Below, one piece after another: positions 1 to 45,365 of a stretch of 45,365 nt of DNA (the first letter of the stretch is position 1; every line of letters starts with the position of its first letter). The stretch spans positions 1 to 45,365 of the forward strand of contig NZ_MSCV01000046.1 of the NCBI RefSeq assembly GCF_002005105.1, in the 5' to 3' direction. Made by a program: the position numbers and the translations under genes. Source of the DNA: Methylocaldum sp. 14B. Lineage in GTDB: Bacteria; Pseudomonadota; Gammaproteobacteria; Methylococcales; Methylococcaceae. A model generated the notes under the pieces. It was not told the origin of the DNA. It was given only the letters and a program-made list of their open reading frames with translations, and made no database searches.

Positions 1-108
1 ATAACGAACGCTCCTAGAGCCGAGGAGTTCCTTTGCTTTCTCAGGAGAACCGGCTTAAAGCAGATCATGGGTGGAATTCATTAGTTCCCGAAATCTGCGA
101 TTCAGCAC

Positions 109-200
109 GTAGCCTGGATGGAGTGAAACGGAATCCAGGAGGAGTGGTCGATGAACGAGACGGCATAAGCCCTGGATGCTACTTCGTTTCATCCAGGCTA
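109..200. repeat. Intergenic inverted-repeat (BIME-like) element
   Basis: The left arm (about 109-140) begins GTAGCCTGGATGGAGTGAAA and ends ATCCAGG. The right arm (about 170-200) is its imperfect reverse complement, starting CCTGGATG and ending CATCCAGGCTA. Each arm is also internally near-palindromic (CCTGGAT...ATCCAGG), so the transcript could fold as two small hairpins or one long one. This GTAGCCTGGAT...ATCCAGG pattern resembles dispersed REP/BIME-type intergenic repeats of Gammaproteobacteria. Naming the exact family would need a genome-wide search. Confidence 0.6.
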
Positions 201-573
201 TGCTTGCTCTCAGCGTTTCCTCGACCGGCGGTTCGCCGCTGTTCTGGTGCTCCGGCAGGATTGGCAATTTCCGAAAAGACCGGACCGTCTCCTGCCGGCT
301 CGCCATAGCGCTAGCCGATTTGGGAAACGATGCGCCCAGGGAGGTAGGCTGTCAATGTCGGACATTGCGAGTGTAAGAGTAAACCAGCCCATATCCGAGG
401 CCGGTATCGACTCACTCGATCAAGCACTACCGAAGCCGGACGGTCGGACTTTTGCAATTCGCTTCAGATTTCTTTATGCGGCGCGGCTTGGCAAAACGCA
501 AGGAGTCGAAATCAAAATCAAGCATAAAAAAACCTGACCTGACCACACTCCTGTAGCCCAGCTCGAAACGGAC

Positions 574-680
574 GATTTTAAAGCCGTCAGTCCGAGAAAA
601 ACCGATATCCGGATTATTCAGATTTCCCGATTAAACACTGAATTTGACGCGGCGAAAGACCTCATATATTGTCCGGGTTC
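574..680 (+). repeat. Diverged direct repeat, copy A
   Basis: This segment aligns with 1584-1690 at a constant offset of about 1010 bases. Shared blocks occur in the same order: GATTTT, GAAAAA, ATATCCGG followed by TTATTC, TGACGC, and GTCCGG. Identity is only moderate, and the two copies bracket the methyltransferase gene. Confidence 0.45.
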
Positions 681-740
681 AGATTCAATGTCGGTTTTTG
701 GAGGCGATTTCACATCGGGCAACTACTTAGGAGTGACAAA

Positions 741-1472
741 ATGGACCTGATTCAGAGTCGAGAAAAAGAGTGCGAAGTAATCGTAGACTACATCAAGGCA
801 CAATCGACTTCCGCGAAGCCGCTGGAGATACTGGAAGCGGGTTGTGGCCGGAGATGGCAATTGAATCTTAACGGGGTCGAATATGTATTAACCGGCGTTG
901 ACCTCGACGCAGCCGCGCTAAAGATGAGAAAGGACGATATCGGCGATCTCGATATAGCGGTTGAAGGAGACCTACGCTCGGTACAACTTCCCGAGCATCA
1001 CTATGATGTGATCTACAGCTCGTATGTCCTCGAGCACATTAAGGGCGCAGAGCAGGTACTAAACAACCTCAGCCGATGGGTCAAGCCCGGCGGAATCATC
1101 GTTATTCGCATACCAGACCCCCATTCCGTTCATGGGTTTATAACCCGCATGACACCGCATTGGTTTCATGTGCTTTATTACCGCATTTTCCTGGGTTTCC
1201 GGAACGCTGGCAAACCGGGCTATGAACCCTATCCGGTTCATTACGATCCGGTGGTTTCACGGCGCGGCATATGGGACTTTTGTAAGAAAAATGACTTTAC
1301 CGTCCTAGCGGAATACGGCGACGGCTACATGAGACCCGGCAAAGGTGTCTTTCGGCTGCTGATCCACTCCGTAAAGGTAGTAGGCAGCATTTTGTCCTTT
1401 GGCGCCCTTAGCTCCAGGTACAGCAATCTTCTGTACATTGTGCAGAAACAGCAGGCGGCGCAGCCGATCTGA
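741..1472 (+). CDS. Class I SAM-dependent methyltransferase
   Basis: Predicted soluble 243-residue methyltransferase of the Rossmann-fold class I type, transferring a methyl group from S-adenosylmethionine to an unknown acceptor. Motif I reads ILEAGCGRRWQ near residue 32, the acidic end of strand 2 is TGVDLDAA, and the post-motif region is YDVIYSSYVLEHI followed by VKPGG, as in the UbiE/Methyltransf_11 and _12 families. The ATG at 741 is preferred because TTAGGAGTGACAAA just upstream supplies a good Shine-Dalgarno; an in-frame TTG at 669 would add 24 residues without one. Motif I lacks the usual glycine pair after GCG, which is a mild oddity. The gene stands alone between two repeat copies, so context gives no pathway. 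Similar stand-alone enzymes often act on glycans or small molecules. Confidence 0.75.
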   Translation: MDLIQSREKECEVIVDYIKAQSTSAKPLEILEAGCGRRWQLNLNGVEYVLTGVDLDAAALKMRKDDIGDLDIAVEGDLRSVQLPEHHYDVIYSSYVLEHIKGAEQVLNNLSRWVKPGGIIVIRIPDPHSVHGFITRMTPHWFHVLYYRIFLGFRNAGKPGYEPYPVHYDPVVSRRGIWDFCKKNDFTVLAEYGDGYMRPGKGVFRLLIHSVKVVGSILSFGALSSRYSNLLYIVQKQQAAQPI

Positions 1473-1583
1473 GTAGGCCGGACTTTCGTTAGTGGCCGCA
1501 GATTTGTGGATGTTTACTTAGACGGCCGAAACCCGACGTCAGATAAAAAACTGACCGTACGGCGTGCCCCGGCTTGAAAAGAA

Positions 1584-1690
1584 GATTTTCATAGTCGCTG
1601 ACTCACGAAAAATCCATATCCGGCTTATTCTGGTTTTGTCAATCAGCCGCCAAAATGACGCCAAGGAAGGCGTTGATATGGTCCGGTTCC
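1584..1690 (+). repeat. Diverged direct repeat, copy B
   Basis: Second copy of the repeat at 574-680, lying downstream of the methyltransferase and about 45 bases before the transposon relic. The best conserved core is ATATCCGGCTTATTCTGGTTT at about 1616-1636, against ATATCCGGATTATTCAGATTT in copy A. Confidence 0.45.
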
Positions 1691-1736
1691 CAATTCGATT
1701 TTAGTTTTCCGGGGCCGACTTTTCGTCCGACGTCTA

Positions 1737-2046
1737 GTACTACAGCCGCAGTTATGGTGGATGACCGCGACAGCGGCGTCGGTAATGGCACTGCCGGCGC
1801 TCCACTGATGCCGGTGCCACCAGCTTGACTAGGCCAAGACGTGTCTGGCTGTTCTCGATGCGACCGGCCGTGTCGCTGTATTGCCGCTTCACGCCAACCG
1901 AGTGGATGCCATTCTTCAGAGAGCCCGTCTCGTCCACCATCAGCACCGCCTCCGGGTCGGCCAACGGTTTCACCAGGTAAGCCCTCATGGTGGCCTCCTC
2001 AGTCGAGTACCATGCCTCGTTAGACCAACAACTGCGGCTGTAGTAC
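1737..2046. mobile_element. MITE-like relic of an IS701-type insertion sequence
   Basis: A 310-base segment bounded by a perfect 17-bp terminal inverted repeat: GTACTACAGCCGCAGTT at 1737-1753 and its reverse complement at 2030-2046. Inside is an out-of-context piece of a DDE transposase on the minus strand. The arrangement indicates a full-length IS that lost most of its interior while keeping both ends. No clear target-site duplication is visible: the left flank is TCTA or CTAG depending on where the end is drawn, and the right flank is AGAG or CAGA. The right end stops six bases before the pilZ-domain gene's stop codon. Confidence 0.7.
1845..1988 (-). pseudogene. Truncated IS701-family transposase fragment
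   Basis: About 48 residues starting [20 protein letters not shown] and ending AGRIENSQ match the region around the first catalytic aspartate of IS701-type DDE transposases, where VDETG precedes a [17 protein letters not shown] stretch. The family similarity breaks right after RIENSQ, where an internal deletion apparently joins unrelated sequence running to the left terminal repeat. The frame stays open upstream towards the right terminal repeat. A full transposase is roughly 400 residues, so this copy cannot be active. Confidence 0.7.
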
Positions 2047-2052
2047 AGAGGG

Positions 2053-2433
2053 TTAATGGTCCGAGCTCGACGCCAGCGCCTGTAAATCTCGCTCGAGCAG
2101 TTCCTCGTCGCCCAGATTGAGTTCGACCAACCTCTTCAGCGCGGAAATGCTGTCCAGGTCCGTACGTTGGCACACGAGGCCGATCTTCGTTCCGCTGCGG
2201 TGGGCTAAGGAAACGCCCATCAAGATGCGAACCGTCCCGCTCAGATCGATGCGGAGTTCATAGATATAGTCTGGATCAAGGGGTCGGTCCGCATCGAGCT
2301 CGATCAGACAGCCCTTGAGCGAAAGGTCCAGGATTTTGCAGGGAAAGCTGTCATCTTTATGAAATAGCGTGGCGGGCGCGTCATGAGCTATACGATGAAA
2401 ATGGCGTTTTTCCGAACGCCTGATGCTGGACAT
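2053..2433 (-). CDS. PilZ domain protein (putative c-di-GMP receptor)
   Basis: A 126-residue cytoplasmic protein consisting essentially of one PilZ domain. The N-terminus has the arginine-rich segment [10 protein letters not shown] (residues about 5-14) and the second motif is [11 protein letters not shown], equivalent to the (D/N)xSxxG signature; together these bind cyclic di-GMP in characterised PilZ proteins. A short acidic, leucine-rich tail follows. It lies 17 bases downstream of the FHA-domain gene on the same strand, so the two are probably co-transcribed. Both sit next to the flagellar regulator fleQ, whose Pseudomonas homologue also responds to c-di-GMP. The stop codon is almost touched by a transposon relic. 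Confidence 0.85.
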
Positions 2434-2450
2434 TAAGCAGCTCCGTGCGG

Positions 2451-3071
2451 TTACTCTTGAAAGAATTGCATTAGGGATTCATTGACCTTGATGAGATCGC
2501 CGTCGTTCAAGAGCACGGCCTGATCCTTTACGGGCTTGTCGTTGATGGTCAGCGAGGTGCCGTCCGCCAAAGGCGAAATAAAATACCCGCTCTTGCGCTT
2601 GGCGATGATGACCACGCCGGAGCCTTCTTTTCCGAGACGAACCAAAGATTTCTTCAATGGTATCACCAGCCCGATCTGCCGTCCGTTCAACACCTGCAAG
2701 CTGCCATTGAAAAATTTGGCATCGGCGTCTGTCCAGACTTCCGGTTCCGACTCGGCGTCCGCTTGCCTCTCCGATCTGAAGATCTCTTCCTTGGTGAAGA
2801 AAATCACATGTTTGCCGACGGTAATTCGGTCGCCGTGACCGAGCGCATGTTCGGCGATCTTTTTGTCATTGACGAAAACAGGAAACTCGCTATCGACTTC
2901 GCGAATGATATTTTGTTCGGGCGTGGACTCGATAATCGCGTGTTGGGGCGCAACGGCCAGACTATCGATATGCAAGAGATTGGACGGATCGCGACCTATG
3001 CTGATCTCGCCCGGCCTAAGCGTGATGGCCTGGAGTGACTTGCCTCTGAATGTGAGCGTTAATTTGGCCAT
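2451..3071 (-). CDS. Tandem FHA domain protein
   Basis: A 206-residue soluble protein with two forkhead-associated-like halves. The first (about 1-95) has the diagnostic GEISIGRDPSN...HIDSLAVAPQHAII pattern, corresponding to the GR and SxxH phosphothreonine-binding elements. The second (about 120-206) has LVRLGKEGSGVVIIAKRKSGYFI and a C-terminal INDKPVKDQAVLLNDGDLI, but a degenerate binding loop. FHA domains dock phosphothreonine partners; no Ser/Thr kinase is adjacent, so the partner is unknown. The gene is divergent from fleQ across a 313-base spacer and precedes the PilZ gene on the same strand. The start ATG at 3071 is the natural one for the fold. Confidence 0.8.
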   Translation of the reverse strand: MAKLTLTFRGKSLQAITLRPGEISIGRDPSNLLHIDSLAVAPQHAIIESTPEQNIIREVDSEFPVFVNDKKIAEHALGHGDRITVGKHVIFFTKEEIFRSERQADAESEPEVWTDADAKFFNGSLQVLNGRQIGLVIPLKKSLVRLGKEGSGVVIIAKRKSGYFISPLADGTSLTINDKPVKDQAVLLNDGDLIKVNESLMQFFQE

Positions 3072-3384
3072 TAAAAAGCTCGCCTTGATACATAAAGTCG
3101 ATTGTTGTCAAAAGTATACATGCTATTCCCTTGTCTCGTTCGCGTCACGTTAATATTTGTGTCGCTAATCGGCGACTCGGCTTTTTTCAAATAAATAAAA
3201 AATAGCTTATATCGCTATTTCCCGCTCGCTGAATTGATGCATTTCGATGTTCGCCTAAAAAACGTTCTGTTGACGACGATATTTTGACGGCTAAACTTTC
3301 AAGCCGTTTGTTGTTGCATATTTACCATACCATCCGAACCGGTCGACTCACGTTTCAGGGTCGGGCCATTGGAGAGCAAACTAG
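3072..3384. other. Divergent intergenic region between the FHA gene and fleQ
   Basis: About 310 AT-richer bases presumably holding the outward promoters of the FHA-pilZ pair and of fleQ. It contains AT-rich runs around 3185-3215. I could not assign a convincing -35/-10 pair or a -24/-12 sigma-54 element. Confidence 0.4.
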
Positions 3385-4791
3385 ATGGGCTTGCGCCGAA
3401 TTTTATTACTCCAAAGCGATAGCGCCTTGTTGACCGAACTGAGGATTATTCTTAGGTTCCTTGATTGTGAGGTCATCGCATGCGATTTGGATACCCTCAG
3501 AGACGAAACTGAACCGGAATTCGACGCAATCTTCGTCGGCGTGGACGACGACATCGAAAAGGTGGTTTTGCGGATCGTGGAGCTTTACAGGCAAGCGCCG
3601 CTTGTCCTAGTAATGGATAAGTCGCCGACAAGACCTTTGCCGGCCGGGTTGGAAAACAGAGCTTCCGCCGTATTGGCCTGGCCGACCAATCACGCTGCTT
3701 TGAGCGCCTGCCTCGAAAAGATCAGCCGGGGAGCGCCGGAAGTGGTCAACGTCCGCCCTTCGGAGTTGTTCCGCAGTTTGACCGGCGCCAGCGCAGCCGT
3801 CCAACGCACGCGCAAACTCATTCAGCAAGTCGCTCCGTCCGACGCAACGGTTCTGATCTTAGGCGAGTCGGGCACCGGCAAAGAGGTTATCGCTCGCAAC
3901 TTACATTATTACTCCGCCCGCCGAAGCAAGCCGTTCGTACCCGTGAATTGCGGCGCCATACCGGGTGAGCTGCTGGAAAGCGAGCTTTTCGGTCACGAGA
4001 AGGGCGCTTTCACCGGGGCGCTCAGTTCCCGCCAAGGACGTTTCGAAATGGCCGAAGGCGGCACGCTGTTTTTGGATGAAATCGGGGACATGCCCCTGTC
4101 GATGCAGGTAAAGTTGCTGCGAGTCTTGCAGGAGCGCTGCTTCGAGAGGGTAGGCAGCAATAGGACCATTCAGTGCGACGTACGCATCATCGCGGCGACT
4201 CACCGCAATCTGGAAGAGGAAATCGGCCGGAACCGATTTAGGGAAGATCTTTATTACCGTCTCAATGTCTTTCCGATCGATGTACCGTCGCTGCGCGAGC
4301 GACTGGAAGACGTACCGACTCTGGTCGAGGATCTTACCGCCCGTCTCAAAGCCGAAAAGCGGGGAGACATGCGGCTTACGCCGGCCGCTCTTCGGGTTTT
4401 GCAGCGGTACCATTGGCCAGGAAACGTACGTGAACTGGCCAATTTGATCGAGCGTCTGGCGATATTATTTCCAAACGGCGTCGTCGATGCGGCAGATTTG
4501 CCGGAAAAATTCCAACAGTATGTCAAACCGGAAGACGCCACGCTCAGGCGCGAGCCGAACGCCGAAAGTGTATCCGCTACCGATGGACTCGTCCTTGCCC
4601 GCTTGCCGGGAGAAGGTTTGGACTTGCGCGAGCATTTGAACAATCTGGAATGCGAGTTGATCAAGCAGGCCCTGGACGAGTGTAACGGCGTCGTGGCCCA
4701 CGCCGCCAATCTTCTCAAAATGCGCCGCACGACTTTGGTCGAGAAGTTGCGCAAATACGGCTTGCGGGGAGAAGAGACGACGGTAATTTGA
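3385..4791 (+). CDS. fleQ: Sigma-54-dependent flagellar master regulator FleQ
   Basis: A 468-residue bacterial enhancer-binding protein. Residues 1-120 form a degenerate receiver-like FleQ domain without a clear phospho-acceptor aspartate. The AAA+ core has Walker A GESGTGKE (160-167), the sigma-54 contact loop GAFTGA (207-212) and Walker [11 protein letters not shown], with the arginine-rich [15 protein letters not shown] segment further on. A Fis-type helix-turn-helix closes the protein ([22 protein letters not shown]). In Pseudomonas, FleQ sits at the top of the flagellar cascade, switching on fleSR and early fli genes with RpoN and being modulated by c-di-GMP. Here it heads fleQ-fleS-fleR, and the fleS reading frame begins just past or overlapping its stop. 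Confidence 0.9.
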
Positions 4792-4829
4792 CGTCCCTCC
4801 AAAAGGAGGCCGTCCAAGCCATTGTTTTT

Positions 4830-6119
4830 ATGGGGCAACAAAGTGGCACTTTGATTGCTTCTCGCCGGTCAGGTTCAACTTTTACCGGACTCGGCGCTCC
4901 CTTGGTCAACCAAATTTTCGACAATGCCCAGCGCTTGCAGGATGCCTTCCAGGTATTCAATGCGCTTTCCGAGAATCTGACCCAGTCCTACCTCGACCTC
5001 GAAGCCCAAGTCGCGCGTCTCAGCGAAGAGCTCGCGGCTGCCCGAAGCGAGCGACTGAAAACCTTGGCCGAAAAAGAGTTATTGGCCAACCGCCTACAAT
5101 TACTCCTGAAGACTCTGCCGGGCGGCGTGGTCGTGATCGACGGTCGCGGTCTGATCGTAGAGTACAACCCGGTTGCCGGGCTGTTTCTCGGCGAACCGCT
5201 TTTGGGACGGATGTGGCGCGACGTCCTGAATGCCTTGCCGATCGTCGAAAACCCTCACCAAAGACTCTTGCCCGATGGAAAAACCATAAGCCTTACCCTC
5301 AGCCCGCTCGGCGATGAACCGGGGCAAATCGTGCTCCTTACGGACGTAACGGAAATGCGCTCTCTCCAGGAGTGGGCGGATCATCAAAGGCGACTCTCGG
5401 CACTGGGGGAAATGGTGGCGAGCCTTGCCCATCAGGTGCGCACGCCTTTGGCAACCGCGCTGCTCTACGCCTCTCATCTCGCAAAATCCGATCTTGACGT
5501 TTCCCACCGCTCGAAATTTGCAGCCAAGCTGACCGAGCGGCTCCACCACTTGGAGCGTCAGGTCAACGATATGCTGACCTTCGCCCGGATGGGAACCTTG
5601 GCCAAGGAGCGGTTTTCGATCAGCGAGCTCATGACCAAGCTCATGGAAAACTGTGAGCCGTTGATGCAGGGCAAACCGATACGTTTCACGGTTGCCAACC
5701 GGTCCGACGAAGACGATCTGCACGGCAACGGCGACGCGCTCCTGGGCATACTGATCAACTTGGTCAGCAACGCCGTGGACGCCGTGGGCGGCGAGGGCAG
5801 CGTAACGGTCGTGGCGGATCGGCGCGAGCCTCGATATCTGGACATCAGCGTGTCGGACAACGGTCCTGGGATAGCCGAAAACATCAGAGCACGGATTTTC
5901 GAGCCGTTTTTCACAACCCGAGCCAACGGCACCGGACTCGGGTTGGCGATCGCCGAATACGTGGTCAAAGCGCATCTCGGGCGAATCTGGTGCGAATCCT
6001 CGGAGGGTTTTGGTACGACCTTTCGTATTCGACTGCCTTTAAGTCCTGGCTGCACGCCTTTGCCGGGCAACTTTTCCGGCCGTGCCGCCTTTATGGGAGG
6101 AGATGATGCAGCAAACTGA
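4830..6119 (+). CDS. fleS: Cytoplasmic PAS sensor histidine kinase FleS
   Basis: About 429 residues with no membrane segment. An N-terminal coiled coil (about 30-90) leads into a PAS domain (about 95-175), then a HisKA dimerisation helix with the phospho-acceptor histidine 201 in MVASLAHQVRTPLATALL, and an HATPase domain (N box NLVSNAVDAVGG, G1 DNGPGIA, G2 GTGLGLAIAE). FleS phosphorylates FleR to trigger the middle tier of flagellar genes. The start is uncertain. ATG 4830 is the first ATG, but the strongest Shine-Dalgarno (AGGAGG near 4804-4809) sits about 20 bases upstream of it. The open frame continues back to a TTG at 4788 that overlaps the fleQ stop. Its stop overlaps fleR. Confidence 0.88.
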   Translation: MGQQSGTLIASRRSGSTFTGLGAPLVNQIFDNAQRLQDAFQVFNALSENLTQSYLDLEAQVARLSEELAAARSERLKTLAEKELLANRLQLLLKTLPGGVVVIDGRGLIVEYNPVAGLFLGEPLLGRMWRDVLNALPIVENPHQRLLPDGKTISLTLSPLGDEPGQIVLLTDVTEMRSLQEWADHQRRLSALGEMVASLAHQVRTPLATALLYASHLAKSDLDVSHRSKFAAKLTERLHHLERQVNDMLTFARMGTLAKERFSISELMTKLMENCEPLMQGKPIRFTVANRSDEDDLHGNGDALLGILINLVSNAVDAVGGEGSVTVVADRREPRYLDISVSDNGPGIAENIRARIFEPFFTTRANGTGLGLAIAEYVVKAHLGRIWCESSEGFGTTFRIRLPLSPGCTPLPGNFSGRAAFMGGDDAAN

Positions 6120-7446
6120 CATTTTGATCGTCGAAGACGACCCCTCCTTGTCGGAGGCCTTGACGGATACTTTGGAAATCGCCGGTTATCGGACCATGGC
6201 CGCAGGGGATGGCGCGGAGGCGCTCGCCAAATTGGCAGAGTCGCAGGTAAGACTGGTGATCAGCGACGTGCAGATGCCTAAATTGCACGGACTGAGCTTG
6301 CTCGAACGCATCAGAGCGGACTATCCGGATGTTCCGGTCCTCCTCATGACCGCCTACGGCACTATCGAAAATGCGGTTCAAGCGATGCAGGCAGGAGCCT
6401 GCGACTATCTGGTCAAGCCCTTTGCGGCGGAAACCTTGGTCGAGCAGGTATCGCGACGTATCCTGCCGAAGCCGGAGAAAACAGACGGACGAGTGGCGGA
6501 AAGCCCGGCGATGAAAAAGCTGCTAGGCTTGGCGGCACGGATCGCGAAATCCGACGCAACGGTGCTCATTCAGGGTGAGAGCGGAACCGGCAAGGAAGTT
6601 CTGGCTCGCTATATCCATCAGAGTTCCCTTCGGCACGAGGGCCCTTTCGTGGCCATAAACTGTGCCGCGATCCCCGAAAACATGCTCGAGGCGGAGCTTT
6701 TCGGCTACGAGAAAGGCGCTTACACCGGAGCGGTCCAAACAGTGCCTGGGAAACTCGAAATGGCTCAAGGCGGCACCGTGCTGCTCGATGAAATATCCGA
6801 GATGAACCTGCCCCTGCAGGCGAAGTTGCTCAGGGTTCTCCAGGAACGCGAAGTCGAGCGTCTCGGCGGACGCAAGCCGCTCGCACTGGATATCCGCATA
6901 TTGGCGACCACCAACCGGAATCCGAAAGAATGGATCAGCCGCGGGCTTTTCAGGGAAGACCTTTATTACCGCTTAAGCGTCTTTCCGCTGACCATCCCGC
7001 CGTTACGGGAACGGAAGGAAGACATTGTTCCGCTGGCGGAAGCCTTTGTCCGGCGTCACTGGCGTAGCGGCAAACCGTTACCTGAACTGAGCAAGGAAGC
7101 GGCCGATCGGCTGTCGGCCTACCGATGGCCGGGTAACGTGCGGGAGTTGGACAACTCGATTCAAAGAGCCTTGATACTCCAATCCGGCGGTCGCATCGCG
7201 CCCGAAGATCTGGTGTTCGAGGATGATCTCTACGGCAGCGACGGAATTTCGCCGGAGCCCGATTCATCCGCCGCCGACTCGCTGATGGGCGGCCTGCGGA
7301 CCCACGAGGAAAAAATCATTCTGGATACGCTGAAGGAGCAGAACGGCAGCCGTAAATCGACTGCGGAGCGGCTGGGAATCAGCGAACGGACGCTCCGCTA
7401 CAAGCTTGCCAAGATGCGCGAAGCCGGCCATCTGGCGGCCGTATAA
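6106..7446 (+). CDS. fleR: Sigma-54-dependent response regulator FleR
   Basis: A 446-residue NtrC-class regulator: receiver domain (1-120) with phospho-acceptor D54 in VISDVQMP and switch lysine in YLVKPF, AAA+ domain with Walker A GESGTGKE (157-164), sigma-54 loop GAYTGA (204-209, a Tyr variant also seen in other family members) and Walker B TVLLDEISEM, then a Fis-type HTH (NGSRKSTAERLGISERTLRYKL). It would be phosphorylated by FleS and activate basal-body and hook genes with RpoN. GGGAGG at 6095-6100 precedes two tandem ATGs (6103 and 6106); 6106 gives the better spacing. The start overlaps the end of fleS. A sigma-54 promoter begins three bases after its stop. Confidence 0.92.
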   Translation: MQQTDILIVEDDPSLSEALTDTLEIAGYRTMAAGDGAEALAKLAESQVRLVISDVQMPKLHGLSLLERIRADYPDVPVLLMTAYGTIENAVQAMQAGACDYLVKPFAAETLVEQVSRRILPKPEKTDGRVAESPAMKKLLGLAARIAKSDATVLIQGESGTGKEVLARYIHQSSLRHEGPFVAINCAAIPENMLEAELFGYEKGAYTGAVQTVPGKLEMAQGGTVLLDEISEMNLPLQAKLLRVLQEREVERLGGRKPLALDIRILATTNRNPKEWISRGLFREDLYYRLSVFPLTIPPLRERKEDIVPLAEAFVRRHWRSGKPLPELSKEAADRLSAYRWPGNVRELDNSIQRALILQSGGRIAPEDLVFEDDLYGSDGISPEPDSSAADSLMGGLRTHEEKIILDTLKEQNGSRKSTAERLGISERTLRYKLAKMREAGHLAAV

Positions 7447-7448
7447 CG

Positions 7449-7465
7449 TTGGCGCGGATCATGCA
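7449..7465 (+). promoter_or_regulatory. Sigma-54 (-24/-12) promoter of the fliE operon
   Basis: TTGGCGCGGATCATGCA matches the sigma-54 consensus (TGGCACG-N4-TTGCA) with GG at 7451-7452 and GC at 7463-7464 separated by exactly ten bases. It lies about 35 bases before the fliE start, directly after fleR, where FleQ or FleR would act. Confidence 0.75.
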
Positions 7466-7499
7466 TTTATGGGCGTAGTGACAAAAAACGGGCATTACC

Positions 7500-7811
7500 A
7501 TGAGCGAGCTCGATATCAATAAGGTTCTCACACAAATGCGCATCATGCGGGATCAGGCCCGCAGCACCGCATTGCCTACCGATAACGCGGTCGATTTTGG
7601 CACTTTGCTCAAGGATTCGATCGACAAGGTCAACGAAACTCAGCAGCAAGCCAACAAATTGGCGGAAGCGTTCGAGTCCGGCGCGACCGATGCCAATCTG
7701 TCGGAAGTGATGATCTCGCTGCAGAAAGCCAGTCTGTCGTTCCAGGCCATGGTACAGGTCAGGAACAAGCTTGTGGAGGCTTACAAGGACGTCATGAACA
7801 TGCCCATGTAG
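7500..7811 (+). CDS. fliE: Flagellar hook-basal body protein FliE
   Basis: A 103-residue protein of typical FliE length. It links the MS ring to the rod and is itself exported by the flagellar type III apparatus. The C-terminal half carries the family signature: SEVMISLQKASLSFQAMVQV followed by RNKLVEAYKDVMNMPM. It is the first gene of the fliEFGHIJ operon, 21 bases before fliF and immediately behind a sigma-54 promoter. Confidence 0.93.
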   Translation: MSELDINKVLTQMRIMRDQARSTALPTDNAVDFGTLLKDSIDKVNETQQQANKLAEAFESGATDANLSEVMISLQKASLSFQAMVQVRNKLVEAYKDVMNMPM

Positions 7812-7831
7812 TCCGGAAACGATAGCGCCAG

Positions 7832-9538
7832 ATGGAACTCAGTCAAAGCGAAAGCAAAAACCTGGTGCCGGGCGGGCAAGCCGCGGTCGTCCAAAGCGAG
7901 AAATCGTCGCCGGTCCTCAGGACCTGGATGCGGATGCCGCGCGGCCGACAAATCGGCTTGATCGCCGCTCTCGCGTTCACGGTGGCGACGGCGATCGCCG
8001 TGCTGCTGTGGGCTAACAAAACCGAATATGCAACCTTGTTTTCCAACTTGGAGGAAAAGGAGGGCGGAGAAATCGTCGAAGCGTTGCAAAAACTCAACAT
8101 ACAACACCAGATCCAGCCGACGACCGGCGCCATATTGGTTCCGGCCGATCAGGTCCATGCGGTGCGATTGAAACTGGCCGGGATGGGGTTGCCCAAGGAA
8201 AGCGGTACCGGCTTCGAACTGTTGGAAAAACAGTCGGGTTTTGGCGCTAGCCAAATGGTTGAGGGCGCGCGGTATCAACGCGCTTTGGAGGGAGAGATTG
8301 CCCGTTCGATCACCACCATTCGGAATGTCAAATCGGCCCGCGTTCATCTGGCCTTGCCGAAAGAATCGGTATTCGTGCGGCAAGCTAAAAAACCCAGTGC
8401 TTCCGTTATGGTCGAATTGCATTCGGGACGCGGCCTGGAGCCGGGACAAGTGGAGGCTATCGTCCATCTGGTGGCGTCCAGCGTGCCGCAGTTGGAACCC
8501 GGACAAGTTACGGTCGTCGATCAGCGGGGGCATCTGCTCAATGCCAAGGACAACGGCAATGACCTATATCCGAACGCCAAGCAATTCGACTACAAAAAGC
8601 AGGTCGAGGAGCATCTCATCGAGCGTATCGAAAACATCTTGAGCCCGGTGGTCGGCAGGGATGGGCTTCGCACCCAGGTCACCGCTGATATCGATTTCAC
8701 CGTCACCGAGCGCACTCAGGAAGTCTACAACCCGGACCTGCCCGCCTTGCGCAGCGAACAGACCAACGAGGAACAAAACAAAGGCTCGGCAGTGCAGGGC
8801 GTGCCAGGAGCCCTGTCGAATCAGCCGCCGCCTGCCGGTATCGCGCCTGAAACAACTGGCGCAGCGCAACCCGGGCAAAACCCTTCGGAGCCTCCTCTCA
8901 GCACCGTCAAAAGCGCTACCCGAAATTACGAACTGGACAAGACCATCAGTCACTCCCGTCTAGGGGCGGGTGTCATCCGCCGCATCACCGCCGCGGTGGT
9001 AGTCGACTATCAGCACGTTCCACAAGGCGATAATGGGGTGACTCTCCAACCCTACAGCGAGGAAGATCTGACTCGTTTCGCCAATCTGGTGAAGGAGGCC
9101 GTAGGGTACGATGCCGCGCGCGGAGACCGGGTTACCGTAACCAACGCGGCCTTCCGCAGCGAGATCGAAACTTTGCCGGTTGCGCCGGTTTGGGAGCAGG
9201 ATTGGTTTTGGTCGATCGTCAAGCAAGCGGGAGCAGCGCTAATCGTGCTCGTGCTGGTCTTCGGCGTCCTTCGTCCGGCGGTGAAAGGCCTAGTGGGACG
9301 AGGCGAATCGTCCGGCGCCGATGCGAATGACATAGCGGATTCGGCTACTAAAGATGGCGCGATCGTCGATGCCCGCGAGCCACGCGAAATCTCAAAGGAG
9401 AACGAGGACGAAGAGCTGTTGATGCTGGAAGCGCCCGAAAGTCATGAAAAGCGCGTGGTTTTCGCGCAGAGGGCAGTGGATCAGGATCCAAAGCGCGTCG
9501 CGCAGGTCATCAAGAACTGGATGAACGTGAATGGCTGA
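7832..9538 (+). CDS. fliF: Flagellar MS-ring protein FliF
   Basis: A 568-residue inner-membrane protein that oligomerises into the MS ring. A first membrane segment lies near residues 45-63 (LIAALAFTVATAIAVLLWA), followed by the ring-building periplasmic domains (EGGEIVEALQKLNI, GFELLEKQSGFGASQ, ARVHLALPKESVF). A second segment is near 455-475 (WSIVKQAGAALIVLVLVFGV). The C-terminal acidic tail would bind FliG. The length matches the family. Its stop overlaps the fliG start by eight bases, indicating translational coupling. Confidence 0.95.
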   Translation: MELSQSESKNLVPGGQAAVVQSEKSSPVLRTWMRMPRGRQIGLIAALAFTVATAIAVLLWANKTEYATLFSNLEEKEGGEIVEALQKLNIQHQIQPTTGAILVPADQVHAVRLKLAGMGLPKESGTGFELLEKQSGFGASQMVEGARYQRALEGEIARSITTIRNVKSARVHLALPKESVFVRQAKKPSASVMVELHSGRGLEPGQVEAIVHLVASSVPQLEPGQVTVVDQRGHLLNAKDNGNDLYPNAKQFDYKKQVEEHLIERIENILSPVVGRDGLRTQVTADIDFTVTERTQEVYNPDLPALRSEQTNEEQNKGSAVQGVPGALSNQPPPAGIAPETTGAAQPGQNPSEPPLSTVKSATRNYELDKTISHSRLGAGVIRRITAAVVVDYQHVPQGDNGVTLQPYSEEDLTRFANLVKEAVGYDAARGDRVTVTNAAFRSEIETLPVAPVWEQDWFWSIVKQAGAALIVLVLVFGVLRPAVKGLVGRGESSGADANDIADSATKDGAIVDAREPREISKENEDEELLMLEAPESHEKRVVFAQRAVDQDPKRVAQVIKNWMNVNG

Positions 9539-10538
9539 AGCAGAGTCGAGCAGATTGGACGGGCCGCAGAGGGCCGCGCTGTTCTTTCTGACGGTCGGGC
9601 AGGATAGGGCGGCGGAAGTGCTCAAGCACATGTCGCCGAAAGAGGTTCAGCAAATCGGTGCGGCCATGGCTGAGCTTCGCAACATCACCATGCCAATGGT
9701 GGAAGACGTCCTCGGGAAATTCGTGGACGATATCCGCAACCAGACCGCCCTGGGCGTGAATTCGGAAGAATATATCCGCAATCTCCTTACCCAGGCCTTG
9801 GGAGCCGACAAGGCCAGCAGCGTTTGTGACCGTATCCTGTTGGGCCGCAACAGCAAGGGCCTGGAACAACTCAAATGGATGGACCCACGCGCCATCGCCG
9901 ATCTGATCCGGCTCGAACACCCGCAAATCATCGCGATCATCTTGTCTCTATTGGACAGCGACCAAGCCGCGGAAACCCTCGGCTATCTCCCTGAACGGGC
10001 GCGGCCGGACCTCATCATGCGCGTGGCTACGCTCACCGGCGTACAGCCGGCGGCCCTTCGCGAGCTTGACGACATCATGGAAAGACAGCTGAGCGGGAAT
10101 GCGAATGTCAAATCGTCGACACTCGGCGGCATCGAAACCGCGGCCAATATTCTCAATTTTATCGAGAGCACCGTCGAAGCCTCGATCATGGAGCAGATCA
10201 GCGAAGTCAATCCGGACCTCAGCCAAAAGATCCAGGACAAGATGTTCGTATTCGACGATCTGGTCGATATCGATGATCGGGGCATCCAGACCTTGCTTCG
10301 CGAAGTGTCGACGGATTCGTTATTGCTCGCGCTGCGCGGCGCCGATGACGCGCTGAAAGAAAAGATTTTCAGCAACATGTCGCGCCGGGCGGCAGAGATG
10401 TTGCGCGACGATTTGGAGGCCGCGCCCCCGGCCCGCTTAAGCGAGGTGGAGGCCGCACAAAAGGATATTCTAGCCATTGCAAGGCGCATGGCGGAGGCCG
10501 GCGAACTCTCGTTAGGCGGTAGCGATGAGCTCATTTAA
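9531..10538 (+). CDS. fliG: Flagellar motor switch protein FliG
   Basis: A 335-residue C-ring protein that converts stator ion flow into torque and sets rotation direction with FliM and FliN. The N-terminal domain binds FliF (RAALFFLTVGQDRAAEVLKH), the middle domain has the EHPQIIAIILSLLDSDQAAE segment, and the C-terminal domain contains MFVFDDLVDIDDRGIQTLLR and the charged torque helix near LALRGADDALKEKIFSNMS. It overlaps fliF at its start and fliH at its end by 14 bases. Confidence 0.96.
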   Translation: MAEAESSRLDGPQRAALFFLTVGQDRAAEVLKHMSPKEVQQIGAAMAELRNITMPMVEDVLGKFVDDIRNQTALGVNSEEYIRNLLTQALGADKASSVCDRILLGRNSKGLEQLKWMDPRAIADLIRLEHPQIIAIILSLLDSDQAAETLGYLPERARPDLIMRVATLTGVQPAALRELDDIMERQLSGNANVKSSTLGGIETAANILNFIESTVEASIMEQISEVNPDLSQKIQDKMFVFDDLVDIDDRGIQTLLREVSTDSLLLALRGADDALKEKIFSNMSRRAAEMLRDDLEAAPPARLSEVEAAQKDILAIARRMAEAGELSLGGSDELI

Positions 10539-11232
10539 AGGCTTCTCCGCAGAGGAGCTCGCTTCACTCGAACCGTGGAAGCTGCCGGTCATGGGCGAAC
10601 CCGAAGAGGAATGTCCCGTGGTCGTGGTCGAGGAGGAAACGGACTATCCGGCGATGCCCACGGCGGAAGAAATCGAAGCGATGCAGAAGCAAGCTTATGA
10701 GGAAGCCCGCGCCGCTGGATTCAAAGAGGGTTCGGAGCAAGGCTATCGGGACGGTCGCGAAGAAGGTTACCGCCAGGGATACGACGAAGGACGCGTAAAC
10801 GCAGCGTCTTTGGCCCAGCGCTTACAGGAATTGATCGACTGCTTGAGCGAACCGCTGGCCGAAGTGGGCGATCGCGTCGAGCAGGAACTGGTCGCGTTGG
10901 CGATTGCTGTCGCGAAGCAGCTCATTCGGCGAGAGCTGAAAACCGAGCCCGGCGAAATCATTGCCGTGGTGCGCGAAGCCATGGCAATCCTTCCTTCCAG
11001 TGCGCGGAAAATAGCGCTTCACTTGCATCCGGACGATGCGGAGCTGATTCGGTCTACACTCGCGCTGGACGAATTGGGGCCACGCTGGAAGGTCGTCGAA
11101 GATCCGCTCTTGACCCGCGGCGGCTGCCGGGTAACGACCGACACGTCTTACATCGACGCCACAGTCGAAAAACGCCTCGCATCGACAATCGCACGTTTAT
11201 TCGGCGGCGAACGGGACGAGGATCGGTCATGA
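10525..11232 (+). CDS. fliH: Flagellar export ATPase regulator FliH
   Basis: A 235-residue peripheral component that binds FliI and tethers it to the export gate. The N-terminal third is acidic; a glycine-repeat helix typical of FliH/HrpE ([20 protein letters not shown]) runs at about residues 71-90. The C-terminal domain reads [19 protein letters not shown] and later [14 protein letters not shown], as in the family. It overlaps fliG upstream and, by four bases (ATGA), fliI downstream. Confidence 0.9.
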
Positions 11233-12590
11233 CCAATCTCGCTCCGGCACCTAGACTCAAGGAATTGTGGGCCGCGAAACTGGCCAGTTACCGCGCGCGT
11301 CTCAACGAGCCGCCGGAATTGCTGGTGGAAGGCAAGCTGAGCCGTATGGTCGGCCTCACCCTTGAGGCAGTCGGCTGCCGAGCGGCCGTCGGAGCTCGTT
11401 GCCTGGTCAAGACAGCGCATGGAAACGGCGTGGAAGCGGAAGTTGTCGGTTTCGCAGGAGAGCGGATTTATTTGATGCCGACCGGCGATATCCAGGGTTT
11501 GGAGCCGGACTGCCGGGTCATACCGCTGACCAAAACCTCTTCCGTGCGAGTGGGCTTCGGTTTGCTCGGACGGGTGTTGGACGGGGCCGGCAAGCCATTG
11601 GACGGCAAGGGGCCTGTGCAGAGCGATTGCTCGATGCCGCTGACCGGGAGCGCGATCAATCCGCTGGCGCGGAAGCCGATCCGCGAGCCCTTGGATGTCG
11701 GGGTCCGCGCAATCAACGCCTTGCTCACTGTCGGCCGTGGACAGCGGCTCGGATTGTTTGCGGGAACGGGCGTTGGCAAGAGCAATCTGCTCGGCATGAT
11801 GACCAAATACACGAATGCCGATGTAGTGGTGGTGGGCCTGATCGGCGAGCGGGGCAGAGAGGTTAACGAGTTCGTGCAGAAAATTCTGGGCGAAGAAGGA
11901 CGCGCCAAGGCCGTCGTAATCGCAACCCCGGCGGATTACCCGCCTTTGATGCGCATGCACGGCGCTTTGTTGGCCACGAGCATAGCCGAGTTTTTTCGCA
12001 ATCGAGGTCTCGATGTCCTGCTCTTGATGGATTCGCTGACCCGCTTTGCGCAGGCGCAACGCGAGATCGCTCTGGCGATCGACGAGCCGCCCGCCACCAA
12101 GGGCTATCCTCCCTCGGTATTCGCAAAACTGCCGCAACTCGTGGAGCGGGCGGGAAACGGGAACGAAGGGGAAGGGTCGATCACTGCCTTCTATACCGTG
12201 CTCGCCGAAGGCGACGATGCCAACGACCCCATCGCCGACGCGGCGCGCGGAATACTGGACGGCCATATCGTGCTGTCGCGTGCCTTGGCTGACTCCGGGC
12301 ATTATCCTGCCATCGATATCGAAGCCTCGATCAGCCGCGTGATGACGGACATTGCCGATGATCGGCATATGCAACTTGCCAGGCGTCTAAAACGCCTATA
12401 CTCCCTCTATCAACAAAATCGCGATCTGATCACCGTGGGGGCCTATCACAAGGGATCCGATCCGCGTATCGATGAAGCCATCGCCATGAATCCAGGCATC
12501 ATGAGTTTTCTGCAACAGGATCTGCACGAGGCGGTCGGCTTCGAAAGAAGCCTCGACGATTTGGAAAAATTATTGGGCGCATCCGCGTAA
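11229..12590 (+). CDS. fliI: Flagellum-specific export ATPase FliI
   Basis: A 453-residue F1-beta-like ATPase energising export of flagellar subunits. Visible motifs are the Walker A stretch [30 protein letters not shown] with the catalytic glutamate, Walker B in [20 protein letters not shown], and the FliI signature [18 protein letters not shown]. Length is normal. The start ATG overlaps the fliH stop (ATGA). Confidence 0.96.
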
Positions 12591-12634
12591 CGACATCCGG
12601 CATGCCTCACAACTTCAGAGAACGGGACTAAGGT

Positions 12635-13090
12635 ATGAAACGATCGAAGCGCTTGAGCCCGGTTTTGGAGCTCGCCGAATCACGGGAGAAACAAATGGCT
12701 CAAATTTTGGGGGAAAGCCAAAAAAAGGTGGAATCCGCGCGGCGAAATCTCGATAGTCTCATGACGTTCCGCGACAATTATTCAGCCCAGTTTCGACGAT
12801 CCGGAAACGCGGGCCTCGGAACTCGTCAGTTGATCGAGTACCGGATGTTTCTGGCCAAGATCAATACCGCAATCGCCGACCAAGAAAAGGCCGTTCATGC
12901 GGCGCAAGCAGAGCTTCAGAATCGCCAAGCCGAATGGGAAGCGGCGCGCAAGCGAAGTCTGGGCATCAAGAAAGTTTTCGAGCATTCGCTTAGGGAAGAG
13001 ACGCGCATGGAGGAAAAGAAACAGCAAGCGGAGCAGGATGAGAGAGCGGGCCGCCGCTCAAGCGGCGGCACCTTGACCGTATTCATATGA
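12635..13090 (+). CDS. fliJ: Flagellar export chaperone FliJ
   Basis: A 151-residue, highly charged, almost entirely helical protein predicted as a coiled coil, matching FliJ in size and position after fliI. FliJ escorts export chaperones and bridges FliI to the FlhA gate. Recognisable features are RLSPVLELAESREKQMAQIL at the N-terminus and the central TRQLIEYRMFLAKINTAI segment. It lies 44 bases after fliI and ends the fliE transcription unit before a new sigma-54 promoter. Confidence 0.88.
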   Translation: MKRSKRLSPVLELAESREKQMAQILGESQKKVESARRNLDSLMTFRDNYSAQFRRSGNAGLGTRQLIEYRMFLAKINTAIADQEKAVHAAQAELQNRQAEWEAARKRSLGIKKVFEHSLREETRMEEKKQQAEQDERAGRRSSGGTLTVFI

Positions 13091-13106
13091 TTTCGATTCA
13101 GCATTC

Positions 13107-13122
13107 TGGCATTCGATTTGCT
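13107..13122 (+). promoter_or_regulatory. Sigma-54 (-24/-12) promoter of fliK
   Basis: TGGCATTCGATTTGCT matches the -24/-12 consensus with GG at 13108-13109 and GC at 13120-13121, exactly ten bases between them. It lies between fliJ and fliK, placing the transcription start about 20 bases before the fliK ATG. It indicates that fliK can be transcribed separately from fliEFGHIJ. Confidence 0.7.
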
Positions 13123-13154
13123 GACCATGGTCATGCGAACTCGGAATTTATGAC

Positions 13155-14528
13155 ATGAACATCAATACTTCTATTACTTCAGTGTCGGCCGCGCCGACTT
13201 CCATTCTTGAATTGGTCCAGCTTGTCGGCAATACCTCGCCGGAAAGCAAAGCGGATCCGGCCGCCTTTCTCGCGGCGCTGGTCAGGCAATTTGAAGCGAT
13301 GAAGGGGAACACGGGATCCAATGGGACCGGAGAAAGTCCTGAAATCGCCGCCGCGGAAACGAACGAAACAGGCGCGGATCCGCTGCAGGAGCTTCTCCAG
13401 TATGTATCCAATCTCGAAGCATTTTCCGATCGGCAGTTCCAAGACTATTCGGGTGCTGAAGTGCCCGGCGGCAACGGCTTGCCGGCGGAAGGCAGTTCGT
13501 TGCCTAAGTCCGTGCCGCTCGATGAGGATCTGGAGTCTGAAAACGAAAACCGTGCGGCCGATTCGCTGTTGGCGGCACTCGCCGCCCATGGGATTCCGTT
13601 GACGTCCTCTCAACAGGCGGAATCTTTAGGTTCTGAGAGTGCAGAAGCATTCACCTCGCAGGACGAACTCATTCAAACAAGCCAAGAGCTCCGCACCAGC
13701 GAGTTAGCCGATCATGGTGAATCCCGTTCGCACGACAACCTTGGCGTAGGGCTGCGCGGCGAGCAATTCTTCTATCAATCCCAAGGCGAAGAAAAGGGGT
13801 TGACGCCTGCAGAAAAGGGCTTATCCGGAATGGCGTCATCTGGAGTCGAAGAGCCGGATGCGCTCCTGGCGCAATTGCTTGCCGCTGAATCGGACGGTCA
13901 GGATTCGACCAAGCGTGGAGCCGGTGAAAGTCTCTTTTCGCAGTTCGACAAGTACATGTCACCGCCGACCGCCGTTCCCGCCGAGGGAGTCCAAAACTCG
14001 ATCGAGACCGGTTTTCCGTTACAAGCGGTTCCTTCGGCATCTCAGCTCACCACGGTTGTTGCCAACGATTCGATACCGGCATTGGATAAGCCTTTGAATC
14101 AAGCTGGATGGCAGGAAGGACTGGGAGAACGCATCCTATGGATGACCGATAAAGGCCTGCAGACGGCCGAAATCAGGCTCAATCCTGCACACTTAGGACC
14201 TCTGGAAATCCGTATCCAGATCGATCAAGACCAAGCGACGGTCCATTTCGCGACCCATCACGCTTCAGTTCGGGAGGCCATCGAGGCCGCTGTACCCAAG
14301 CTACGCGAAATGCTCGGCGCTCAGGAGATTGCGCTGGCCGACATCAATGTAACGGCTCCGTCGGGATTGTCCGATGAAAGAGGGCAGCCCTTCGATTTCA
14401 ATCAACAGTCAAGTTTTGGCGATCGGAGCCAGCCTTTTTCGGAGCATGTTTCGACTCAAGAGGAAAATGGCCCCACAGACTCAGATCGAGGCACGGCGGT
14501 TAACGGCTTACTCAACTTATACGCATGA
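13155..14528 (+). CDS. fliK: Flagellar hook-length control protein FliK
   Basis: A 457-residue exported molecular ruler for the hook, which also switches the export gate from hook to filament substrates. The first 320 residues are low-complexity, acidic and Gln/Ser-rich, as usual for FliK. The C-terminal switch domain (about 325-420) carries the conserved segment starting AEIRLNPAHLGPLEIRI and continuing QATVHFATHHASVREAIEAA. It is preceded by its own sigma-54 promoter. The usual fliL-fliM-fliN-fliO-fliP genes do not follow; the next genes encode ribosomal proteins, so the flagellar regulon is split here. Confidence 0.9.
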   Translation: MNINTSITSVSAAPTSILELVQLVGNTSPESKADPAAFLAALVRQFEAMKGNTGSNGTGESPEIAAAETNETGADPLQELLQYVSNLEAFSDRQFQDYSGAEVPGGNGLPAEGSSLPKSVPLDEDLESENENRAADSLLAALAAHGIPLTSSQQAESLGSESAEAFTSQDELIQTSQELRTSELADHGESRSHDNLGVGLRGEQFFYQSQGEEKGLTPAEKGLSGMASSGVEEPDALLAQLLAAESDGQDSTKRGAGESLFSQFDKYMSPPTAVPAEGVQNSIETGFPLQAVPSASQLTTVVANDSIPALDKPLNQAGWQEGLGERILWMTDKGLQTAEIRLNPAHLGPLEIRIQIDQDQATVHFATHHASVREAIEAAVPKLREMLGAQEIALADINVTAPSGLSDERGQPFDFNQQSSFGDRSQPFSEHVSTQEENGPTDSDRGTAVNGLLNLYA

Positions 14529-14686
14529 ATCTTATTGTGCCTTTGCCGTTACGCAACAAAGAAGGCCGAGTGTCGGTTGTGGGGACGTCGGCTCGGCTCA
14601 GAAAAATGTCGAGAATCCGATCCGCGATGCCGATCGATTCAAAGTATATTCACGGCTATCGTTCTCTCTCACAGCAATTCATTGAC

Positions 14687-14715
14687 TTGTAAGCTCACGG
14701 CGATCGCATTACAAT
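14687..14715 (+). promoter_or_regulatory. Candidate sigma-70 promoter of the rpsF operon
   Basis: TTGTAA (14687-14692) and TACAAT (14710-14715) are separated by 17 bases, about 90 bases before the rpsF start. An overlapping TTGACT at 14682 resembles the consensus better but would leave a 22-base spacer. The assignment is by eye. Confidence 0.45.
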
Positions 14716-14749
14716 CGCTGATTCTGGTTGGCAGCTCAAAAGGCCGCCA

Positions 14750-14797
14750 CTCCTTGCCTTACCGTCGTGTGCGGAAGGCTGTTTAACCCATAAGGAG
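14750..14797 (+). promoter_or_regulatory. Structured rpsF leader sequestering the ribosome binding site
   Basis: CTCCTT (14750-14755) pairs perfectly with AAGGAG (14792-14797), which is the rpsF Shine-Dalgarno. Enclosed is a second stem: GCCTT (14756-14760) with AAGGC (14775-14779) and CCG (14762-14764) with CGG (14772-14774), one bulged A and a seven-base loop. About 12 bases stay unpaired on the 3' side. S6:S18-binding hairpins autoregulate rpsF operons in many bacteria. This could be such an element, but I cannot confirm its consensus bulge. Confidence 0.5.
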
Positions 14798-14802
14798 CAT
14801 AC

Positions 14803-15213
14803 ATGCGACATTATGAGATCGTTTTTATGGTTCATCCGGACCAAAGCGCGCAAGTCCCCGCCATGCTGGATCGTTATCGCACCATGATCGAGTCCAGTGA
14901 TGGAAAAATCCATCGCCTGGAAGACTGGGGGCGTCGCCAATTGGCCTATCCCATCAATAAGGTTCATAAAGCACACTATGTGTTGATGAACATCGAATGC
15001 GACCAGCAGACCCTTGATGAACTGGAGAGCGGGTTCCGCTTTAATGATGCCGTTTTGCGCAGCTTGACGGTTCGTCGTGACGAGCCGGTAACCGAACCCT
15101 CGCCGATGGCAAAAGCCGGCCAGTCCGAACCCGAAGCGGAACGAGGCGAAGAAGTCGCCGCGAACGCCGACGAAGAGGGTGGCGACGAAGCCGAGGCTTC
15201 ATCGGATACCTGA
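14803..15213 (+). CDS. rpsF: 30S ribosomal protein bS6
   Basis: A 136-residue S6 protein, which pairs with S18 on the platform of the small subunit. The family pattern is clear: [15 protein letters not shown] at the start, then [20 protein letters not shown] and [10 protein letters not shown]. After residue 100 comes an acidic Glu/Ala tail, a common and variable extension in proteobacterial S6. AAGGAG eight bases upstream is the ribosome binding site. First gene of rpsF-rpsR-DUF2232-rplI. Confidence 0.97.
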
Positions 15214-15270
15214 GGCTGCAAGCCAGTTTCAGGTCGCGTACGACAACCTTAATCAAGAAATAGGTCTTCT

Positions 15271-15498
15271 ATGGTTCGCCAATTCAAGCGTAAGAAATAT
15301 TGCAGATTTACCGCCGAGGGCGTTAAAGAGATCGATTACAAAGATCTCGACGTACTGAGGGAATATATCTCGGAGACAGGCAAAATCGTCCCGAGTCGGA
15401 TTACGGGAACAAAGGGAAAATACCAAAGGCAACTCGCCACTGCTATCAAGCGGGCTCGTTTTTTGGCGCTGTTGCCGTATACCGACGCCCACAAATAA
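15271..15498 (+). CDS. rpsR: 30S ribosomal protein bS18
   Basis: A 75-residue basic protein with the canonical S18 sequence: [40 protein letters not shown] and [14 protein letters not shown]. It binds S6 and 16S rRNA. Length and position directly after rpsF are standard. Confidence 0.98.
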
Positions 15499-15532
15499 GT
15501 GAGTTTAGTTCCGGCGGAAGCGCGGCCTGATT

Positions 15533-16441
15533 ATGCGCACGTTGGCCGCTTTTATCATGAGAGGAAGGGTGCAAGCCGTATTTGCGCCCTGCACCCTGGC
15601 TCTCGTATCTTGGGTCGTTCCGTTTCTTAGCCTATTAGCTGCGGCAGCCGTAGGCCTCCCCACACTGCGAAAAGGCGTATACGAGGGTGGCCTTATAATG
15701 GCGGCATCCATCGTGGTTTTGGGTGCTCTAGGCGGGGCTCTTATCGGCAGCATGGCCGATGCGGTTGGTTACGGGCTTCTCCTTTGGGTTCCGATGTGGC
15801 TAACAGCAGCGATTCTCCGAGAATCGGGCAAGCTATCGACCGCTTTGGGATTTGTGTCGATCATGGGCATTCTCATGGTGACCGCGGTCTATTGGCTTCA
15901 TCCGGATCCTTCGTCCATTTGGATGGAAGGTTTGGAACGGTTTTTCAAACCGTTGATGGATGGCGCTTCTCCGGACTTGGATGCGGATCAGCTCTGGAAC
16001 GACTTCTCGGCGGTGGCCGCACGTTACATGACCGGGATCGTGTCCGCTAGCCTGGTGATTAGCCTGATGCTGGGTTTATTGATCGCCCGATGGTGGCAAT
16101 CAGCGCTTTTTAATCCGGGCGGATTCCGTTCAGAATTCATAGAACTCCGTATGCACGCGGCATTTCCCTATTCCGGGATAGGGGCGCTGATAGTCGCTGT
16201 TACGGCGAATGGAGGAATGGCGGAGCTCGCTTTGAATTTGAGCCTTCCGCTTTTCGCGCTATTTCTGTTGGTTGGCTTTTCGGTGCTTCACGCATTGGTA
16301 TCCCGCAGCAAATCGTGGAAAGCTTGGCTAGTCGGAACTTATGTAGCGCTGTTATTCATTCCTTATATTATCGTGCCAATCGCATTAGTCGGGTTGAGCG
16401 ACCTTTGGTTTGATTGGCGAGAAAGGCTATCGCCAAGCTGA
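15533..16441 (+). CDS. DUF2232 multi-pass membrane protein
   Basis: A 302-residue, very hydrophobic protein of the DUF2232 (YybS-like) type with about seven to eight predicted membrane segments (for example ALVSWVVPFLSLLAAAAVGL, MTGIVSASLVISLMLGLLIA and LVGTYVALLFIPYIIVPIAL). Proteins of this family commonly lie between rpsR and rplI in Gammaproteobacteria; their function is not established. It starts 34 bases after rpsR and ends 54 bases before rplI, consistent with the same operon. The exact start could be ATG 15533 or a later ATG at 15557. Confidence 0.8.
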   Translation: MRTLAAFIMRGRVQAVFAPCTLALVSWVVPFLSLLAAAAVGLPTLRKGVYEGGLIMAASIVVLGALGGALIGSMADAVGYGLLLWVPMWLTAAILRESGKLSTALGFVSIMGILMVTAVYWLHPDPSSIWMEGLERFFKPLMDGASPDLDADQLWNDFSAVAARYMTGIVSASLVISLMLGLLIARWWQSALFNPGGFRSEFIELRMHAAFPYSGIGALIVAVTANGGMAELALNLSLPLFALFLLVGFSVLHALVSRSKSWKAWLVGTYVALLFIPYIIVPIALVGLSDLWFDWRERLSPS

Positions 16442-16495
16442 GCTGAACTATTGCTGTCATTATTAGAACGCTAAAAACTATCGAGGCATTCGACG

Positions 16496-16942
16496 ATGGA
16501 AATTATTCTTTTAGAAAAGATTGCGGGTCTAGGGAATCTCGGCGACAAAGTTGCCGTCAGACCCGGTTATGGCCGGAATTATTTGATTCCACAGGGCAAG
16601 GCGGTCGCGGCTACTGCCGAAAAATTGGCTGAGTTCGAGAAAAGACGTGCCGAGCTCGAGAAGAAAGCCGCTGCGGACTTGGCTGCGGCTCAAGCTCGAG
16701 CCGAGGCTATTGGTAAACTAGCCGTAAAGATCGCTCAGAAAGCGGGCGAAGAAGGACGGCTATATGGCTCCGTCGGCACAAAAGATATCGCCGAAGCAGT
16801 GACGGCCGCCGGCGTGAGCATTCAGAAACACGAAGTACGCTTACCGTCGGGCCCTATCCGCCAAGCGGGCGATTACGAGATCACCGTGCAGCTGCACGGC
16901 GATGTCGTAGCCAGTGTGGCGCTCTCGATTGTCCCTGAATAA
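16496..16942 (+). CDS. rplI: 50S ribosomal protein bL9
   Basis: A 148-residue L9 with the N-terminal rRNA-binding domain ([20 protein letters not shown], then [16 protein letters not shown]), the long connecting helix ([20 protein letters not shown]) and the C-terminal domain ([35 protein letters not shown]). Full length and canonical. It is the last gene of the ribosomal operon and is followed by a strong hairpin. Confidence 0.97.
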
Positions 16943-16953
16943 AGCCGAAGCGC

Positions 16954-16982
16954 GTCCACATGGCCTGTAAAGCCATGTGGAC
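16954..16982 (+). terminator. Hairpin after rplI
   Basis: GTCCACATGGC (16954-16964) and GCCATGTGGAC (16972-16982) form a perfect 11-bp stem with a seven-base loop. It is 11 bases after the rplI stop, but no U-run follows, so it may be an attenuator or RNA-stabilising hairpin rather than a classical intrinsic terminator. waaA starts 20 bases further on. Confidence 0.55.
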
Positions 16983-17002
16983 CCTCGCCCCCTGCTAGCC
17001 TA

Positions 17003-18271
17003 GTGAGGCTAATCTACTCAGCGCTGTTCTATTTCCTTGCGCCAGCCATCCTTGCGCGCCTCTTCTGGCGGGCCCGTAAGGAGTCAACTTACTCCCAGCG
17101 CTGGCTCGAAAGGCTGGCCGTCTATGATTCCGAGCCGGAATCCGGCGTGATTTGGTTCCACGCCGTTTCCGTCGGCGAGGCCGAAGCCGCGTTTCCTCTG
17201 ATTCGTGCGGTTAAAGATCGTTTTCCGGCAAGTACCATACTCGTTACGGCGACAACACCGACGGGTTCCGCGCGAATAAAAGATGTTTTAGGCGAAACAG
17301 CAAAGCATGTTTATTTGCCTTATGACTTACCCGATTGCGTAAATCGGTTTATCCGGCATTACAGTCCGATACTCGCGGTCGTGTTGGAGACGGAAATCTG
17401 GCCGAATCTATATCGCGTCTGCGGACTGCGAGACATACCCCTCGCCATTGTTAACGGTCGCCTATCCGAAAAGTCGGCGCGCGGTTACCTCAAGCTTCGT
17501 TCCCTAACGCGCGAAAGTTTATCTCACGTCCGGTTGATCGCCGCTCAGACACCGGAGGACGCCAGACGATACGTGGCGATCGGTGCTGATCCGAATTCCG
17601 TTGCCGTAACCGGCAACATCAAATTCGACACGGAACTCCCGACCGAAGCGCAAGATCGAGCCAAAGCTCTGCGAGACACGCTTTTCGGTAAACGCCCGAT
17701 TTTTATCGCGGGTAGTACACACCCCGGCGAAGAAAGCCAAATTCTAAGCGCTTTCGACAGGCTTCGTAGCCAATTCCCTGAACTGTTACTGGTGCTCGCG
17801 CCACGACATCCCCACCGCATCGCCGATGTCGTTGCGGAGTGTGAAAAGATGGGCCTGGGGATCCGGCTCAGGAGTGAGAGTGAGCCTTGTGACGAATCCA
17901 TCGACGTCTTCTTGCTCGACACACTGGGGGAATTGCGCGTTTTTTACGCCGCTTCCGATGTTGCCTTCGTCGGTGGCAGCTTGGCGCCCATCGGTGGCCA
18001 CAATGTGCTCGAACCGGCCATTGCAGGGGTGCCGGTCTTGTTCGGCCCACACATGTTTAATTTCGCCGATATCGCTTGCAAGCTCAAAGAGAGCGGCGGA
18101 GGAATCGAAGTGAAGAACGTTGAAGAGTTAGCCCTTTGGACAGGGCGCCTGCTAACTGACGAATGTCTTCGTAGCGAGGTCGGCGAAAATGGGAAACGCT
18201 TCGTTTCGTCGAATCAGGGAGCTGTGGATCGAATAGTCGAACAACTCGGTTTGTTGATCAGCAATCCTTAG
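17003..18271 (+). CDS. waaA: 3-deoxy-D-manno-octulosonic acid (Kdo) transferase
   Basis: A 422-residue GT30 glycosyltransferase that adds Kdo from CMP-Kdo to lipid IVA at the inner face of the inner membrane, an essential step in LPS core synthesis. The GTG start gives RLIYSALFYFLAPAILARL, the membrane anchor conserved in WaaA. Further signatures are WFHAVSVGEAEAAFPLIRA, VVLETEIWPNLYR, VAVTGNIKFD and GGSLAPIGGHNVLEPAIAG. No strong Shine-Dalgarno precedes the GTG, and a hairpin lies just upstream. The stop is one base from the stop of the convergent GGDEF-EAL gene. Confidence 0.93.
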   Translation: MRLIYSALFYFLAPAILARLFWRARKESTYSQRWLERLAVYDSEPESGVIWFHAVSVGEAEAAFPLIRAVKDRFPASTILVTATTPTGSARIKDVLGETAKHVYLPYDLPDCVNRFIRHYSPILAVVLETEIWPNLYRVCGLRDIPLAIVNGRLSEKSARGYLKLRSLTRESLSHVRLIAAQTPEDARRYVAIGADPNSVAVTGNIKFDTELPTEAQDRAKALRDTLFGKRPIFIAGSTHPGEESQILSAFDRLRSQFPELLLVLAPRHPHRIADVVAECEKMGLGIRLRSESEPCDESIDVFLLDTLGELRVFYAASDVAFVGGSLAPIGGHNVLEPAIAGVPVLFGPHMFNFADIACKLKESGGGIEVKNVEELALWTGRLLTDECLRSEVGENGKRFVSSNQGAVDRIVEQLGLLISNP

Positions 18272-18272
18272 T

Positions 18273-21179
18273 TCAATCGCCCGCCAGCGGTGCCGGGCGC
18301 CCGATAAAATAGCCCTGTGCCATATCGACGCCCAACTCGCCGAGCGCAACAAGAGTAGCTTCGTTCTCCACGCCTTCGGCGATCACCTCGATATCGTTCC
18401 CATGGGCAAGTGTCGTGATAGCCGAGACGAAGGCTCGATCCTGCGGGTTATCGATTAGGTTGGTCACATAACTCTTGTCGATCTTCACGAATTTCACCGG
18501 TAGATGTCTCAAATAAGAGAAAGAAGCGAACCCCGCGCCGAAGTCGTCTATCGCGAAACGGAAGCCCAGAGTGGCGAGATCTTCCATGATTTCTTTTGCT
18601 GTACCGAAGTCGGCGATGGCGGCCGTCTCGGTGATCTCGAAGATTAATTGCTCGGGCTTTAACACATTGTTTTTTAGGGCCGATTTTAAAGCCACAGTCC
18701 AATCGCGATTGGTCAACGCGGAGCCTGAAAGATTCACATGGACAGCTCCTGCGGGAGCCCGTTCAGCAAATTCGGTTAGCAATCGGATGTTTGCTTCAAC
18801 GGCATAGCGGTCGATTTCGTTGATTAGACCCGTAAGCTGAGCGAATTCGAGAAACTCTGCTGGCGCGACCAATGAGCCGTCAATCCGTTTCAGACGTATT
18901 AATGATTCGAAAAAGCGGATTTCACGCCCCTTGATGACGGCAATCGGTTGATAATGAAATACGAGCCGGCGCGCCGTAAGCGCTTCCTGGATGGCCTGTT
19001 TCCACAACGTCCGTTCGCTGATACGCTGCTTGGATTGATCGTCATAAGAAAATAAATGGACCCGGCCGCGACCGCGATCTTTCGCTTGATACATCGCGAG
19101 ATCGGCATTCGCCATGACCTCGTCCATCACGGTTCCATGCTCGGGAATCATGGCGATACCGATGCTTGCCGAAATCCGGAAGATTTTTTGCTGGATTTTG
19201 AGCGGTTGTTCGGTGAGTCTTTGATTCAGAAGATTGGCGAATGCCAATGCACCTTCCGCGGTCTGACTAGGCATGAGAATGGCGAACTCATCGCCTCCCA
19301 GTCTCGCTGCGATATCAGTCTTGCGCACGCGATTTTTCAGTTCCTGCGCGATTTTTCGAAGTAGGGCGTCACCGGCGAGATGCCCGCTGGTGTCATTGAT
19401 GTCCTTGAAGTGGTCAAGATCAAAAAGAAGGATGGCGGCGCGCGTGCTGTTTCTATCCGCTTCGATAAATTGACGCTCCAATTCCTGTTGGAAACGGTGA
19501 CGATTATATAGGCCGGTCAACGGGTCATGGTTCGCGAGCCAAATCATACGGTTTTCCGCTTCGACTCTATCCGTAACGTCGAGACCGACCGACAGAATCG
19601 CAATGCCCTCCGGGTTATTTTCATGGAGCCGGGTGTGCACCCAGACCACGAAGCGGCGCGTCCCGTCTTTACACAGTAATTCCGCCTCGTGCTGCAGACG
19701 TTTCCGTTGCCCATTCCATAATCCGAGCAGTGCCTGCTCCAAATCGTCCCCGATTTTGCTTTCCAAAATTAAGGAAAGAAAATCCTTGCCGCTAAGGTCG
19801 CTTTGGCTATAACCGGTAATCTGTATGACAAAGTCGTTAGCCGTAAGAATTCGCCCTTGACTTGTTTGGGTCAGGATAATGACCTGCGCAGTGTCCAATA
19901 GCCCTTGAACGAAATCGCGCTCGGCGGCCAGTTCGGTGGTCTTGTGCGTTATTGCCTGTGCTTGCTCCTCAAGTTGGTGGGACAGAGTCAATGCTGTTGC
20001 ACTCAGAATCGTGATTTCATCGTTGAGTCCGGATGCCCGATGGGCAAGCCGCTGTCGAGCTTCCTTATAGGCGCCTTGTGCCAACATCGGTAGAGTGTCG
20101 GCCAGCCGGCGAAGCTGACGGATCGGCAGGCGCATTAGTAGAAGCAACAGCAGCTCAGCCGTTAAGAGGCTCAAACCGCTCAGCAAAATACCGTCACGGG
20201 CAGCTCGCCTAATGTGACTCACCTGAGCGGTGACGTCGCTTATCATCAGAACCGATCCTTCCGCTTGAAGCAGATTCTTCAACGGCATGACATCGATCGC
20301 ATAGTAGCGTCCTTTCCAAGTATGAATGTCCTCACTCGCCATAACCGGATTAGGTAAACGCTCGGACAGCTGCTTCAGAAATGGAGCGAGGAGGTCCAAG
20401 TGGGTGAGGGCGGCTATCCTCATAGACCACTTAGGGATAGAGTAGGCATTGTCTTCCGTGCCATTCGCGATCAAGATCCCCAGGTCTGAACCGGTCAATG
20501 AGCGGTGTTCGACTACGAGCTGCGCGATAGATTGGGTAAGACTGAACACGCCAACGACCTGTCCCTGGGACAAAACCGGTTGGTATGCGTTTAGAGTGCA
20601 ATGTTGGGCGCACGACAACAACGACAAGGGCTTTTCTTCCTTGAATACCTGTAAAACCGTAGCTTGCTCTTCTGGACGCGGCGCCTGCGCCGGCGCAGGA
20701 GTACCCCCCCATTGCCAGAATCGCTGTGCATTCGGCTTAAACAATGCAAGACGCTCGATGTCCAGATCGTACTGAAAATCGTTGAAAACGTTAGCGGCTT
20801 GCCGTAATCCCGCATAGTCCTCTCCGGTCAAAGCAGAAGCAAAGCCGCCGACCGAGGCTAGCAAAGAGCCGATTTGCTGCAAACGGGAAGTCGAACGGTC
20901 CAGCAAGTCTTGAACTTGTCTGCTTAGCAAACGTCTATCGAGTTGGCGCTGCTCCTGAAATTGGTACTCGAGATAGAAATAATTCAGAATGGCGAAGGCG
21001 CTGCCAATTCCGACGATCATGATGCTGAGAAACAAAAAACCTTTCCAAAAGAGGCTCAGGAAGGGTGATCGTGGTTTGGAACTAGCCCGAGCCTGCCCAG
21101 CCGAAAGACGCGCCGGATATGATTTCGGTCTGGCAGTACTACCGAATTCGGGTCCGTTGAAAATTTTTCGAAGTGCCAA
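18273..21179 (-). CDS. Membrane-bound PAS-GGDEF-EAL cyclic di-GMP enzyme
   Basis: About 968 residues. A first membrane segment (about 47-69) and a second near 330-350 bound a Cache-like periplasmic sensor that includes a close cysteine pair (LSCAQHC). A PAS domain follows at about 430-550. The GGDEF domain has RLGGDEFAILMPS with an RxxD inhibitory site (RKTD) five residues upstream. The EAL domain has FFESLIRL in place of strict EAL, plus DDFGAGFASFSYL, KIDKSY, EGVEN and QGYFIGRP. Both catalytic sets look intact, so diguanylate cyclase and phosphodiesterase activity are both possible. The start is uncertain: the longest frame begins at TTG 21179 without a good ribosome binding site. Convergent with waaA. 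Confidence 0.88.
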   Translation of the reverse strand: MALRKIFNGPEFGSTARPKSYPARLSAGQARASSKPRSPFLSLFWKGFLFLSIMIVGIGSAFAILNYFYLEYQFQEQRQLDRRLLSRQVQDLLDRSTSRLQQIGSLLASVGGFASALTGEDYAGLRQAANVFNDFQYDLDIERLALFKPNAQRFWQWGGTPAPAQAPRPEEQATVLQVFKEEKPLSLLSCAQHCTLNAYQPVLSQGQVVGVFSLTQSIAQLVVEHRSLTGSDLGILIANGTEDNAYSIPKWSMRIAALTHLDLLAPFLKQLSERLPNPVMASEDIHTWKGRYYAIDVMPLKNLLQAEGSVLMISDVTAQVSHIRRAARDGILLSGLSLLTAELLLLLLMRLPIRQLRRLADTLPMLAQGAYKEARQRLAHRASGLNDEITILSATALTLSHQLEEQAQAITHKTTELAAERDFVQGLLDTAQVIILTQTSQGRILTANDFVIQITGYSQSDLSGKDFLSLILESKIGDDLEQALLGLWNGQRKRLQHEAELLCKDGTRRFVVWVHTRLHENNPEGIAILSVGLDVTDRVEAENRMIWLANHDPLTGLYNRHRFQQELERQFIEADRNSTRAAILLFDLDHFKDINDTSGHLAGDALLRKIAQELKNRVRKTDIAARLGGDEFAILMPSQTAEGALAFANLLNQRLTEQPLKIQQKIFRISASIGIAMIPEHGTVMDEVMANADLAMYQAKDRGRGRVHLFSYDDQSKQRISERTLWKQAIQEALTARRLVFHYQPIAVIKGREIRFFESLIRLKRIDGSLVAPAEFLEFAQLTGLINEIDRYAVEANIRLLTEFAERAPAGAVHVNLSGSALTNRDWTVALKSALKNNVLKPEQLIFEITETAAIADFGTAKEIMEDLATLGFRFAIDDFGAGFASFSYLRHLPVKFVKIDKSYVTNLIDNPQDRAFVSAITTLAHGNDIEVIAEGVENEATLVALGELGVDMAQGYFIGRPAPLAGD

Positions 21180-21247
21180 GATTTTGAACTGAATTGAGAG
21201 AACGGGCTTAGGCGTTTATCCGGATAACCTTTTTTCAGTATAACCCA

Positions 21248-21266
21248 TGTAATGATAATCAATCGT
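21248..21266. promoter_or_regulatory. Candidate Fur-like box
   Basis: TGTAATGATAATCAATCGT matches 13 of 19 positions of the classical Fur box, with an uninterrupted TAATGATAATCA core. It lies between the divergent GGDEF-EAL and mannose-1-phosphate guanylyltransferase genes. Prediction by eye only; neither neighbour is an obvious iron gene. Confidence 0.25.
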
Positions 21267-21388
21267 TTGCCGCCTCGCTCTTTCGTGACGAATGGAAGTA
21301 CAAGTCACCTGTGAGCAACTGGGATGGCTAGGATTCAGCCGCCTCGTTTATACTCTTGTACTGATCAGACGATTTTTACGGAAAGCTC

Positions 21389-22852
21389 ATGAAGATATCT
21401 GTTCAGGCTGTGGTTTTATCTGGAGGGGCCGGTACTCGATTATGGCCATTTTCACGGGAAGCTTACCCAAAACAATTTCTCCCGCTTGTCGGAGATAAAA
21501 GTCTCTTTCAGGAAACGATTTATCGGGTCATTAGCATGGGCGCTCAGGAGGGCCAGTTAGAGTTACTGTCGCCCTTGGTCGTCTGCAACGAAATGCACCG
21601 GTTTATCGTGGCAGAGCAGCTTAGACAGATGGGCTTGGACCGAAGCGCTATTCTTCTTGAGCCTATCGGAAAAAATACCGCGCCGGCAGTGACTCTTGCA
21701 GCTTTGTACGCTTTAGAGGATGAGTGCGATCCCGTTTTGGTGGTATTACCCTCCGATCATCACGTAGAAAATGTCGCAGAATTTCAGGCGCGAATGTCGA
21801 AAGCCGTGGAACTGGCTGCCAAAGGTGACATCGTCACGTTCGGCATAGTGGCTCAAAAGCCGGAAACAGGCTTTGGTTATATTCGGCGCGGGGCTGACAT
21901 TGAGCAGGGCGTATTCGTTCTAGATGGGTTTACGGAAAAACCGGATGCCAAAACGGCTGCCGATTATCTCGCGTCCGGCCGCTATTTCTGGAACAGTGGG
22001 ATATTTATCATGCGGGCCGGAATCTGGCTTGACCAAATTAGTCGTTGCCAGCCTGCAATCTTTGACTCTTGCAAGGCGGCATTGTCGGCCAGCAAACGTG
22101 ACGGTGATTTCATACGTGTCGACAAGGACGCATTTGCACAATGTCCTAGTGACTCGATCGATTACGCTGTCATGGAAAAGCTGAACACCGCGGCGGAGGA
22201 GGGGCCTAGAGGCGTCGTGTTGGCGCTGGACGCGGGTTGGTCGGATCTTGGATCATGGCCGGCGCTCAGCGAAGTGAAGCCTGCGGATGATTCCGGCAAC
22301 GTCGCGATCGGCGATGTCTTTCTCAAAGACACGAGAAACTCGTTGCTGTATTCGCAGAACCGTTTTTTGGCCACGGTCGGTATAGAAGACGTTGTAGTGA
22401 TCGAAACCACGGATGCCGTTTTAGTTGCCCACAAAGATAGAGCTCAGGATGTTAAGTCGATCACGGAGTATCTCAAGAAAGCCAATAGATCGGAGCACGT
22501 GTTCCACGCGAAAGTTCACAGACCCTGGGGTGATTATGAGTCGATCGATAACGGCTCTCGTTATCAGGTAAAACGCCTTACGATTAAGCCTGGCGCGACT
22601 CTCTCGCTACAGATGCATCACCATCGCGCGGAACATTGGATCGTCGTCAAAGGCACGGCGCGAGTGACGCGCGGTGAAGATACCTTTCTTCTCACCGAAA
22701 ACGAGTCCACTTATATCCCGCTCGGCATTAGGCATCGCCTTGAAAATCCGGGCACAATTCCTTTGGAAATCATTGAAGTACAATCCGGAAGTTATCTCGG
22801 CGAGGACGATATCGTTCGGTTCGAAGACCGATACCATCGCCTCGAATCTTAA
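21389..22852 (+). CDS. algA: Bifunctional mannose-1-phosphate guanylyltransferase / mannose-6-phosphate isomerase
   Basis: A 487-residue two-domain enzyme of the AlgA/ManC/XanB type making GDP-mannose for exopolysaccharide or LPS. The nucleotidyltransferase domain (about 1-340) has GGAGTRLWPFSREAYPKQFL and the FTEKPD sugar-phosphate motif. The C-terminal cupin-type isomerase domain (about 365-480) has HRPWGDYESID, KPGATLSLQMHHHRAEHWIV and YIPLGIRHRLENPG. No exopolysaccharide cluster surrounds it; it stands between the divergent GGDEF-EAL gene and ychF. ManC would be an equally valid name for an enzyme with this architecture. Confidence 0.93.
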   Translation: MKISVQAVVLSGGAGTRLWPFSREAYPKQFLPLVGDKSLFQETIYRVISMGAQEGQLELLSPLVVCNEMHRFIVAEQLRQMGLDRSAILLEPIGKNTAPAVTLAALYALEDECDPVLVVLPSDHHVENVAEFQARMSKAVELAAKGDIVTFGIVAQKPETGFGYIRRGADIEQGVFVLDGFTEKPDAKTAADYLASGRYFWNSGIFIMRAGIWLDQISRCQPAIFDSCKAALSASKRDGDFIRVDKDAFAQCPSDSIDYAVMEKLNTAAEEGPRGVVLALDAGWSDLGSWPALSEVKPADDSGNVAIGDVFLKDTRNSLLYSQNRFLATVGIEDVVVIETTDAVLVAHKDRAQDVKSITEYLKKANRSEHVFHAKVHRPWGDYESIDNGSRYQVKRLTIKPGATLSLQMHHHRAEHWIVVKGTARVTRGEDTFLLTENESTYIPLGIRHRLENPGTIPLEIIEVQSGSYLGEDDIVRFEDRYHRLES

Positions 22853-22885
22853 ATAATCTACAGACTCTATATAAATTATTCACGT

Positions 22886-23977
22886 ATGACGCTTCACTGC
22901 GGAATCGTGGGTTTGCCGAACGTCGGCAAATCCACCTTGTTTAATGCACTGACAAAAGCAGCCATTGCGGCGGAAAATTATCCTTTTTGTACCATCGACC
23001 CAAACGTCGGCGTGGTTCCCGTACCGGATCCCCGATTGGACGCACTGGCCGAAATTGTAAAGCCGGAGCGCGTTGTACCGACGACCATCGAATTTGTCGA
23101 TATTGCAGGCCTGGTAGCCGGCGCGTCTAAAGGGGAGGGGTTGGGAAACCAATTCCTCGCGCACATTCGAGAGACCGATGCCATTGCCCATGTCGTCCGC
23201 TGCTTCGAAGACGAAGATGTTGTGCATGTGGCAGGAAAAGTCGACCCCATTTCGGATATCGAAATCATCAACACAGAGCTGACTTTGGCTGATCTAGCTA
23301 CGGCCGATAAAGCTTTGCAGCGTGTATCGAAATCGGCGAAATCCGGAAGCAAGGAAGATTTAGCAAAGAAGCAGCTGATTGAGAAATTGCTGGAACATCT
23401 CGATTCCGGTCAACCGGCACGAACTCTGCCGATGGAGGAAGAGGCCAGAGCGTTTGTTCGCGACCTGCATCTTCTTACGATGAAGCCGACGATGTACATC
23501 GCCAATGTACGCGAGGATGGATTCGAAAATAATCCCTACTTAGACCAAGTACGCGCCTTCGCAGAAAAGGAGGGGGCTGTGGTCGTGCCGGTTTGTGCAG
23601 CTTTCGAAGCTGAAATAGCGCAACTGGAAGATGATGAGAAAGGAGACTTTTTAAAGGAAATGGGATTGGAAGAACCGGGCTTGAACCGTGTCATTAGAGC
23701 CGCGTATCGACTGCTCAACCTGGCGACTTACTTTACGGCCGGAGTTAAGGAGGTACGGGCTTGGACCATCCCGATCGGAGCGACGGCTCCCCAAGCTGCG
23801 GGTGTAATTCACACGGATTTCGAACGCGGCTTCATTCGCGCCGAAGTCATTGCATACGATGACTTCATCGGCCATCGAGGCGAACAAGGCGCCAAAGATG
23901 CTGGAAAGTGGCGCCTCGAGGGAAAGGACTACGTCATGCACGATGGTGATGTAGTTCATTTCCGCTTCAACGTTTGA
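22886..23977 (+). CDS. ychF: Ribosome-associated ATPase YchF (Obg family)
   Basis: A 363-residue Obg-family P-loop protein that prefers ATP. The G1 loop is [15 protein letters not shown] at residues 8-22, switch 2 is [20 protein letters not shown], and the C-terminal TGS domain ends [19 protein letters not shown]. It is universally conserved, binds the ribosome and is linked to stress responses. Length is canonical. It starts 33 bases after the guanylyltransferase gene and borders the accessory island. Confidence 0.96.
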
Positions 23978-24041
23978 GTCTTAATTTAGTAAACGGCATT
24001 AGTCATCGAGGCACGCGATAGCAGTGTCGATCGATCTGTTT

Positions 24042-24077
24042 GTTGGAAGCGGTTCAGAAATGGGAGCCGCTTTCAAC
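24042..24077 (+). terminator. Hairpin downstream of ychF
   Basis: GTTGGAAGCGGTT (24042-24054) pairs with AGCCGCTTTCAAC (24065-24077) over 13 positions, including two G-U wobbles, around a ten-base loop. It is the likely end of the ychF transcript, although the following bases are not T-rich. Accessory sequence begins just after it. Confidence 0.5.
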
Positions 24078-24217
24078 ACTATGTATTTAGCCCGTGGCTT
24101 CTGATTTAACATAATATACATTATGCGTAATTAGCTTAATGGTAATCCGTCACTTACACCGGCGGTTCCGCTGGTTACGGTCGTTCGTCCTTCAAACAAT
24201 AACAACGAGAGGACAAC

Positions 24218-24680
24218 ATGAACGAGTTTTATTGTGTGCGCGCTAAGACGGGTTTCCGGTGCCCCAAGAAGGCCGCCGCGTTCCTGGGGGTGTCCGGTCC
24301 GGACCGTGAAGAACTGGGAACGATCCGGCGCACCCGTCGCGATCATCAAACTGTTTCGGCTGATAGCCCAAGACCTAAGCCGGATCGGGCAAGACTGGGA
24401 AGGCTTCACTATCCTTGAGGATCGCATCATCGGCCCAGGACGGGCCTTCATCACGCCGGGCATGATCCGGGCGTATCCATACCTCGAAAGCGAACTGGAA
24501 CGGCGGCGAGCCGCCGACCTGGAACGCTGGCGACATCGGCAACGCCGGCGAAACTGGATCAAGGAAGGCCGGGAACTGGCCGCAACCGCGTTCCAACGCT
24601 TCGCACGGTCTCGCACACGCGCGCGAATAACACAAAGGCCGGAACTCTCCAAATTTCCAATACCGAAACTCCCGATTTAA
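24218..24680 (+). pseudogene. Frameshifted phage-type HTH regulator
   Basis: The ATG at 24218 (after GAGAGGACAAC) opens MNEFYCVRAKTGFRCPKKAA and continues AFLGVS. Frame is then lost at a TCCGG-TCCGG stretch (about 24295-24304). Removing one G restores VRTVKNWERSGAPVAIIKLF in the +1 frame, which continues to the stop at 24680 for about 153 residues. The restored form has a helix-turn-helix-like N-terminus (AAAFLGVS-VRTVKNWE) and resembles small DUF3653-type phage or filamentous-prophage regulators, followed by WEGFTILEDRIIGPG and a basic helical tail. The assignment is by pattern only. The frameshift could be a real mutation or a sequencing error. Confidence 0.55.
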
Positions 24681-24688
24681 GCCAAGAG

Positions 24689-24702
24689 TGCCACCCATGG
24701 CA
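24689..24702. repeat. Palindromic direct repeat flanking abiV, downstream copy
   Basis: TGCCACCCATGGCA, followed two bases later by AAGT. The same 14 bases and the same AAGT recur at 25534-25547 on the other side of the AbiV-like gene. The sequence is also a hairpin (TGCCA/TGGCA around CCCA). Confidence 0.6.
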
Positions 24703-24720
24703 CTAAGTCCGGGTTATTAC

Positions 24721-25452
24721 TCATGACCCGGACCCTCCAGAATCCTTGCTCGACTTCTCAAACAAAATACCTCGCTTTGCGTACTTGTCTTGATAGGTAA
24801 CAACAGCTTCCGCCCAGTCCTTTCGCCCCGCCTCCATTTCCGCAACGTAGTACCACCAAAAATCCTCCGTCTTCATTACCGTTTGATACTCTCGAGGTTT
24901 CATCGCAAACACCTGATCTTCCGCACGCGTCTTCGCCTCCGGCGTTTTCACCGAAATATATACCTGAGTATGCGCCAGGCACTCTGTAGCCAACTTGATG
25001 CAATCCAATGCTGCGTTCTCGCGGACCACTGCAACAGGGATTTGTATCGTTGAGGAATCAGGACGAATATCTGTGTACATGGCTGGCTCTCGTCCATACT
25101 TCAAATCAACGATTACTTTGATTGCAGGCATCACAGCTTCACGCGCACTCGGATGGACAAGAAGATAGGCGCTAAATGCCGAGGTAATTTTTTGAGAATG
25201 ATCCTCCATCGTGCGTTTCAACTTGGATGCCACAGCAGAGTCTGACAGATTTCGCCCCTGACCGTCGAAAGCTAGGAAGGCTTTCCCAGTTTCTTCGATC
25301 GACGCGACAGCCAGAAAATACGCTCTAGCGAAGCAACCGTGTTTGTAAAGGATCAAAGCCTCAGAAACGAGTTCCCTAGCATTAGCCAACGCGGCAAGGC
25401 TGTAGTCACGAAGGAGTGTGGGCGAAAATTTAATATTCCTGTATTCGCTCAT
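24721..25452 (-). CDS. AbiV-like HEPN abortive-infection protein
   Basis: A 243-residue soluble, mainly helical protein. The N-terminal portion (about 15-60) shows the AbiV-family pattern: repeated alanine/leucine helices, LYKHGCFARAYFLAVASIEE and TGKAF. R80-x4-H85 (RTMEDH) fits the HEPN RNase motif. AbiV proteins abort phage infection, in Lactococcus by blocking translation; homologues are annotated as the AbiV family of defence genes. Here it is single, on the minus strand, between two identical 14-bp palindromic repeats in an island with a phage-type regulator, consistent with an acquired defence cassette. The C-terminal half (YISVKTPEAKTRAEDQVFAM onward) I cannot assign. Phage defence is inference from the family. 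Confidence 0.7.
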   Translation of the reverse strand: MSEYRNIKFSPTLLRDYSLAALANARELVSEALILYKHGCFARAYFLAVASIEETGKAFLAFDGQGRNLSDSAVASKLKRTMEDHSQKITSAFSAYLLVHPSAREAVMPAIKVIVDLKYGREPAMYTDIRPDSSTIQIPVAVVRENAALDCIKLATECLAHTQVYISVKTPEAKTRAEDQVFAMKPREYQTVMKTEDFWWYYVAEMEAGRKDWAEAVVTYQDKYAKRGILFEKSSKDSGGSGS

Positions 25453-25918
25453 GATCGCTAATGATTAATAAAGAAATCCCTCATTGTCACACCTGCCGTG
25501 ACCCGCCGGAACCGTCATCAAAAACGTCAAAACTGCCACCCATGGCAGAAAGTACCCGTGTTACAAGCACAGGTACTTCAAAAATAGCTCACGGGCATCC
25601 GGGGCGATCGATACTAAACAAGGGTAAGCCGTAGCAGGCAGCGTCACCTATCGGCTCATCGGAAAGGCGGGGCTGGGAGACGGCTCTTCAAACATTTTCG
25701 GTCGGACTTGTCGGCGGGTTCCAACTCCACGTAGATGTAAATCTCGTCGCCGGTTGGATCTTTAGTCCATGGAACATCGTCGGCCAGGTCTTTCTGACCA
25801 GATTCCATACGAAATCAACTGAACCGACAGAGGAAACTGACCAAGCGCGCCAATCGATCCCGTCATGGAGTAAATTCTTGGTCACCAACGGAAGTTCGTC
25901 ATAACCAACGATCGGCCG
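25453..25918. other. Spacer with a decayed gene remnant
   Basis: Contains the upstream palindromic repeat of the abiV cassette and, on the minus strand at 25656-25808, a 50-codon frame. It begins MESGQKDLADDVPWTKDPTG and has a codon pattern that looks genuinely coding (DEIYIYVELEPADKSD). A second minus-strand open stretch upstream in another frame (LLHDGIDWRAWS, ending 25888) suggests both are pieces of one gene broken by frameshift. I do not recognise the family. Confidence 0.35.
25534..25547. repeat. Palindromic direct repeat flanking abiV, upstream copy
   Basis: TGCCACCCATGGCA followed two bases later by AAGT, identical to 24689-24702. The copies are 845 bases apart in the same orientation and contain the whole AbiV-like gene between them. 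Confidence 0.6.
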
Positions 25919-26245
25919 TTAATTTTGAGTTACGTAACGATTCGACTTCAGGTTGGAAATCTCAAGTCCCGCATCATTCAACAGCTTAATTACATCCGCC
26001 AACTCGCTTTGAACCTGGATCAGTTCCCGCTGCACCGACTCAAGCTCGGCTTTCATCCGCTCAACTTCATGCCCACCAGTCCCCTTCCCTTTTTCGTCAC
26101 GTAACGCCTGTAATTCGGCCTGCCTCTTGGCTCGCCATTCCGCCTGTCGCTGCGCATTGGTTTTTGCTTGACCAGTTGAAGGACGCCCCCGTCGACGTTG
26201 CAAGGGGGCACTTTTAACGGGCTGCTTATCAGTCTGGTCTTTCAT
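25919..26245 (-). CDS. Small basic coiled-coil protein, putative DNA-binding autoregulator
   Basis: A 108-residue protein in two halves. Residues 1-50 are strongly basic with an AT-hook-like RRRGRPSTGQAKTNAQR followed by QAEWRAKRQAELQALRD. Residues 55-95 form an uninterrupted heptad-type coiled coil (MKAELESVQRELIQVQSELA). The layout recalls small plasmid or phage DNA-binding proteins such as KfrA-like regulators, but I cannot name the family. Palindromes based on GTTACGTAAC occur just upstream of the start (26289, 26320, and a shortened GTTACTAACG at 26251), inside the gene (26096, one mismatch) and over its last codons (25930), so it may recognise them. Function is inferred from layout only. 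Confidence 0.55.
   Translation of the reverse strand: MKDQTDKQPVKSAPLQRRRGRPSTGQAKTNAQRQAEWRAKRQAELQALRDEKGKGTGGHEVERMKAELESVQRELIQVQSELADVIKLLNDAGLEISNLKSNRYVTQN
25930..25937. promoter_or_regulatory. TTACGTAA palindrome, site 1
   Basis: Within GTTACGTAACG, lying over the last codons of the coiled-coil gene. One of three exact copies within 400 bases. Confidence 0.5.
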
Positions 26246-26288
26246 TTCTCGTTACTAACGGCATTTAGCGGAGGCAGTTCTATTATAG

Positions 26289-26296
26289 TTACGTAA
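26289..26296. promoter_or_regulatory. TTACGTAA palindrome, site 2
   Basis: Within GTTACGTAACG, 43 bases upstream of the coiled-coil gene's start codon and therefore in its likely promoter. Its centre is 31 bases from the next site, close to three helical turns. Confidence 0.55.
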
Positions 26297-26319
26297 CGAC
26301 TAATTTCAAATATTTTTCA

Positions 26320-26327
26320 TTACGTAA
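26320..26327. promoter_or_regulatory. TTACGTAA palindrome, site 3
   Basis: Within ATTACGTAACA, 31 bases (centre to centre) upstream of site 2, on the same face of the helix. Confidence 0.55.
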
Positions 26328-26570
26328 CACCTATCGTTTACCGCAGTTGCGACGTCGGACAGGAAGAGACGAAATGCGCCGATATCCAGCCCGAGCAGTA
26401 GAACTCGGAGCGTGAAGCCTTGTTGTGACAGCAAGAAAATCGGAGAAACTCCAATGCCAGGAAAAATCCGATCGGGAGCGGAGGAGGCGCCGGTTAAAAC
26501 GTTTTTTAGTGAGAGGGACAGCTTGGATGCTCGAAGCGCGGAACTCCCCCGCAAATCGAGTGGGCGTTCG

Positions 26571-27335
26571 TTATCGGCAAATCCCGATGACGCCACGCTC
26601 CGCAAGCGATCGCAGGATCTCAGCGCCATGGCAGGCTAAAGCTTGAGGATCTGGATGCCCGATTTCCGCTGCCAACTTGAAGAGGCAATCGATCCCCCGC
26701 ATCTCTTCTTCTTGTTGAAGAATCTGCAGGAGCCGGCACGTTACGGGGCTAATTTCCAAGAATTTCACCTTATCGGCACGGTCGCGATACACGGCAAGAC
26801 AAGTGGGCTGGTCCGGTGGTTCGCTCGGCTGCTGCCCCGGGCCGATTTTGTGTACGGGAAATTGGTAAACCAAAGGCCAGGCAAGTTCCGACAGGTAAAA
26901 CGTTTGCTCCAGCGGGTCATCAGCCGAGTCGATATTTCCTTGTGGCACCTCGCCTTCAGCGATGACTAAAGCCAACTCGGTCCACTCGTAATGCGCGAGT
27001 TCCAACAAATATGGCGGATCGCTAGGGCGGCTTATGTATTCATTCTGGAGATGATCCAGAAATTCTTCGGCTATTTCGGCAAAGTACGGCGTTTTACTTC
27101 GATGCCTTGCATAGAACGCCTGAACTAAAGCAAGCCAATCAGTCTTGCTCAAGATACTCTTAAGCACCGGAAAACCGGTTGCTAGAAAGTTCTCGATGTT
27201 GTTGAAGAACAGTTCTCGGTAAACCTTCATCCGTTCCGGCGCGGGTCCGCACGGAGGTGGATTTTGATGTGGTTCACGAATATATGCGGCAAACGCATAT
27301 TGTATCTGTTGGAATGGAGCGATCTCTTTAGCCAT
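26571..27335 (-). CDS. bufC: DUF2063 partner protein of the bufferin enzyme (BufC/HvfC)
   Basis: A 254-residue protein with the DUF2063 N-terminal domain (about 5-100: [35 protein letters not shown] and PVLKSIL) and a C-terminal winged-helix-like domain ([15 protein letters not shown] to [12 protein letters not shown]). In bufferin and HvfABC systems this protein pairs with the DUF692 enzyme and recruits the precursor's signal or leader region. Its start overlaps the end of the DUF692 gene by eight bases, indicating coupled translation. It is the last gene of the operon; no DoxX-type hvfD follows in the window. Confidence 0.85.
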
Positions 27336-28173
27336 AACGCCGAACAGGTTGCGACGATGCAGCCGTCTGAAGCGCTCGAATCCGTTGAACTTCAGAAAGA
27401 AGTTCGGATAAAGGAGGAATGTTGAAATCCCGCTCTAAAAGAGTCGGAAACACGCCGAATTTTTCATAAGCCATGCTCAGCAATCGCCAAACCGGATCTA
27501 TAACCGTCGCGCCATGGGTGTCGACCAGAAAATCAACCGCCTCGACGTAGTGTCCCGCTACATGGGCATAGGCGATGCGATGCGCCGGTATCGCGCTCAA
27601 AAACGCTTCCGCATCGTAGCCGTGGTTAACGCTGTTGACATAAATATTATTGATGTCGAGCAGCAGGTCGCAGTCAGCTTCTTCAAGCACCGCGTTGAGG
27701 AAATCGATTTCTTCGAGCTCTTTGCCCGGTGCGGCGTAATAGGAAATGTTTTCGATCGCTATCCGCCGCTCGAGAATCTCTTGAGTTCTGATGATGCGCT
27801 CAGCTGTGTATTTGACCGCTTCTTCCGTAAATGGAATCGGCATGAGGTCGTACAGATGGCCGTCATCTCCACAGTAACTCAGATGTTCGCTGTACAGGCG
27901 AATATGATGCCGGTCGAGGAAAGTCTTGAGCTCGGTGAGAAATTCTTCGTCAAGCGGCGCAGGACCACCCAGCGACAGGGATAATCCGTGACAGACGAAG
28001 GGAAACCGCTCGGTTAAGGTTCGTAGCTGTTTTCCGAGCTTCCCCCCTATTCTCATCCAATTTTCCGGTGCGATTTCGTAAAAATCGACCGATTCCGGCG
28101 GATGCTCGGTAAGCGGGCCAATGAAGGCCCGCCTAAGACCGAGCCCGGCGCCTTGGATGGCGAAATTCTTCAT
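27328..28173 (-). CDS. bufB: DUF692 multinuclear non-heme iron oxidase (BufB/HvfB)
   Basis: A 281-residue TIM-barrel enzyme of the DUF692/MNIO family. These enzymes bind two or three irons and oxidatively modify cysteines of a precursor peptide, giving oxazolone-thioamide or thiooxazole products in characterised bufferin/HvfA systems. Likely metal ligands, by family pattern, are H62 ([10 protein letters not shown]), E96-H97 (YSEHLSY), E141 (IENISYY), D173 (LLLDINNIY), H204 and H208 (AHVAGHY), D218-H220 (VDTHG) and E247 (LLERDFN). All expected motifs are present, so the enzyme looks active. It lies 30 bases downstream of the precursor gene and overlaps bufC. Confidence 0.9.
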
Positions 28174-28203
28174 GTTCCCCGGAGGGTGGCAACACGAAGT
28201 CGC

Positions 28204-28527
28204 TTATTGTGGTTTCGTTTCCGTGCTGGGAGGCTGCGCTTGATCCGTTTTCATACCTGCACATTTGCCTTCCATTGCTTTTTTCTCCTGCTCCTGGCTT
28301 TGTTTTTTCATGGCGCCGCAATTCATTTCCTGGGATTTCATCATTTGCCCGCCGCATTTCCCCTCGCCGCATACCATTTCTTTTTGCTCCTTGCCGGCCT
28401 CTGCCACCTGCAGATAGCCACTATCCAAGTCTTTAATTCCAAATGGGTTTTCGGACGCATTAGCGACAGCGGACAAGGATGTTACGACAGCGGCTCCCAT
28501 TACGGTTTTTAATACTCTTTTGCTCAT
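28204..28527 (-). CDS. bufA: Exported bufferin/HvfA-type metallophore precursor
   Basis: A 107-residue precursor. Residues 1-24 are a Sec-type signal peptide (MSKRVLKTVMGAAVVTSLSA, then VANA) with predicted cleavage after A24. The mature part starts with NPFGIKDLDSGYLQVAE, the NPF...L..GY..A pattern of this family. It then carries four cysteines (C53, C58, C70, C89), two of them in EGKC motifs (55-58 and 86-89), and about seven methionines. EGKC cysteines are the sites modified by MNIO enzymes in HvfA-type peptides, producing copper-binding groups in the periplasm. AAGAGG precedes the ATG. First gene of bufA-bufB-bufC. Metal specificity is inference. Confidence 0.85.
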   Translation of the reverse strand: MSKRVLKTVMGAAVVTSLSAVANASENPFGIKDLDSGYLQVAEAGKEQKEMVCGEGKCGGQMMKSQEMNCGAMKKQSQEQEKKAMEGKCAGMKTDQAQPPSTETKPQ

Positions 28528-28944
28528 TGCCTCTTATTCCTCTCAATCGATTTCGAATTGTCGAGCGCCACGCGCGCCAAACTGTTAGACATCAGGATTC
28601 AACAAAGCGGCAGGTCATTCTCCAGGACGGCACGTGCCGGGACGATATCTCCGTGTCAGACTTTGTTAAGTCCGTTATTCTCACACAATAAGCGAAAATT
28701 GTGCACTCTATCAGCCCTGAACCGCCGCCTTTTTCCTAAGCTGACGGTGCCAATTGGCCATCACGTTTCTCAGTTGCTGATGAAAATCTCGAAGTAATAA
28801 AGGGAACTGTGGCCGGAATGATATGGTCAGCAACTGAGCATTGAGCTATTCTCTCGATTCCATAATTCTCGATAAAGCAGACGCCTTAAAGAAGTTAAAG
28901 GCGCTTTTTGACAGGTAGACATAAAGACAAGTTCTGGGGCATGT
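28528..28944. other. Intergenic region upstream of bufA
   Basis: About 420 bases that must contain the leftward promoter and any metal-responsive control of the buf operon, and the rightward promoter of the zinc-ribbon gene. I see no convincing -35/-10 pair, Fur, CueR or ECF-type site, and no gene. Confidence 0.4.
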
Positions 28945-29238
28945 ATGTATTGTCAACATTGCGGAAAAGAGATTAAAGACAAAGCAGTGGTTTGTACGGG
29001 GTGTGGCCATCCGGTCGACAGCGTCGGAGACGTCGAAGGCAAAACCGTGGCAGGCGAGCCTTGGAATCTCTTGATGATGAGCGGTTTGATTGTTGCCACC
29101 TTGTTTGTGCCTCCGGTTGGCCTCGTCTTTGGGATAATGGGCCTGATGGATGAGGCGAAGAAGGTTCAAGGGGCGATTCTCACGACTATAGGCGTTTTCA
29201 TGACCCTCCTTATGGTCGCGATCATTCTCGGTTTGTAG
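28945..29238 (+). CDS. Zinc-ribbon membrane protein
   Basis: A 97-residue protein. The first 22 residues form a zinc ribbon with two CxxC pairs (YCQHCGKEIKDKAVVCTGCG). Two hydrophobic segments follow, about 43-66 (MMSGLIVATLFVPPVGLVFG) and 75-96 (GAILTTIGVFMTLLMVAIIL). This is the common zinc-ribbon-plus-helices architecture of small envelope proteins with no assigned function. It is transcribed away from the buf operon, and nothing in the sequence links it to that system. Confidence 0.75.
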   Translation: MYCQHCGKEIKDKAVVCTGCGHPVDSVGDVEGKTVAGEPWNLLMMSGLIVATLFVPPVGLVFGIMGLMDEAKKVQGAILTTIGVFMTLLMVAIILGL

Positions 29239-29399
29239 GTGTTCGGTAAGCCGCGAAAATAATTTCGCCAGATTATCTCGGCGCTTTTAATTCAATACAT
29301 CGATTTTCGATCCGTCTGCCAGAACTCATTCGACCGGCTAACTTATTCTTGAACCCTGCTTTGATTATCCTGTCATAAATCTACGCGAAGGGCCTTGGG

Positions 29400-30173
29400 G
29401 TGTTCCGCCAAAAGAACTTCCTGGTTGTCGATGATAATGAGATCAACCGCATTCTCCTGACAACGCAGCTTTCCGATTTGGGCGCGCATGTCATCGAAGC
29501 AGGCAGCGGCATCAAGGCAGTCGAGAAAATCCGGACACACTATTTCGACTTGATTTTTCTCGATCTGCGCATGCCGGGAGTAAGTGGCTTCGACGTAATA
29601 CAAGCCATTCGGATGGACGCTGAGTTTTTTAATCGAAATACGCCGATAATCGCAGTTACCGCCCATGCGCTTCCTCAACAGCGAAAGGAGATTCTCGAAG
29701 CTGGATTTTGCGACTGTCTGATCAAACCCATCTTGGAAGACCAGCTTTTGAGAGTCATCGACACCTGGCTGGGCGTCAGTGCAGGCCCATCACCTCGCAC
29801 CACCCTACCCTCTGCCGATTCGTATGATCTTTATCTCGATGCGATCATCGAAAAAACCGGTGGTAACCGGGCACTAGCCGAAAAACTAATGCTTAGACTG
29901 GCTCAAGAACTGCCTGAACAGCTAGCCGACGTGGAAAAAGCACTCTGTGATGATAATTACCGTCAAGCCAGAGAAATTACCCACAAGATCAACGGATCAG
30001 CGAGCTTCTGTGGTTTGTTTGGCATCAGAAAGGCAGCTAGCGAATTAGAAACCGCTCTGGTGGCATCACCGTCGCGTGACACCCTTCGCGAGTATCTCCG
30101 GGCAATGGAATGCGAGATCGGAGCGTTTCTCTCAAAGAAAATGGGTCTCGTAGGTGCATTGAATAATTCGTGA
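29400..30173 (+). CDS. Orphan receiver-HPt phosphorelay protein
   Basis: A 257-residue soluble protein. The receiver domain (1-125) has acidic D11-D12, phospho-acceptor D55 (LIFLDLRMPG) and lysine in CLIKPI. A histidine phosphotransfer domain (about 145-250) has the acceptor H195 in REITHKINGSASFCG. This is the layout of the C-terminal end of hybrid kinases such as BarA/GacS, but here it is a complete separate gene with no kinase or output regulator beside it. The upstream bases hold only the end of the zinc-ribbon gene, so it is not a clipped hybrid kinase. The start is a GTG without a clear ribosome binding site and remains tentative. Confidence 0.82.
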   Translation: MFRQKNFLVVDDNEINRILLTTQLSDLGAHVIEAGSGIKAVEKIRTHYFDLIFLDLRMPGVSGFDVIQAIRMDAEFFNRNTPIIAVTAHALPQQRKEILEAGFCDCLIKPILEDQLLRVIDTWLGVSAGPSPRTTLPSADSYDLYLDAIIEKTGGNRALAEKLMLRLAQELPEQLADVEKALCDDNYRQAREITHKINGSASFCGLFGIRKAASELETALVASPSRDTLREYLRAMECEIGAFLSKKMGLVGALNNS

Positions 30174-30225
30174 AGAGGTTTTTCTCGGCACAAGCATTTG
30201 TAAATCCAACGGCGGGGAATATGCC

Positions 30226-30771
30226 TCAAAGCTTAAAGAGGTATTTCCGGTAGTATTGGAGTTCTGCAATCGATTCCAAAATATCGTCGAGAGCCCGATG
30301 CGAATTCTTTTTTCTAAATCCTTCTTTGAGATGTGGTGCCCAGCGCCCCGCCAACTCCTTCAGAGTCGATACATCGAGATTACGATAATGGAAATAAGCT
30401 TCCAATTCCGGCATCCATCGTGCGAGGAACCGCCGGTCCTGACAGATACTGTTGCCGCACATCGGCGATGCTCCGGCGGGTACCCACTGTTGCAGAAATG
30501 AGAGCGTAAGCTTTTCGGCATCCGATTCGGCCGTGCGGCTCTCCCGGACCCGATCGATTAATCCGGATTCCCCATGGTGTTTCTTGTTCCAATCGTCCAT
30601 GCGAGCAAGCGCTTCATCGCTTTGAAAAATCGCCAATACCGGCCCCTCAGCCAAAACATTCAAATCTTTGTCGGTCACCACCGTCGCAATCTCGATAATA
30701 TGGTCAGTTTGAGTGTCGAGGCCGGTCATCTCCAAGTCTACCCAGATGAGGTTTTGTGAATCTTGTGCCAT
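30226..30771 (-). CDS. orn: Oligoribonuclease
   Basis: A 181-residue DEDD-family 3'-5' exoribonuclease that degrades dinucleotides, including pGpG from c-di-GMP breakdown. The first acidic motif is [20 protein letters not shown], further motifs are [20 protein letters not shown] and [15 protein letters not shown] (with H and D). Length and sequence are canonical. It is divergent from the M48 protease gene and followed downstream by rsgA on the other strand, a common gammaproteobacterial neighbourhood. It is a functional link to the several c-di-GMP genes in this window. Confidence 0.97.
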
Positions 30772-30943
30772 GAACGTTCCTTTATTATGGAGGGAATGAT
30801 GGTGATGGGACTCATCGCAGTTATGCTCTAAGCTCCGCGTGAAAACGGCGAGCTAAGGGAGTCATTAACCGAGAAATCTTGTCAGGGATTTTACCAAAGG
30901 CTAAGCTGTAAAGCCGATATAGAGAAACCAAGCCCCTAATCCG

Positions 30944-32188
30944 ATGAACATGTTCACTGTCCTATTTCTCGTGACGCTCGCCCTTGCCTTTGCTATCGAG
31001 TGGTGGCTGTCGCATCGGCAGTTGGCTTACGTCCGCACTCATAGGGATGCGGTTCCCGACGCGTTCAAAGACACCATTTCGCTAGAGGCGCATCGGAAAG
31101 CGGCAGATTACACGATAGATAAAGCGCGCTTGGCAAACGTCGATCGAATAGTCGGCTTGGTGATCTTGTTGCTGTTTACACTCGGTGGCGGCATCGACGT
31201 CGTGAATCGATTTTGGGCAGGCTTCGAGTTGTCCCCCCTCGTTACGGGGATCGCCGTGATTCTCTCGACGATGCTTTTGATCAACCTGTTCGAGCTGCCC
31301 ATAAGCCTCTATCAAACTTTCGTGATCGAGGAGCGCTACGGCTTTAACCGCAATACGCCCAAACAGTTCATCACCGATCTATTGCTCCAAACCGGGTTGA
31401 GTTTGGCTATCGGCGGACCTTTGCTCGCTTTGATACTGTGGATCATGCAGAGCGTGGGAAATTATTGGTGGCTCTTGGCGTGGTCGATCGTGATGGGGTT
31501 TTCCATTCTGATGAGTTGGGCCTTTCCTACTTTCATCGCACCTTTGTTTAACAAGTTCACGCCGCTCGAAGATGAGACGCTGAAAAAGCGCATCGAAACT
31601 TTGCTGGACCGGTGCGGCTTTCAAAGCAAGGGTATCTTTGTAATGGACGGCTCACGTCGGTCCGGGCATGGAAACGCCTATTTCACTGGAATTGGAGACA
31701 GCAAGCGTATCGTTTTCTTCGACACCCTGATCAATTCTCTAAATCATGATGAGTTGGAGGCGGTATTGGCTCACGAGTTAGGCCATTTTCGGCGTAAGCA
31801 CGTATTGAAAATGCTTGTTGCGAGCGCGCTGATTACACTTACCGGCTTCGCCCTGCTGGGGTGGCTAAGTGGACAGGACTGGTTTTACAGTGGCCTTGGG
31901 GTAAGCAGCCAATCGAATGCTCTTGCGCTTCTTCTATTTATGCTGATCGCACCGGTATTCGCCACGTTTTTGCAACCGATCATCGCTTATTTTCAACGAC
32001 GCCATGAGTTCGAAGCAGACGACTTCGCGGCTTATTACACCAGGCCGATCTATCTCATCAATGCCCTCGTCAAGCTCTATCGCGACAACGCCAGTACCTT
32101 GACGCCGGACCCCTTGTATTCTGCCTTCCATTACAGCCATCCCCCCGCGTCGATTCGTATCGCTAACTTGTCGGCCAAGTCTTCATAA
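30944..32188 (+). CDS. Ste24-like M48 membrane zinc metalloprotease
   Basis: A 414-residue integral membrane peptidase of the CAAX-protease-1/Ste24 type. Several membrane segments are visible (about 2-20, 68-85, 100-120, 150-170, 176-196 and two near 290-345). The zinc site is HELGH at 277-281, with the third ligand in the downstream HEFEADDFA. The region before the catalytic site reads IFVMDGSRRSGHGNAYFTG, as in Ste24 homologues. Bacterial members process or degrade membrane proteins; prenylated substrates are not expected here. It is divergent from orn and 8 bases upstream of rsgA. Confidence 0.9.
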   Translation: MNMFTVLFLVTLALAFAIEWWLSHRQLAYVRTHRDAVPDAFKDTISLEAHRKAADYTIDKARLANVDRIVGLVILLLFTLGGGIDVVNRFWAGFELSPLVTGIAVILSTMLLINLFELPISLYQTFVIEERYGFNRNTPKQFITDLLLQTGLSLAIGGPLLALILWIMQSVGNYWWLLAWSIVMGFSILMSWAFPTFIAPLFNKFTPLEDETLKKRIETLLDRCGFQSKGIFVMDGSRRSGHGNAYFTGIGDSKRIVFFDTLINSLNHDELEAVLAHELGHFRRKHVLKMLVASALITLTGFALLGWLSGQDWFYSGLGVSSQSNALALLLFMLIAPVFATFLQPIIAYFQRRHEFEADDFAAYYTRPIYLINALVKLYRDNASTLTPDPLYSAFHYSHPPASIRIANLSAKSS

Positions 32189-32196
32189 GACTGCAG

Positions 32197-33144
32197 ATGA
32201 ATAGAGGGCGGAATAGCAGAACCGTTACGTCAAAATCTGCTGCTCCGGGCTCTCCGTTCCGTGAGGGGCTCGTGATCGCTCACCTAGGCCAAGGCTTGGC
32301 CGTCGAAGGATCACCGGGTGACATAATCCTTTGCCACACCCGGAGGCGCCTGGGCTTCGCCACAGTGGGAGATCGTGTGTTGTGGGAGCCGAGCGAAGGG
32401 AATCTAGGGCGGGTTGTGGAAATTCTACCCCGCCGAAACGTACTGACCCGCCCTGGCCATAACGAAACCATACGTCCGGTGGCCGCCAATCTCGATCGGG
32501 TTTTCGTGGTCGTTGCCGCCGAACCGGAACCCGATTGGTTATTGGTCGATCAATATCTGGCCGCTTGCGAGCGCCGAGATCTCCGCGCAGCAATTATCTT
32601 CAATAAAGTCGACCTACTCCCGAGCCAGGCGGTGGGGGAAGGCTTATTGGCTGATTATCACGGAATCGGCTATGACTCCTTTCTAGTCAGCGTCAGGACC
32701 GGCGAAAGGCTCTCCGAGTTGCGAAAAGAGCTTATCGGACAATGCAGCATGCTGGTCGGACAATCGGGCGTAGGCAAATCATCGCTCACGAATGCGCTAT
32801 TACCGGATAAGCAACTCCAGACACGAACGCTTTCGGAAAAGACGAGTTTGGGTCGGCACACGACGACCACGGCAACCCTTTACCATCTTCCAGATGGGGG
32901 AGACCTCATCGATAGTCCGGGAGTCTCGGTCTTCGGTCTGGCTGAAATGAGCATTCGTGACCTGGCATCGGGCTTTCGGGAGTTTCGTCCGTGGATACCC
33001 CGTTGCCGGTTCAACGATTGCAGGCATATCAATGATAAAGGCTGCGCCGTGCGGGAAGCAGCGGAGACCGGCGCCCTGCCCTATGCTCGCTATGAGCGCT
33101 ATCTAAAGCTCATTGAAAAGCTTCCGCCATCGCAAAGACCATAG
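32197..33144 (+). CDS. rsgA: Small-subunit assembly GTPase RsgA
   Basis: A 315-residue circularly permuted GTPase that checks the decoding centre of the maturing 30S subunit. N-terminal OB fold to about residue 95, then G4 (IIFNKVDLL), G1 (MLVGQSGVGKSSLTNALL) and G3 (LIDSPGV) in the permuted order, and a C-terminal zinc knuckle (CRFNDCRHINDKGC). The T-rich SLGRHTTTTATLY is switch I. Complete length. It is in the same unit as the protease gene and is followed by a terminator. Confidence 0.96.
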   Translation: MNRGRNSRTVTSKSAAPGSPFREGLVIAHLGQGLAVEGSPGDIILCHTRRRLGFATVGDRVLWEPSEGNLGRVVEILPRRNVLTRPGHNETIRPVAANLDRVFVVVAAEPEPDWLLVDQYLAACERRDLRAAIIFNKVDLLPSQAVGEGLLADYHGIGYDSFLVSVRTGERLSELRKELIGQCSMLVGQSGVGKSSLTNALLPDKQLQTRTLSEKTSLGRHTTTTATLYHLPDGGDLIDSPGVSVFGLAEMSIRDLASGFREFRPWIPRCRFNDCRHINDKGCAVREAAETGALPYARYERYLKLIEKLPPSQRP

Positions 33145-33158
33145 CGGGTGTCGAAAAC

Positions 33159-33206
33159 TGCCTGTAACTTGGGGCTCTTACGCGTTCGGATGTTCAGGCA
33201 TTTTTT
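33159..33206 (+). terminator. Intrinsic terminator after rsgA
   Basis: TGCCTGTAAC (33159-33168) pairs with GTTCAGGCA (33192-33200) with one bulged base across a 23-base loop, followed by six T residues (33201-33206), 15 bases after the rsgA stop. Confidence 0.6.
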
Positions 33207-33282
33207 GAGGGGTATCGTCGATCGATTAGCCGCAAGGCCTTTACTGTGCCGCGTGGAAGCGTGACCGAGTCCAAAACGACAA

Positions 33283-34314
33283 TTATCCTTGCTGGAGGAG
33301 ACTGCGCAAGTCGATAGTCGCGGCGTTGGCTCTAGCAATGTAGTTAGCCAAAGTGAGTGAATAATTGGCGAATAAGCCAAAACCGCCACCGTTTAGAATG
33401 ACCGGGCTCAAATATGTGGCTTGGCCATCCTCGAGTTCATGAGTAATTTGCTGCAGCGTCACCGAAGCGGTTTTATTGCCGAGAATGTCCCTGAAATCGA
33501 ACTCGATGGCTTTGAGAATATGCATCGCCGCCCAAGTATAGCCGCGTGCTTCGAAGAAAACGTCGTCGATAATCAGCCAAGGCGTCCTGGTGACGACGGT
33601 ACGACGCTCATCGGCACTGACTTGCCTGGTGTCGCCCGCACTGGCACTTAAACGGTTGGAAAGGCTACCCAACCGTTTTTCCAACACCTCTAAATATTGG
33701 CGCAGATTGTCGGCACGGGAATAAAAGTTCGCGTCACGTTTCATCAAACGCAAGCGGTAACTTTCAAGTGCCTCGATTCCTTTTTCGTATTCCGACTCGG
33801 ATGAAGGCAGCTGCCACGATTTGTGATCGAAATAGAAAAAAGGCTCGGCTCTTGCCAGATCCGGATCTTCTCGTGACTGGGTTTGAGCCCGTGCGATATG
33901 GTTACGGAGTGCCGTGGTCGCGTCGCGCAACGCCGTAAGAGCGCCGTACTCCCAGGAAGGAATGTTGTCCAACAAAACCCCGGGTGGAAAGACGTCGTTA
34001 ACCAAAAGACCGCCCGGTTTCCTTAGCAACGTGTCCCCGATTTGCACAAGAGCGGAGGCATACGTGTATCCGAGAGGCAATTCTTTTGGATTCTTGACAT
34101 TCCCGTGCCTTGCGGCTATTTCGAGTACGTCGAACTTACTGGGTTCTTTACTCCAGTACCATGAAACGGCGACGAAAATCAGCACGACCACAACCGCTAA
34201 CGCACCGATTACCCAAATGAGCCCTTTTTCGGTCGTCGTTTTGGGGGTGAATACTCCCTTAATTCGCGAACCGAGTGATTCCGGCCGACTTTCGGTTTGT
34301 TCTGGCACTGACAT
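33283..34314 (-). CDS. DUF2333 family membrane-anchored protein
   Basis: A 343-residue protein with a single N-terminal membrane segment (about 30-50, GLIWVIGALAVVVVLIFVAV) and a large, probably periplasmic domain. It matches DUF2333 in layout: PGGLLVNDVFPPGVLLDNIP, EYGALTALRDATTALRNHIA and VFFEARGYTWAAMHILKAIE. The family is widespread in Gammaproteobacteria without a known function. It is transcribed alone, convergent with rsgA and 56 bases downstream of xerC on the same strand. Confidence 0.82.
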   Translation of the reverse strand: MSVPEQTESRPESLGSRIKGVFTPKTTTEKGLIWVIGALAVVVVLIFVAVSWYWSKEPSKFDVLEIAARHGNVKNPKELPLGYTYASALVQIGDTLLRKPGGLLVNDVFPPGVLLDNIPSWEYGALTALRDATTALRNHIARAQTQSREDPDLARAEPFFYFDHKSWQLPSSESEYEKGIEALESYRLRLMKRDANFYSRADNLRQYLEVLEKRLGSLSNRLSASAGDTRQVSADERRTVVTRTPWLIIDDVFFEARGYTWAAMHILKAIEFDFRDILGNKTASVTLQQITHELEDGQATYLSPVILNGGGFGLFANYSLTLANYIARANAATIDLRSLLQQG

Positions 34315-34370
34315 GAATAAAGCCCTTTAGCGGTTCCCCGAATCAAACCATTATAGCGTAAAGGTTCTGC

Positions 34371-35294
34371 TTAAGTCACAGAAGAACCCGGACGCCGCCT
34401 TTTCGCACGAGGATGTGACTGATCGTATACGGCCGCCAAATGCTGAAAATCGAGATGGGTGTATATCTGCGTGGTACTGAGATTGGCATGTCCAAGTAAT
34501 TCCTGCACGGCCCGCAAGTCTCCGCTGGACTCCAGTATGTGGCTCGCGAACGAATGTCTGAGCATGTGCGGATGCACGTGTTCAGGCAAGCCCAGCTTGC
34601 GTTGCCAGCGTTCAAGGCGCAACTGAACCGTTCGACCGGCGATTCGGTTCCCTCTCTTGCTGACGAACAACGCCTTCTCTCCGGCGTGCGCGTAGCGAGA
34701 TCGCAAGACCAGCCAGCGCTCGATGGCTTGGCAAGCGCATTGACCGACCGGTAGGATGCGAGACTTCTGTCCCTTACCGTGCCTAACCAGCATGGATCCA
34801 GCGTTCAAATCCAGATCTTGAATTTCGAGCGAAACCAGTTCGCTCAATCGTAGGCCCGAGGAGTAGAAAAGCTCCCACATGGCCACATCGCGAATCTCCA
34901 GTTCGTCATCTTGCTCACCTTCCAAGAGCCCCGTCATTTGATCGGCATCCAATAGCGCCGGCAGTTTCCGCGGCGATTTGGGAGGACGTATTCCGCGTGC
35001 GACGTTGTCCGGAACTTGGCGTCGTTTCACCAAAAAATTGAGGAAGCTGCGGATCGCCGACAGTTCTCGTTGAAGGCTCCGGCTGCTCAGCCCCTCGATA
35101 TGACGGGAAGCGATATGGTCCCGAACATGCCGAGGGATTAAAGCGTCCCAGCACGGTATGCCATGAACGTCGCAGTATCGCTTTAGCTGCCCTAGGTCGC
35201 GTGAATAATTGGCCAAAGTATGTGGGGATACCCGCTGCTGAAATCGCAGAACATCGAGAAAATCGGTAACCTGCTGTTCCGCGTCTTTTTGCAT
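34371..35294 (-). CDS. xerC: Tyrosine recombinase XerC
   Basis: A 307-residue recombinase that, with XerD, resolves chromosome dimers at dif. The N-terminal SAM-like domain has FLDVLRFQQRVSPHTLANYS. The catalytic domain shows arginine in YSSGLRLSELVSLEIQDLD, then HPHMLRHSFASHILESSGDL (HxxR) and LGHANLSTTQIYTHLD with the nucleophilic tyrosine. An in-frame TTG lies one codon upstream of the ATG used here. It forms the end of the operon after dapF and DUF484, as in many Gammaproteobacteria. Confidence 0.95.
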   Translation of the reverse strand: MQKDAEQQVTDFLDVLRFQQRVSPHTLANYSRDLGQLKRYCDVHGIPCWDALIPRHVRDHIASRHIEGLSSRSLQRELSAIRSFLNFLVKRRQVPDNVARGIRPPKSPRKLPALLDADQMTGLLEGEQDDELEIRDVAMWELFYSSGLRLSELVSLEIQDLDLNAGSMLVRHGKGQKSRILPVGQCACQAIERWLVLRSRYAHAGEKALFVSKRGNRIAGRTVQLRLERWQRKLGLPEHVHPHMLRHSFASHILESSGDLRAVQELLGHANLSTTQIYTHLDFQHLAAVYDQSHPRAKRRRPGSSVT

Positions 35295-35299
35295 CAAGA

Positions 35300-36013
35300 T
35301 TACGTCGCTTCGCTAAGCAAAGATGCCAGTCGGGCGGAAACGACCTCCCCCAACTGCCCGAGAAAATGTAGTCCCATACCGGTTTGGAATCGGCTTGCGT
35401 CACGGCTGCCGATAGCGAGCAATCCCTTAAGTCCTGCATGTTGCAGGGGTATCAGTGCGTATGAGAGCACGCCGGAGGCGTTGTTGCCGAACATGTATTT
35501 GGCATGAACCGGGTCCGGCTTTCCGCAGTAGGGTTTTCCAGTCTCCAAGACCGATGCGAAAAGAACTAGCCCAACGTCGTCGGAGGGCACGTAAAGGCCG
35601 GCGATTGGGCTTTCGATGGATGGCTGCACAATTTTTACCGTGACGAAGTCGGCTTGAAAATACTCGTGCAGGCACCACGTCAGACTGCCTAAAGTGTCGT
35701 CTAGAGTCGCAGCATCGAGTAACGTCAGCGTCAATTGATGAATCCGCTGATGCAAGGCATCGTTATCGCGGGCGATTTGCAAGATATCGTTCAACTGTGA
35801 TTGAAGTTGCCGATTGCTGTCCCGCAATAGCGAAATTTGGCGCGCCACCAGGGAAACTGCCTCCCCGCAGGGATGCGGCACCTTCAGCATTTCCAGCAAA
35901 TCCAATTGATCGTAAAAAAAATCGGGATGTTGGCGCAAATAGGCCTCCACTTCGTCAGCGGAGATAGTCGTTTCTTTATGACGCTTTGGCGCCTTTGGAG
36001 TAATCAAGCTCAT
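35300..36013 (-). CDS. DUF484 family protein
   Basis: A 237-residue protein of the DUF484 (GAF-like) family that typically sits between dapF and xerC; its role is not established. The N-terminus has [20 protein letters not shown] followed by [20 protein letters not shown] and a coiled segment; the GAF-like region follows ([20 protein letters not shown]). ATG 36013 is preferred over a longer frame because it overlaps the dapF stop by four bases (ATGA), and the extra upstream residues would lie inside dapF. Confidence 0.88.
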
Positions 36014-36840
36014 AATTCGATTTCGCCCTCGAACACGCGAACGGCCGGTCCAGTCATGAACACCGGCCTCCCCCGTCCTTCCCAAGTTATATTAAGGGAC
36101 CCGCCAGGGAGATCAACTTGCACCGGACTGCTCAAATCTCCCTGCTCTATGCCAACAACTGTTGCGGCGCAAGCTCCACTGCCGCAAGCCAAGGTTTCTC
36201 CGGAACCGCGCTCAAAAACTCGGAGCCTAATGTGATGTCGGTTGATGATCTGGACAAAGCCGATGTTTGCGCGTTGCGGAAAAATCGGATGGTTTTCCAA
36301 TAGCGGTCCTACGGTTTCGACCGGCGCACGATCTACATCACCGACCTTGAGCACGGCGTGCGGATTGCCCATCGATACAGCGCCGAACGGCCGCGGGTTC
36401 CCACCCACCACCACCTCATAAAGAACAGCCTCATCCGGAATGTCCAGCGGGATTTCGGCAGGAGCATGCCTGGGAACTCCCATGTTAACGGTCACGAGTC
36501 CATTATCTCGAAGGAGCAAGCACAATTGACCGGCGTCCGTATCGACTACGATTTCGCTTTTGTCGCACATGCCGTGATCGTGAACGAATTGTGCAAAGCA
36601 GCGGGCACCGTTTCCGCATTGCGCTACTTCGGAGCCATCCGCATTGAAGATTCGATAGCGAAAATCGGCGTTTGAATTGATCGGGGCTTCAACGACCAAC
36701 ACCTGATCGCAGCCGATTCCAAAGTGTCGGTCTGCAATATGACGGACCTTTTCCGGCGTCAATGAAACGCTCTGCCGCACGCCATCGATAACAACGAAGT
36801 CGTTGCCTAGCCCATGCATTTTGGTGAATTTCAGTGCCAT
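36010..36840 (-). CDS. dapF: Diaminopimelate epimerase
   Basis: A 276-residue PLP-independent epimerase converting LL- to meso-diaminopimelate for lysine and peptidoglycan. It begins [20 protein letters not shown]. The two catalytic cysteines lie in QCGNGARCF and in [13 protein letters not shown]. The start shares a base with the lysA stop (TGATG), and its stop overlaps the DUF484 start. Canonical length. Confidence 0.97.
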
Positions 36841-38087
36841 CAGTCTACTACGTGCTCGCCCTGAAAAAGTTGCGCGGTGGTCTCCCGCTCTCGGATCAGG
36901 TGAGTCCGGCCTCCATCCACCATGACTTCGGCGGGCCGGGGGCGGGAATTGTAATTTGAACTCATGCTGAATCCGTACGCGCCTGCGGAACGGACTGCCA
37001 GCAGATCGCCCTCGGCGATCGAAAGCTCGCGCTCTTTGCCGAGAAAATCGCCGGTTTCGCAAACGGGTCCGACGATATCGTAGCGTTTTTTGTCCACGCT
37101 GCTTGCCGTTCGGACCGGCACGACTTCCTGCCACGAATCGTAGAGCGCTGGTCTAATGAGGTCATTCATAGCGGCATCGACGATGGCGAAGTTTTTCTCC
37201 TGATTGGATTTCAGGTATTCCACGCGGGTCAGCAAAACGCCGGCATTGCCGATAATCGCGCGGCCGGGTTCGATGAGAATCTCGTAATCCGTTTGCGCGA
37301 GCCGTCCCAACAGCGCAGACGCGTATTCGCGAGGCTCGGGCGGCTGCTCATCGCGGTAGCGTATGCCTAGACCTCCCCCTAAATCCAAGTGATGGAGGTT
37401 GATCCCCTGCTCTTTCAAGGTATCGACAAGCGCCAGAACTCGATCGAGAGCATCGAGGAAGGGCCTGACAGACGTCAGCTGAGAACCAATGTGGCAGTCG
37501 ATGCCGGTAATTTCGAGATGCGGCATATCGGCTGCACGCCGATATTGATGCAGTGCTTCGCTGACGTCGATGCCGAATTTGTTTTCCCGAAGCCCGGTAG
37601 AAATGTACGGATGCGTAAGAGCGTCCACGTCCGGATTCACGCGCAGCGAGATCGGAGCTTTTACACCGAGTTCTCCGGCGATTCGATTTAACCGATCCAG
37701 TTCGCCCGGAACTTCAACGTTGAAGCAACGGATACCGACTTCCAGAGCGCGGCGTAGTTCATCTTCGCGCTTGCCCACTCCGGAAAAAACGATCTTCGCC
37801 GGCTCGCCGCCCGCCGCCAGTACCCGCTCCAATTCGCCGACGGATACGATATCGAAACCCGAGCCCAGGCGCGCTAAGACGTTCAGCACCGCCAGATTGG
37901 AATTGGCTTTCACCGCATAGCAGACCAAATGTGGCTCACCGGCGAAAGCGTCGTCGAAAGCCCGCCAGTGGCGTTCGATCGTGGCACGCGAATAGACGTA
38001 GCAGGGGGTCCCGTAACGCTCTGCGATGGCAGGCAGGGACACATCCTCGGCGTACAACGTACCGTCGTGATAATTGAAATAATCCAT
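36840..38087 (-). CDS. lysA: Diaminopimelate decarboxylase
   Basis: A 415-residue fold-type III PLP enzyme producing lysine from meso-DAP. PLP lysine is K60 in CYAVKANSN; further motifs are [41 protein letters not shown] and [15 protein letters not shown] (active-site cysteine). The start is ATG 38087 ([20 protein letters not shown]), overlapping the lptM stop by one base. Upstream in-frame codons belong to other genes and are not used. Confidence 0.97.
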
Positions 38088-38212
38088 CAGCGCTGTTCTT
38101 CTTTCGAAGCAGGATCTTCGCTGGGTATGTAAAGTGGTCCTTTCTGGCCGCAAGCGGAGAGGACGAGACTGAAAAAAATCAGCGGGAGGAGTGTTCGAAA
38201 CGAAAGAGACAT
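38087..38212 (-). CDS. lptM: LptM/YifL-type small lipoprotein
   Basis: A 41-residue lipoprotein. The signal peptide MSLSFRTLLPLIFFSLVL ends in the lipobox LSAC with the lipidated cysteine at position 21, followed by GQKGPLYIP, the conserved start of mature LptM (YifL). In E. coli this protein associates with the LptDE translocon and assists its oxidative maturation. It directly precedes lysA (TGATG overlap), matching the usual lptM-lysA/dapF neighbourhood. The remaining tail is short and charged. Confidence 0.85.
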   Translation of the reverse strand: MSLSFRTLLPLIFFSLVLSACGQKGPLYIPSEDPASKEEQR

Positions 38213-38409
38213 GATTTTTCGGTTTGCTGCGTCTTGTCGACAATAATCTTGCTTATTCTAATGGAAAAATGGGGGCGGCCCAATGCACGGACCGCCTTAT
38301 ATCGTTTATGCAAAGGAAGACTGACCGAAGCTTCAAGCGTCCGTTCCGGAAAAATCTGCGGACGCCTGAAATTTGAAACCAGCCGTTCAATCACTCGTCT
38401 TACACGCGT

Positions 38410-39459
38410 ATGCAAAATGAACTATTCCGGGCGACCGTACTTGCCTGGTTCGATCGATACGGGCGCAAGCAACTGCCCTGGCAAGTCGACCGAACACCTT
38501 ATCGAGTTTGGATCTCGGAAATCATGCTCCAACAGACCCAAGTCGTAACGGTCATCCCGTACTTCGAGCGTTTTGTAGGCCATTTTCCTGTTGTCGACGC
38601 GCTCGCCCAGGCATCCTTGGACGAGGTTATCGCACTTTGGGCCGGGCTCGGCTACTATGCGCGCGCTCGTAACCTACACCGAGCGGCGCGGATAATCGTG
38701 GAACAGCACGACGCACAGTTGCCCGTCACTCTCGAGGAATTGAGCGCTCTGCCCGGCATCGGACGCTCTACGGCTGGAGCGATCCTGAGTCTCGGATCGG
38801 GTATTCGTGCACCCATCCTGGATGGCAACGTCAAACGGGTTTTATGCCGATATCAGGGTATCGAAGGCTGGCCTGGAGACACCCGGATTCTCGCGAGATT
38901 ATGGCAACTCAGCGAAGAATTGACGCCTTCGCTCCGTATCGCCGACTACAACCAAGCCATGATGGATCTGGGAGCAACCGTATGCACCAAGCGGAAACCG
39001 GTTTGTTCCGCCTGTCCGATCAGCGCGAACTGCGTGGCACTTCAGTCGGGGCGAGTCGACGCCATCCCAGCGCCGAAACCAAAACAAACCCTACCTGTCC
39101 GACAATGTTTTATGTTGGTGTTAAGAAACGCCTGTGGCGAGCTTTACCTGGAAAAGCGTCCGAATACCGGCATTTGGGGAGGTCTTTGGAGCTTGCCGGA
39201 GTTCGATAGCGAAGAGGACGTATATGCTTGGTGCACGAAACAGCATATCGATTGTTTTGAGCTTGAGCGCCTCCCGCAGCGCCGGCATACTTTTTCCCAT
39301 TATCACCTTGATTTTGTTCCGCTGGTGGCTCGCACACATTCCGAGTACTACGGAATCAGCGAACCATCGCTCTATCGATGGCTTACACCGGATAAAACGA
39401 TCGGGCTCCCGGCGCCGGTACTGAAACTGGTAAACGAGATTGCCGGCCAGGATCGATAG
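38410..39459 (+). CDS. mutY: Adenine DNA glycosylase MutY
   Basis: A 349-residue base-excision repair enzyme removing adenine opposite 8-oxoguanine. Catalytic glutamate in VWISEIMLQQTQV, helix-hairpin-helix ELSALPGIGRSTAGAIL, catalytic aspartate in ADYNQAMMDLGATVC, and a [4Fe-4S] loop CTKRKPVCSACPISANC. The C-terminal Nudix-like 8-oxoG recognition domain runs from about 225 to the end (RPNTGIWGGLWSLPEF). Divergent from lptM and followed by yggX, a conserved pair. Confidence 0.96.
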   Translation: MQNELFRATVLAWFDRYGRKQLPWQVDRTPYRVWISEIMLQQTQVVTVIPYFERFVGHFPVVDALAQASLDEVIALWAGLGYYARARNLHRAARIIVEQHDAQLPVTLEELSALPGIGRSTAGAILSLGSGIRAPILDGNVKRVLCRYQGIEGWPGDTRILARLWQLSEELTPSLRIADYNQAMMDLGATVCTKRKPVCSACPISANCVALQSGRVDAIPAPKPKQTLPVRQCFMLVLRNACGELYLEKRPNTGIWGGLWSLPEFDSEEDVYAWCTKQHIDCFELERLPQRRHTFSHYHLDFVPLVARTHSEYYGISEPSLYRWLTPDKTIGLPAPVLKLVNEIAGQDR

Positions 39460-39547
39460 CTGCGAATTCAAGCGAATTCAATGGGCGCGGATGGCGCGGA
39501 ACGAGTCGAATTGGGTTTCTATAGTGCTGATCATTACGAGGTAACTG

Positions 39548-39820
39548 ATGACGCGACGAGTTAAATGTGCACGTTTGGGAGTCGAGGCCGAAGGCTTGGA
39601 GAAACCGCCCTTCCCTGGAGTAGAAGGGCAGCGGATTTTCGACCATATCTCCGCTCAGGCATGGCAGGATTGGCTCAAACTCCAGACCATGCTGATCAAT
39701 GAGCACCGGCTCACACCATTCGAGCCCGAAGCACGACGATTCCTGGCGAAGGAGCGCGAGAAATTTCTATTCGGCGGCGGAGCTCAGATGCCTGAAGGCT
39801 ACGTGCCGCCCAAAGTCTGA
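39548..39820 (+). CDS. yggX: Fe(2+)-trafficking protein YggX
   Basis: A 90-residue YggX protein, which protects iron-sulfur clusters from oxidation. Family residues are TRRVKCARLGVEAEGLEKPP, FPGVEGQRIFDHISAQAW and a C-terminal EKFLFGG. The last 22 bases overlap the convergent L,D-transpeptidase gene. Confidence 0.95.
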   Translation: MTRRVKCARLGVEAEGLEKPPFPGVEGQRIFDHISAQAWQDWLKLQTMLINEHRLTPFEPEARRFLAKEREKFLFGGGAQMPEGYVPPKV

Positions 39821-40800
39821 ATCGGCTCCGGAATCGGCTCAGACGGTTTGGAGATAGCGACCGGAATACCAGTTGGCTGCTGCAGCGCTTGCTTTAGCGC
39901 TGCGCCATCGAGAATGATCTCGCGACCCTTCGTTTTCTTCTCAATCAAATCCATAGCCGAGTCGAGCAACTGTTCGTAAGTCATGCGGTCTTCGTCCAAC
40001 GGCTGATGGACTTCCATATATAAAATCCCTGCCGACCAGCCCAGCTTGACCGGCTGGTTGACCAGATGGACCGGGGTACCGACATTGACGAGCGGAAAAA
40101 GCCGCTCGATATCTTCTGGATACATTCGAATGCATCCGTGAGTGACTCGCATTCCGATGCCGTAGGCCTTGTCAGTGCCGGTGCCGTGGATAAGGTAGCC
40201 CGGAACGCCAAGCCGCATGGCGAAGCGGCCGAGCGGATTCAGAGGTCCCGCTGGGACCACGTCCGGTAAAATATCCCCGTCCCGGGCGTGTTCTTGCTTG
40301 ATGGTTTCCGGAGGTACCCAAACCGGGTCCTTTACTTTCTGCGCAATTTTGGTGGCGCCCAAGGGAGTGCGCCAATCCATTCGGCCGATGCTCACCGGAT
40401 AGCTAACGACTTGTATCGCTTTCGCTTTCCGCTGAGCCGGATAGTAGTAAAGGCGCATTTCCGGAATATTGATGACAACGCCGGAACGTGGCGCATCGGG
40501 AAGGATAAATTGGCGTGGGATCAATACATCCTTACCGTCACCAGGCAACCAGCGGTCGACGGTCGGATTGGCCATGACGATTTCGTCCTGACCGACGCTG
40601 AACTCCCGCGCAATATCGATGAGCGTATCTTCATGCTTCGCCTTCGTATATCGAATCTCGCCGATTAGATCGCTACCGTCCGTCGGAAGTGCGAACACCT
40701 CCGCTGTAGAATTGAGCGGGGCAGCAAGCATGAGCGCGATCGCTAGCCAGGCCGCCCCCCGTCTCTTGATGCGCGCCAATTCGATTGTTTTCAGCAACAT
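39799..40800 (-). CDS. Periplasmic L,D-transpeptidase with LysM domain
   Basis: A 333-residue exported ErfK/YbiS-type enzyme. The N-terminal hydrophobic signal (AAWLAIALMLAAPLNSTAEV) is followed by a LysM-like module (about 50-100: KHEDTLIDIAREFSVGQDEI to DVLIPRQFIL) and the YkuD catalytic domain (about 105-255). The catalytic motif is HGCIRMY with H221 and C223; GTGTDKAYG and VTHGCIRM fit the family. Such enzymes form 3-3 peptidoglycan crosslinks or attach proteins to the wall. ATG 40800 is preferred because the longer frame would run back into rdgC. It follows rdgC by ten bases. Confidence 0.93.
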   Translation of the reverse strand: MLLKTIELARIKRRGAAWLAIALMLAAPLNSTAEVFALPTDGSDLIGEIRYTKAKHEDTLIDIAREFSVGQDEIVMANPTVDRWLPGDGKDVLIPRQFILPDAPRSGVVINIPEMRLYYYPAQRKAKAIQVVSYPVSIGRMDWRTPLGATKIAQKVKDPVWVPPETIKQEHARDGDILPDVVPAGPLNPLGRFAMRLGVPGYLIHGTGTDKAYGIGMRVTHGCIRMYPEDIERLFPLVNVGTPVHLVNQPVKLGWSAGILYMEVHQPLDEDRMTYEQLLDSAMDLIEKKTKGREIILDGAALKQALQQPTGIPVAISKPSEPIPEPIQTLGGT

Positions 40801-40810
40801 TGCGTTTTTC

Positions 40811-41737
40811 CTACACCACAGGTTGTTTCGTTTGAAGGTTTTCGCCGCCAAAGAGCTCGATGAAGCGTGGCAAGAATGTCGCTAACTCGAGGCTCATGAT
40901 TGCAAAATCCGCGTCGAAGCGTTCTACCGGATCGGACGTTTCGATATCCGCCGCATCTTCCTGTACCAGGTCCAGAAAACGGAGTTTCTTGATGCCAAAC
41001 GCCTCGTCGAGAACAAAGCTTAGACGGTCATTCCAAGTGATAGCCAATTTGATGACCTCTTTACCGGCCTCAATGTGATTTTGAATCTCCGGTGCGCTCA
41101 GATCGTGGCGGCGGCAGCGCACGATACCGCCGTCTTCTTCCGGAGATCGCAACTCGCATTCGCTTTCCAGAGTGATATCCGACGGCAAGTCGGCATCCAT
41201 AACCCAGTGGGTCATGATAGCACTGGGCCGCTCCTGGGTCGCAGGAGGAACCACTGGCAAAGAACCAAGACACTGACGCAGCAGCGAAGCAATTTCCTCG
41301 GTTTTCTTAGCGCTGGCGCTATCTGCAACAAGCCAGCCGCCCTTCGGGTCAATGTAGGCATAGGTGCGCCGGCTGTGGCTAAAGGCGCGAGGCAGTAAAT
41401 CCTGCATCACCTCATCGCGTAGCGCGTCCCGCTCTTTCCGTCGCATCGGCCGGCCTTGCCGGTCTTCGACTTCGGCTACCCGCTCCGAGAGGATTTCGTT
41501 AACTACCGAGGCAGGAACGATTTTTTCCTCCTTTTGAACACACACCATCGCAAATCCGTTGGTGACGTGGACCAGGGGAAAAGTATCCTTGCCGAGCGGT
41601 GCGCACCAGCCGTAACTGACGGGCTCTAGACTCCCGCAAGGACGAAAGCGGCGTTGATCGAGCTTTTGCTCGAACTCTGCGACGTCAAGATCGAAAGGTT
41701 CTGTAAAACGTAATAAAGATAAGTTCTTAAACCACAT
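40811..41737 (-). CDS. rdgC: Recombination-associated protein RdgC
   Basis: A 308-residue, ring-forming DNA-binding protein that limits RecA access. It starts MWFKNLSLLRFTEPFDLDVA and has GSLEPVSYGWCAPLG, QDLLPRAFSHSRRTYAYIDP and LDEAFGIKKLRFLDL, all typical. Canonical length. It is the first gene of a two-gene unit with the L,D-transpeptidase. Confidence 0.95.
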   Translation of the reverse strand: MWFKNLSLLRFTEPFDLDVAEFEQKLDQRRFRPCGSLEPVSYGWCAPLGKDTFPLVHVTNGFAMVCVQKEEKIVPASVVNEILSERVAEVEDRQGRPMRRKERDALRDEVMQDLLPRAFSHSRRTYAYIDPKGGWLVADSASAKKTEEIASLLRQCLGSLPVVPPATQERPSAIMTHWVMDADLPSDITLESECELRSPEEDGGIVRCRRHDLSAPEIQNHIEAGKEVIKLAITWNDRLSFVLDEAFGIKKLRFLDLVQEDAADIETSDPVERFDADFAIMSLELATFLPRFIELFGGENLQTKQPVV

Positions 41738-42168
41738 AATTCGGAAGCGGCAACCAAAAGGGGCGAATTATGGCGATTGGCGCGTTTTTTGTCATCAATA
41801 CCGTTTAATCGCCATTTAAATCAGTCTGAAAACTCGACCTAAAGTATATTCGTTACATGTAGAGCGGAAGATCAGGCCTGTCATTGGATGTCAGAATCTT
41901 CATTATCATTCGTCGCACTACATTATGATTGATGAAAATGCCCTCGGAATCGGCTTGTCAAATTCGGGAATTAATTGACGCCATCCAGTCCTAACTATTT
42001 TGTGAGTTCCATGCTGATCTTTGTTCGAGAATTCTAGCTTTCCGGAATCAGTTGGAAAAATCGGCATTTAAATCATCTCGGATTCATGCTGAGCCATGAG
42101 TGATTGCCGGCCTTATTGAAATATCCGACTATTTTTTCGACCATCCTTTTGAAGAGTTGAGTAATTCT
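41738..42168. other. AT-rich divergent intergenic region
   Basis: About 430 bases between rdgC and the Lon-like protease, with outward promoters expected for both. A 9-bp inverted repeat, ATGGCGATT (41770-41778) and AATCGCCAT (41807-41815), lies just upstream of rdgC. I recognise no gene and no confident promoter. Confidence 0.4.
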
Positions 42169-44595
42169 ATGGGCTACTACCGACAGTCTCTTCCAGCGAG
42201 CGTTCTCTACAAAGCGTGCGATCCACAGGAATTCGACTTCTCCACCACCGACGAGTTGGCCGATATCGGTGTCGTGATAGGCCAAGAGCGAGCGCTGGAT
42301 GCAATTCAGTTCGGCATTTCCATCGTCCAGAAGGGCTACAACATTTTCGCTCTAGGTCCGAGCGGATCCGGGAAGCTGGCGGCGGTTAAGGAAATCGTCG
42401 GCCGCGAAGCTGAAAACCGGCCGGTACCCGACGACTGGTGCTACGTCAACAACTTCGGCGAAGCTTCGAAGCCCAAGGCCTTGAGATTGCCGGCCGGTCA
42501 GGGGCGCCGCTTCGCCCGGGACATGGAGCAAGTCATCGAGGAACTCAGTACCGTCATTCCGGCGACGTTCGAGGGTGAAGAATACCGCGGTCGCGCAGAA
42601 GAAATCGAGGAGGAAGCAAAGGAGCGCGAGATCAATGCTCTAAATGAGTTACGCCGAAAATCTTTGCAGCACGGCATCGCTTTAATCGAAACGCCTACCG
42701 GATTTGCGTTTGCTCCGGTGGACGAAAAAGGCGAAGTGCTCGGACCCGAGCAATTTCAAAAGCTTTCGGAGCATCAGCAGGAACAGATTCAGGAGGCGGT
42801 AACGGATTTGCGTCAGCAGTTGCAAAAGCTGTTGAAGCAATTTCCGGTGTGGCGCAAGGAAGCAAAGGAAAAGCTGAAAACGCTGAATCGAGAAATTGCC
42901 GAGTTTGCCGTCAACCATTTGATGGACGATTTGAAAGCCCGTTACGAAGCCATTCCCGGAGTCGTTCAGTATCTGAATGAAGCTCAACGGGAAATCATCG
43001 ATCACGCGGAAGATTTTTTCCCGAAGCAGGAAGGTGGCATAGCGACGTTGATCGGGCATGCGCCGCGGCCAAGTCCTTTTCTGCGCTATAAGGTGAACCT
43101 ATTGGTCGACAATAGCGAGTGCAAATATGCCCCAGTCGTCTTCGAGAGCTTGCCGAGTCACAACAATCTGGTGGGACGGGTTGAATACCAAGCCTACATG
43201 GGCGCTCTGGTCACCGATTTCACAATGATCAAACCAGGCGCCTTGCATATCGCCAACGGCGGCTATTTGATCCTGGACGCTCGCAAAGTGCTGATGCAGC
43301 CGTTCGCTTGGGACAGCCTGAAACGCATTCTTCAGTCGCGCGAAATCCGTATCGAATCTTTGGAGCGTGCGCTAAGCGTAATCAGTACCTCGAGCCTGGA
43401 GCCGGAACCGATTCCGCTGGATATCAAGATCATTTTGATCGGGGATCGCGTTCTTTATTATTTGCTCAATGTTTACGATCCTGAATTTCGCGAGCTTTTC
43501 AAAGTTTCGGCGGATTTCGAAGAAACGATCGATCGAGATGCCGACGGCAATGCACTATACGCTCGGCTTATCGCCAGCCTGGCGCGGAGAAACCAGTTGC
43601 GCCCGCTGGACAAGGAAGCGGTAATCCGGGTAGTGGAACATGCGGCTCGCTTGGTGGAAGATTCGGAGAAATTATCCACCCATTTGCGCAGCCTGGACGA
43701 TCTTCTCAAGGAAGCCGACCACTGGGCGGCACAGGTACAGCGCGCGATCATCACTCGGGACGACGTGCAGGCCGCCATCGATCACCAGATCCGTAGGGCT
43801 GACCGGCTCCGCGAGCGAGTTTATGAAAACATTCGACGCGGAACGATTTTCATCGACACTGAAGGCGCGGTGGTTGGCCAGGTCAACGGCTTGTCCGTAA
43901 TCAGCTTGGGTGATTTTTCATTCGGCCAGCCGTCCCGCATTACCGCCACCACTCGGTTGGGCAGCGGCAAAATTCTTGACATCGAGCGGGAAAGCGAACT
44001 GGGCGGCGCCATTCACAGCAAAGGTGTGATGATTTTGTCCGGTTTCCTAGCACATCGTTATGCTAAGACCCGGCCGTTTTCAGTGACCGCCAGCCTCGTC
44101 TTCGAACAATCCTACGGCCAGGTCGAGGGCGACAGTGCGTCCTTGGCGGAACTCAGTGCGATTTTATCGTCACTGGCCGATTTACCGATTCGCCAGTCGC
44201 TGGCGGTAACCGGTTCGGTCAATCAAAATGGACAAGTTCAACCTATTGGCGGGGTCAACGAAAAGATCGAAGGCTTTTTTGACATTTGCGCCTCGATTGG
44301 CCTAAGCGGAAAACAGGGAGTGATCATTCCCCGTGCCAACGTCAAACACCTCATGCTGCGGCAGGATGTAGTCAAAGCCGCGGAATCGGGCAAATTTCAC
44401 GTCTACGCGGTGGACACGGTAGATCAGGCTTTAGAGCTGCTCATGGATAAGCCGGCCGGCGAACGTGACGTGACAGGCGCATTCCCGCCAGATAGCATTA
44501 ACGGGCGTATCGAACAACGCCTCAGGGAGTGGATCGATATCCAGAAGGAGTTCAGGAGTCAGGAAAGAGCCGGAGAGAATCAAAGCTATGGCTGA
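42169..44595 (+). CDS. LonB-like ATP-dependent protease (AAA_32/Lon catalytic domain)
   Basis: About 808 residues. The N-terminus (LPASVLYKACDPQEFDFSTT) and early AAA motif are those of the LonB/YcbZ-like family. The P-loop is ALGPSGSGKLAAV, with leucine where Ser/Thr normally follows the lysine. A long coiled insertion (about 150-280) follows, then the second ATPase region with PGALHIANGGYLILDARKVL. The C-terminal Lon protease domain has the catalytic serine in EGDSASLAELSAILSSL and lysine in GGVNEKIEGFFDIC. ATG 42169 is the first sensible start; upstream codons lack a ribosome binding site. Its stop overlaps the next gene, suggesting a stress-response unit. Confidence 0.88.
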   Translation: MGYYRQSLPASVLYKACDPQEFDFSTTDELADIGVVIGQERALDAIQFGISIVQKGYNIFALGPSGSGKLAAVKEIVGREAENRPVPDDWCYVNNFGEASKPKALRLPAGQGRRFARDMEQVIEELSTVIPATFEGEEYRGRAEEIEEEAKEREINALNELRRKSLQHGIALIETPTGFAFAPVDEKGEVLGPEQFQKLSEHQQEQIQEAVTDLRQQLQKLLKQFPVWRKEAKEKLKTLNREIAEFAVNHLMDDLKARYEAIPGVVQYLNEAQREIIDHAEDFFPKQEGGIATLIGHAPRPSPFLRYKVNLLVDNSECKYAPVVFESLPSHNNLVGRVEYQAYMGALVTDFTMIKPGALHIANGGYLILDARKVLMQPFAWDSLKRILQSREIRIESLERALSVISTSSLEPEPIPLDIKIILIGDRVLYYLLNVYDPEFRELFKVSADFEETIDRDADGNALYARLIASLARRNQLRPLDKEAVIRVVEHAARLVEDSEKLSTHLRSLDDLLKEADHWAAQVQRAIITRDDVQAAIDHQIRRADRLRERVYENIRRGTIFIDTEGAVVGQVNGLSVISLGDFSFGQPSRITATTRLGSGKILDIERESELGGAIHSKGVMILSGFLAHRYAKTRPFSVTASLVFEQSYGQVEGDSASLAELSAILSSLADLPIRQSLAVTGSVNQNGQVQPIGGVNEKIEGFFDICASIGLSGKQGVIIPRANVKHLMLRQDVVKAAESGKFHVYAVDTVDQALELLMDKPAGERDVTGAFPPDSINGRIEQRLREWIDIQKEFRSQERAGENQSYG

Positions 44596-45349
44596 AGACG
44601 CTCCCATCTCCGAACGAGTCGTGGTTGCTTTGAACGTGCTGCGCCATGATATCGGTATTCTCGAATTGGCGGCGCATCTCGCCGCACGAAAGCAGGCGCA
44701 GTTGATTGCAGTTTATGTGGAAGAGACGAACTTAATCAATTTGGCCGAGCTTCCGTTCGCGATAGAGATTGATCGCATCTGCGCGGCCGAGCGTAAAGTC
44801 GATTTGCCACGCCTGATGCGCACCCTGCGCTCCAGCACCGAACAAATTCAGCAAACGTTGTACCGGCTGAATCAAAGCCTGCGAATTGACGTAAGTTTCC
44901 GGACAGTGCGCGGACATCTCGTTTCCGCCGTCATGTCACAGATCGAGCAGGTTGACGTCGTTTTCCTTCCCAAGAGAACCGAGCCGTATAAAAGGGGCGT
45001 TAAGAAGAAGATCTCTACATTCCCTATCTGGGTTGTATTCGACGGATCTATGGAAGCTAAGCGCGCCTTACGGATGTCTGTCGAGTTGGCCGAGCTCGAA
45101 TCAAGCCGACTTAATGTTGCCCTTCCGGCCGAAACTGAGGCCGAATCCGAGGCATTAAAAAGGTTGGCGTTGGAAAGCTGTGTTCAAAGCGCAGCCGCGC
45201 AGTTTGTTTCCGTCCGCCCGCTTGATGCTCCAAATTTACTGCGTTCGATGCAGCGCACTGGCTGCCGCTTGTTGGTAGTCAAACGTCAAAACGGCGATTT
45301 CAGCAAAGCCATTTCGGAGATCGTCGCTTGCCCCGTCGTCCTGGTTTGA
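44588..45349 (+). CDS. Universal-stress-type protein
   Basis: A 253-residue protein resembling a Usp fold: N-terminal alternating strands and helices (VVVALNVLRHDIGILELAAH, AQLIAVYVEETNLINLAEL), a nucleotide-binding-like half and a C-terminal repeat ending RRL-type strand LLVVKRQNGDFSKAISEIVA. The ATP-binding signature is degenerate, so binding is uncertain. The start overlaps the stop of the Lon-like protease by eight bases. Role in stress is inferred from fold and neighbour. Confidence 0.6.
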   Translation: MAEDAPISERVVVALNVLRHDIGILELAAHLAARKQAQLIAVYVEETNLINLAELPFAIEIDRICAAERKVDLPRLMRTLRSSTEQIQQTLYRLNQSLRIDVSFRTVRGHLVSAVMSQIEQVDVVFLPKRTEPYKRGVKKKISTFPIWVVFDGSMEAKRALRMSVELAELESSRLNVALPAETEAESEALKRLALESCVQSAAAQFVSVRPLDAPNLLRSMQRTGCRLLVVKRQNGDFSKAISEIVACPVVLV

Positions 45350-45365
45350 ATCGCGGCTATGCCGG

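Follow-up and report, generated by a model that had tools for sequence, protein, structure and literature searches.

The three-gene cluster at positions 26571-28527 (minus strand) of the 45,365-nt window, by which we mean the whole stretch of Methylocaldum sp. 14B DNA that was analysed, is on its profile matches and active-site residues an HvfABC cluster of the Lys-Cys captophorin type (also called Buf_EGKCG/oxazolin), and it encodes a precursor peptide with a core rich in methionine. The operon type is already known; what is unusual is the wealth of methionines placed beside the cysteines, which recurs across methanotroph relatives. We consider it rather likely that the cluster makes an exported thiooxazole peptide whose methionine thioethers aid the binding and buffering of Cu(I) in the periplasm, with copper and the modification itself argued by analogy to characterised relatives.

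Results

The genes hvfA (28204..28527, 107 aa), hvfB (27328..28173, 281 aa) and hvfC (26571..27335, 254 aa) are read as open reading frames in tandem on the minus strand, with a 30-nt gap between the first two and an 8-nt overlap between the last two. These three frames and their model matches agree with the order of precursor, DUF692 enzyme and DUF2063 partner given by the first-pass annotation. Profile searches of the operon proteins returned PF05114 (E 1.2e-106), PF09836 (1.6e-27) and PF22106 (6.7e-31); the DUF692 (MNIO) enzyme passes the HvfB model NF003818 (439.9 bits against a cut-off of 360), and the DUF2063/NGO1945_C partner (PME1) passes the HvfC model NF050145 (307.2 against 142). 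HvfC aligns to the structure 3dee (E 1e-8), and HvfB aligns to the solved H. somni protein 3bww (E 2.8e-74), with identity at stretches, including ERD, that presumably hold the metal ligands.

HvfB also contains the motifs GLGLRR and LLERDF, which we take to be the substrate arginine pair and the base aspartate and phenylalanine of the Lys-Cys group; located by motif, they are the equivalents of Arg15/Arg16 and Asp249/Phe250. Using family-level group codes (f1, which holds the window's genome, f5, f6 and f8), we found the Arg-Arg and Asp-Phe pairs in 36/37 f1 HvfB sequences, one f1 row being unscored at the Arg pair, and in 74/74 from f8. The BufB-type MNIO paralogue on contig C32 of the same genome, which accompanies a BufA2, has RK and D-D at those positions, and this difference argues that the window locus is of the Lys-Cys type and not a bufferin cluster. 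In the available part of the work on FonBC, FonB acts on Lys-Cys substrates and its substrate choice depends on Arg15/Arg16 and Phe250; swapping the residue after both cysteines of the two-repeat substrate blocked turnover, with Gly and Ala tolerated, although a foreign frame containing Cys-Tyr did receive one modification (PMC13097082).

The first-pass annotation had regarded the missing DoxX gene as unusual, a view that did not hold, since its absence is usual in this order: judged by eye and not by a model, no DoxX lies 3' of hvfC in those loci where another ORF follows (18 in f1 and 14 in f8; 17 f1 and 57 f8 loci have none), and the fon cluster, as far as its description was available, also lacks one (PMC13097082). 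The single DoxX of the window's genome is on contig C1. No transporter or pmo gene was noticed among the operon's neighbours. Across this order, hvfABC repeatedly has an endonuclease III-like gene (nth, by eye) on its upstream side (L011, L012, L013, L014, L017, L022, L030, L031). Elsewhere in the window, 24721-25452 (minus strand) encodes an AbiV-family HEPN abortive-infection protein (TIGR04498, 85.1 over 27; PF18728, 77.7 over 27.1), and four TTACGTAA-type palindromes lie at 25919-26329, within and upstream of a small gene at 25919-26245 (minus strand). The window has 10 TTACGTAA-type matches against 1.68 expected, eight of them being those four palindromes counted on both strands, which are perhaps the operator of the small gene itself. 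A search for RNA elements gave a single match, on a divergent gene, which was rejected (E 0.97, far under the gathering score).

The precursor passes the HvfA-family model NF050137 ‘KCGExKCG_twice’ (22.9 against a cut-off of 19.5) and falls below the stricter HvfA equivalog NF050188 (16.3 against 95); it is a divergent member of the HvfA family and not an HvfA equivalog proper. Comparison with three genomes of the same genus gave dN/dS values of 0.138, 0.079 and 0.053, and hvfA is thus under purifying selection, a real gene despite its short length. Its first 24 residues (28456..28527, minus strand, as for all features below) form a predicted Sec signal peptide with an AxA-type site, identified by eye, in line with the export signal claimed earlier. 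By analogy to HvfA and the bufferins, as treated in the accessible part of PMC13419390, this signal peptide likely doubles as the recognition leader. It is followed by the motif ENPF...SGYLQVAEA (28396..28452), an instance of an NPF...GY pattern found in 169/181 precursors, and by the Met-rich core, residues 50-93 (28249..28380).

The core places each of the four cysteines of the precursor in a common ExxC[G/A] frame: Cys53 in EMVCG (28366..28380), Cys58 in EGKCG (28351..28365), Cys70 in EMNCG (28315..28329) and Cys89 in EGKCA (28258..28272). These cysteines are aligned in 21, 34, 34 and 35 of 36 family precursors, respectively, Cys53 being absent from the other 15. The counts of two EGKC motifs and four cysteines reported earlier are correct, though two should not be read as the number of sites; because all four cysteines share the frame, the candidate sites probably number four. 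All four may be modified. However, in the portion of the FonBC study available, a two-repeat peptide was modified and a one-repeat peptide was left unmodified, and NVCGG, the nearest frame tested to EMVCG and EMNCG, was modified once per two sites (PMC13097082), so that the isolated or EMxC sites of the window peptide may be poorly modified.

The seven methionines of the core stand at positions 51, 62, 63, 68, 73, 85 and 92, and methionine makes up 11.5% of the precursor behind the leader. This richness, which the first-pass annotation rightly noted, is not peculiar to the window; it is a lineage trait of the two main Methylococcales families. The median share of methionine in the core is 0.115 in f1 (n=34), 0.121 in f8 (n=64), 0.000 in f6 (n=8, out of 18 genomes) and 0.015 in other named gammaproteobacteria (n=43). 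Cores with at least 7% methionine make up 34/35 f1 and 64/64 f8 first copies (98/99 over the two main families), 0/8 f6 precursors and 9/49 named loci outside our Methylococcales list, or 8/48 if L139, probably itself a methanotroph, is set aside. These figures derive from loci taken from 37/38 f1 genomes (first copies), 74/77 f8 and 8/18 f6 genomes, some of which yielded no precursor, and from the 58/80 named loci with a precursor of at least 60 aa bearing an NPF/SPF motif; L047, L065, L097, L108, L124, L126 and L204 were dropped from the medians and the shuffles because they had unknown residues, had less than two cysteines in the core or lacked NPF/SPF.

The methionines are also placed in a particular manner. 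For f1, a methionine no more than five residues behind the cysteine was counted in 97/121 cases against a shuffled mean of 68.5 (sd 4.7), and for f8 in 364/513 against 263.9 (sd 9.3); the other named loci show no excess (42/297; shuffled 41.8, sd 3.8). Of the 36 family precursors, 32 retain Met63, 34 retain Met68 and 33 retain Met92. Where both HvfABC copies of a genome could be measured, the first was the richer in methionine in 15/15 (medians 0.118 and 0.059), and second-copy and outgroup precursors are usually lower. A general bias towards methionine was considered and rejected, as HvfB contains little methionine in any of the groups (medians 0.007-0.021). A quick tree of 132 HvfB rows, which took every second f8 row, places the f1 enzymes together in a single group (SH-aLRT 82); the Met-rich state requires 12 changes on this tree and therefore came or went several times elsewhere. 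Methionine is not mentioned in the main texts of PMC13097082, PMC12452194, PMC12538549 and PMC13419390.

Used as a query against its own genome (G000, a member of f1), the window precursor found one further place, at 8225-8506 of contig C32 (E 1.2e-13, 55% identity). This second precursor of 98 aa (also L237:1495-1791 and L241:4720-5016) has a signal peptide, the NPF...GY pattern, EMACG and EGKCG, reaches the cut-off of neither HvfA model, and sits in a mercury operon with the order divergent MerR, precursor, 66-aa protein, MerT, MerP, MerA, ORF and second MerA (MerR 154 over 150.85, MerT 152.1 over 150, MerP 138.3 over 92.55, MerA 586.8 and 564.8 over 454.45). The gap between merR and the precursor contains TTGACT-N19-TAGCGT with a CCGTA...TACG dyad, which we take to be the mer operator form. 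A second genome of the same genus (G002; contig C5, L271:5657-5953) matches the C32 mer region at 99.85% identity over 6,830 nt and at 98.2% over a further 3,182, whereas the core hvfABC DNA of the same pair is 80.5% identical; this contrast suggests that the mer operon, precursor included, was probably transferred between species recently.

An HvfA-like gene was found at 2/30 of the MerT loci examined in the order (66/151 genomes having a MerT match) and at 0/29 further MerT loci of the class (78/369 genomes). In an f8 genome (G108; contig C59, L310:5243-7475), merR, merT and merP are followed 787 nt downstream by a different HvfA-like precursor (NF050137, 22.0 over 19.5); the 12 kb taken of this locus showed no HvfB. 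Among plasmids, 4,743 records gave mer matches, but in no case did the match reach 80% coverage of the query. A protein search with the mer-linked precursor found one plasmid, pPALO11, where the match is in an hvfABC-DoxX cluster and not beside mer. Upstream of that cluster (CP075839.1, L279) are a sigma-factor and a zf-HC2 gene.

No MNIO lies close to the mer-linked precursor of C32, BufB being about 34 kb away. The window's genome has two MNIOs, of which the one in the window alone belongs to the Lys-Cys type. If this precursor is modified at all, no enzyme pair of the genome other than the window's HvfBC would match it; maturation in trans may link the two loci. In another genome, G004, the precursor on C38 (L272) and HvfB on C20 (L118) would likewise need maturation in trans. 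The nearest described case is that of MerC-bufferin fusions, as given in part of PMC12452194. In the open-licence literature we found no description of either a Met-tuned methanotroph HvfABC peptide or a mer-linked precursor.

Upstream of hvfA, a ribosome-binding stretch, GAGAGGAATAAGAGG (28530..28544), is recognisable by eye, and a putative sigma-70-like promoter, TGCACA-N17-GAGAAT with TGTG ahead of the -10, lies at 28676..28705. Its TGTGNGAANA part recurs by eye in 20/36 f1 loci, leaving uncounted those matches that resemble coding sequence of the upstream nth, and its TGCACA part recurs in fewer. A putative ECF-type promoter at 28585..28611 (GCCGCTTTG...GTCTAA) is degenerate in the window, where the exact -35 is absent. 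Among relatives, AACTT-N14/15-GTC, a pattern that we take to resemble an ECF sigma promoter, occurs within 300 nt upstream of 34/165 hvfA genes (8/36 in f1, 7/67 in f8, 0/8 in f6, 19/49 named loci and 0/5 in the remaining groups), a 40.8-fold higher rate than over the remaining sequence of these loci (34 matches in 2.02 Mb). The pattern fits the RpoE2 control reported for the Haemophilus influenzae hvf cluster, together with methionine sulfoxide reductase genes, in the part of PMC7907618 at hand, as well as the sigma-factor and zf-HC2 gene pair on pPALO11.

Discussion

Based on these comparisons we can offer a proposal for how the cluster may work. Expression would come probably from the housekeeping-type promoter, joined by a weak promoter of the envelope-stress (ECF) type. 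The precursor would be held, probably at its signal peptide and NPF...GY stretch, by HvfC, which has a RiPP-recognition fold. HvfB, as a diiron MNIO, would oxidise each of the four ExxC[G/A] cysteines to a 5-thiooxazole, with the loss of four hydrogens per site. The Sec pathway would then export the peptide, removing about residues 1-24, and in the periplasm the thiooxazole thiols and neighbouring methionine thioethers could bind and buffer Cu(I). A homologous cluster in Microbulbifer was, in the accessible part of its description, neither expressed under copper nor clearly protective (PMC12538549).

A different emphasis would make this mainly an envelope peptide against thiol or oxidative stress, in which methionine and thiooxazole trap oxidants sacrificially and copper binding is secondary. 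We regard this as unlikely, though it is the best of the alternatives. The ECF-type signal upstream of relatives, the RpoE2 control with methionine sulfoxide reductase genes in H. influenzae (PMC7907618, in part) and the genes preceding the plasmid relative all favour it. However, the exact ECF-type -35 is missing in the window, the HvfA-like precursor in the mer operon of the same genome points to soft metals, and the products characterised to date bind copper according to the available parts of PMC13097082 and PMC12538549.

It appears less likely still that the peptide, beyond buffering excess, provides methanotrophs lacking methanobactin with Cu(I) for particulate methane monooxygenase. The distribution of the cluster lends this idea some weight: HvfB matches with E below 1e-100 are found in 38/38 f1 and 76/77 f8 genomes, matches to PF02461 (the PmoA/AmoA family) in 23/38 and 75/77, and methionine behind cysteine exceeds the shuffled level in two of the three groups that were shuffled, f1 and f8. 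The window's own genome has a PF02461 match on contig C67, supporting the earlier guess of a methanotroph, and no MbnB above the cut-off; no Mbn operons are given for M. capsulatus Bath and M. album BG8 in the part of PMC3621798 available. On the other hand, 7/10 f5 genomes have PF02461 and none of the ten (0/10) has an HvfB match better than 1e-68, let alone below 1e-100, and 12/18 f6 genomes have PF02461 with precursors poor in methionine, so that methionine richness and pMMO are not strictly coupled. Together with the 15/38 f1 genomes without a PF02461 match, these groups weaken any requirement for pMMO, and the link of the operon with methane monooxygenase is a loose one. The characterised relatives are moreover tied to copper excess or oxidative stress, as far as the available text of PMC13097082 goes, and the neighbourhood of the operon offers no noticed transporter or pmo gene.

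Eight of the f5 genomes (L225-L232) have MNIOs with GLGLRK and ERDD instead; by eye, these accompany bufferin-2-like lipoprotein precursors, with a Met-rich linker in 5/8. Identical precursors are shared between f1 and ‘Candidatus Methylumidiphilus’ (L013, L135), between f8 and a Methylococcales sponge symbiont (L084, L149), and between f6 and Cycloclasticus (L091, L156).

The label of bufferin used in the first-pass annotation is very improbable for this locus. The enzyme superfamily and the type of partner are common to both systems, but the enzyme scores 273.2 against the cut-off of 310 of the BufB model NF050167, and the search of the precursor against bufferin families that had been proposed gave no BufA match, the HvfA-family model being passed instead. 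The genome's BufA2BC cluster is on contig C32, with BufA2 at 93.5 over 60 and BufB at 391.4 over 310. Least credible of all is a spurious or decaying precursor ORF with enzymes acting elsewhere, as the short protein of odd composition and the failed HvfA equivalog model might suggest, given a dN/dS of 0.05-0.14 and cysteine and methionine columns kept across 36 family precursors.

With the HvfABC reading in place, the closest known system is Fontiphorin, FonABC of Fontimonas thermophila, which in the available text shares the precursor, an Arg-Arg/Asp-Phe MNIO, PME1, the lack of DoxX and EGKCG frames; the Fon precursor has seven modified sites, whereas the window peptide has four candidate sites (two EGKC and two EMxC) and seven core methionines (PMC13097082). 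The oxazolin/HvfABC system of H. influenzae is alike in enzyme and partner families, Sec signal and ExxCG sites, but its HvfA has three AEGKCGEGKCG motifs and its operon a DoxX-like gene (PMC13419390 and PMC7907618, each in part); compared with it, the window precursor has fewer sites and a Met-rich core. The genome's own Bufferin 2 (BufA2BC, contig C32, L001) likewise combines an MNIO and partner with a Cys-rich precursor bearing a signal peptide, and differs in its BufA2-type precursor, its Arg-Lys/Asp-Asp enzyme and a cation-efflux gene between precursor and enzyme. Methanobactin (MbnABC) has the MNIO superfamily and copper in common; in contrast to it, the window has a precursor with a Sec signal and a DUF2063 partner, and the genome's scores to the MbnB model TIGR04159 (40.1 and 39.9 against a cut-off of 325) led us to reject methanobactin as an identity.

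The accessible part of PMC3621798 treats copper handling in methanotrophs lacking methanobactin as an open question. A Met-tuned MNIO peptide that is present almost throughout two methanotroph families is a concrete and testable candidate for that role. A wider view, which we put forward as speculative and on balance doubtful, is that gammaproteobacterial methanotrophs remade a captophorin into a Met-assisted Cu(I) carrier or storage peptide, a counterpart of methanobactin, and that the same HvfBC matures a mobile mer-operon precursor, which would bring thiooxazole peptides into mercury detoxification. The mer-linked precursor may matter more than the window locus itself: it suggests that several precursors could depend on one maturation pair, and that mercury may be among the targets of thiooxazole peptides.
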